Assembly (NCBI GenBank): GCA_028821395.1
Contig: JAPPGP010000196.1
Coordinates: 1 to 37,948 of the forward strand
Origin: Defluviicoccus sp.
GTDB lineage: Bacteria; Pseudomonadota; Alphaproteobacteria; MPNO01
Direction: 5' to 3'
DNA length: 37,948 bases
The translations under genes were made by a program, and so were the position numbers. Within the stretch, counting starts at the first letter, position 1. Every line of letters begins with the position of its first letter. The notes beneath the pieces are model-generated. The model was not told the DNA's origin and searched no databases. It saw only the letters and a list, made by a program, of their open reading frames with translations. Below, in pieces: positions 1-37,948 of the stretch.

Positions 1-130
1 CCTTCTGGGGGGGCTTATCACGTGGGCCCCCAGGGGGGGGGCCGGGGTTTTGGGGCGGGGGGGTTGCTTATTGTGGATCGGATGGCCGTTGGGGGGGGGG
101 GGGGGGGGGGGGGGGCCCCCCCCCGCGATC
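1..130. other. Homopolymer-rich contig end, probable sequencing or assembly artefact
   Basis: This stretch is dominated by G runs, including 25 consecutive G at 91-115 followed directly by nine C at 116-124. No reading frame or regulatory site can be supported. Such runs are unlike the rest of the window, which is GC-rich but not homopolymeric. They resemble poly-G read artefacts at a contig end. The coding sequence of the next gene ends at 138, so the artefact does not damage it. Confidence 0.7.
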
Positions 131-137
131 CCGATCC

Positions 138-1310
138 CTACCACTTGAACTTGCACTGGGTGTAGTAGGAATCCTTGTGGTTCTCCTTGACCACGCCGGT
201 GGTCACGATCACCGGATTGCCGTCCGCATCCGCGCGAACCTCGCGCCGGTAGAAGTTCTGGATCGGGATGTGGTTGGTGTTGTAGGTGAACTTGCCGCGC
301 GTCGACGGGAAGTCCGCCTTCTCCATCGCCGCCACCATCGCCTTGACGTCGTCCGGATTGCCCTTCGCGCCCTTGACGCCGCTGTCGACCAGCATCGGCA
401 TGTCATAGGCCTGGGCGGAGAACATCGACGGGTGGTAGCCGTACTTCTTCTTGAAGTCGGCGATGAAGCGCTTGTTCACCGGGTCGTCGGAGTTGTTGTT
501 CCAGTACGACGTGTGATAGGTGCCGATCGCCGCCTTGCCGTGCCCGCCCAGCGTCAGGTAGTCGACCGTGAAGACGGAATAGAACGGGATCTTCTCGTGC
601 AGCCCGGCCGCCCGGTACTGCTTGACGAAGGCGATCCCCATCGGCCCGGGCACGAAGCCGAACAGCGCCGCCGGCTTGGCAGCGCGGATCTGCGAGATCT
701 CGGCCTGGTAGTCGCGCTGGCCGAGGCGGTAGAGGATGCGCTTGGCGACCTTGCCCTTATAGGTCCGCTCGAACCCGGTGAGCATGTCCTTGCCGGCCTG
801 GTAGTTGGCCGAGATCAGGAACACGTTGTCGAGCTTCTCCTGGTTCATCAGCTCGCCCATCGCCTCGGGCGTCTGGTCGTTGTTCCACGAGGTGGTGAAG
901 AAATACGGGCTGCAGTTCTTGCCGGCCATCGCCGACCATCCGGCATTGGTCGAGATGATGATCTTCTTGGAGCGGATCACCCGCTTCTGCACCGCCGCCA
1001 GCACGTTCGACCAGGTGATGCCGGCGACCAGATGGACCTTGTCCTTCTTGAGCAGCTTGTCGGCCTGCTGGCGGCCCACGTCGGGCTTCCGCTGGTCGTC
1101 GCCGTAGATCATCTTCACGTCGAGACCGCCCATCTTCCAGCCGAGGTGATCGAGGGCGAGCTCGAGACCGTCCTTCTGGTGCTTGCCGTAGACCGCGGCG
1201 CCGCCCGAGAAGGTGTTGATGTAGCCGATCCTGATCTCCGCCCCTTGAACCAGGGCCGGCGTCGCCGCCAGCGCCAGTGCCGGCGCGATCAGCGCAATTC
1301 GAAACCTCAT
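138..1310 (-). CDS. ABC transporter periplasmic solute-binding protein, branched-chain amino acid (LivJ/Peripla_BP_6) type
   Basis: This 390-residue protein should capture a small organic solute in the periplasm and deliver it to an ABC importer. It opens with a signal peptide (MRFR, then a hydrophobic stretch ending near residue 23 at LVQGAE). The mature start EIRIGYINTFSGGAAVYG is typical of the type I periplasmic binding fold, where this region contacts ligand. The GYHPSMFSAQAYDM segment and the overall length also fit the family. An in-frame extension upstream to 1601 exists, but the ATG at 1310 begins the signal peptide and follows a GGGGGAC-like ribosome site. The ligand cannot be read from sequence. 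In related catabolic loci these proteins often bind aromatic acids or amides. No permease or ATPase partner lies in the window; they may lie beyond the damaged left edge. Confidence 0.92.
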   Translation of the reverse strand: MRFRIALIAPALALAATPALVQGAEIRIGYINTFSGGAAVYGKHQKDGLELALDHLGWKMGGLDVKMIYGDDQRKPDVGRQQADKLLKKDKVHLVAGITWSNVLAAVQKRVIRSKKIIISTNAGWSAMAGKNCSPYFFTTSWNNDQTPEAMGELMNQEKLDNVFLISANYQAGKDMLTGFERTYKGKVAKRILYRLGQRDYQAEISQIRAAKPAALFGFVPGPMGIAFVKQYRAAGLHEKIPFYSVFTVDYLTLGGHGKAAIGTYHTSYWNNNSDDPVNKRFIADFKKKYGYHPSMFSAQAYDMPMLVDSGVKGAKGNPDDVKAMVAAMEKADFPSTRGKFTYNTNHIPIQNFYRREVRADADGNPVIVTTGVVKENHKDSYYTQCKFKW

Positions 1311-1439
1311 TTCGTCCCCCTGTCTGGTCAACGATTTTTGGTGAACCGGCAAGTTCCACCGTCGGGCCGCAATTGTCAAACCCGTTGTCGGCGAGGCGGC
1401 GATGCATGTGCTCCGGTTTCGTGCCGCACCGCGCCTGAT

Positions 1440-1457
1440 TGTAGTAACATGACTACA
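1440..1457. promoter_or_regulatory. Inverted repeat, probable Phd operator
   Basis: TGTAGT-AACATG-ACTACA is a perfect 6-bp inverted repeat ending 19 bp before the antitoxin start at 1477. Phd/YefM antitoxins repress their own operon by binding short palindromes of this kind near the promoter. The operator role is inferred from position and symmetry. Confidence 0.6.
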
Positions 1458-1476
1458 TGAATCGCCCCGACTTGCC

Positions 1477-1731
1477 ATGACCGTCACGACGTTCACCAGC
1501 CGCCAACTCAACCAGGATCTCGCGCGGGCGAAGCGGGCGGCGAAATCGGGACCCGTGATCATCACCGACCGGGGCAGGCCCGCGCATGTGCTGCTCAGCA
1601 TCGAAGACTACCGGCGGCTGGCGGGAAAGTGCCGCAACCTCGCCGAGTCCCTGTCCATGGCAGGGCTGGCCGATATCGATTTCGAGCCGGCGCGCCTTCG
1701 CATCCAGAGTCCCCGGGCCGATCTCTCCTGA
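1477..1731 (+). CDS. Type II antitoxin, Phd/YefM family
   Basis: This 84-residue protein should neutralise the PIN-domain toxin encoded next and autoregulate the operon. The N-terminal half shows the Phd fold signature: a TFTSRQLNQDLARAKRAA helix region, then GPVIITDRGRPAHVLLS and the IEDYRRL motif near residue 45. The C-terminal tail (residues 55-84) is the usual toxin-binding extension. Its stop shares one base with the toxin start (TGATG at 1729-1733), so the pair is translationally coupled with the antitoxin first, the usual order. A short palindrome at 1440-1457 is a likely operator. Phd antitoxins paired with VapC-like PIN toxins are common in alphaproteobacteria. Confidence 0.9.
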   Translation: MTVTTFTSRQLNQDLARAKRAAKSGPVIITDRGRPAHVLLSIEDYRRLAGKCRNLAESLSMAGLADIDFEPARLRIQSPRADLS

Positions 1732-2153
1732 TGTTCCTGCTCGACACGAACGTCGTCTCGGAGTTGCGAAAGCTTGGCGACGGAAGGGCGGATACCCGCG
1801 TCGTCGCGTGGATTTCCGGGCAGGATGCCGAAAGCCTCTACATTTCCGCGCTGACGCTGATGGAGCTCGAGATCGGCATTCTGCGCGTCGAACGACGCGA
1901 CGCGGCGCAGGGGGAGCGGCTGCGGCGCTGGATGGACCGCTGCGTCCTGCCCGAGTTTCTGCAACGCACGCTGCCCGTCGATTCCGCCGTGGCCCTCGAA
2001 TGCGCCCGGCTGCACGTGCCCGATCCACGGTCGGAGCGCGATGCGCTGATCGCAGCCACCGCCCTGGTGCACGGGATGGCGGTCGTCACCGGCAACCTCT
2101 CCGACTTCGAAGCCACTGGCGTCGCGGCGATCGACCCGTGGACCGGGACGTGA
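1731..2153 (+). CDS. Type II toxin, VapC-like PIN-domain ribonuclease
   Basis: This 140-residue PIN-domain protein is predicted to be a Mg2+-dependent RNase that blocks growth when free of antitoxin. The acidic residues of the PIN active site are visible: D5 in MFLLDTNVVSEL, E in LMELEIG near residue 45, D in SERDALIAATA near residue 104 and D in TGNLSDFEATG near 123. An upstream in-frame start (1629) exists, but the ATG at 1731 overlaps the antitoxin stop and begins exactly at the canonical PIN first strand. All key acids are present, so the toxin looks intact. VapC family members usually cut tRNA or rRNA; the target here is unknown. Confidence 0.92.
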   Translation: MFLLDTNVVSELRKLGDGRADTRVVAWISGQDAESLYISALTLMELEIGILRVERRDAAQGERLRRWMDRCVLPEFLQRTLPVDSAVALECARLHVPDPRSERDALIAATALVHGMAVVTGNLSDFEATGVAAIDPWTGT

Positions 2154-2175
2154 ACGCCGGCGATCGGGTGTCCGC

Positions 2176-3279
2176 CTATTCGGCGGCCGCGCTGCCTCCC
2201 GCGACCGGCGTTCGCGCCTCCTCCTCCACCATCCTTCGCCAGGCCTCGATCGAGACGTCGGGGCGGAAGGACGCCGCGGGGTGGCTGTCGCCCATCAGCG
2301 GCACCACCGACAAGTCCTGGTTGTTGAAGTCGTAGTGGTGTACCCAGAGGATGTAGCTCCAGTAGCGCAGCCACCAGAGCGCCCGGCGCCAGCCCGTCGT
2401 CCAGGCCACGGCGAACACCAGATAGTGGTAGCGGCCGCGCTCGATCGGGGTGTACCACTCGTAGTGGGTCCAGTTGGAGCGCCCCGGCTGGCGCACCCGG
2501 AGATTGGCCGGCAGGCGGATCGACACCGCGTGCTCGTTCGAGCCCTGTGCCACGGTCTTCCGCCGGCGCTGCCAGAAATTGAAGCGCGGCCAGCGCCCGA
2601 GCCCGGGGTAGTCGTCGTCCTCGTGCACCGAATGCTGGTACCGGCTGAGCCAGCGGTCGTTCTCGCCGCGCACGATCTCGGTCTCGTTCCATCCCGCCAT
2701 GCGGCGGAACGCCACCCACCACGAGCTGCGGTGCAGCATCTTGCCATGCGCCTCGTCGAAGCCGTTCTCGGCGGCGTGGCGCCAGTCGCCCATGGCCTCG
2801 CGGTAGAGCGCATAGATCCGGGCGTCGGGGCGCAACAGCTCGTCGGGGATGTCGTCCTCGACCGGCACCGGCGCCCCCTCCCCCATCCACACCCAGACCA
2901 TGCCGCAGCGCTCCTCGACCGGGTAGCTCCTCACCCGGGCCTTGCCGCGCACCGGCGAGTCGGGCCCGTCGGTCAGCGCGGCGACCAGGCGCCCGTCCGC
3001 GAGATCGAAGGTCCAGCCGTGATAGACGCAGGTGATCGTGCCGGGGAATTCGCAGCGCCCCGCCGAAAGCGGGATGTGGCGGTGCGGGCAGCGGTCCGCC
3101 AGCGCGTAGGCCCGGCCGGCGTGGCGCAGCAGGACGAGGTCGCGCCCGAGCAGCCGCCACGCCTTCGGCTTGGTTCCGAGCTTCGACGACGGCATCGCCG
3201 GGTGCCAGTATTCCGGCAGCCCGTCGGCCGCCGCCGCGTAGCGCTCCCAGCGCCCGTTGCCCTCCGTGGCGGCGTTCAC
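2176..3279 (-). CDS. Rieske non-heme iron oxygenase, ring-hydroxylating alpha subunit type
   Basis: This 367-residue oxygenase should use electrons from a separate reductase to insert oxygen into an aromatic or similar substrate. The N-terminal Rieske domain has the [2Fe-2S] ligands C64-P-H66 and C84-V-Y-H87. The catalytic domain has the mononuclear iron motif D175-x2-H178-x4-H183 (DEAHGKMLH). The GTG start at 3279 overlaps the stop of the M20-like gene in a GTGA junction and has a GGAGG about ten bases upstream, so the two are co-translated. No ferredoxin, reductase or beta subunit is nearby, so electrons must come from elsewhere. The C-terminal half is rich in Trp and Tyr (WTTGWRRALWWLRYWSYILW), somewhat like pheophorbide-oxygenase-type family members, so the substrate is unassigned. 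Confidence 0.93.
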   Translation of the reverse strand: MNAATEGNGRWERYAAAADGLPEYWHPAMPSSKLGTKPKAWRLLGRDLVLLRHAGRAYALADRCPHRHIPLSAGRCEFPGTITCVYHGWTFDLADGRLVAALTDGPDSPVRGKARVRSYPVEERCGMVWVWMGEGAPVPVEDDIPDELLRPDARIYALYREAMGDWRHAAENGFDEAHGKMLHRSSWWVAFRRMAGWNETEIVRGENDRWLSRYQHSVHEDDDYPGLGRWPRFNFWQRRRKTVAQGSNEHAVSIRLPANLRVRQPGRSNWTHYEWYTPIERGRYHYLVFAVAWTTGWRRALWWLRYWSYILWVHHYDFNNQDLSVVPLMGDSHPAASFRPDVSIEAWRRMVEEEARTPVAGGSAAAE

Positions 3280-4616
3280 AGCCCGACCTCCGCCCTCGAC
3301 CGCGTGCAGGTGTCGATGATGGTATAGATCAGGCAGCGCGCATAGCGCAGCATTCCCGCGATCTCGACCTGCCCCATCGAATGGCGCGGTCGCCCTGCGG
3401 CGGCGGTCATCGCGGCGGGCAGGCCGAACCGCGCGGTGGGGATCCCGGCCGCGCGCAGGATCACCGCCTCGGTCTGGCCGCTGGTCTCGAGGAATGGCGC
3501 GTGGGGCGCTGCCTCGGTGTCCTCGAAGCCGCGGATCGCCGACTGGATGATCCAGCTTTGCGGATCGGTGCCGGCGCCCGGAATCGCGAGGATCGTCTCG
3601 CACTCGGCCTCCAGCCCGTCATGCCTTGCGGCGATACCGGCGAGCGCCGCTTGAAGCTCGCGCCTCGCCTCGTCCGGCGCGGTGCGCGGGCCGATCCGCA
3701 TGTCGACATAGAGGTCGCAGGCGGCCGGCACCATCGACGGCTTGTAGGTCCAGCCGCCCTGGATCGCGCCCACCGCGCCCTGCGGCGCGACCAGCCCGTC
3801 GGTGTGGCGCCTGGCGTAGTCGTCGAACCAGGCTTCCAGCCCGGCGATCACCTTCGCCGCCTCGGCGATCGGGTTGCGATAGGCCAGCACGTGCTTGCGC
3901 CCGACATAGGTCTGCACGCCGCGCACCCGGATGCGGAACCAGCAGAGCCCGACCTCCTCCCAGGCGACCGCATAGCCGGGCTTGGCGACCACGGCGAAAT
4001 CGGCGTCGAGGCCGTGCTCCAGCATGTGCCGGCAGCCGCGCCCGTGCCCGACGTCCGGCCGGTCGTCCCCGGGGCGCGGATTGGCCGGAGCGCCGCCCGC
4101 GCCGAACGCGGCCAGGATATCCCCCGACAGCTCTATACCAGCCTCAAGAACGGCCCTTATCGCACTGATAATGGATACGATATGGGCCTTGGGATTGTCG
4201 GCGCTAAGCCCGGTCACCGTGCCGTCCCCGACGACCGCGCGCGCGACCATGTGGTCGGGCAGGCTGTCGCCGACCCAAGGGACCTCGTCCTCCGCCCGGC
4301 CGGTGAACGGGCTGTCGAGCGGCGCGAACAAGAGCAGCTCCGGTCCGTCCCGCGCACCGCGCCGGCGGCCGATCGCGTTGGCCGAGCGCGCGTCCAGCGC
4401 TTGCACCTCCGCCTCCAGCCCGATCCCGGCCATCTCGCCCGCCAGCAGCTCGGCGATCGTCCGTTCCTCGCCGAACGGGCTCGGGGTCTCGACCAGCCGC
4501 ACCAGCAGATCCTGCATCCAGCGCCCATTCAGCGCGGCGGCGGCGCGCTCCACCGCATCGCGGCGTTCCGCGTCGAGCGGCAGATCCCGAGTCTCGACCG
4601 ATTGCGGTACCGGCAT
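3276..4616 (-). CDS. M20-like peptidase/deacylase with degenerate metal site
   Basis: This 446-residue protein has the M20 (ArgE/DapE/carboxypeptidase G2) layout: an N-terminal catalytic half, an inserted dimerisation domain (about residues 215-330) and a C-terminal return. The canonical first ligand motif HxD appears as A98-x2-D101 (LLLFAPLDSP), the following Asp is kept (D140 in LSADNPKAH), and the Glu-Glu pair is replaced by GAGGAP near 172-177. The C-terminal His is present in GRPRHSMGQ. With most zinc ligands absent it may be non-hydrolytic or use an altered site. It is translated with the Rieske oxygenase gene through a 4-bp overlap, suggesting one pathway or complex. The start at 4616 lies 7 bp downstream of the brnA-like stop. 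Family assignment is firm; function is not. Confidence 0.82.
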   Translation of the reverse strand: MPVPQSVETRDLPLDAERRDAVERAAAALNGRWMQDLLVRLVETPSPFGEERTIAELLAGEMAGIGLEAEVQALDARSANAIGRRRGARDGPELLLFAPLDSPFTGRAEDEVPWVGDSLPDHMVARAVVGDGTVTGLSADNPKAHIVSIISAIRAVLEAGIELSGDILAAFGAGGAPANPRPGDDRPDVGHGRGCRHMLEHGLDADFAVVAKPGYAVAWEEVGLCWFRIRVRGVQTYVGRKHVLAYRNPIAEAAKVIAGLEAWFDDYARRHTDGLVAPQGAVGAIQGGWTYKPSMVPAACDLYVDMRIGPRTAPDEARRELQAALAGIAARHDGLEAECETILAIPGAGTDPQSWIIQSAIRGFEDTEAAPHAPFLETSGQTEAVILRAAGIPTARFGLPAAMTAAAGRPRHSMGQVEIAGMLRYARCLIYTIIDTCTRSRAEVGL

Positions 4617-4623
4617 GGCGTCC

Positions 4624-4848
4624 TCAGTCGGTCTGCTTCAGCCGTTCGGCGATCCACAGCTTGAGGAGCGATTGCCGCGAGACTCCGTGCAGCCTGGCCT
4701 GCCGGTCCAGGGCGGCGACGACCCAGGCCGGGAAATCCACGTTGACGTGCCTCGTCTCGAGGTTGACCCGCCGCGCCCGCGACCAGTCGACATGCCGGCT
4801 CACGTCCTCCGCGCCGTCGAAGGCCCGGTCGAACTCATGTCCCTTCAT
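4624..4848 (-). CDS. brnA: BrnA/CopG-type ribbon-helix-helix antitoxin, orphan
   Basis: This 74-residue protein is a predicted DNA-binding antitoxin. Its C-terminal half carries the ribbon-helix-helix pattern: strand HVNVDFPAW, then two helices (VVAALDRQARLHG and SRQSLLKLWIAERL). The N-terminal half (GHEFDRAFDGAEDVSRHVD) is the toxin-binding arm seen in BrnA. ATG at 4848 is preferred over an in-frame TTG at 4857 because a strong GGAGGAGG lies seven bases before it. Its start overlaps the end of a reading frame resembling the BrnT C-terminus, matching the normal brnT-brnA arrangement, but the rest of the toxin is missing. It is followed 7 bp later by the M20-like gene. Confidence 0.75.
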   Translation of the reverse strand: MKGHEFDRAFDGAEDVSRHVDWSRARRVNLETRHVNVDFPAWVVAALDRQARLHGVSRQSLLKLWIAERLKQTD

Positions 4849-4900
4849 AGCGCTCAACCTCCTCCTTGCGGGCGCGGCGGTGCGGAGAAATGACGCGCCG
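4835..4900 (-). pseudogene. Probable C-terminal remnant of a BrnT toxin gene
   Basis: Immediately upstream of and overlapping brnA is a frame ending RVISPHRRARKEEVERYEGT. BrnT ribonucleases end in a similar way (R-I-I-S-A-R-x-A-x-x-x-E-x-x-x-Y-E), and brnT normally overlaps brnA like this. Translation further upstream in this frame no longer resembles BrnT. Within 70 bp the DNA becomes the leader of the divergent AtzG-like gene. The toxin therefore seems to have lost all but about its last 21 residues, including its catalytic region. The match is short and the call rests on sequence pattern plus position. Confidence 0.5.
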
Positions 4901-4967
4901 TGCGCGGTGCGTTGTCATGCCGAACAGGGCTCGTGTAGGTTGCCAACAATCACCGGAAAGGCAAGCC

Positions 4968-5147
4968 ATGGAGAAGGACGCCGAAGCCTTCGTCGACCGT
5001 GCGGCCGCGGTGCTCGGGATCGCGATAGACCCCGCTTTGCGCCCGGGCGTCGCCACCAACTTCGCCCAGTTCATGGCGCTGTTTGAACGCATCGACGGGT
5101 TCGAGCCGCCGCAATCCCCCGACCCGCCGGCGGTCTACCGGCCTTGA
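4968..5147 (+). CDS. AtzG-like small amidase partner (DUF4089)
   Basis: This 59-residue helical protein begins MEKDAEAFVDRAAAVLG and contains the DUF4089 pattern (IDPALRPGVATNFAQFMALFERIDGF). AtzG-like proteins bind and stabilise AtzE-type amidases in the GatC-like position of amidotransferase complexes. It precedes the amidase with a TTGA overlap at 5144-5147, the same order as atzG-atzE. The ATG at 4968 follows a GGAAAGG ribosome site. Frames extending upstream are not family-like. Confidence 0.85.
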   Translation: MEKDAEAFVDRAAAVLGIAIDPALRPGVATNFAQFMALFERIDGFEPPQSPDPPAVYRP

Positions 5148-6442
5148 CGGAGACGGCGGAGAGCGCCGTCGCCCGGGCGCTGGAAAGGATCGGGCGGAAG
5201 AATCCGCGGATCAACGCCTTCGCCGAAATCCTCGGCGACGACGCGATCGCCGCCGCCCGCCGGCCGGGGCGGGACGGCCCGCTCGCCGGGCGCATCTTCG
5301 CGGCCAAGGAGCTGTTCGACATCGCCGGGCGGCCAACCCGCGCGGGCTCGTCCATTCGCGCCGACGCCCCGCCAGCCGCGGAGGACGCGACGGCCGTCGC
5401 TCGACTGAAGGAGGCCGGGGCGATCCTCGTCGGCACCACCCACATGGACGAGTTCGCCTACGGCTTTACCGGCGAGAACGCGCATTACGGCGCGGTGAAG
5501 AATCCGCGGGACCCCGATTTCATCGCCGGCGGCTCGTCGGGCGGCTCGGCCGCAGCCGTCGCCGCCGGGCTGGTGCCGTTCGCGCTCGGCTCGGACACCA
5601 ACGGCTCGGTGCGGGTGCCGGCGGCGCTGTGCGGGGTCTGGGGCTTCAAGCCTACCTTCGGGAGGGTCTCGCGCGCCGGCACGACGCCGCTCGCCTGGAG
5701 CTTCGACCATGTCGGCGTGCTCGCGGCATCGCCGGAAGACGCTGCCGCCGCGCTCGATGCGATCCAGGGGCCGGATCCGCGCGACCCGTCGGCGGGCACG
5801 CAAGAACCCGACCCGCTCGCCCCGCATCTCGGTGCCCCGCTCGACGGCCTCGGCGTCGCCGTCGCGGGCGGCCATTTCGCGAGCGGCGGGGTACCCGAGG
5901 CGTTCGCCGCGGTCCGGCGCGCCGCAGACCGCCTGGGCGCGGAACGGAGCGTCGAGATCGCCGACAGCGACCGGGCGGTCGCGGCGTCGCTGCTGATCAC
6001 CTCGGCGGAGGCGGCGACACTCCATTTCGAGGAGATCAGGGACCGGATCGGCGAGTTCGACCGATTCACCCGCGCGCGCTGGATCGCGGCGGCGGCGATC
6101 CCGCATGTCTGGGTGGCGCGGGCGCAGCAATTCCGCCGGCGCTACGGTGAGACCATGCGGGCCCTGTTCGGCGAGATCGACATTCTGATCACTCCCACGA
6201 CGCCGTTCCCGCCGACCCGGATCGGGCAGTCGCAAATCGAGATCGACGGCGAGACGGTGCCGGTGCGCGGCATGCTCGGGCGCTACACCGCGCCGTTCTC
6301 CTTCCTCGGCTACCCGGCGCTCTCGGTCCCGGTGCCGGGCGAGCCGTTCCCGCTCGGCGTCCAGCTGGTGGCGGCGCCGGGCAAGGACGGGTATCTGTTG
6401 CGCGCCGCAGCGCGGCTGCGCGACGAGGGAATGGCGCGGTGA
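5144..6442 (+). CDS. Amidase signature enzyme, AtzE-like
   Basis: This 432-residue enzyme belongs to the amidase signature family and should hydrolyse a carboxamide or ureido bond in the cytoplasm. The Ser-cisSer-Lys triad is visible: K55 in FAAKELFD, S131 in GGSSGGSAAA and S155 in GSDTNGSVRVPAA. Pairing with an upstream AtzG-like gene and the DPDFIAGGSSGG context support the AtzE branch, whose characterised member acts on 1-carboxybiuret. The TTG start overlaps the AtzG-like stop, and the stop overlaps the GTG of malonyl-CoA decarboxylase, so the three genes are translated as a unit. The neighbouring decarboxylase suggests a malonate-derived amide as a possible substrate, which is inference only. 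Confidence 0.9.
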   Translation: MTETAESAVARALERIGRKNPRINAFAEILGDDAIAAARRPGRDGPLAGRIFAAKELFDIAGRPTRAGSSIRADAPPAAEDATAVARLKEAGAILVGTTHMDEFAYGFTGENAHYGAVKNPRDPDFIAGGSSGGSAAAVAAGLVPFALGSDTNGSVRVPAALCGVWGFKPTFGRVSRAGTTPLAWSFDHVGVLAASPEDAAAALDAIQGPDPRDPSAGTQEPDPLAPHLGAPLDGLGVAVAGGHFASGGVPEAFAAVRRAADRLGAERSVEIADSDRAVAASLLITSAEAATLHFEEIRDRIGEFDRFTRARWIAAAAIPHVWVARAQQFRRRYGETMRALFGEIDILITPTTPFPPTRIGQSQIEIDGETVPVRGMLGRYTAPFSFLGYPALSVPVPGEPFPLGVQLVAAPGKDGYLLRAAARLRDEGMAR

Positions 6443-7851
6443 ACGGAAACGAAAACTTGCTGCAGCGGACCTTCCAGCGGGTCCTCGGCCAGTGGCGGGA
6501 CATCACCTCGGGCCCGTCCGACGACTCGGCACCGCTCGGCCCCGATCTCGCCGGGCGCGACGCCGACCGTGTGCGCCAGCAGATGCGCGCCTGCCTGGAA
6601 GGTCGCGGCGGCGAGGTGTCGGCGCGGGCCCGCGCCGCCGCGCTCGGCCGCGCCTACATGTCGCTCACCGCGGCGGGGCGCGCGCGCTTCCTCCGCATTC
6701 TCGGCACCGAGTTCGACACCGACCGCCAGGCTATCGCCGCCGCCGCTGTCGGGCTCGACGAGCTCGACGACTGGGGCGGGCGCAAGCGCCGCGAGCGCCA
6801 GCTCCGCGCCGCGCTGGAGCCGCCGAGGCTCAGGCTGCTGACCCAGTTCAACGCACTGCCCGACGGGGTGAAGTTCTTGGTCGACATGCGCGCCACCCTC
6901 ATCGAGCTCGCGGCCGAAGACGAGGTGTTCGCCGATCTCGAAGCGGATTTGAAGTCGCTGCTCGCGAGCTGGTTCGACGTGGGCTTCCTGGAGCTCCGCC
7001 AGATCACCTGGGACACGCCGGCGGCGATCATCGAGAAGCTGATCGAATACGAGGCGGTGCACGAGATCTCCGACTGGGACGAGATGAAGTCCCGGCTCGG
7101 CGTCGACCGGCGCTGCTATGCCTATTTCCACCCGCGCATGCCGGACGAGCCGCTGATCTTCGTCGAGGTCGCGCTGACCGCCGGCATCGCCGACAACATT
7201 CAGACTCTGCTCGCGCCGCGCGAGGCGCGCGACGTGCCGGACGTCGCCGACACGGCGATCTTCTACTCGATCTCGAACTGCCAGCGCGGGCTCGACGGGA
7301 TCGGCTTCGGCGGCTTCCTGATCAAGCGCGTGGTCGACCAGCTCGCCGCCGAAGCGAAGCGGCTGGAGACCTTCGCCACGCTGTCGCCGGTCCCGGGATT
7401 CCGCGCCTGGCTGGACCGCTACCTGGCGGCGGCGTCGGACGAGCTGCTGACCCGCGGCGAACGGCGCGCGCTGGCAGCCTTTCACGGCAACGGCGAGAGC
7501 GACGCCGAACGTCTCGTCTCCCTGCTGGCGCGCCCCGGCTGGCACGCCGAAGCGGAGCTCGCCAAGGCGCTCGCCGCCCCGCTCGCCCGGCTGTGCGCGC
7601 GCTATCTCGCGCGCGAGAAGCGCAAGTCGGGCCGCGCGCTCGACCCGGTCGCCCATTTCCACTTGTCGAACGGCGCCCGGATGGAGCGAGTCAACTGGCT
7701 CGCCGACACCTCCCCCAAGGGCCTCGCCCAGTCGGCCGGGCTGATGGTGAACTACCTCTACGACGCCGACCACATCCCGGCCAATCACGAAGCCTATACC
7801 GGCGCCGGCGAGATCCCCTCCTCGTCGCGCTTCCGCGCGCTGCTGCGCTAG
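6439..7851 (+). CDS. Malonyl-CoA decarboxylase
   Basis: This 470-residue protein matches the malonyl-CoA decarboxylase family over its full length. It converts malonyl-CoA to acetyl-CoA and CO2. The N-terminal half is the helical oligomerisation domain. The C-terminal GNAT-like domain has FYSISNCQRGLDGIGFGGFL near residues 275-294, FATLSPVPGF, and the conserved HFHLSNGA at 406-413 containing the catalytic His. It ends with the usual SAGLMVNYLYD segment. The GTG at 6439 overlaps the amidase stop (GTGA). Co-transcription with an AtzG/AtzE pair suggests that the route ends in malonyl-CoA. No malonyl-CoA synthetase can be assigned with confidence, although an acyl-CoA synthetase lies at 17509-19023. 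Confidence 0.95.
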   Translation: MNGNENLLQRTFQRVLGQWRDITSGPSDDSAPLGPDLAGRDADRVRQQMRACLEGRGGEVSARARAAALGRAYMSLTAAGRARFLRILGTEFDTDRQAIAAAAVGLDELDDWGGRKRRERQLRAALEPPRLRLLTQFNALPDGVKFLVDMRATLIELAAEDEVFADLEADLKSLLASWFDVGFLELRQITWDTPAAIIEKLIEYEAVHEISDWDEMKSRLGVDRRCYAYFHPRMPDEPLIFVEVALTAGIADNIQTLLAPREARDVPDVADTAIFYSISNCQRGLDGIGFGGFLIKRVVDQLAAEAKRLETFATLSPVPGFRAWLDRYLAAASDELLTRGERRALAAFHGNGESDAERLVSLLARPGWHAEAELAKALAAPLARLCARYLAREKRKSGRALDPVAHFHLSNGARMERVNWLADTSPKGLAQSAGLMVNYLYDADHIPANHEAYTGAGEIPSSSRFRALLR

Positions 7852-7907
7852 TGTCGTCTCTCGCAAGACCGCCCGCCGTTCCCTTGGCCCCGGCCTCTCC
7901 CCCAATG

Positions 7908-8038
7908 CCGTCATGCCCGGTCTTGTTCCGGGCACCCATGGGCCTCGCCACCTCTCCTTGCCCGGCGCCTCGCGAGCGGAGAGGCCGCGTGGATGGCCGG
8001 ATCACCCCCAGACTCGATCCGGGGGCCAGCCATGACGG
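7908..8038. repeat. Long palindromic intergenic repeat, copy 1
   Basis: It begins CCGTCATGCCCGG and ends CCAGCCATGACGG. Each end is a hairpin (GCCCGG...CCGGGC at left; GGCCGGATC... at right), and the ends are inverted copies of each other around a variable middle. The right hairpin carries a nested CCCCCAGAC...ATCCGGGGG hairpin. The element fills most of the gap between malonyl-CoA decarboxylase and the molybdenum hydroxylase gene and may end transcription or stabilise mRNA there. Confidence 0.85.
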
Positions 8039-8083
8039 GGTGGTAGCGGGTAGCGCATTCGCGTGCGCCGAAGGGACCGCGCC

Positions 8084-10453
8084 GTGAGCGCGCCCGGCAC
8101 GACCCCTCGCCTCGTCGGCGCGCGCGTCACGCGGCGCGAGGACCGGCGGCTCTTGCGCGGGCTCGGCGACTTCGTCGACGACCGCCGGCTCCACGGGCTC
8201 GCCCATGTCGCCTTCCGCCGCTCCGACGTGGCGCATGGGCGGCTGAACGGGATCGACGCGGAGGCGGCGCGGGCCATGCAAGGGGTGATCGCCGTCGTCA
8301 CCGCGGACGATCTCGTCGACATCGCGCGGCCGATCCGGGCCACGTCGCGAATGCGCGACTACTACCCCACCCCGCTCTACCCGCTGGTCCCCGACATCGT
8401 GCGCTATGCCGGCGAGCCGGTCGCCGCGGTGGTCGCCGAAAGCCGCTATCTGGCCGAGGACGCGGCCGACACGATCGCGCTCGACATCGAGCCGCTGGAG
8501 GGCATCGGCGATCCCGAACGCGGGGCCGAGCCGACGGCGCCGGTCCTGCACGAGGAGGCGGGCGGCAACGTGATCGCCGCCCGCTCCTTCGGGCGCGGCG
8601 AGGTGGACGGCGCCATCGCCAGCGCGGCGGTCCGCGTGGGCGGAAGGTTCCGGGTGCATCGCAAGACCCCGATGGCGCTGGAGCCGAGGGGCGCGGTCGC
8701 CAGCTACGACCGGCGGACCCGCGCGCTCGATCTCTGCGCCACCACCCAGGTGCCGGGCATCGTGCGCGACGCGCTGGCCGAGATCCTGTCTCTGCCGGGC
8801 AGCCGCATCCGGGTGTCGACGCCGGACGTGGGCGGCGGGTTCGGCGCCAAGACCGCGCTCTACGCCGAGGACGTGTGCCTCGCCGCGATCGCGCTTCTGC
8901 TCGGCCGTCCGGTGAAGTGGTTCGGCGACCGCCGCGAGGACCTGCGCGCCACCACCCAGGCCTTCGACGAGATCCTGGAGACCGCGCTCGGGCTCGACGG
9001 AGAGGGCAGGATCGTCGCGCTCGAAGCCGATGCGCTCTGCGACGTGGGCTCCTACTCGGTCTATCCCTGGACCGCGTGCATTGAGCCGGTCCAGGTGGTG
9101 AGCTTCCTGCCCGGCCCCTACCGGGTGGACAACTACCGGGCGCGGGCGCGGGCGGTGGCGACGCCGAAGCCCGCGGGCGGGCCCTATCGCGGCGTCGGGC
9201 GGCCGATCTCCACCTTCGTCATGGAGCGCATGATGGACATGGCGGCGCGCGCGCTCGACCTCGATCCGGTCGAGATCCGCCGCCGCAACATGATCGCCGA
9301 CGACGAGTTCCCCTACCGCACCGCCTCCGGCATCGTCTGGGACCGCTCCGCCTTTCTCGACTGCCTGGAGACCGCCCGCCGCGCGATCGGCTACGAAGCC
9401 GTGCGCGCGGCGCAGGCGGAAGCCAGGGCGGAGGGAAGGCTGGTCGGCATCGGAATCGCGTCCTACGCCGAGCTGACCGGGCTCGGCTCGCGCATCTCCG
9501 CCGCGCCGGGCATGCCGGTCAACACCGGCACCGAGACCGCCGCGGTGGCGGTCGACGCGACCGGCGCGGTGACCGCGGCCTTCGGCGTCCCTTCGCAGGG
9601 CCAGGGGACCGAGACCGCGCTGAGCCAGGTCGTCGCCGACGAGCTCGGCGTCGGCCTCGACGACATCGAGGTCAGGATGGGCGACTCGGCCACGCTCGGC
9701 CACATGACCGGCACCTATGCGAGCCGCGGCGCGGTGCTCGGCGGCGGGGCCGCGATCCTCGCCGCGCGCGGCGTGCGGGAGAAGATCGTGCGCTGCGCGG
9801 CGCATCTGCTGGAAGCCGCCGAGACCGACATCGAGATCGTCGGCGGCGCGATCCGGGTCGCCGGCACCGACCGGTCGATGAGCCTGGCCGAGCTCGCCCG
9901 GGCGGTCTATTCCGACATGGGTCGGGTGCCGAAGCCGATCCGCGACGAGATCGGCAATCTCGAAGCGACCGGGGTCTACGACCCGTTCACCGCGACGGCG
10001 ACCTCGGCCACCCATATCGCCGCGGTAGAGGTCGACCGCGAGACCTTCGGCGTGACGGTGACGCGCTATGTCGCGGCGGAGGATTGCGGCCGGGTGATCA
10101 ACCCGATGATCGCCGACGGCCAAGCGCATGGCGGGATCGCGCAGGGGATCGGCGCGGCGCTGATGGAGGAGATGGTCTACGATCCGGGTGGCCAGCTGCT
10201 GTCCGCCACCCTCGCCGACTACGTGGTTCCGGGCTCCCGCGACGTGCCCACCATGGCGGTCACCCATCTCGAAGCCGAGCCGCCTGAGACGCTCGGCGGG
10301 TTCCGCGGGCTCGGCGAGGGCGGCACGATCGGCGCGCTCGGCGCGGTCGCCAACGCGGTCGCCGACGCGCTCGCCCCGCTCGGCGTGGAAATCCGCGAGG
10401 TGCCGTTGACGCCCGCGCGGATTCACCGTCTGGTAGAGGAGGCGAGGCGATGA
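8084..10453 (+). CDS. Xanthine dehydrogenase-family molybdenum-binding large subunit (CoxL-like, form II type)
   Basis: This 789-residue protein is the molybdopterin subunit of a molybdenum hydroxylase, which hydroxylates an aldehyde or N-heterocycle with water-derived oxygen. It has the a/b hammerhead domain first (RLVGARVTRREDRRL..GLGDFVDD) and then the Mo-binding domains. Visible motifs are DVGGGFGAK, GGPYRGVGRP around Y368 and the catalytic Glu745 in GLGEGGTIG. The form I CO-dehydrogenase signature AYRCSFR is absent, so true CO oxidation is unlikely. GTG at 8084 is preferred over the GTG at 8063 because AAGGGA precedes it. The FAD and [2Fe-2S] subunits usually encoded alongside are missing here. 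It overlaps the TauD-like gene by 4 bp. Confidence 0.92.
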   Translation: MSAPGTTPRLVGARVTRREDRRLLRGLGDFVDDRRLHGLAHVAFRRSDVAHGRLNGIDAEAARAMQGVIAVVTADDLVDIARPIRATSRMRDYYPTPLYPLVPDIVRYAGEPVAAVVAESRYLAEDAADTIALDIEPLEGIGDPERGAEPTAPVLHEEAGGNVIAARSFGRGEVDGAIASAAVRVGGRFRVHRKTPMALEPRGAVASYDRRTRALDLCATTQVPGIVRDALAEILSLPGSRIRVSTPDVGGGFGAKTALYAEDVCLAAIALLLGRPVKWFGDRREDLRATTQAFDEILETALGLDGEGRIVALEADALCDVGSYSVYPWTACIEPVQVVSFLPGPYRVDNYRARARAVATPKPAGGPYRGVGRPISTFVMERMMDMAARALDLDPVEIRRRNMIADDEFPYRTASGIVWDRSAFLDCLETARRAIGYEAVRAAQAEARAEGRLVGIGIASYAELTGLGSRISAAPGMPVNTGTETAAVAVDATGAVTAAFGVPSQGQGTETALSQVVADELGVGLDDIEVRMGDSATLGHMTGTYASRGAVLGGGAAILAARGVREKIVRCAAHLLEAAETDIEIVGGAIRVAGTDRSMSLAELARAVYSDMGRVPKPIRDEIGNLEATGVYDPFTATATSATHIAAVEVDRETFGVTVTRYVAAEDCGRVINPMIADGQAHGGIAQGIGAALMEEMVYDPGGQLLSATLADYVVPGSRDVPTMAVTHLEAEPPETLGGFRGLGEGGTIGALGAVANAVADALAPLGVEIREVPLTPARIHRLVEEARR

Positions 10454-11286
10454 AATTCGACACCGTCCCTCTGTCGTCGGCCCTCGCCGCGGAGGTGCGC
10501 GGGCCGGATCTGTCGCAACCCCTCGACCCGACGACCGTCGCCGCCCTGCGCGCGGCCTGGCTGGAACACAAGGTGCTGGTGTTCCGCGACCAACGGCTCG
10601 ACGTGGAGGCCCAGGCGCGCTTCGCCAGCTATTTCGGACCCGCGAGCCACACCCAGGCGCCGGATGCGCGCAGCCGGAAACACGACCCCGACCGGCGCGT
10701 CCTGCTGATCACCAATCTCCGCGAGGACGGCAGGCCGATCGGCTTCCTGCCCGACGGCGAGCTCCAGTTCCACTCCGATTCGGCGTTTCTCGAACGCCCG
10801 CTGATGGCGACCGTGCTCTATGCGGTCGAGGTCACCGACCGGGGCGGCGAGACCCTGTTCGCCAATGCCTGCATGGCCTGCGCGGCGCTCGATCCCGGGC
10901 TCCGGGCGCGGCTCGAGGGCCGGCGCGCCTTCAACGTCTACGACTACACCACCCAGGTGAAGTCGGGGACGCTGGACCGGGCGGGCCTGCCGCAGGCGGT
11001 CCACCCGGTGATCCGCACCCACCCGGAGACCGGGGCGCAGGCGATCTATGTCAACCGGCTGATGACCGAGGAGATCCTCGACATGCCGCCGGCGGAGAGC
11101 GCGGCGATCCTGGAAACTTTGTTCGCCGCCATCGAGCGTCCCGAATTCGTCTACGAGCATGTCTGGCGCGAGGGCGACCTGATCATCTGGGACAACCGCT
11201 GCACCCAGCACGCGCGGCGCGACTTCCCGGGCGACCAGACCCGGCTGATGCGCCGCATCGGCATCGCCGGCGACGTGCCGGTGTGA
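10450..11286 (+). CDS. TauD/TfdA-family Fe(II)/2-oxoglutarate dioxygenase
   Basis: This 278-residue enzyme should hydroxylate its substrate while decarboxylating 2-oxoglutarate. The iron-binding facial triad is H108-x-D110 (LQFHSDSAF) and H254 (TQHARRDF). R266 is placed to bind the co-substrate carboxylate. The VFRDQRLD and WDNRCTQHA segments are typical of TauD/TfdA. The start overlaps the stop of the molybdenum hydroxylase (ATGA), implying coupled translation and consecutive action on one compound. Family members attack taurine, 2,4-D, alkyl sulfates and others; the substrate cannot be decided. Confidence 0.93.
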   Translation: MKFDTVPLSSALAAEVRGPDLSQPLDPTTVAALRAAWLEHKVLVFRDQRLDVEAQARFASYFGPASHTQAPDARSRKHDPDRRVLLITNLREDGRPIGFLPDGELQFHSDSAFLERPLMATVLYAVEVTDRGGETLFANACMACAALDPGLRARLEGRRAFNVYDYTTQVKSGTLDRAGLPQAVHPVIRTHPETGAQAIYVNRLMTEEILDMPPAESAAILETLFAAIERPEFVYEHVWREGDLIIWDNRCTQHARRDFPGDQTRLMRRIGIAGDVPV

Positions 11287-11295
11287 GGCGGCGTC

Positions 11296-12240
11296 ATGAC
11301 GCTGAAGCTCGGCTATCTGCTGCCCACGCGCGAGCGCGCGATGGCGGGGCTGCACGACACCGACCGCATCCTCGAGCTCGCGGAGCTGGCCGAGGAAATC
11401 GGGCTCGATTCGGTATGGGTCGGCGATTCGGTGATCGCCAAGCCGCGCCACGACCCGATCGTCCTGCTCGCCGCCATCGCCGCGCGGACGGAGCGGATCG
11501 CGCTCGGGACGGGGGTGCTGGTGCCGATGCTCAGGAACCCGGTCCTGCTCGCCCATCAGCTGGCGACGCTCGACCGCATCTCGCGCGGCCGCTTCGTCTT
11601 CGGTGTCGGCATGGCGCGCGACGTGCCGGCGATCCATGCCGAGTTCGCGGCGATGGGCGTCCCCTTCGAGCGGCGCGTCGGGCGCATGCTGGAGGGGCTC
11701 CGCCTGTGCCGCGCGCTGTGGGCGGGTGGGCCGGTCGACTGGGACGGGCGGTGGAGGCTGGAGGGGGCGAGGCTCGCGCCCGAGCCCTTCACCCCTGGCG
11801 GGCCGGGGATCTGGGGCGGCGGCGGGGTGCCGGCGGCGCTCAGGCGCTGTGCCGCGCACTTCGACGGCTGGTTCCCGTCTGGCCGCGGCGCGGGCGGCGC
11901 CGACTGGGGCGCGGACTGGCGGACCCTGCGCGCGCTTGCCGAGGATGCCGGCCGCGATCCGACGGAGATCGCGGGCGCCGCCTATGTCACGGTGGCGATC
12001 GACGACGACCCCAGGGCGGCCGAGGCGGAGCTCGAACGCTACCTCGTGCGCTACTACAACCTGCCCGCCGGGCGCATCCGGACCGAGGAATACGTCTTCG
12101 CCGGCGACCGGGCGGCGGTGGCGGGCTGGCTCGCCGGCTTCGCCGAGGCCGGCTGCACCCATCTCTGCGTCCGCGCCATCGGCGCCGACGGCGCGCGCCG
12201 GATGGAAGAGCTCGCCGGGCTTCGCGAGCGGATCGGCTGA
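11296..12240 (+). CDS. LLM-class (luciferase-like) flavin-dependent oxidoreductase, copy 1
   Basis: This 314-residue single-domain TIM barrel belongs to the bacterial luciferase-like superfamily, which uses reduced FMN or F420. It begins MTLKLGYLLPTRER, has SVWVGDSVIAKPRHDP near residue 45, and the RIALGTGVLVPMLRNP and GGGGVPAALRRCA segments typical of the family. The start is 9 bp after the TauD-like stop. The next gene is a close paralogue, 62 bp downstream, so this is a recent tandem duplication. Two different roles or subunits of a heterodimer, as in LuxA/LuxB, are both possible. No dedicated flavin reductase is visible. Confidence 0.92.
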   Translation: MTLKLGYLLPTRERAMAGLHDTDRILELAELAEEIGLDSVWVGDSVIAKPRHDPIVLLAAIAARTERIALGTGVLVPMLRNPVLLAHQLATLDRISRGRFVFGVGMARDVPAIHAEFAAMGVPFERRVGRMLEGLRLCRALWAGGPVDWDGRWRLEGARLAPEPFTPGGPGIWGGGGVPAALRRCAAHFDGWFPSGRGAGGADWGADWRTLRALAEDAGRDPTEIAGAAYVTVAIDDDPRAAEAELERYLVRYYNLPAGRIRTEEYVFAGDRAAVAGWLAGFAEAGCTHLCVRAIGADGARRMEELAGLRERIG

Positions 12241-12301
12241 ACGCGGTTTGCCGGCGTGGGCGCGTTGCGGCAAGCTGCGCACTCCCCGGCAAGGACGCGT
12301 C

Positions 12302-13243
12302 ATGACGCTGAAGCTCGGCTATCTCCTCCCCACCCGCGAGCGCGTGATGGTGGGGGTGCACGACACCGACCGCATAATCGAGCTCGGCGACGTGGCCGAG
12401 GAGGTCGGGCTCGATTCGGTGTGGATCGGCGACTCGCTGATCGCCAAGCCGCGCCACGACCCGATCACCCTGCTCGCCGCCATCGCCGCGCGAACCGGGC
12501 GGATCGCGCTCGGGACGGCGGTGCTGCTGCCGATGCTCAGAAACCCGGTCCTGCTCGCCCACCAGCTCGCGACGCTCGACCGCATCTCTCGCGGCCGCTT
12601 CGTGCTCGGCGTCGGCACGGCGCGCGACACCCCGGCGATTCGCGCCGAGTTCGCGGCCGCCGGGGTGCCGTTCGAGAAGCGCATCGGGCGGATGCTGGAG
12701 GGGCTTCGCCTGTGCCGCGCGCTGTGGGCGGGCGCGCCGGTCGACTGGGACGGGCGCTGGAAGCTGGAAGCGGCGACGCTGGCGCCGGAGCCCTTCACGC
12801 CCGGCGGGCCGAAGATCTGGGGCGGCGGCGGGGTGCCGGCGGCGCTCCGGCGCTGCGCGCGCAATTTCGACGGCTGGTTCCCCTCCGGCCCCGGCGGCGG
12901 CGCCGAATGGGGCGCGAGCTGGCAGGCGTTGCAAGACGATGCCGTGGAAGCCGGCCGCGACCCGGCGGAGATCGCGGGCGCCGCCTATGTAACGGTGGCG
13001 ATCGACGAAGACCCGAAAGCGGCCGAGGCGGAGCTCGATTCCTATCTCGCGCGCTACTACAACCTGCCGGCCGAGCGCATCCGCGCCGAGCAATACGCCT
13101 TCGCCGGCGACCGCGCGGCGGTGGCCGGCTGGCTCGCCGGCTTCGTCGCCGCCGGCTGCGCCCATCTCTGCGTCCGCGTCACCGGCTCCGACGACGCGCG
13201 CCAGATGGCAGAACTCGCCGGGCTGCGCGGCGCGATCGGCTGA
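12302..13243 (+). CDS. LLM-class (luciferase-like) flavin-dependent oxidoreductase, copy 2
   Basis: This 313-residue protein is a paralogue of the preceding gene, sharing most residues from MTLKLGYLLPTRER through DRISRGRF and WGGGGVPAALRRCA to the C-terminal QMAELAGLRGAIG. The nucleotide sequences also match around the start (GCGTCATGACGCTGAAGCTC in both), so the duplicated block begins a few bases before the ATG. Differences cluster near residues 19-30, 75-85 and 190-225, which could alter substrate preference. The ATG at 12302 was chosen by alignment with copy 1. The stop is 14 bp before the cupin gene, which has a strong AAGGAGG. Confidence 0.92.
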   Translation: MTLKLGYLLPTRERVMVGVHDTDRIIELGDVAEEVGLDSVWIGDSLIAKPRHDPITLLAAIAARTGRIALGTAVLLPMLRNPVLLAHQLATLDRISRGRFVLGVGTARDTPAIRAEFAAAGVPFEKRIGRMLEGLRLCRALWAGAPVDWDGRWKLEAATLAPEPFTPGGPKIWGGGGVPAALRRCARNFDGWFPSGPGGGAEWGASWQALQDDAVEAGRDPAEIAGAAYVTVAIDEDPKAAEAELDSYLARYYNLPAERIRAEQYAFAGDRAAVAGWLAGFVAAGCAHLCVRVTGSDDARQMAELAGLRGAIG

Positions 13244-13257
13244 AGGAGGAACCGACG

Positions 13258-14439
13258 ATGGCGACCACTTTGCGCGGCGACCTGAAGCGCCGGAGCGACG
13301 AGTTCGTCTGGGAAGATGAGATGGCGGCGCTGCACGAACGCACCCAGGCCCTCGACCTCTACGAGTTCTGGTCGGTGGGCAAGGCCGGCGAGCACGAGGC
13401 GGTGCGCGATCTCGCCCGCTTCGACAAGGCGGCGCCGCATATCTGGAAGTACCGCGACATCCTGCCCTGCCTGGAGAAGGCCGGCGAGCTGATCGACATG
13501 AACGAGAGCGAGCGCCGCTCGCTGATCATGTGCAACCCTGCGCTGACCGGGCTGATTGCGACCGTGACCACCATGTTCGCGGCCTATCGCATCAACAACC
13601 CGAACGAGATCGCGCCGGCCCATCGCCACTCGCCCAACGCGATTCGCTTCGGGCTGACCGGCCGCACCAATTTCACCGGGGTCGAGGGCGAGCCGATCAC
13701 CTTCGGCCCGGGCGACCTGGTGCTGACGCCGCACGACACCTGGCACAACCACGGCAACGAGGGCGAAGGCGGGGCGGTCAATCTCAGCGTGCTCGACATG
13801 CCGCTGGTGAACGTGCTCAACGCCACCTATTTCGAGAGCGACTATTACGAGGAAGACGAGCGCGGCCGCAGGGTCCGCAAGGAGACCCAGCAGGACCGCT
13901 TCCATCCCGACTATTCGAGGCGCACCTACGGGCAGGGCGGTCTGATGCCGCGCAGCGTGTCGCACGACCGCGGCACCGGCAACGCCTCGCCGATGTATGT
14001 CTATCGCTGGGAGGCGACGCGCACGCTGCTGGAGCATTTGCGCGACCTCGAGGGGAGCCGCTACGACGGCGTGGCGGTCGAATACGTCGATCCCACCACC
14101 GGCAGGGCGCCCTACGCCACCATGACGTTCTTCGCCCAGATGCTGCGGCCCGGCGAAACCACGCTCGCGTCGCGCCAGAATGCGAGCCTGATCTACACCG
14201 TGTTCGAGGGGCGCGGCCACTCCATCGTCGGCGGCAGGCGGTTCGACTGGGAGTCGTTCGACACCTTCTGCGTGCCGGGCGGCGAATGGGTGGAGCACGC
14301 CAACGAAGGAACCACGGAGGATGCGATCTTCTTCGTCTCGTCCGACGAGCCGGCGCTGAAGGCGCTCCACTTCTACAGCCGCCACGGCCGCACCGAATCG
14401 GGCGAGGAGGTGCTGCTCGAAACCTCGCGGCAGTTCTGA
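13258..14439 (+). CDS. Cupin ring-cleavage dioxygenase, gentisate 1,2-dioxygenase-like
   Basis: This 393-residue bicupin resembles gentisate, salicylate and 1-hydroxy-2-naphthoate dioxygenases, which open an aromatic ring between adjacent oxygenated carbons using Fe(II). The N-terminal cupin holds the iron ligands H122 and H124 (PAHRHSPNAIRF) and H163 (HDTWHNHG); their 41-residue spacing matches the gentisate enzyme family. The second cupin (SLIYTVFEGRGHSIVGG) lacks a metal pair, as is usual. It closes the oxygenase run, so it is the likely ring-opening step after hydroxylation by upstream enzymes. The ATG at 13258 follows AAGGAGG. It converges with the MetE-like gene 24 bp away. Confidence 0.9.
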   Translation: MATTLRGDLKRRSDEFVWEDEMAALHERTQALDLYEFWSVGKAGEHEAVRDLARFDKAAPHIWKYRDILPCLEKAGELIDMNESERRSLIMCNPALTGLIATVTTMFAAYRINNPNEIAPAHRHSPNAIRFGLTGRTNFTGVEGEPITFGPGDLVLTPHDTWHNHGNEGEGGAVNLSVLDMPLVNVLNATYFESDYYEEDERGRRVRKETQQDRFHPDYSRRTYGQGGLMPRSVSHDRGTGNASPMYVYRWEATRTLLEHLRDLEGSRYDGVAVEYVDPTTGRAPYATMTFFAQMLRPGETTLASRQNASLIYTVFEGRGHSIVGGRRFDWESFDTFCVPGGEWVEHANEGTTEDAIFFVSSDEPALKALHFYSRHGRTESGEEVLLETSRQF

Positions 14440-14463
14440 GACGCGGGGGTCCGGGCCGCCCCC

Positions 14464-15576
14464 TCAGCCGCCGCCCCAGATCTCCGCGGCGGTTTCCACG
14501 ACCAAAGCGAGCTTGTCCCACTGGGCCTGCTCGCTGACCTCGTTGCCGACGGCCATGCTGGCGAAGCCGCATTGCGGGCTGAGGCAGAGGTTTTCGAGCG
14601 GCAGGAAGCGGGACGCCTCGTGGACCCGGCGCTTCAGCTCGTCCCTGGACTCGAGCTCGGGGAACTTGGAGCTGACCAGCCCGAGCACCACCATGCCCTC
14701 GCGCGGCGCGAAGCGGAGCGGCTCGAACCCGCCGGCCCGGTCGGTGTCCCATTCCATGAAGAACCCGTCGACGGGGACGCCTTGGAACATGTCGTCCGCC
14801 ACCGGCTCGTAGCCGCCCTCGGCGATCCAGGAGCTCCTGAAATTGCCCCGGCACATGTGGACGGTGACCGTCATGTCGTCCGGCCGGTCGCGGATCGCCT
14901 CGGCGATGCCGCGCGCGTAGATGCGGATCAGCGCCGCCGGATCGTCGCCCCGCTCGGCCATCTGGCCGCGCACCTTCGGGTCGCACAGCATGGCGAAGGT
15001 AGTGTCGTCGAGCTGGAGGTAGCGGCAGCCCGCCTCGTACAGCATCCTGACCTCGTCGCGGTAGGCGGCGTAGAGGTCCGCGCGAAACTCCTCGAGATCG
15101 GGATAGATCTCGCGGTCGATCAGCGCGCGGCCGCTGCGGTGATAGGCGAGGCTCGGCGAGGGGATGCAGAACTTCGGCGTGACGCTCGTACTTTCCTTCA
15201 GGACGCGGAAATGGTCGAGCATCACCCCGCCCGGGTTGCGGATCCTGCCCTTGACCTCCAGCGAGGCGACGCCCTGCCCGCCCCGGAAGGTCGGGCCCTG
15301 GTGCGGCGCCGACTGCTCGATGCCGTCGAGGCCGCAGAGAAAGTCGTAGTGCCAGGCCTCGCGCCGGAACTCCCCGTCGGTGACCGCGCTCAGCCCGACC
15401 GCCTCCTGCTTCTGGACGGCGTCGCGGATGCAGCGGTCCTCGATCCCGGCGAGCTCGTCCGGCGTCATCTCGCCCGCCGCCAGCTTGGCCCGCGCCTCGT
15501 GAATCTCGCGCGGGCGCAGCAGGCTCCCCACATGGTCGGCCCGAAACGGCGGCCTGGAGGGATCGCGATAGGTCAT
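14464..15576 (-). CDS. Short cobalamin-independent methionine synthase-like methyltransferase (YxjG/MetE C-terminal type), copy 1
   Basis: This 370-residue protein corresponds to the catalytic C-terminal barrel of MetE, without the N-terminal half. Zinc ligand motifs are intact: HMCRGNF (His-x-Cys), a WDTDRAGGFEPL segment with the acidic position, and SPQCGFAS (Cys). The opening FRADHVGSLLRP and GLSAVTDGEFRR are typical. Members of this group transfer a methyl group to homocysteine or other thiols from a donor that is often unknown, and many lie in catabolic clusters where they may accept methyl groups from demethylation. Start ATG 15576 has GGGAGAAAG before it, preferred over an in-frame start at 15642. 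A paralogue lies at 26920-28038. Confidence 0.9.
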   Translation of the reverse strand: MTYRDPSRPPFRADHVGSLLRPREIHEARAKLAAGEMTPDELAGIEDRCIRDAVQKQEAVGLSAVTDGEFRREAWHYDFLCGLDGIEQSAPHQGPTFRGGQGVASLEVKGRIRNPGGVMLDHFRVLKESTSVTPKFCIPSPSLAYHRSGRALIDREIYPDLEEFRADLYAAYRDEVRMLYEAGCRYLQLDDTTFAMLCDPKVRGQMAERGDDPAALIRIYARGIAEAIRDRPDDMTVTVHMCRGNFRSSWIAEGGYEPVADDMFQGVPVDGFFMEWDTDRAGGFEPLRFAPREGMVVLGLVSSKFPELESRDELKRRVHEASRFLPLENLCLSPQCGFASMAVGNEVSEQAQWDKLALVVETAAEIWGGG

Positions 15577-15638
15577 GGCTTTCTCCCGGGCGGCCTTGGC
15601 GGCGCTATGTCTTCTCGGGCGACAGTCGCCCGGCCGCG

Positions 15639-15950
15639 TCACCGTTCATGGATGGTTTCCGCCGAGTTCAGGATGGCCTTGCGGCGCAGATGGTTGCGGC
15701 TCCGTTCGATGCCGCGCCGGCTGACCAGATCGACCTCGCGGCCGAAGATATCCTTGAGTTCCGCTTCCATCCGAACCATGTCGAACAGGCTGTGGCGCGC
15801 CTCCTCGGCGAAGGCGACCAGCACGTCGATATCGCTCGCGGGGCCGAAATCCTCCCGCAGCACGGAGCCGAACAGCGCCAGTTCGGTCACCTGCCAGCGC
15901 TCGCAGAAGGCGGCGATCGGCTCGGCGGGTATGGCGATGCGCGCGGTCAT
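15639..15950 (-). CDS. Minimal nucleotidyltransferase (MNT, Pol-beta fold), orphan
   Basis: This 103-residue protein has the minimal nucleotidyltransferase signature: LALFGSVLREDFGPASDIDV, with the G-S pair and D-x-D metal ligands, followed by a third strand (REVDLVSRRG). MNT proteins are usually antitoxins that AMPylate a HEPN ribonuclease partner, encoded next to them. No HEPN frame is adjacent: downstream lies the MetE-like gene after 62 bp, and upstream are 102 bp of non-coding sequence and then the lrp gene. It may be a solitary survivor of such a pair or act in another role. Confidence 0.85.
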   Translation of the reverse strand: MTARIAIPAEPIAAFCERWQVTELALFGSVLREDFGPASDIDVLVAFAEEARHSLFDMVRMEAELKDIFGREVDLVSRRGIERSRNHLRRKAILNSAETIHER

Positions 15951-16052
15951 GGCCGAAACGCCCGATTCGCGTGGACAGCGGGACCGGCGGCTTCCGTGTC
16001 CCGCCTTGCACCCGCCGCGATTGTAGCACGCGAACGGCCGGCCGGCCCGGCG

Positions 16053-16514
16053 TCAGACGGGGAGCGCCGTGGTGTCCTTGATGTCCTCCATCACGAAGCT
16101 CGCCGAGATGTCGGCGATCGGGATTTTGGCGATCAGGCGCTGGTAGAACCGGTCGTAGTCCCGGACGCTCGCCACCCTGAGCCGCAGCACGTAGTCGATG
16201 TCGCCGCTCATCCGGTGCGCGCCCAGGATCTCGGGCAGGGTGTGAACCGCCTCCTCGAACCTCTCGAGCCAGTCCTTCTCGTGCGCGTTGGTGCGCACGA
16301 TCACGAACACCGACAGCCCGAGACCGAGCGCCTCCGGGTCGACCAGCGCGACCCGGCCCCGGATGATCCGCCGCTGCTCCATGCGCTTGACGCGGCGCCA
16401 GCAGGCGTTGCGAGAGAGATTCGCCCGGGCGGCGAGCTCGTCCATGCTGACCGACGCGTCGTCCTGCAGGCAGCGCAGCACCCGGCGGTCGGTTTCGTCC
16501 AGTTTCTCGTTCAT
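16053..16514 (-). CDS. Lrp/AsnC-family transcriptional regulator
   Basis: This 153-residue regulator has an N-terminal winged helix-turn-helix (LDETDRRVLRCLQDDASVSM, then LAARANLSRNACWRRVKRME) and a C-terminal RAM ligand-sensing domain (residues 65-150, with HRMSGDIDYVLRL). Lrp family proteins bind DNA as dimers or octamers and respond to amino acids. The gene diverges from the DUF6356 gene across a 108-bp spacer containing an 11-bp inverted repeat, a plausible autoregulatory site. ATG 16514 gives the canonical MNEKLDETD start. Confidence 0.94.
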   Translation of the reverse strand: MNEKLDETDRRVLRCLQDDASVSMDELAARANLSRNACWRRVKRMEQRRIIRGRVALVDPEALGLGLSVFVIVRTNAHEKDWLERFEEAVHTLPEILGAHRMSGDIDYVLRLRVASVRDYDRFYQRLIAKIPIADISASFVMEDIKDTTALPV

Positions 16515-16522
16515 CGTGGGAT

Positions 16523-16565
16523 GATGTCCCAAAATCGAGTCGATTGGCAAACCGTTTGGGATATC
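16523..16565. promoter_or_regulatory. Inverted repeat in lrp/DUF6356 divergent promoter
   Basis: GATGTCCCAAA (16523-16533) and TTTGGGATATC (16555-16565) form 11-bp arms matching at 10 positions, separated by 21 bp. They lie 8-51 bp upstream of the lrp start and before the divergent gene. Lrp-type regulators commonly bind such spaced repeats. Operator function is inferred. Confidence 0.5.
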
Positions 16566-16622
16566 TACCCGCCACCGCCGCGCTATGCTGGAGAGTACCG
16601 GGCGGCACGGGGAGCGATACGG

Positions 16623-16877
16623 ATGGGACGGCAGCGGGCGGCCACTTCGGCACGACCGATACTCGGCGCCTTCACCGGCCACCCGGCGAGCGTCGGCGAG
16701 ACCTATGTCGAGCACATGGCCGTCGCCCTCTCCTTCGGCGCCCGCCTGCTCGGCGCCGGCGCCGCCGCCATCGTCCACGCCTTGGTCCCGGCGCTGTTCC
16801 AGACCGCCGCCAGCGACGCCGTCAAGGCGATGCACGCGGAGATGGAGAACCGCCCGGGCCCGCCCGCGGGGGCGTGA
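16623..16877 (+). CDS. DUF6356 family small protein
   Basis: This 84-residue protein shows the DUF6356 pattern: FTGHPASVGETYVEHMAVAL, then a hydrophobic, Gly/Ala-rich segment (ARLLGAGAAAIVHALVPALF, residues about 40-59) that may be membrane-associated, and a short polar tail. Its function is unknown. The ATG at 16623 follows a GGGGAG sequence 11 bases upstream. It is transcribed divergently from the Lrp regulator, which may control it, and converges with the GST gene 16 bp away. Confidence 0.75.
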   Translation: MGRQRAATSARPILGAFTGHPASVGETYVEHMAVALSFGARLLGAGAAAIVHALVPALFQTAASDAVKAMHAEMENRPGPPAGA

Positions 16878-16893
16878 GCCGGACCGCCCGCCG

Positions 16894-17496
16894 CTAGCTC
16901 CCCTCCGGCGGCAGCGAGCCCGCGACCGGGGGCAGCGCGGCCACGCCTGCGTGCCACGCGACCAGCCCGGGCCGTCCCGCGCGCCAGTCGAACTCGGGCA
17001 GGCGGCGTTCCACGTCGAGCGCGCAGAACAGCAGGAGCTGCGGCAGGTCGGGCTGTCCCTCGAAGGCCCCGATCTCCGCCTCGAAGCGATCCGCGAGGCG
17101 GGCGGCGCGGCGGCGTTCGTGCTCGATCGTGGCGGGCGAGCGCTCGCCTTGCGCGCGCATCGTCTCGCGCGCCCAGACCGCCACCCCGTCGAGCATGCTG
17201 CGCGCCGTCGCCAGCCGGCGGCGATACGGCCAGTAGGCCGCGCCACCGGGCGGGGCGAAGCGGCAGGGGGGCGCGAGCGTGTCCATGTAGTCGACGATCG
17301 CGTCGGTGTCCTCGAAGCCCGGCCCGTCGTCGAGGCCGAGATAGGGGATGCGCCCGGACGGGTTGACGGCGAGCATCGGGTCGTCCGGGTCGCGGGTGCG
17401 CGTCCACACCAGCTCGATCTCTTGCAGCCCCTTCTCCAGCCGGACGATCATCGCGAGCCGGGCGTAGGGCGAGGTCGGGGTGACGTAGAGCTTCAT
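16894..17496 (-). CDS. Glutathione S-transferase family protein
   Basis: This 200-residue cytosolic protein has the two-part GST fold: a thioredoxin-like N-terminus (MKLYVTPTSPYARLAMIVRL, with NPSGRIPYL containing the cis-Pro and FEDTDAIVDYMD), then an all-helical C-terminal domain. Ser9 or Tyr11 in the first loop may activate glutathione. It lies 12 bp downstream of the acyl-CoA synthetase stop and is probably co-transcribed with it. Family members conjugate, isomerise or dehalogenate; for example, maleylpyruvate isomerases of gentisate pathways belong to this superfamily, but no specific evidence supports that role here. Confidence 0.92.
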   Translation of the reverse strand: MKLYVTPTSPYARLAMIVRLEKGLQEIELVWTRTRDPDDPMLAVNPSGRIPYLGLDDGPGFEDTDAIVDYMDTLAPPCRFAPPGGAAYWPYRRRLATARSMLDGVAVWARETMRAQGERSPATIEHERRRAARLADRFEAEIGAFEGQPDLPQLLLFCALDVERRLPEFDWRAGRPGLVAWHAGVAALPPVAGSLPPEGS

Positions 17497-17508
17497 GGGA
17501 GCGTCGCC

Positions 17509-19023
17509 CTACTCCAGCGTGTGCAGCTCGCGCCGCAAAATCTTGCCGGTCGAGGTGGTCGGCAGGTCGGGGACGATCTGGATCTCGCGCGGCACCTTGT
17601 AGGCGGCGAGGCGCGCGCGGCAGAAGCCGATCAGCTCGTCCGGGCCGGCCTCGCGGTCGGGCTTCAGCACCACATAGGCCTTGGCGACCTCGCCCTTGGC
17701 CTCGTCCTTCTTGGCGCCGACGCCGACCATGGCGACCGCCGGGTGGGCGGAGATCACCCGCTCGATCTCGGCCGGGTAGATGTTGAACCCGGCGGTCAGG
17801 ATCATGTCCTTCTTGCGGTCGACGATGTAGAAATAGCCGTCCTCGTCCACCTTGCCGAGATCGCCGGAGTGCAGCCAGCCGTCGGGCTCGATCGCTTCGC
17901 GCGTCGCCTGCTCGTTGCCGTAATAGCCCATCATCACGAACGGGCCCCTGAACATCAGCTCGCCCACCTCGCCCGCCGGCAGCTCCCTCGAGGCGTCCTC
18001 GGGGTCGACGATGCGCGCGCGGTGATAGAACATCTCGATGCCGACCGAGCCCAGCCGGTTCTCGCCGTAGCAATGCTGCATCAGCCCGGGCCCGGCGAGC
18101 TCGGTCATGCCCCACAGCTCGTAGACCTCGCAGCCGGCGCGCTCGCGCCATTCCTCCGCCTTGGCGACCGGCATGGTCTGCCCGCCGGTGACCGAGCGGG
18201 TGAGCGAGGACAGGTCGAAGCCCTCGAACTCCGGATGCGCCAGCATGTAGAGATACATCGTCGGCACGCCGTCGGTGATGGTGGCGCGGTGCTCCTGGAT
18301 GCCTTGCAGCGCCTCGCCCGCGTCGAACTTCTCGTAGAGCACCAGCGTCGAGCCGAACAGGAAGTTGAGGTTCATCAGCGTGCCGCCATAGACATGCGCG
18401 CAGGGGAGCGCCGTGAGCTGCACGTCGTGCTCGGTGCGCATGTTCATCGCCGCGGTCACCGCCGCGTTCAGCACCACCGAGCGGTGGCTCAGCATCGCCC
18501 CCTTGGGGAAGCCCGTCGTGCCCGAGGTGTAGCAGATGGTGGATAGCGATTCGGGGTCGACCGCCGCGGGCTCGAACTCGTTCGCGCCCGAGGCTGCGAG
18601 ATCGTCGAACGAGGCGGCGCCGTCCGCCTCGCCGAACACGACGATCTCGGCGAGGTCGCCGTCGGCCTTGAGCGGCAGGATGGGCGCGGCCCGGTCGGCG
18701 GTGGTGAACAGCACCTTGGCGCCGCAATCCTTCACCACATAGGCGACCTCGTCCGGGGTCAGCATGACGTTGATCGGGTTGAGGACGGCGCCCACCCGGG
18801 CGATCGCGTAGTAGCTCGCGATCCACTCGACGCTGTTCTGGGCATAGAGCGTCACCCGGTCGCCCGCATCCACGCCGAGCGCGCGCAGCCCGCCGGCCAC
18901 GCGGGAGGCCAAGAGGTCGATCTCCGCGAACGAGACCCTGCGCCCGCCGAAGACCAGCGCCGTCTTGTCGCCGAACCGCGCCGCCGCCTGGCGCGGAATC
19001 TCACCGATCGTGCTCACCGACAT
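17509..19023 (-). CDS. Acyl-CoA synthetase (AMP-forming, ANL superfamily)
   Basis: This 504-residue enzyme should activate a carboxylic acid to its CoA thioester via an acyl-adenylate. Visible motifs are the P-loop YTSGTTGFPKGAMLSH, YELWGMTELAG, the GWLHSGDLG hinge region and the C-terminal TSTGKILRREL with the catalytic Lys. ATG 19023 (MSVSTIGEIPRQAA) has GGGAGAGG upstream and matches the usual family start; an upstream in-frame extension to 19446 is not conserved-looking. It heads a two-gene operon with the GST. Substrate class (fatty, aromatic or dicarboxylic acid) is not evident. Confidence 0.93.
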   Translation of the reverse strand: MSVSTIGEIPRQAAARFGDKTALVFGGRRVSFAEIDLLASRVAGGLRALGVDAGDRVTLYAQNSVEWIASYYAIARVGAVLNPINVMLTPDEVAYVVKDCGAKVLFTTADRAAPILPLKADGDLAEIVVFGEADGAASFDDLAASGANEFEPAAVDPESLSTICYTSGTTGFPKGAMLSHRSVVLNAAVTAAMNMRTEHDVQLTALPCAHVYGGTLMNLNFLFGSTLVLYEKFDAGEALQGIQEHRATITDGVPTMYLYMLAHPEFEGFDLSSLTRSVTGGQTMPVAKAEEWRERAGCEVYELWGMTELAGPGLMQHCYGENRLGSVGIEMFYHRARIVDPEDASRELPAGEVGELMFRGPFVMMGYYGNEQATREAIEPDGWLHSGDLGKVDEDGYFYIVDRKKDMILTAGFNIYPAEIERVISAHPAVAMVGVGAKKDEAKGEVAKAYVVLKPDREAGPDELIGFCRARLAAYKVPREIQIVPDLPTTSTGKILRRELHTLE

Positions 19024-19381
19024 CGCGGCCTCTCCCGCTGGGATGCGTGCGGCGGCGATCATGCCACCGGGGGGCGGCGGGTTGAAGTGGGGCGGGGGGC
19101 ATGGACGGTGCATGGAGAGCCGGGCGCGGCCCGCCCCCATCGTCGTCCCCCTCGTCATGCCCGGACTCGATCCGGGCATCCACTGGCGCCGCCGTCCCTT
19201 CCCATCGGCGGCCTCGCAGGCAGAGACGCCGCATGGATGGCCGGATCGAGTCCGGCCATGACGAGGGGGGTCGGGCGAGGCGGGGAGAGAGCCGTCGCCC
19301 CCCCCTCTTGGCTCCGGTCGAAACGACGGGTGGCAAGGAACCGCCCTTGCGAGTCGCGCCGCGCTCGGCCACAACGGGGTC
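19024..19381. other. Gene-free stretch, mostly repeat DNA
   Basis: No gene is supported between the acyl-CoA synthetase and the restriction-modification gene. The stretch holds repeat copy 2 (19147-19269), preceded by a segment (CGGTGCATGGAGAGCCGGGC around 19110) that recurs inside repeat copy 7, and followed by a short CGGTCGAAACGACGG motif whose relatives also follow copies 5 and 6. Promoters for both divergent genes must lie here, but no clear -35/-10 pair was identified. Confidence 0.6.
19147..19269. repeat. Long palindromic intergenic repeat, copy 2
   Basis: Ends are CCCCCTCGTCATGCCCGGAC and its near-inverse GTCCGGCCATGACGAGGGGG, giving the most extended terminal match of any copy. Internal hairpins GCCCGGACTCGATCCGGGC (left) and GGCCGGATCGAGTCCGGCC (right) flank a variable 60-bp middle. 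It is free of nested hairpin insertions, so it may represent the basic form. Confidence 0.88.
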
Positions 19382-22300
19382 ATGGCGGGAACCAGCGCGA
19401 AGCTGACGGCGGCGGTAGAAGCGTATTTCGCCGACCTCGGGCGCATCCGCGGCAGCGGCGGGGCGACGGGGGAGCTTTCCTACCATCCCGCGCTCCGCAA
19501 CTTGTTGAACGCGGTCGGCGCGGCGTTGAAGCCCAAGGTGTTCTGCGTCGCCGAGCTCGCCGACCGGGGCGCGGGCCGTCCCGATTTCGGCCTCTTCGCG
19601 GCCAGGCAGGTGCAGAAGGGCCGCCCGCGCGCGGGGCAGTTGCCGGAGCGCGGCGCGGTCGAGGTCAAGGCGGCGGACGACGACGCCGGGCTAACCGCCG
19701 GGAGCGATCAGGTCAGCCGCTATTGGGGCCGCTACCGGCTGGTGCTGGCGACCAATCTGCGCGACTTCGTGCTGGTCGGGGAGGACGCGGCGGGCGGGCC
19801 GGCGAAGCTCGAAACCCTTCGTCTCGCCGACAACGCGGAAGACTTCTGGCGCAGGGTCGAGAAGCCACGCGCCTTCGCCCGCGAGGCCGGCGCGGGGCTC
19901 GGCGAATACCTCGCCCGCGCGCTGTCGCACAGCGCGGCGCTCGCGGAACCGAAGGACTTGGCCTGGCTGCTCGCCTCCTACGCCCGCGACGGCCTCGCCC
20001 GGGTCGAGACGGCGGGCGACGCGCCCGCGCTCCGGGCGGTGCGCGCGGCGCTGGAGGAGGCGCTCGGCGTCCGCTTCGAAGCCGAGAAGGGCGAACGCTT
20101 CTTCCACTCGACGCTGGTGCAGACCCTGTTCTACGGCGTGTTCTCCGCCTGGGTGCTGTGGGCGCGCCAGACGCCGCGGCCATTGGGGAACTTTAGCTGG
20201 CGCGAGGCGGTCTGGCACCTGCGCGCGCCGGTGCTGCGGGCGCTGTTCCAGCAATTGTCGGACCCCGGCCGGCTGCAACCGCTCGGGCTCGTCGAGGTGC
20301 TGGACTGGACCGCCGCCGCGCTCGACCGGGTGGACCGCGGCGCCTTCTTCGCCCGCTTCGACGAGGGCGAGGCGGTGCCCTATTTCTACGAGCCCTTCCT
20401 CCAGGAATTCGACCCGGCGCTCAGGAAGCAGCTCGGCGTCTGGTACACGCCGCGCGAGGTGGTCCGCTACATGGTCGCCCGGGTCGACAAGGCGCTGAAG
20501 GACGACCTCGCCATCCCGGAGGGGCTGGCGGCGGACAACGTCTACGTGCTCGACCCGTGCTGCGGCACCGGCGCCTATCTGGCCGAGGTGCTGCGCCGCA
20601 TCGCCGCCAACCTCGAAGGCCAGGGCCTCGGCGCGCTGGCCGGCGCGCGGGTGAAGCGGGCGGCGACGACACGGGTGTTCGGCTTCGAGATCATGCCCGC
20701 CCCCTTCGTCGTCGCCCATCTCCAGGTCGGGCTCACCATGCAGGAGCTCGACGCGCCGCTCGCCGACGACACAGAACGCGCCGGGGTGTTCCTCACCAAC
20801 GCGCTGACGGGGTGGGAGCCGACTGACGTAGAAAAACAGATGGTCGCGTTCCCGGAAATGGCGGCAGAACGCGAGCGGGCCAATCGGGTGAAAAGGGATC
20901 GTCCGATTCTCGTGATCTTGGGCAACCCGCCCTACAACGGCCATCCCGGCGTCGCGGTCGATGAGGAGCGGGAATTGACCGAGGCGTACCGCACGGCAAA
21001 GCGCGTGCGTCGACCCGAAGGTCGCGGATTGAACGACCTCTATGTCCGCTTCTTCCGCATGGCAGAGCGGCGCATTGCGGAGAAGACCGGCCGGGGCATG
21101 GTCTGCTTCATCTCCAACTATTCCTGGCTCGACGGCCTCTCGTTCACAGGCATGCGAGAGCGGTATCTGGAGGCATTCGACGCGATCCGAATCGATTGCC
21201 TGAACGGCGACAAGTACAAGACCGGCAAGGTCGCGCCGGACGGTACGCCTGACCCCAGCATCTTCTCGACCGAGGGCGATCCGGTTGGCATCCAGGTCGG
21301 CACCGCCATCGCGACGCTGGTGCGTAAGGCGAAGCACGCGCCGGCCGATGAAGTGGAATTCCGGCATCTATGGGGAGAGTCGAAACGTGCTGACCTGTTG
21401 GAAACTGCGGAAGCGGAACCGGGCACCCTTTATGGACGCATCGAGCCTGTCTTGCCGCTTGGACTACCCTTCGCACGCATGGCGGTGAGCGAAGACTGGT
21501 TCAGTTGGCCGGCGCTGCCCCACATATTTCCGACGAAATTTCATGGTGTCCTGACAAACCGCGACGCATTCCTCTTCGATACTGACCTTTATCGACTTAG
21601 AGCCCGAATTGGAGACTACTTCAATCCCCGTGTGAGTGACGCGCAGATTGAGCAAAAATATCCGGCTGCCATGAGGAACTTATCAGGGTCAAAGGTCTCC
21701 GATGCATCGGCGGTACGCGAAAAATTGCTCAAACGGGGCCAGCCAAATGAAAGCGGTTTCGTGCGTTGCACTTACCGTCCGTTCGATATCCGTTGGCTCT
21801 ATTGGGAAGCGGATGGCGGTTTGTTGGATCGACCACGCCCCAACTATCAAGAAAATGTGTTCGCTGGAAATCGCTGGTTGTCGGCTGCACAGCACTTGAG
21901 GCAAGGCGCCTTGGAACCACAAGCCGTCTTCACGGGCCAATTGGGTTCGCACCACCTGATCGAGCGCGGTTCCAACTTGTTTCCCGCGTGGCTTCGCGGC
22001 GACAGCGCTGGGACGGATGAAAGCAGCGCACGTCGTGGCAATCTCTCCGCTTCGGCGAAACGCTATCTCGACCGCCTCGGCCTCGGCGTCGAAGACCTGT
22101 TCCATCACGTCCTCGCCACCCTGCACGATCCCGCCTATCGCGAGGCCAACGCCGGAGCGCTCAGGATGGAGTGGCCGCGCATCCCGCTGCCGGGCTGGCC
22201 CGACGGCGGGGCGGAGGGCGCGGCCGACGCGCTCGCGGAATCGGCAGCCCGCGGGCGCGAGCTTGCGGCGCTGCTCGATCCCGACACCCCCGTCCCGGGC

Positions 22301-22747
22301 GTCACCCAGGCGCCGCTGCGACCGGAGATCGCCGCCGTCGCCGTCCCCGCCACCACCGGCGGGCGCAACATGGCGGGCGGGGATTTCGCGGTCACCGCCG
22401 GCTGGGGCCATTTCGGCCAGGGCGACGCGGTGATGCCGGGCCAGGGCCGCGCCGCCGAGCGCGCCTTCTCGCCGGGCGAGCGCGCGGCGCTGGGCGACGC
22501 CCTCCCCGCGCTCGGCGAGCGGACCTACGACATCTACCTCAACGCCGAGGCGTTCTGGCGCAACGTCCCGGCCTCCGTCTGGAGCTACCGCCTCGGCGGC
22601 TACCAGGTGTTGAAGAAATGGCTGTCTTACCGCGAGCGCAACATCCTCGCCCGCCCGCTCCACCCCGAGGAGGTGCAGCACTTCACCGACACCGCGCGGC
22701 GGATCGCGGCGATATTGGACATGACCGGAGCTCGGACGAGCGGATGA
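19382..22747 (+). CDS. Single-chain restriction-modification enzyme (type IIG/ISP-like, N6-adenine methyltransferase plus PD-ExK nuclease)
   Basis: This 1121-residue protein should methylate adenine in its own recognition site and cut unmodified DNA. A nuclease core is suggested near the N-terminus: D68 (GRPDFGLF) and E94-V-K96 (GAVEVKAADD), a PD-(D/E)xK pattern. The methyltransferase has the S-adenosylmethionine motif D391-PCCGTG and catalytic N515-PPY. The later region (about 560-890) probably contains the target-recognition domain, and the end (GGYQVLKKWLSYRE) is typical of this enzyme class. No helicase motifs or separate specificity subunit are seen. DNA from about 20820 to 22050 is less GC-rich than either flank, suggesting exchange of the recognition region. 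Its stop overlaps the next gene's start (ATGA). Confidence 0.88.
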   Translation: MAGTSAKLTAAVEAYFADLGRIRGSGGATGELSYHPALRNLLNAVGAALKPKVFCVAELADRGAGRPDFGLFAARQVQKGRPRAGQLPERGAVEVKAADDDAGLTAGSDQVSRYWGRYRLVLATNLRDFVLVGEDAAGGPAKLETLRLADNAEDFWRRVEKPRAFAREAGAGLGEYLARALSHSAALAEPKDLAWLLASYARDGLARVETAGDAPALRAVRAALEEALGVRFEAEKGERFFHSTLVQTLFYGVFSAWVLWARQTPRPLGNFSWREAVWHLRAPVLRALFQQLSDPGRLQPLGLVEVLDWTAAALDRVDRGAFFARFDEGEAVPYFYEPFLQEFDPALRKQLGVWYTPREVVRYMVARVDKALKDDLAIPEGLAADNVYVLDPCCGTGAYLAEVLRRIAANLEGQGLGALAGARVKRAATTRVFGFEIMPAPFVVAHLQVGLTMQELDAPLADDTERAGVFLTNALTGWEPTDVEKQMVAFPEMAAERERANRVKRDRPILVILGNPPYNGHPGVAVDEERELTEAYRTAKRVRRPEGRGLNDLYVRFFRMAERRIAEKTGRGMVCFISNYSWLDGLSFTGMRERYLEAFDAIRIDCLNGDKYKTGKVAPDGTPDPSIFSTEGDPVGIQVGTAIATLVRKAKHAPADEVEFRHLWGESKRADLLETAEAEPGTLYGRIEPVLPLGLPFARMAVSEDWFSWPALPHIFPTKFHGVLTNRDAFLFDTDLYRLRARIGDYFNPRVSDAQIEQKYPAAMRNLSGSKVSDASAVREKLLKRGQPNESGFVRCTYRPFDIRWLYWEADGGLLDRPRPNYQENVFAGNRWLSAAQHLRQGALEPQAVFTGQLGSHHLIERGSNLFPAWLRGDSAGTDESSARRGNLSASAKRYLDRLGLGVEDLFHHVLATLHDPAYREANAGALRMEWPRIPLPGWPDGGAEGAADALAESAARGRELAALLDPDTPVPGVTQAPLRPEIAAVAVPATTGGRNMAGGDFAVTAGWGHFGQGDAVMPGQGRAAERAFSPGERAALGDALPALGERTYDIYLNAEAFWRNVPASVWSYRLGGYQVLKKWLSYRERNILARPLHPEEVQHFTDTARRIAAILDMTGARTSG

Positions 22748-23745
22748 ACGAGAACGCCAGGTGCCCCATCTGGGGAACGCCCGCAACCGAGATGCGCCCG
22801 CCCGGAATCGACGGGCGATGGATCGACTCACCTCGCGCCGGCGGCCGATACTTCATTACCGGATCGGCCGAGACAATAGTCAAGAATCGCGATACCTCTC
22901 TGAAGGCGCGCCTGACTACATGGTTGATCGACCAGCGGCATCTAGGCGCCGACTGCCCGGAAGTGAATTCCGATACGGTCAAGGAGGTTGAGGCACGTCG
23001 TCCCCTCCCCATCCGCGAGCGGGCTGACCGGTTTCTCCAATTTCTGGCGGATCGCGAACCTTATCCAGGATGCGGATTTCCGGGCCTCAGCTATGAAATC
23101 GATCCAAAGAACTTCCTCTTGGCACTTTCCGCATTTGAGTCCTCGCCTGATCCCTCAGCGATCGACGGGCAAAGACGAGAGATTGATTTCTTTGGAAACT
23201 ATTTGGAGGAACAGGGCTGGATAGAATCCTTCGAGCGGAGAGGAAAACAGAGTTACCGTTTGACCGTGGCTGGTTACGTCCGGTTGGCCGAACTGGAAGA
23301 GACCCATACGCCTTCTTCAAGAGCCTTCATCGCGATGTGGTTCGACGACTCCACGAGCGAAGCCTGGGAACAGGGCATTGCCCCGGCGGTGCGCGGTACC
23401 GGCTACGACCCCGTGCGGATCGACCGGAAGGAGCATGTCAACAAGATCGACGACGAGATCGTTGCCGAGATACGCAGGGCGCGCTTCGTGGTCGCGGACT
23501 TCACCCAAGGCGACGACGGAGCGCGGGGCGGCGTCTACTACGAGGCCGGCTTCGCGCACGGGCTCGGCATTCCCGTCATATTCTCCTGCCGAAAGGACGC
23601 GCTGAAGAAAGTCCATTTCGACACGCGGCAATACAACCACATCGTTTGGGAGACACCCGCGGACCTGCGGGATCAACTCGCCAAGCGTATCGCCGCCGTG
23701 CTCGGAGACGGGCCGAACGCGCCGCCCGGCCGCGTCCCCGGCTGA
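22744..23745 (+). CDS. Winged-helix plus nucleoside 2-deoxyribosyltransferase/TIR-like domain protein, coupled to the restriction-modification gene
   Basis: This 333-residue protein has three parts. The N-terminus (CPIWGTPATE) recalls zinc-ribbon starts of the form CPxC, but the second Cys is Trp. A middle region includes a winged-helix-like segment (FFGNYLEEQGWIE, then YRLTVAGYVRLAELE). The C-terminal Rossmann-like domain starts RAFIAMWFDD near residue 193 and continues IDDEIVAEIRRARFVVADFT and VYYEAGFAHGLGIPVIFSC, with E267 in the place of the catalytic Glu of nucleoside deoxyribosyltransferase and TIR-like enzymes. Such domains hydrolyse nucleotides or NAD in defence proteins. The ATGA overlap with the methyltransferase gene makes co-function likely: restriction accessory, alarm effector or regulator. 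The region 22860-23320 is less GC-rich than the catalytic domain. Confidence 0.75.
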   Translation: MNENARCPIWGTPATEMRPPGIDGRWIDSPRAGGRYFITGSAETIVKNRDTSLKARLTTWLIDQRHLGADCPEVNSDTVKEVEARRPLPIRERADRFLQFLADREPYPGCGFPGLSYEIDPKNFLLALSAFESSPDPSAIDGQRREIDFFGNYLEEQGWIESFERRGKQSYRLTVAGYVRLAELEETHTPSSRAFIAMWFDDSTSEAWEQGIAPAVRGTGYDPVRIDRKEHVNKIDDEIVAEIRRARFVVADFTQGDDGARGGVYYEAGFAHGLGIPVIFSCRKDALKKVHFDTRQYNHIVWETPADLRDQLAKRIAAVLGDGPNAPPGRVPG

Positions 23746-23780
23746 CCCGGCCGGCCGCCTCGCGGGCGGACAGGCCGTAT

Positions 23781-23810
23781 GGATGGCCGGATCAAGTCCG
23801 GCCATGACGT
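23781..23810. repeat. Right half of palindromic repeat, copy 3 (partial)
   Basis: GGATGGCCGG, the loop sequence ATCAAG and TCCGGCCATGACGT form the right-hand hairpin of the long repeat. No matching left half precedes it within 130 bp. It lies 35 bp after the stop of the deoxyribosyltransferase-like gene and could act as its terminator. Confidence 0.8.
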
Positions 23811-23872
23811 GGTTGGGGGACGTTGAGGAAGGGCATGCGGGCCGTCGCCTCCATCGGCACGCCCTCTCCCCA

Positions 23873-24003
23873 CCCGTCATGCCCGGACTTGATCCGGGCA
23901 TCCATGGGCGCCGCCAGCTCTCCCGACGGGCCGCCGTGCGGGCGGATAGGCTGCATGGATGGCCGGATCACCCCCGGACTCGATTCGGGGGCCGGCCATG
24001 ACG
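23873..24003. repeat. Long palindromic intergenic repeat, copy 4, with nested hairpin
   Basis: It runs from CCCGTCATGCCCGGACTTGA to GGGGGCCGGCCATGACG. The right hairpin is interrupted by a nested CCCCCGGACTCGATTCGGGGG, as in copy 1. Its left arm GCCCGGACTTGATCCGGGC shows what an uninterrupted hairpin looks like. Confidence 0.88.
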
Positions 24004-24097
24004 GAAGGGGCGTCGTTGGCCGCCCGTTCGTCGACTTGTCTTTGTAAGCCTCCAACGCCTTGCCGTGCCGTGCCCTTCGATCTCCGGCGGAGGCTCG

Positions 24098-24859
24098 TCA
24101 GGATGCCATTGGAAGGGCATGGCCGCACTCCTTTCCCGCACTACCTGGCATGCCGTTGTGTTCCACGCCCTCAAGCTCGCGGCCTCGGGCCTTGGGCGTC
24201 GCCCCGCCCCATTGCTTGAAGAAGAACGGCACGCCCGCGCGTTCGCACCGGTCGCGTATGTCGCGGACCCATTCGAAGCGCAGCTCCCGCGCCTTCGGCC
24301 CGCTCTCGCCGCCGACGATGACCCAGGATATGCCCTCCAGGTCGAGCTCGCCCAGCGGACCCAGCAGCGGCTCTATCGACAGGAAGCGGATCACCGCCGG
24401 CGCCGCTTGCAGATGCCGGATTCTGGCCCGGCCGGAGCGGTCCTCCACCGACACGCCGCACCAGATATGCGCCGGCGCCGCGCTACCGGGATATCTCCGG
24501 CGGAGGTAGTCCCGCATGCGCGAGCTCCGCTTGGTCAGCACCTGGTAGACATGGCGGTCGGTCGTCTCCATCCGGTCGAACACGTCGTCGACGAAGCCGC
24601 GCGGCACCCGCTTGTGGAACAGATCGCTCATCGAGTTGACGAAGATCATGCGCGGCTTGCGCCAGCGCTCCGGCCGGTCCAGCCGCGACGGCCAAAGCCG
24701 GAGGTCGAAGCCCTGCTCGTAGGGGTGGCCCGGCACGCCCCGCCAGCGCTCGGCGAAGCGTTCGGCGTAGCAGTTGTCGCAGCCGCGCGCGATCTTGGTG
24801 CAGCCCGTCACCGGGTTCCACGTCGCATCCGTCCATTCGATGCCGGAGTTGTCCGCCAT
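24098..24859 (-). CDS. DUF5131 (phage Gp37/Gp68-like) family protein
   Basis: This 253-residue protein has the DUF5131 hallmarks: IEWTDATWNPVTGCTKIA, then GCDNCYAERFAERW with clustered Cys residues resembling a radical-SAM-type Fe-S site, FVNSMSDLFHKRVP, RFLSIEPLLGP and WVIVGGESGPKARELRFEW. Such proteins occur in phages and mobile or defence regions, often beside a three-Cys-motif partner (TcmP), which is not seen here. ATG 24859 (MADNSGIEW) is preferred over an upstream start at 24898 because it matches the family start. Biochemical function is unknown. It lies between repeats and converges with the defence operon. Confidence 0.9.
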   Translation of the reverse strand: MADNSGIEWTDATWNPVTGCTKIARGCDNCYAERFAERWRGVPGHPYEQGFDLRLWPSRLDRPERWRKPRMIFVNSMSDLFHKRVPRGFVDDVFDRMETTDRHVYQVLTKRSSRMRDYLRRRYPGSAAPAHIWCGVSVEDRSGRARIRHLQAAPAVIRFLSIEPLLGPLGELDLEGISWVIVGGESGPKARELRFEWVRDIRDRCERAGVPFFFKQWGGATPKARGRELEGVEHNGMPGSAGKECGHALPMAS

Positions 24860-24986
24860 GGCGGCGCTGCTGTAGCACATGTCTCCCGGGTGCGCCAAGA
24901 TGTTCTTGTTTTGTTCGATTCGCCGCCGACGGTGCCCCCATGGCCGTCCGGCCCTGCCCGCCGCCTCTTGGACGGAGGCGCCGCAT

Positions 24987-25015
24987 GGATGGCCGGATCG
25001 AGTCCGGCCATGACG
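24987..25015. repeat. Right half of palindromic repeat, copy 5 (partial)
   Basis: GGATGGCCGGATCGAGTCC and GGCCATGACG form the right-hand hairpin. The left half is degenerate or absent (24930-24985 shows only scattered similarity). The flank downstream matches that of copy 6 (GTGGGGC, then GGCGCGAGA and TCTCCGCT) until interrupted by a separate hairpin at 25048-25084. Confidence 0.8.
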
Positions 25016-25047
25016 TGGTGGGGCGGTGGGCGCGAGACCTCTCCGCT

Positions 25048-25084
25048 CCGCCCCGGATCAAGTCCGGGGCTCCGCGCCCGGCGG
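25048..25084. repeat. Inserted mini-hairpin with 4-bp CGCT flanking duplication
   Basis: A 37-bp segment centred on CCCCGGATCAAGTCCGGGG lies between two CGCT copies (25044-25047 and 25085-25088). The corresponding place after repeat copy 6 (35740-35743) has a single CGCT and no hairpin. This looks like a small insertion that duplicated its target. Confidence 0.65.
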
Positions 25085-25123
25085 CGCTGCGGTCGAAATG
25101 ACGAACGGCGGCGCCCGGGCCGG

Positions 25124-25420
25124 CTACTCCGCCGGCGCGCCCGCCTCGTCGCGGCGGACGATATGGCCCTCCAGGAAATCCATCTTGCCTTCGAGACGGC
25201 TCAGGCGGTCGCGGACCTCCTTCATCTCCACTTCCAGGCGGTCGCGGACCTCCTTGATCTCCGCTTCCAGCCGCTCGCGGACTTCCTTGATCTCCGCTTC
25301 CAGCCGGTCCATACGCCCATCGAGCCGGTCCATGCGCGCGCCGAGCGTGCGCTGGCCTTGCAGCATCACACCGGTCAACGCTACGCCGACTGCCAGGATC
25401 GCGATCAGTTCCGGGGTCAC
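25124..25420 (-). CDS. Small membrane-anchored coiled-coil protein, tandem copy A
   Basis: This 98-residue protein of unknown function has one N-terminal membrane segment (MTPELIAILAVGVALTGVML) followed by a charged coiled coil. The coil contains three 11-residue units of the type RLEAEIKEVRE, encoded by three 33-bp repeats at 25205-25303, then RLSRLEGKMDFLEGHIVRRD and an AGAPAE tail. The GTG start has GGAG eight bases upstream. Copy B (25644-25874) has one unit and is 22 residues shorter, exactly two units. The gene lies downstream of a duplicated fragment of the metallo-hydrolase gene. It could be a membrane scaffold or inhibitor-like protein, but nothing decides this. Confidence 0.8.
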   Translation of the reverse strand: MTPELIAILAVGVALTGVMLQGQRTLGARMDRLDGRMDRLEAEIKEVRERLEAEIKEVRDRLEVEMKEVRDRLSRLEGKMDFLEGHIVRRDEAGAPAE

Positions 25421-25507
25421 TCAGTATGCTCCGCGACGGCGTGGGGCACCCGCGCGGAAGACTCTGCCGCACCCGCGGCCTACCATCAAGCGAATACCTG
25501 CCCCGTC

Positions 25508-25606
25508 CTACCCGTCACGGGCGAAGTCGCAGGCACCGCCCCTGCCCGCACGAATCCGACGGGGGGGCGCGGGAAGTGCGCGGTCACGGTCGGGGTGCCG
25601 GTGTCG
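25508..25606 (-). pseudogene. Duplicated C-terminal fragment of the metallo-beta-lactamase-fold gene
   Basis: In reverse this reads DTGTPTVTAHFPRPPVGFVR, then a drifted end and a TAG stop. The intact gene ends DTDTLVMTAHFPAPPVGFAR with its stop in the same relative place. Only about 32 codons are recognisable. The fragment sits upstream of coiled-coil copy A just as the true 3' end sits upstream of copy B, so it came along with the tandem duplication. Confidence 0.75.
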
Positions 25607-25643
25607 TCGCGGCGCCCGGGACGCGCCGCAGCGGCCGGGCCGG

Positions 25644-25874
25644 CTACTCTGCCGGCGCGCCCGCGTCGTCGCGGCGGACGATATGGCCCTCCAGGAAATC
25701 CATCTTGCCTTCGAGACGGCTCAGGCGGTCGCGAACCTCCTTCAACTCCGCTTCAAGCCGGTCCATGCGCCGGTCGAGGCGGTCCATGCGCGCGCCGAGC
25801 GTGTGCTGGCCTTGCAGCATCACGCCGGCCAGCGCTACGCCGACTGCCAGGATTGCGATCAACTCCGGGGTCAC
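25644..25874 (-). CDS. Small membrane-anchored coiled-coil protein, tandem copy B
   Basis: This 76-residue paralogue of copy A has the same membrane segment (MTPELIAILAVGVALAGVML), a shorter coil (RMDRLEAELKEVRDRLSRLE) and the same GKMDFLEGHIVRRD and AGAPAE ending. The GTG start corresponds to that of copy A. It begins 88 bp downstream of the metallo-hydrolase stop on the same strand. The intergenic DNA upstream matches that of copy A, including a run around GACTCTGCCGCACCCGCGGC, so both may carry the same promoter or leader. Confidence 0.8.
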   Translation of the reverse strand: MTPELIAILAVGVALAGVMLQGQHTLGARMDRLDRRMDRLEAELKEVRDRLSRLEGKMDFLEGHIVRRDDAGAPAE

Positions 25875-25962
25875 TCGATCTGCTCCGCAACGCCATGGGC
25901 ACGCCCGCGCGGACGACTCTGCCGCACCCGCGGCCTACCATCAAGCGAATATTCGTCCCGCC

Positions 25963-26844
25963 CTACCCGTCACAGGAGAAGTTGAAGATCTCGCCCCGCG
26001 CCCGCGCGAAGCCGACCGGGGGCGCGGGGAAGTGGGCGGTCATGACCAGCGTGTCCGTGTCCGCGTGGCGTTCGAGGAACGCCCTCCGGGTCGCCGCCGA
26101 CCGCGCCCGGTCGGAGCAGCCGACGGCGCTCCAGCCGGGCTCGCGGCATTGCAGCGGCGTGTGGCAGACATCGCCCGACAGCACCGCGCGGGCGCCCTGC
26201 GAGCGAAGCTCGATCGCGACGTGGCCCGGCGTGTGGCCGGGGGTGGGCGCGAAGCGGATCTCGTCGTCGAAGGCCCAGAAGTCGTCGACGATCTCGGCCT
26301 GCCCGGCCTCGACGACGGGGAGCACGCTGTCGTCGATGCAGCCGTCGGAGTACTTCTTGCCGCCTTTGTTGAGCGCGATCCAGTGATCGTACTCGGTGCG
26401 CGCGAAGACGTAGCGCGCGTTAGGGACGGTCGGCACCCAGCGTCCGTCGAGCAAGCGCGTGTTCCAGCCCACGTGGTCGGCATGGAGATGGGTGCACATC
26501 ACGAAGTCGACGTCTTCCGGCGCGAGCCCGGCGGCGGCGAGGTTGTCGAGGAAGCGGGTCGATGTGCGCCGCGCCCAGGGCGCGTGGAAGCGGCGCTCCT
26601 TGTCGTTGCCGACGCAGGCATCGACCAGGATCGCGTGGTGGCGGGTCGTCAGCAGGTAAGACTGCATCGCCATCACCAGCCGGTCCGATACGGGGTCGAG
26701 GAAGCGCGGCTCGAGCCAGGCGCGGTGAGGCGCGAGGCTCTGCTCGCTCGCGTCCGGCAGCAGGAAGAACACGTCAAAATCGGGCCCCTCCGATTCGACG
26801 ATCCGCCGCCAGCCGATCCCGCCCACCGTGCCGCCCAGCCGCAT
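25963..26844 (-). CDS. Metallo-beta-lactamase-fold hydrolase
   Basis: This 293-residue enzyme has the zinc-hydrolase motif H119-x-H121-x-D123-H124 (THLHADHVGW), the further ligands in PTPGHTPGHV and SGDVCHTP, and a C-terminal TAHFPAPP loop. This layout fits cytosolic lactonase or esterase relatives such as N-acyl-homoserine lactonase-like and methyl-parathion-hydrolase-like proteins. The substrate cannot be named. The ATG at 26844 has GGAGGAG before it. It diverges from the MetE-like gene across a 75-bp spacer that must hold both promoters. Confidence 0.92.
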   Translation of the reverse strand: MRLGGTVGGIGWRRIVESEGPDFDVFFLLPDASEQSLAPHRAWLEPRFLDPVSDRLVMAMQSYLLTTRHHAILVDACVGNDKERRFHAPWARRTSTRFLDNLAAAGLAPEDVDFVMCTHLHADHVGWNTRLLDGRWVPTVPNARYVFARTEYDHWIALNKGGKKYSDGCIDDSVLPVVEAGQAEIVDDFWAFDDEIRFAPTPGHTPGHVAIELRSQGARAVLSGDVCHTPLQCREPGWSAVGCSDRARSAATRRAFLERHADTDTLVMTAHFPAPPVGFARARGEIFNFSCDG

Positions 26845-26919
26845 GCTCTCCTCCGCCGCATTTGCCCGCCCTTGCGCCGGTGACTATAGCCTGAGAGCGC
26901 CGCCATCGGAGGCTTCCAT

Positions 26920-28038
26920 ATGACGACACCCCCCTTCCGCGCCGAGCATGTCGGGAGCTTCGTCCGCCCGGATGCGCTGCTGGAAGCCGCGAGGGCGCAT
27001 CGCGCGGGGAGGCTCGACGCGGCGGGCTTGCGCGCGGCCGAGGACGCGGCGATCCAGGGCATCGTCGCCTTCCAGGACGGGCTCGGAATGCCGGCGGTGA
27101 CCGACGGCGAGTTCCGCCGCCGCTCCTGGTCGGCGGGCGTGATCGACGCGCTCGACGGGTTCGCGCTGCGCCGCGAGGGGCTGCTCGACTTCCGCTCCGA
27201 ATGGGGGAGCGCGGGTATCGCCGCCTCGCCATACGCCGCGCGCCGGCTCGGGCGCGCGCGCCCCATCGTCGCCGGCGACTACCGCTTCCTCGCCGGGCTC
27301 GCGCCGAAGGGCCTGCCCAAGGTGACCATCGCCTCGCCGCCGGTGCTCCACTTCTTCCTCGGGCCGCGCAGCTTCGAGCCCGCCGCCTATGCCGACCGGG
27401 ACGCCTATTTCGCGGACCTGGTGCGGATCTACCGCGCCGAGCTCGCCGAGCTCGCCGCCGCCGGCTGCGGATACGTGCAGCTCGACGACACCGCGCTCGG
27501 CTGCATCTGCGACGCGGCGGCGCGGGAGGGCGTGCGCGCGCGCGGCGAGGACCCGGACGCACTCACCGATGCCTATGTCGCGCTGATCAACGCGGCGATC
27601 GCCGAGCGGCCGGCGGGGATGTTCGTCGGGCTTCACATGTGCCGCGGCAATTTCAAGGGCCGCTGGATGGCCGAAGGCGGCTACGAGGCGATCGCCAAGC
27701 GCGTCTTCGGCGGGCTCGACGTCGACCTGCTGCTGCTCGAGTACGACACACCGCGCGCCGGCGATTTCGCGCCGCTGCGCTTCCTGCCCGCCGGCAAGAC
27801 CGCCGCGCTCGGGCTGATCGGCACCAAGACGCCGGCGCTGGAGGACAGGGACGCGGTCAGGCGCCGCATCGACGAGGCGGCGGCGCACGCGCCGCTCGAC
27901 CGCCTCGCCGTCTCGCCGCAATGCGGCTTCTCGTCAGCCGGCGGCGGCGGCCAGCCGGTCGGCCCCGACGACACCAGGCGCAAGCTCGAGCTCGTCCTCC
28001 GGATCGCCGAGGAAGTCTGGGGCGGCCCCGCGACCTGA
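26920..28038 (+). CDS. Short cobalamin-independent methionine synthase-like methyltransferase (YxjG/MetE C-terminal type), copy 2
   Basis: This 372-residue protein is a paralogue of 14464-15576. The same landmarks are present: FRAEHVGSFVRPDALL, MPAVTDGEFRRRSW, YVQLDDTALGC, HMCRGNFKGRWMAEGGYE with the His-x-Cys zinc ligands, LLLEYDTPRAGDFAPL and SPQCGFSS with the third Cys. Only the MetE catalytic barrel is present. GGAGG lies at 26908-26912 before the ATG. The methyl donor is unknown for this group. A 47-bp palindrome followed by a T run lies 50 bp after the stop and may terminate it. Confidence 0.9.
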   Translation: MTTPPFRAEHVGSFVRPDALLEAARAHRAGRLDAAGLRAAEDAAIQGIVAFQDGLGMPAVTDGEFRRRSWSAGVIDALDGFALRREGLLDFRSEWGSAGIAASPYAARRLGRARPIVAGDYRFLAGLAPKGLPKVTIASPPVLHFFLGPRSFEPAAYADRDAYFADLVRIYRAELAELAAAGCGYVQLDDTALGCICDAAAREGVRARGEDPDALTDAYVALINAAIAERPAGMFVGLHMCRGNFKGRWMAEGGYEAIAKRVFGGLDVDLLLLEYDTPRAGDFAPLRFLPAGKTAALGLIGTKTPALEDRDAVRRRIDEAAAHAPLDRLAVSPQCGFSSAGGGGQPVGPDDTRRKLELVLRIAEEVWGGPAT

Positions 28039-28087
28039 ATCCGTATCTCTCTCCCGACGAAAAAAGAGACCCCTTACCCCTTCCCCG

Positions 28088-28134
28088 CCCGTCCCCACGG
28101 TGATATTGATTATCAATAACACCGTGGGGACGGG
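28088..28134. promoter_or_regulatory. 47-bp palindrome with central Fur-box-like sequence, possible terminator
   Basis: Outer arms CCCGTCCCCACGGTG and CACCGTGGGGACGGG are perfectly complementary. The centre, GATATTGATTATCAATAAC (28102-28120), matches the 19-bp Fur consensus GATAATGATAATCATTATC at 15 positions. The whole is symmetric around one T, with one mismatched pair. ATTTTT follows directly, as in an intrinsic terminator for the upstream MetE-like gene. The FbpC-type ATPase starts 43 bp further on, so iron repression is plausible. Confidence 0.7.
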
Positions 28135-28176
28135 ATTTTTCGGCGTCGCTGCGGTTGGGTCGGCGGGTATGGCGCG

Positions 28177-29241
28177 GTGCTGAAACTCGATGGTCTGAGC
28201 GTCAGCTTCGGGACGAAACGGGCGGTGCGCGACCTCTCGCTGGAGATCGCGGAGGGCGAGCTGGTCTGCCTGCTCGGCCCGTCGGGCTGCGGCAAGACCA
28301 CGACGCTGCGCGCCATCGCCGGGCTGGAACGGCCGGCCGCCGGCCGGGTCGGCATCGCCGGGCGGGTGCTGTCGGTCGCCGCGAGGGTGGTGCCGCCGCC
28401 CGAGCGCGGCATCGGCTTCCTGTTCCAGGACGTGGCGCTGTTCCCGCATCTGACGGTGGCCCAGAACATCGCCTACGGCATGTGCCGGCGGCAGCGCGCG
28501 ACCGACACCGGCAGGGTCGAGGCGCTGCTGGACCGGGTGCGCATGCGCCATCTGGCGGACAGCTACCCGCACATGCTGTCGGGCGGCGAGCAGCAGCGGG
28601 CCGCCCTGGTCCGCGCGCTGGCGCCGCGGCCCCGGGTGGTGCTGCTCGACGAGCCGTTCTCCAGCCTCGATGCCGCGCTCCGCGCCGGGCTCCGCGAGGA
28701 GACGGTGCGCATCCTCAAGGACGCCGGCGTCACCGTGCTGATGGTCACCCACGACCCCGAGGAGGCGCTGGTCTCGGCCGACCGGATCGTGCTGATGCGC
28801 GACGGCGAGATGGTCCAGACCGGCACCCCGGACGAGCTCTACGCCGCCCCGGTCGATGCCTTCACGGCCGCCTTCTTCGGCGCGGTCAACCGGGTCCCCG
28901 GCACGGTCGCGGGCGCCGAGATCCGGACCCGCCTCGGCGCGCTCGCCAATCCCGGCTTCGGCGACGGCGAGCCGGTCGAGGTGCTGATCCGCCCGGACGG
29001 GCTGCGTCTCGCGCCGGGCGGCGGCCGTGCCTCGGCCGAGCTCCATGTCTGCAGCGTCCACTTCGCCGGCGCCTCCAGCGTGGTCCGGCTCAGCGAGCGC
29101 CACGGCGACCCGGGCCACGACCACTTCCACGCCCGCCTGCCCGGCCTGGTGCGCCACCGCGCCGGCGAGACGGTGCGGATCGCCATCGACCCCGGCCAGA
29201 GCTTCGTGTTCAGCGAGCCGCGCTCCCGATCCGCGCGGTAA
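28177..29241 (+). CDS. fbpC: ABC transporter ATP-binding protein, iron(III) FbpC type
   Basis: This 354-residue ATPase should energise an importer. Motifs: Walker A GPSGCGKTT (34-42), Q-loop FQDVALFPH, signature LSGGEQQR (134-141), Walker B VVLLDEP with D158/E159 and switch H192 (VTHD), then a C-terminal TOBE-like regulatory domain. The FbpC assignment rests on overall resemblance, the Fur-like box upstream and an FbpB-type permease in the same window. The GTG start at 28177 fits because the nearby ATG at 28169 runs into a stop at once. No permease or binding protein gene is adjacent. Its last 32 bp overlap the convergent ridA gene. Spermidine- or sulfate-type ATPases are alternatives. Confidence 0.85.
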   Translation: MLKLDGLSVSFGTKRAVRDLSLEIAEGELVCLLGPSGCGKTTTLRAIAGLERPAAGRVGIAGRVLSVAARVVPPPERGIGFLFQDVALFPHLTVAQNIAYGMCRRQRATDTGRVEALLDRVRMRHLADSYPHMLSGGEQQRAALVRALAPRPRVVLLDEPFSSLDAALRAGLREETVRILKDAGVTVLMVTHDPEEALVSADRIVLMRDGEMVQTGTPDELYAAPVDAFTAAFFGAVNRVPGTVAGAEIRTRLGALANPGFGDGEPVEVLIRPDGLRLAPGGGRASAELHVCSVHFAGASSVVRLSERHGDPGHDHFHARLPGLVRHRAGETVRIAIDPGQSFVFSEPRSRSAR

Positions 29242-29602
29242 CCTCGATCTCGACCTTCATCTCGGGCAGCGCGAGCGCCGCGATCACCGTCGTGTTGGCG
29301 GGCAGGATGCCGGCGAAGGCCTCGCCGACCGCCTCGCACACCGCCATGAGGTCCGCCCGATCGGCGATATAGACCACCACGCGCAGCACGTCGGCGAGCC
29401 CGGCCCCGGCCTCGCCCAGCGCGGCCTCGACATGGCCCAGCGCCAATCTCGCCTGCGCGGCGGCGTCGGGCGGGAAGGCGCCGGTCTCGCGGTCCATGCC
29501 CGTGGTCCCCGAGACATAGACCATGTCGCCGTCGACCACGGCGCGGGAGAAGCTCGCGAGCGCCTCGAAGGGCGTGAAGCTGGAGATCCGCCGCCTGGTC
29601 AT
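29210..29602 (-). CDS. RidA/YjgF family protein (enamine/imine deaminase type)
   Basis: This 130-residue protein has RidA landmarks: AVVDGDMVYVSGTTGMD, AAAQARLALGHVEAAL, VLRVVVYIADRADLMAVCEA and the C-terminal ALALPEMKVEIEVTARI. RidA enzymes release ammonia from reactive enamines, and some relatives act in catabolic pathways. It lies 10 bp downstream of the flavin monooxygenase and is probably co-transcribed with it. Its 3' end overlaps that of the fbpC-like gene on the other strand by 32 bp. Confidence 0.92.
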   Translation of the reverse strand: MTRRRISSFTPFEALASFSRAVVDGDMVYVSGTTGMDRETGAFPPDAAAQARLALGHVEAALGEAGAGLADVLRVVVYIADRADLMAVCEAVGEAFAGILPANTTVIAALALPEMKVEIEVTARIGSAAR

Positions 29603-29612
29603 CGTCTGCTCC

Positions 29613-30800
29613 TCACAGCTTGCCGTCCCGGGTCGGCAGGTCCAGCAGGATGCGGCCGTAATTCGCCCCCTGGGCGTCCCAGGCGAGCGCGATATGGGAG
29701 GCGAGCGTGTGCATGTCGCGCCAGTGGCGCTGCAAGGGCGAGTCCTCGGCATTGCCGGCCGCCCCGCCGAGCGCCATCAGCCGGTCGACCGCCCGCACCA
29801 GCAGCTTGCCGGCATAGGCGTCGTTGCGCCGCCAGCGATGGCGCTCCTCGAGGCTCGGCACCTCCCCCGCCTCGGCCCTGGCATGCACCTCTTCGCAGTC
29901 GCGCCGGAGCAGCGTCCAGGCGGCGTCGATCTCGGCCGCCGCCTCGCCGATGCGGAGCTGCGCCGTCGGCTCCCCGGCGAGCTTCGCGCCGCTCTGCATG
30001 CGCTGGCCGCCGAGCCTCTCCACCGCGAGCGCCAGCGCGCCCCGGGCGATGCCCACCGCGGGTGCGACGATCCCCTTGCCGAACAGCGCGAACAGCGGCA
30101 TCCGGTAGAGCGCGCCCGGGTTGACCGCGCTCCCCCGCGTGGGCCCGCCGCGGCAGGCCTCGGAGCGGATCGTCCAGTCCTCGGCGATGAACAGGTCGCG
30201 GCAGACCATCGAGCGCGAGCCGGTGCCGCGCAGCCCGGTGGTATACCAGTCGTTGATCAGCTCGACGTCGCCGACGGCTGCGAGGCCGTAGCGGTGCTCC
30301 AGCCCGTCGCGATCCAGCCGCGGCGTCATCATGTTGAAATGGTTCCAGCGGCAGAAATCCACGCCGCTCGCCAGCGTCCAGGTACCGTTCAGCAGGTAGC
30401 CGCCGTCGACCGGATCGATGCGCGAATCGGCGGTGGGGGTCGAGCCCGAGATCAGCGCGTCGGGGTCCCCGCCCCAGACCGCGTCCTGCGCCCCGGCGTC
30501 GAACATGCCGTGCATCCAGCTATGGCTGGCGACCACCGAATGCACCCAGGCGGTCGAGCCGCAGGCGGTGCCGAGCTCGGCGGCGAGATCGATCTGCAGC
30601 GCGTAGTCCGACTCGTAGCCGCCATAGCGCTCGGGGAGGTAGATGCGGTAGAGCCCGGCCTCCATCAACTCGGCCTGGGTCTCCTCAGGCAGCCGCCTGA
30701 TCCGGTCCGCCACCGCCGCCCGCGAGGCGATCCCCGGCAGCAGCGCCCGCGCCCGGCCGATCAGCTCCTCGCGCGCCACCGCGTTGGCGCCGCCGGTCAT
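29613..30800 (-). CDS. Acyl-CoA dehydrogenase-fold flavin monooxygenase (group D, HsaA/HpaB-like)
   Basis: This 395-residue protein has the acyl-CoA dehydrogenase fold as seen in two-component oxygenases. Landmarks include LPEETQAELMEAGLYRIYLP, GSTAWVHSVVASHSWMHGMF, GGYLLNGTWTLASGVDFCRW, TGLRGTGSRSMVC and the C-terminal ALGGAAGNAEDSPLQRHWRD. This group hydroxylates phenols or other aromatics, or desulfurises, using FMNH2 from a partner reductase that is not seen here. The usual catalytic Glu of true acyl-CoA dehydrogenases is not evident. The start is only 56 bp from the IS left end, so its original promoter region may have been replaced. Confidence 0.88.
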   Translation of the reverse strand: MTGGANAVAREELIGRARALLPGIASRAAVADRIRRLPEETQAELMEAGLYRIYLPERYGGYESDYALQIDLAAELGTACGSTAWVHSVVASHSWMHGMFDAGAQDAVWGGDPDALISGSTPTADSRIDPVDGGYLLNGTWTLASGVDFCRWNHFNMMTPRLDRDGLEHRYGLAAVGDVELINDWYTTGLRGTGSRSMVCRDLFIAEDWTIRSEACRGGPTRGSAVNPGALYRMPLFALFGKGIVAPAVGIARGALALAVERLGGQRMQSGAKLAGEPTAQLRIGEAAAEIDAAWTLLRRDCEEVHARAEAGEVPSLEERHRWRRNDAYAGKLLVRAVDRLMALGGAAGNAEDSPLQRHWRDMHTLASHIALAWDAQGANYGRILLDLPTRDGKL

Positions 30801-30932
30801 CGTTGCCGCGTTCCCGGTGTTCGGATCGGAGGCCTCCCGCTGCGGCCGCCATCTTAGAGCTTGTTCCTAAAGTCGCGGGTGGCCTCAAGCCATGGTACCT
30901 GTTCGGGTGTTGAGACCGATATGGAGGGTACC

Positions 30933-31794
30933 GTGGCTTGGACTGAGGCCACCCAAGCGAAGTATAGCCGGGCGCATGATCACCGACAAAACGATGTGAG
31001 CGACGCGGAGTGGGCTCTGATTGCGCCGCTGATCCCGCAGCAGGGGCGGATGGGTCGGCCGCGCACGACGGATCTGCGCCGAGTGTTCGACGCGATCCAG
31101 TACATGCTTGCCTCGGGCTGCCAGTGGCGTCTGATACCGCCTTGTTATCCGCCCTTTTCGACGGTTCAGAACTACTTCTATGCGTGGTCGCGCGGCGGCG
31201 TTCTGGAGCGCATGCTCGATGCGTTGCGGGAGCGAGCGCGGCGTCTGTCGGGCCGCTCGGTTCGACCCACGGTCGCGGTGATCGACAGCCAGAGCGTGAA
31301 GACGACGGAAAGCGGCGGCCCTTCGGGCTACGATGCGGCGAAGAAGATCAAGAGCCTGCCCCGGACCCCGATCCGGGGGCCGCAAGCGTCATCTGACGGT
31401 GGACAGCGAGGGCTCGCCGATCGTCCTTGCGGTGCACCGCGCCGACGTTCAGGACCGGGACGCGGCTGCGGATCTGATCGTGGAGCTGCTGCGCAAGGCG
31501 CCGGAGGTCTCGAAGCTGTTTGCCGACGGGGGCTACGGCGGACCCAAGCTGCGTGCTGCCCTGGCCCGGCGGGGTTTGCCGGAGCTCGTCGAGATCGTCG
31601 AAAAGCCCAAGCAGATCAAGGCCTTCACCGTTCTCCGCCGGCGCTGGGTGGTGGAGCGGGCGTTTGCCTGGATGGGTCGCTGCCGACGTTTGGCAAAGGA
31701 CTTCGAACGGAACGAGGCAAGTTCCCTTGCCTGGGCCAGGCTGGCCGCATGCCGCTTTCTGATGCGCAGGGTCGCGCGCGCGATAAACCCCTGA
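30933..31794 (+). pseudogene. IS5-family DDE transposase, frameshifted by a 25-bp hairpin insertion
   Basis: The N-terminal part reads MAWTEATQAKYSRAHD (GTG start), then DVSDAEWALIAPLIP, GCQWRLIP and VAVIDSQSVKTTE containing the first catalytic Asp, up to GYDAAKKIK. In intact relatives KKIK is followed at once by GRKRH. Here GRKRHLTVDSEG resumes in another frame after 25 extra bases at 31353-31377. The second part has LFADGGYGG (second Asp) and VVERAFAWMGRCRRLAKDFE (Glu). All catalytic residues are present, but the insertion breaks the frame, so transposase is probably inactive unless frameshifting rescues it. Confidence 0.85.
31353..31377. repeat. 25-bp insertion carrying the CCCCGG...CCGGGG mini-hairpin
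   Basis: The extra bases in the transposase contain CCCCGGACCCCGATCCGGGG (31359-31378), the same hairpin found nested in repeat copies 1, 4 and 6. An imperfect 4-bp duplication, AGCC/GGCC, flanks it (31353-31356 and 31378-31381). Removing 25 bp restores the standard KKIKGRKRH junction. Confidence 0.75.
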
Positions 31795-31829
31795 TAAATA
31801 ATACAAAAACTATAAGAATGACTTATGAT

Positions 31830-31982
31830 TCAAACTCTAAGGAAGCCGGTGACATCGGCGGGGAAGGGCCCCAGCGTTTCGTCATAGGCGACCGGGTTCC
31901 GGGTCTCATATCCGCCTGAGCCGGTCAGCCCGGCTTCGATGGCGGTTTCAAACGCCCGTTCGGTGGGTGCGGCCACGGTCAC
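31830..31982 (-). pseudogene. Truncated type I restriction enzyme HsdR, N-terminal fragment cut by the IS
   Basis: The reading frame starts GTG at 31982 and encodes about 48 residues resembling the HsdR N-terminus: ERAFETAIEAGLTGSGGYET, then NPVAYDETLGPFPADVTGFL. It runs into the IS inverted repeat, which supplies three codons or so and the TGA at 31830-31832. HsdR is normally about 1000 residues with nuclease and helicase domains, all missing. The GTG overlaps the stop of the DUF4411 gene (GTGA), so this was the third gene of that operon. The match is by family pattern over a short length. Confidence 0.7.
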
Positions 31983-32503
31983 GGCTCTGGCGAAAAACGG
32001 TATTGGACACCGAGCGCATGCGGCATGGCGAAGGTGTCCTCGAAATCGACGGAGAAGGCGTTGCAGATATCGGGGAGCTTGATCTGGTTGCGCGACTCCG
32101 GCCGCGGCTGCTCGTTGGTGACGACGGTCTTTCCGGTTGCCCGGCCATGCGCGACCAGCCAGCCATCCGCAGCGCTGGCGAACTTGGCCTTGGCCTCGTC
32201 GTGATATCGCGTGTGGCGCGTGACCCAGAGCATGACCTCGGTAAACGCGGCGACAACGTCATCGCCGTCGCTGCCGAGAAAGAAACTTGCGGGAACCGAC
32301 TGGCCAACCCACCGCACCAGGTCATCGTCGTCGCGGCCGAGAAGCAGCTCCTGTCTGACCCGGTCGATGCTGTGGATGTTGCCGAGGGAATGGCCGTGCA
32401 GGACGCTGTCCCAAAACCCGGGACAAATCGGAAACGCATAGTACCGATTCTTCGCGGTGATCAGCACGTCCGAGTCGATGAGATAGCCGGAAACCGAGCT
32501 CAC
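31979..32503 (-). CDS. DUF4411 family PIN-like protein
   Basis: This 174-residue protein has a PIN-like start with paired acids (YLIDSDVLITAKNRYYAFPI, D10 and D12), then ICPGFWDSV, RVRQELLLG, WLVAHG and TVVTNEQ with KLPDICNAF, the DUF4411 pattern. PIN domains cut RNA, and DUF4411 proteins are regularly encoded after an ImmA/IrrE-type gene, where they behave like a toxin-antitoxin or defence module. The GTG start overlaps the upstream stop (GTGA at 32500-32503) and the stop overlaps the hsdR fragment start, giving a fully coupled three-gene unit. Confidence 0.88.
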   Translation of the reverse strand: MSSVSGYLIDSDVLITAKNRYYAFPICPGFWDSVLHGHSLGNIHSIDRVRQELLLGRDDDDLVRWVGQSVPASFFLGSDGDDVVAAFTEVMLWVTRHTRYHDEAKAKFASAADGWLVAHGRATGKTVVTNEQPRPESRNQIKLPDICNAFSVDFEDTFAMPHALGVQYRFSPEP

Positions 32504-33657
32504 GGCAGCGCGATTCCGAGCTTGCGGGCATAGCTCTGGAAGGTGCCGCCGTTCAGTCCGGTCAGGTCATAGGCCTCCTTGAAGCCGATGCGCCCCTCTT
32601 TGGCCGCCAGGATGACGTGAGAGGCAAACAGCCTGCCCACCCGGGCATTTTGATTGTTGTAGAAATCGCCCCCGCCCGATGCCGTCGGCTCTTGCCGGCG
32701 TTCGCGCTGGGTGTAGTCGTGGTAGAAGCCGAAGAACGCGTCGCGATCAACCAGGCCGAGATCCAACGCCCGGCGCCCGACCGCCACCGGGCTGACCTTG
32801 AAGCGCCGGGCCAGTTTCTCGAAAGGCGCATCGTCATCGGCAACCGCGCGCCAGGCGGACCGAATCCCGGTGGCGGGCACGAGAAACTCCGCCGCCGCCC
32901 GGTCGCAAAATCGTTCGACTTCGCCCCCGTCGGGTTGCAATCCCCGGAAACCGGACAGGCCTTCGCCCGCATCGCCCAGCCACAGATGGGCCAACTCATG
33001 GGCGAGGGTGAACATTTGAGCGGACTTTGCGTCGGCCCCGTTGACGAAGATCAGCGGGGCATGGGGATCGCTCAGGGCAAAGCCGCGGAACTCGCCCTCG
33101 TCCAGCTTGCGCCGGGTGTTGTTGCCGACGATGCCGTTGACCACCGCCATGACGCCGAGCGCCTCCACGGCGTTGCGCAATTCGCCCACGGCCGCCGTCC
33201 ATGTCGGCACGCGCCGCGCCCAGCCTTCATCCAGCCCCACCGCCCGCCGCATTTCGCGCCCCGTGGCCTCCGGGTCGTCCGAGAGTGTGGCGGCTCCGAC
33301 AAGGCTCACCGGCTCCGCCTCTGCTTCCATCCGCTCTTCCCGCAGCCAGTTTTGCCGTCGCCGCATGAGGTGGATGGTGTCCATCAGCTCCGGGCTGATT
33401 CCCTGGGGCCGTCGACTCTCGACGGTGCGGAAGTCCGCGAACGGCAAGCCCATCTCCGGCGGTTCCGGCAGGAAAAGAAATCCGAACGGCACCCGCGTCG
33501 CCCTGGCAAAGTTCTCCAGCTGTCTCACGGTGGGACGGGCGGATTCGGCCTCCCACTCCGCAAGCTTCGGAAACCGGCCTTGCAGATCGGCGAAACCGAG
33601 CCCGGCGCGTTCCCGCGCCCAGCGAAGCACCGCCGGGCTGACCCTGATCCGGTTCAT
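32500..33657 (-). CDS. XRE-family regulator with ImmA/IrrE metallopeptidase domain
   Basis: This 385-residue protein joins an N-terminal helix-turn-helix (residues 1-60, WARERAGLGFADLQGRFPKL and ESARPTVRQLENFA) to an ImmA/IrrE zinc peptidase with H220-E-L-A-H224 (LAHELAHLWLG) and a downstream ERFCDRAAAEFLVP providing the third ligand. Such proteins cleave or bind repressors in mobile elements and pair with DUF4411 as regulator or antitoxin. A 6-bp palindrome 12 bp upstream is a likely autoregulatory operator. No strong ribosome site precedes the ATG at 33657, so a leaderless transcript is possible. Confidence 0.9.
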   Translation of the reverse strand: MNRIRVSPAVLRWARERAGLGFADLQGRFPKLAEWEAESARPTVRQLENFARATRVPFGFLFLPEPPEMGLPFADFRTVESRRPQGISPELMDTIHLMRRRQNWLREERMEAEAEPVSLVGAATLSDDPEATGREMRRAVGLDEGWARRVPTWTAAVGELRNAVEALGVMAVVNGIVGNNTRRKLDEGEFRGFALSDPHAPLIFVNGADAKSAQMFTLAHELAHLWLGDAGEGLSGFRGLQPDGGEVERFCDRAAAEFLVPATGIRSAWRAVADDDAPFEKLARRFKVSPVAVGRRALDLGLVDRDAFFGFYHDYTQRERRQEPTASGGGDFYNNQNARVGRLFASHVILAAKEGRIGFKEAYDLTGLNGGTFQSYARKLGIALP

Positions 33658-33668
33658 TTCGGGATGTT

Positions 33669-33684
33669 ACCCGTCGAAACGGGT
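33669..33684. promoter_or_regulatory. Palindrome upstream of the XRE/ImmA gene, probable operator
   Basis: ACCCGT-CGAA-ACGGGT is a perfect 6-bp inverted repeat ending 12 bp from the ATG. XRE regulators typically bind such sites in their own promoters. The remaining spacer to the permease gene (33685-33858) shows no gene. Confidence 0.5.
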
Positions 33685-33858
33685 GGAACCATACCGGCAT
33701 TTGCAGCGAGCGCATCGTGCGGGGCACGTGCCGGAGGCCTCGATTCGGCCCTTCGGCCCGGCTCGGGAAGAGGGGGTTTCCCGGGCATGCCAACCCTCCG
33801 TCATCCCGACTAGCCCGCCGGGGGCGGGCGTATCGAAGGACGCCTCGCCCCCCGCATT

Positions 33859-35508
33859 TCACCGCCGCTGCGAGGCGTTCATCCAGATCACCGGGCCGAG
33901 CCCGGCTGCGACGATGGCGAGGGCGGCAAGCGCCGAGTGCTCCAGCAGCTCGTCTGTGGCGAACTGGTAGACGTAGGTCGCCAGGGTCTCGAAATCGAAC
34001 GGGCGGAGCAGCAGGGTCATCGGCAGCTCCTTCATCACGTCGACGAAGACCAGCAGCCCGCCGGCGAGGATCGACTTGCGCAAGAGCGGCGGCGCCAGCG
34101 TCACCAGGCTCCGCGAGAAGCCGCGCCCGAGCACGTAGCTCGCGTTCATGATGTTGGGCGGGAGCCGCTTCACCCCGGACACGATGGCGCCGTAGCCGAT
34201 CGCCTGGAAGCGCACCACGTAGCCCGCCACCAGCAGCGCGACGCCGCCGATTAAGAGCCCGCCGAACCCGGCGCCGAGGACGCCCTCGACGAGGGCCTCG
34301 GCCGCCGAATCGAGCGCGCCGGCGAACACCACCACGCCGATGGCGAGCACGGTGCCGGGGAACGCATAGCCCATCGCCGAGATCGCGGTCAGCGCGCCGA
34401 GCGCCGGGTGGCGCTTGTAGGAGACCACCATCACGGTGACCAGCGCGACCGCCATGACGATCGACGCCGCCGCGAAGGCGACCGAGAGCGAATTGACGGC
34501 GGTGGCGATGAGCGCGCCGTAATCGGTGGACGACAGCCCGGCGGCGACGAACCAAAGCAGCACGCCGACCGGCACCGCGAAGCCGAGCGTCAGCGGCGCC
34601 AGGCAGACCAGGATGCAGAGCGCCGCCCTGGCGCCGCCGACCCGCACCGGGCGCAGCCCCTCGCGCGGTGTCGACGAATCGAAGAAACGCTGCTGCCCGC
34701 GCGCGCGCTGCTCGATGTAGAGCAGGCCGAGAATGAACACGAAGGCGACGCCCGCGATCTGCGCCGCGGCGGTCAGGTTGTTCATGCCGAGCCAGACGTT
34801 GAAGATGCCGAGCGTCAGCGTCTCGACCGCGAAATACTCGACCGTGCCGAAATCCGACACCACCTCCATCAGCACCAGCGCCAGCCCGGCGACGATCGCC
34901 GGGCGCGCCAGCGGGATGCCGACCGAGAACGCGACATTGCGGTCGTGCAGCAGCGCGACCTCGTAGTAGGAGGCCGGCGTGAGGCGGAACGCGGTGCGCG
35001 CCATCAGATAGACATAGGGGTAGAGCACCGAGCCCATCACCAGCACGGCGCCGCCGAGCGAGCGGATCTCGGGGAACCAGTAGTCGCGCGCCGACGACCA
35101 GCCGAAGATCTCGCGCAGCAGCCCCTGCACCGGGCCCGCGTATTCCAGCAGGTCGGTATAGGCGTAGGCGATGATATAGGCCGGCACTGTGGCGGGCAGC
35201 AGCAGCGTCCAGTCGAGCAGCCGCGAGAGCGGGAACTCGTAGCGCGTGACCAGCCACGCCGTGCTCAGCCCGAAGGCGAGGCTGACCAGCCCGACACCCG
35301 CCATCAGCGCCACCGTGTTCGCGACGTAGCGCGGAAAGACGGTCTCCATCAGATGCAGCCAGAGCCCGCCCGAATCCCCGGTCATCGCATAGAGCAGGGC
35401 CGCGAACGGCCCGATCAGGACGAGGCAGAGCACGAGCGTCGCCGCCGACCAGCCCGACACGGGGTCGGCCGGCGGTCCGCGGCGAAGGGTGGCAAGCGCG
35501 CTCAGCAT
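33859..35508 (-). CDS. fbpB: ABC transporter permease, iron(III) FbpB/ThiP type
   Basis: This 549-residue inner-membrane protein has two homologous halves, each with about six membrane spans, a fusion typical of FbpB and ThiP. EAA-like loops that contact the ATPase appear twice: YYEVALLHDRNVAFSVGIPL in the first half and IMNASYVLGRGFSRSLVTLA in the second. LLLPATVPAYIIAYAYTDLL and SAMGYAFPGTVLAIGV are characteristic of the iron permease group. It stands alone: the fbpC-like ATPase is 4.6 kb away on the other strand and no binding protein gene is present, so partners must be supplied in trans. Confidence 0.9.
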   Translation of the reverse strand: MLSALATLRRGPPADPVSGWSAATLVLCLVLIGPFAALLYAMTGDSGGLWLHLMETVFPRYVANTVALMAGVGLVSLAFGLSTAWLVTRYEFPLSRLLDWTLLLPATVPAYIIAYAYTDLLEYAGPVQGLLREIFGWSSARDYWFPEIRSLGGAVLVMGSVLYPYVYLMARTAFRLTPASYYEVALLHDRNVAFSVGIPLARPAIVAGLALVLMEVVSDFGTVEYFAVETLTLGIFNVWLGMNNLTAAAQIAGVAFVFILGLLYIEQRARGQQRFFDSSTPREGLRPVRVGGARAALCILVCLAPLTLGFAVPVGVLLWFVAAGLSSTDYGALIATAVNSLSVAFAAASIVMAVALVTVMVVSYKRHPALGALTAISAMGYAFPGTVLAIGVVVFAGALDSAAEALVEGVLGAGFGGLLIGGVALLVAGYVVRFQAIGYGAIVSGVKRLPPNIMNASYVLGRGFSRSLVTLAPPLLRKSILAGGLLVFVDVMKELPMTLLLRPFDFETLATYVYQFATDELLEHSALAALAIVAAGLGPVIWMNASQRR

Positions 35509-35798
35509 GGCCGGAGTTTATGGAGCGAAAGGGAGCGGCGCGGCAAACGGTAAATGGGGCGGGGGGCGTCCTTCGGTACCCGCCCTGCATTCCCCTCAAT
35601 CGTCATGCCCGGACTTGTTCCGGGCATCTCGATCGGGCGTTTGCCTTGCGGGCCGCATGGATGGCCGGAACAAGCCCCGGACTGTGATCCGGGGCAAGTC
35701 CGGCCATGACGGGGTGGGGCAGCAGGCGCGAGATATCTCCGCTGCGATCGAATTGACGGGCCGCGACCGCGCACCGTTCGGGTCCGCGCCACGCCCCC
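35509..35798. other. Gene-free stretch containing repeat copy 6
   Basis: Between the permease start and the end of the monooxygenase gene lies repeat copy 6 (35601-35711). The 90 bp before it hold the permease promoter region with no clear consensus elements. No coding frame is supported. Confidence 0.6.
35601..35711. repeat. Long palindromic intergenic repeat, copy 6, with cleanly inserted mini-hairpin
   Basis: The left arm GCCCGGACTTGTTCCGGGC is intact. The right arm should read GGCCGGAACAAGTCCGGCC but is split by CCCCGGACTGTGATCCGGGG (35675-35694), flanked by CAAG at 35671-35674 and again at 35695-35698. This is the clearest insertion with a 4-bp target duplication in the window. Confidence 0.88.
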
Positions 35799-37100
35799 CT
35801 ACGGCCAGGGCGGGCGGGTGAGGCCGAGGTTCTCGCGGAGAGTCGTGCCCTCGTACGCGGTGCGGTAGAGGCCGCGGCTCTGGAGCTCGGGGATTACCAG
35901 GTCGACGAAGTCCTCCAGGCTGGAGGGGAACACCGGCGGCATGATGTTGAAGCCGTCGCAGGCGCGCCCCTCGACCCACTGCTCCATCATGTCGGCGATG
36001 CGCTCCGGCGTGCCGACGATCTCGTAATGGCCGCGCGCGCCGGCGATGCGGCGGTAGAGGTCGCGGATGGTGAGCTTCTCGCGGCGCCCGATCTCGGCGA
36101 AGAGCTGCGCCCTTGTCGACACCACTTTGTTGGGCGGGAGCTCGGGCAGCGGGCCGTCGACGTCGTAGCCGGTGAGGTCGAAATCGATGCGCCGCGAGAG
36201 GAGCTGCATCCCGGCCAGCGGGTCGATCAGCGCCTGCAACGCCTCGTACTTGTCCTCGGCCTCGCCCTGCGTCGGCGCTGCGCAGACCGCGAGCCCGGGC
36301 AGAATCTTGAGCGAATCCGGGTCGCGGCCGCAGGCCTCCATGCGGCCCTTCACGTCGGCGTAGAATTCACGCGCCCCCTCGATGGTCTGCTGCGCGCCAA
36401 AAATCACCTCGGCGGTCTCGGCGGCGAGCTGGCGCCCGTCGTCGGAGGCGCCGGCCTGCACCATCACCGGCTCGCCCTGCGGCGAGGGCGGCACGTTGAT
36501 CGGCCCGCGCACCCGGAAATGCTCGCCCTCGTGCTCCAGCACGTTCAGCCTGGCCCCGTCGAAATAGAGGCCCGAGTCCTTGTCGCGGACGAACACCCCC
36601 TCGCCCCAGGAGTTCCACAACCCGCGCACCACGTGGGCGAACTCGCGGGCGCGGCGGTAGCGCTCGCTCTTCTCAAGATGTTGGTCGAGGCCGAAGCTCG
36701 CGGCCTCCAGCTTGTTGGCCGAGGTGATCAGGTTCCACCCCGCCCGCCCGCCGCTCGCGACATCGAGCGAGGCGAAGCGCCGGGCGAGCGAGAACGGCTG
36801 GTCGTAGGTGGTGGTCGAGGTGCAGACCAGCCCGATGCGGCTGGTGTGCTGGGCGAGCGAGCACATGACGGTGAACGGCTCGATCCAGGCGCCGAAGGAG
36901 TCGCGGGTCATCGATTCGAGGTCGCCGCGCCAGAACGAGACCGAATCGGCCATGAAGAAGAGGTCGAACAGGCCGCGCTCGGCGAGCTTCGCGAGCTCGA
37001 CGATGTGGCCGATATTGGCCCCCGAATCGGCGACCCCGTCGGGATGCCGCCAGGCCGCCATGTGATGGCCGCAGGGCCAGTAGAACATGCCGAGCTTCAT
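35799..37100 (-). CDS. LLM-class flavin-dependent monooxygenase, NtaA/SnaA/DszA type
   Basis: This 433-residue TIM-barrel enzyme belongs to the nitrilotriacetate monooxygenase component A branch of the luciferase-like family, which oxidises C-N or C-S bonds with FMNH2. Landmarks: FDLFFMADSVSFWRGDLESM, FTVMCSLAQHTSRIGLVCTS, DVASGGRAGWNLITSANKLE, INVPPSPQGEPVMVQAGASD and DGFNIMPPVFPSSLEDFVDL. ATG 37100 gives the usual MKLGMFYWPCG start; an in-frame start at 37130 is less likely. No flavin reductase partner is nearby. It is more distant from the two LLM paralogues at 11296-13243. Confidence 0.93.
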   Translation of the reverse strand: MKLGMFYWPCGHHMAAWRHPDGVADSGANIGHIVELAKLAERGLFDLFFMADSVSFWRGDLESMTRDSFGAWIEPFTVMCSLAQHTSRIGLVCTSTTTYDQPFSLARRFASLDVASGGRAGWNLITSANKLEAASFGLDQHLEKSERYRRAREFAHVVRGLWNSWGEGVFVRDKDSGLYFDGARLNVLEHEGEHFRVRGPINVPPSPQGEPVMVQAGASDDGRQLAAETAEVIFGAQQTIEGAREFYADVKGRMEACGRDPDSLKILPGLAVCAAPTQGEAEDKYEALQALIDPLAGMQLLSRRIDFDLTGYDVDGPLPELPPNKVVSTRAQLFAEIGRREKLTIRDLYRRIAGARGHYEIVGTPERIADMMEQWVEGRACDGFNIMPPVFPSSLEDFVDLVIPELQSRGLYRTAYEGTTLRENLGLTRPPWP

Positions 37101-37500
37101 GGGGGCCCACGCTAACCCGATCCCGCCCAAGCGGGAAAGCCCGCCGCCCCGTCATTTCACTCGTCATGCCCGGACTTGTTCCGGGCACCCATGGGCGGTG
37201 CGTGGAGAGCCGGGCCGGGTCCGCCCCCAGCGCCATCATTCCAGCCGGGTCGCCGTGCGCGCGGAGATGCCGCATGGGTGGCCGGATCAAGTCCGGCCAT
37301 GACGGGGTGGTAATGGCGGAGGAGGAGCAGGAAGAGCCGGGTGCGGCACGCGTCGAAGGCTAAACCCGAGAGCAGTGGCTCGAGTCCGGGCATGACGGGG
37401 CGCCGGCGGGGTGGGGCGGTGAGCGCCGCGCAACGACCGGCCCGGTTGGTCGGCGCGCCGCTACGGCCTATCCTGCCGCGGCAACCCCAAGGAGGCGACC
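37101..37500. other. Gene-free stretch with repeat copy 7 and a half copy
   Basis: This 400-bp gap between two divergent genes contains repeat copy 7 (37162-37304) and an isolated arm (CGAGTCCGGGCATGACGGGG, 37381-37400). No coding frame with family resemblance was found. The promoter of the UbiD-family gene should lie after 37400; no clear consensus was identified. Confidence 0.6.
37162..37304. repeat. Long palindromic intergenic repeat, copy 7
   Basis: It runs from CGTCATGCCCGGACTTGTTC to AGTCCGGCCATGACG, with a longer middle than other copies. The middle contains GTGCGTGGAGAGCCGGGCCG, similar to sequence just before copy 2. Both arms are intact hairpins without nested insertions. Confidence 0.85.
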
Positions 37501-37948
37501 ATGGCCGGCGCCGCGTCCCCCCACAAGCTCGCCAACCGCGCGCTGGATTGCGATCTGCGCGGCTATCTGGAAACCAACGGCGACATACTGACGGTGATCG
37601 AAAAGCCGGTCTCGATCGACGATATCGGCGCGCTGTCCGCCCAGTCCGAGGGGCCGATCCTGTTCGACAACATTACCGAGTTCCCGGATTTCCGGCTCTG
37701 CGACATCCTGGTCAAGCACCGCTGGTCGCAATGCCGCGCCCTCGGCGTGGCGGAAGCGGACTTCTTGCCGACCCTGGCGCGGCGCCTGCGCGAGCCGCCG
37801 CGCGGCTTCGTCGACGTCGCCACCGGCCCGGTGAAGGAGGTCGTGCGCACCGGCGCCGAGGTCGACTGGCTCAAGCTCCCGGTCCCGGTCCACTCGGCGG
37901 AGGAAGGCCAGCGCTACATCTCGGCGATGAACATCGTCCGCGACCCGG
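37501..37948 (+). CDS. UbiD-family (de)carboxylase, 5' part only
   Basis: The gene starts at ATG 37501 after AAGGAGG and runs off the window, giving 149 codons. UbiD-like segments are visible: DLRGYLETNGDILTVIEKPV, GPILFDNITEFPDFRLCDIL, LPTLARRLREPPRGFVDVA, then LKLPVPVHSAEEGQRYISAM and NIVRDP, which leads into the prenylated-FMN binding part in family members. UbiD enzymes reversibly decarboxylate aromatic or unsaturated acids using prenylated FMN made by UbiX. The catalytic residues lie beyond the edge. The substrate is unknown, but an aromatic acid would fit the oxygenase-rich neighbourhood. Confidence 0.88.
   Translation, partial: MAGAASPHKLANRALDCDLRGYLETNGDILTVIEKPVSIDDIGALSAQSEGPILFDNITEFPDFRLCDILVKHRWSQCRALGVAEADFLPTLARRLREPPRGFVDVATGPVKEVVRTGAEVDWLKLPVPVHSAEEGQRYISAMNIVRDP

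Follow-up and report, generated by a model that had tools for sequence, protein, structure and literature searches.

Short GC-rich hairpins are scattered through the window analyzed here, a 37,948-nt stretch of a Defluviicoccus sp. genome (4.94 Mb in 266 contigs, of which the window is C85), and some of them lie inside other sequences. The locus raises the question of whether such hairpins are gained as defined units and, if so, where they land and what moves them. An earlier note had proposed three insertion places in this window. Two of them, at 35675 and 31353, hold a 24-bp unit, and what the third, at 25048, holds is an ordinary REP-type hairpin of 19 bp. The features concerned are as follows:

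35675..35698, plus strand: 24-bp unit within a REP palindrome's loop (hairpin 35675-35694, tag CAAG 35695-35698); a REP copy without the unit is 24 bp shorter
35661..35707, no strand: REP palindrome interrupted by this unit; its arms are ATGGCCGGA (35661-35669) and TCCGGCCAT (35699-35707), and its loop, the target, holds CAAG
31355..31378, minus strand: 24-bp unit (tag CAGG) lying antisense to the IS5-family transposase that it interrupts; net 25 bp versus two relatives
30861..31794, plus strand: IS5-family transposase gene, interrupted; its two pieces, at 30861-31352 and at 31372-31794, were searched apart (PF13340, E = 4.9e-26; PF01609, E = 4.9e-21)
25051..25069, no strand: 19-bp REP-type hairpin with a 5-nt loop, not a unit; it lacks a CARG tag and differs by 41 bp from the copy near 35746
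23971..23991, no strand: hairpin nested in a REP loop, replacing part of the loop and not inserted; two mismatches to the unit pattern

At the first site, the hairpin (CCCCGGACTGTGATCCGGGG) has CAAG on both sides, and its reading as an insertion into a repeat held up, as the site is 24 bp longer than the hairpin-less REP copy L007, with only 25 bp aligned per side. The CAAG/CAAG picture at 35675-35698 arises because the host REP itself has CAAG in its loop. A 49-bp piece including this unit recurs with 100% identity at C24:486-534, so the nested REP and unit may have spread as one piece. When an orthologous empty counterpart of this site was sought, the neighboring genes proved to be parted by other DNA in G002 and to lie on different contigs in the other three genomes. 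The insertion into the transposase was likewise borne out. Its hairpin occupies 31359-31378, with CCTG, the reverse complement of the tag CAGG, at 31355-31358, and since the two IS5-family relatives lack 25 bp there, i.e., the unit plus 1, one base beyond the unit differs at this site. No close uninterrupted copy of this IS was found within the genus, the nearest being a 66-69% relative at C183. The stretch 25048-25084 had been put forward as a further insertion, a reading that its loop class, its missing tag, and the size of the difference from its other copy do not support. As for the nested hairpins mentioned in the earlier note, one is present at 23971-23991, as a replacement of loop sequence; it is possibly a decayed or different unit. 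The ordinary REPs of the window resemble the alphaproteobacterial CGTC-tagged REPs.

The mobile unit is 24 bp long and consists of a 20-bp hairpin, CCCCGGA-N6-TCCGGGG, followed by its own 3' tag, CAGG or CAAG. Hairpins of the form CCCCGGA-N3..8-TCCGGGG number 75 in the genome versus 1 for a reversed control, and those with a 6-nt loop number 17 versus 1; 200 Markov shuffles of the window gave 0 versus the 2 observed. These hairpins split into two classes, one of 19 bp with a 5-nt loop (e.g., TCAAG) and one of 20 bp with a 6-nt loop. The outward flanks of the 19-bp class are most commonly TGAC (28/92) and TCCA (22/92), as in ordinary REPs, and its 46 distinct sites showed neither matching flanks (0/46) nor an adjacent CARG (0/46). 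The 20-bp hairpins were oriented by the tag where one is present. Among 87 distinct ones (the listed places, one of them from genome G040, with some places of G003 falling outside the list), the right-hand four bases are CAGG in 53, CAAG in 10, CATG in 6, and TAGG in 4. The palindrome thus adjoins CAGG or CAAG in 63/87 cases and does not end in the GTAG or CGTC tag of known REPs; 15/87 lack a CANG tag on either side. Folded as single-stranded DNA, the unit forms a 7-8 bp stem and leaves the tag unpaired. Tandem units, head to tail and 24 bp apart, occur at G000:C164:35861 and 35885 and at G001:C66:9227 and 9251. No Rfam match at the gathering threshold was found for the unit in six sources.

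Comparisons of filled and empty sites point to gain of the whole unit. A partner aligning over 50 bp or more on each side was available for 18 sites; the net difference was 24 in 14/18 sites and 48, 13, 9, and 6 in one each; 48 is twice 24, and both partners of the net-6 pair carry the unit. Among looser, non-independent pairs, a net of 24 was seen in 138, and the next most frequent value was 23, in 15. The 14 sites represent fewer independent events because several share one composite repeat or tandem array. This composite repeat is common to many filled sites, and hairpin-less versions of it were also seen. Separate filled/empty cases include REP loops (L017 versus L007, 25 bp per side; L027 versus the window, 82 and 45 bp), a terminator-like loop (L150 versus L164, the strict table having taken a different L150 partner, net 13), a G004 repeat, the reciprocal pairs L044 and L245 from two families (90-92% identity), and L035, L159/L161, L236, L238, and L251. 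The partners of L013 differ irregularly (net 9 and 15).

The cleanest filled/empty case is a phage terminase large-subunit gene from viral contigs (PF05876, E = 1.6e-101); other viral tests are less clean. The earlier note had called for clean hairpin-less sites, and here they exist: among the best 80 of 587 terminase homologues, the unit is present in 3 and absent from 77; in the alignment, 71 of the 77 show a gap of exactly 24 at its position and 6 show shifted gaps. The flanks are continuous across the unit, with neither duplication nor deletion, and the joint is ambiguous by 1 nt, since C is the first base of the unit and of the target alike. In these genes, as at the 14 strictly compared sites, the gain is a single 24-bp unit and not an inverted REP pair. 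Among the less clean viral tests, 5/6 homologues of L488 lack 8 residues and the sixth did not span the region; for L408, 65/79 lack 9 residues, 10 lack 8, and 4 lack 5 or 7; the four L403 homologues lack 7, 8, 10, and 12. A narrower unit pattern matched 33 viral-contig stretches.

Inside genes, the unit can survive as an eight-residue linker because it is 24 bp long and its common version is free of stop codons in all six frames, unlike the CTGTGA version, with one. Seven of ten protein pairs compared differ by a single gap of exactly eight residues, an in-frame insertion as in the Rickettsia palindromic elements; among the others, L189 has two gaps summing to 17, and in one pair both proteins carry the unit. 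The insert PGSGSGAG falls in the part of an F-type conjugation protein that matches TrbC, and PGSLSGAS belongs to an open frame in which TraN is matched as well. In-gene units are read as PGSxSGAG or PDRGPGQA and never in the third phase. We screened 69 contexts for coding flanks, defined by codon-phase G+C on both sides in one frame. In the clearly coding genes, the unit was in the sense orientation in 14/14 cases at the loosest threshold, at which 18 contexts had coding flanks in different frames, and in 11/11 and 8/8 at stricter ones; a second coding rule gave a single orientation in 12/12. This bias could result from selection on the peptide or from a strand-specific process, and the antisense unit in the interrupted transposase, a single case, leans towards selection.

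The fixed 4-bp target duplication that had been proposed for these hairpins did not survive this comparison. Identical 4-mers do occur on both sides at 14/83 distinct 6-nt-loop sites, above the ~1.4% expected by chance; 5 of these sites are nested REPs, 4 lie behind another whole or decayed unit, and 3 are copies of one context, the remaining two being 1 other and 1 self-complementary CCGG. A 4-bp flank duplication is thus found at some unit sites, as an exception and not the rule. After exclusion of units behind another unit, the four bases on the left are identical to the tag in 4 of 32 non-redundant, tag-bearing genus contexts, and in 1/20 outgroup contexts. It follows that the four tag bases belong to the unit and are, as a rule, no copy of the target. 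The unit differs from a MITE, defined by terminal inverted repeats and a target site duplication, in that it has hairpin arms but few flanks equal to the tag, and no duplication in the terminase.

The target has some features of its own. In 30/32 genus contexts, the tag is directly followed by C (background 0.35). A G stands two bases before the hairpin in 21/32 genus contexts (p = 0.0006), in 10/20 outgroup contexts (p = 0.14, not significant), and in 20/26 distinct viral-contig contexts, for which the following C was demanded by the search pattern. A general preference for hairpin loops was also considered and rejected: 12/51 contexts stood at ≤0.05, which is an over-representation, but the mean rank was 0.48.

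The protein encoded at 35799-37130 places four Defluviicoccus metagenome bins closest among named relatives (88-93% identity, in a comparison that may omit records very near the window). Against the 17 hairpins of the 20-bp class in this genome, the other four genus genomes have 16, 16, 23, and 23. It should be noted that the genus genomes are draft assemblies and that units often lie near contig ends. At least one 20-bp-class hairpin was present in 12/41 genomes searched, including this one, and the unit, with tag and C required, was present in 11/385 alphaproteobacterial genomes, again including this one, in seven families (control 0). G004 and G389 have in common a gene cluster of conjugation type at ~91% identity, which suggests that such a cluster served as a vehicle between families. 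At DusA in the G040 family, the unit is present in both members of the genus, and the other members vary in this region. A hairpin on an Indioceanicola plasmid was not counted as a unit, as it has no CARG tag.

Precise 24-bp gains are thus read from sequence in genes, gene ends, and repeats across several bacterial groups and some viruses. We consider it probable that they represent a family of non-autonomous mobile units, gained whole and, as a rule, without a 4-bp duplication or deletion. The unit enters on the 5' side of a C that is often part of GNC, and its targets comprise the loops of REPs, terminator-like loops, further repeats, and open genes. In the mechanism that we propose, the hairpin, as a single strand or a small circle, would be recognized and joined to its target by an enzyme acting in trans, and the 1-nt ambiguity at the C may mark the joining point. 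The need for a factor in trans had already been argued in the earlier note from the size of the inserting hairpin, too small to encode anything, and we agree. As the moving step, a single-strand DNA enzyme other than a resident RAYT is our favored, if tentative, choice; a RAYT acting at a distance or since lost is a rather weak candidate, and some other moving step is weaker still.

Single-strand transposition of the IS200/IS605 type leaves no duplication. The absence of a duplication here would fit such a route, and the combination of a tag with a GC-rich hairpin resembles a REP, so that the unit could be a single REP moved by a RAYT (Y1 HUH family). Indeed, Y1 proteins are present in G303 and G121, the two of 11 unit carriers with PF01797. 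However, the RAYT domain PF01797 was found in 0/5 genus genomes and was absent from 9/11 unit carriers, including this one, in a search whose control was positive in 5/14 known genomes; the tag of the unit differs from GTAG; and the REPIN work, in the accessible part of its text, takes doublets as the mobile form and singlets as remnants (PMC3116915). A RAYT of the same genome is not the moving enzyme in most carriers examined, and we regard a RAYT-moved REP as improbable. A DDE-type transposition with a 4-bp target duplication would account for the excess of identical flanking 4-mers, but it is very hard to reconcile with a nearly constant tag, with the scarcity of contexts in which the other flank equals that tag, and with terminase empty sites that show no duplication; its probability is slight.

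An RNA route, in which the transcribed hairpin would be reverse-spliced or reverse-transcribed into new sites, is a somewhat better contender, though still an unlikely one. It would fit the single orientation in coding genes and the absence of flank duplication, and it has been proposed for mitochondrial hairpin elements, according to the available portions of PMC4478555 and PMC2800124; against it, the unit is antisense in the interrupted transposase, and peptide selection accounts equally well for the orientation bias. Replication or repair errors (template switching, slippage, or conversion between copies) could have copied the unit without any transposition. The tandem arrays, the nested REP copied as one piece, and the shared composite repeat all speak for such errors, which nevertheless seem a doubtful explanation for exact 24-bp gains in unrelated genes, including phage genes, with at most 1 nt shared at the joint. 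Lastly, the draft state of the genomes and the frequent position of units near contig ends might suggest an assembly artefact, or the hairpins might have arisen in place. Both ideas are barely credible, given that independent genomes and viral contigs share the same unit and joint, placed in frame, and that hairpin-less homologues exist.

Several known families of small repeats invite comparison. The small dispersed repeats SDR5 were reportedly described by Elhai et al. in 2008, and to our knowledge no enzyme that moves them is known. As described in the accessible text of PMC4390886, SDR5 of cyanobacteria inserts precisely in HIP1 and so resembles our unit in being a very small module placed exactly at a defined target; it differs in its cyanobacterial hosts and HIP1 octamer target from a unit of Alphaproteobacteria that lands 5' of a C and carries a CARG tag. 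The alphaproteobacterial CGTC-tagged REPs are also short tagged palindromes, some of them inside genes, and are said in the part of PMC3733652 available to us to lack a dedicated transposase; they have 8-9 bp stems ending in AT and are mostly head-to-head dimers, whereas the unit has a CARG tag, no AT ends, and single copies. REPINs likewise are short palindromes served by a factor in trans, but there it is the doublet that moves (PMC3116915, same portion), whereas here a single hairpin is gained in a genus with no Y1 gene in any of the five genomes, which upholds the earlier view that these hairpins behave unlike the REPIN/RAYT scheme.

The palindromic elements of Rickettsia also lie in frame in unrelated genes, but they are ~150 bp long and encode a longer peptide (PMC10969869, as far as its accessible text goes), compared with 24 bp and eight residues here. 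Mitochondrial GC clusters and repetitive hairpin-forming elements, including those of sponges, are tiny mobile palindromes, non-coding and without an assigned enzyme, and those of Allomyces are reported without flank duplications; they are organellar, and yeast GC42 is 42 nt long with a putative AG duplication (available parts of PMC4478555 and PMC2800124). Because the tested features of each fail, the unit is set apart from REPINs, GTAG/CGTC REPs, and MITEs. A literature search returned no paper recognizable as describing the 24-bp unit, most subscription journals being outside its coverage. The unit is best called a new variant among the very small mobile palindromes, alongside SDR5, REPs, and the Rickettsia palindromic elements. 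We give about even chances to the fuller view that it is among the smallest natural transposable units, a 24-bp hairpin with tag that would be moved by a trans enzyme other than a resident RAYT, joined at a single C, spread across families, phages, and conjugative elements, and able to act as a Gly/Ser linker in one orientation.

The spread of short palindromic repeats that lack a transposase still awaits explanation, and the missing enzyme of the CGTC repeats is already noted in print, in the accessible portion of PMC3733652. With its defined ends, its tag, a rule for its target, and empty sites for comparison, the unit lends itself directly to the design of a trap experiment or an enzyme assay. 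For the genes that receive it, the unit is a source of exact eight-residue insertions into proteins.

Terminator-like hairpins that resemble one another carry the 24-bp unit (a 20-bp hairpin with its own 3' 4-nt tag) in their loops at loci from separate genomes, L150 (G002:C6) and L234 (G303:C11), and the unit occupies the same kind of loop in the viral contigs L302 and L306. Among the window hairpin at 35675-35694 and related loci, the unit's own loop is read either way round beside a CAGG tag (TCGCAG+CAGG as well as CTGCGA+CAGG), as if the hairpin could flip with respect to its tag. A CATG-tagged unit is present within many copies of one repeat of genome G004 (L201-L208, L213, L214, L217, and L218); these units form a separate branch.

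A diverged IS5-family copy, L228 (G000:C183:89300-91000), carries a small palindrome, CCCTTCGACAAGCTCAGGATGAGGG, that differs from the 24-bp unit and, in the comparison of IS5-family copies, occupies the position where relatives show three bases. CCCTTCGACAAGCTCAGGATGAGGG is a second type of tiny insert within the same gene type as the unit-bearing transposase of the window.

Two other features were recorded in the window, the first of which is probably an assembly edge:
1-130, G and C runs at the start of the contig
25100-25997, tandem block of two copies, each ~455 bp, with 33-bp internal repeats

Finally, an F-type conjugation gene cluster is ~91% identical between L044 (G004:C218) and L245 (G389:C28), which belong to two families. 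Both copies of this cluster contain units, at differing positions.
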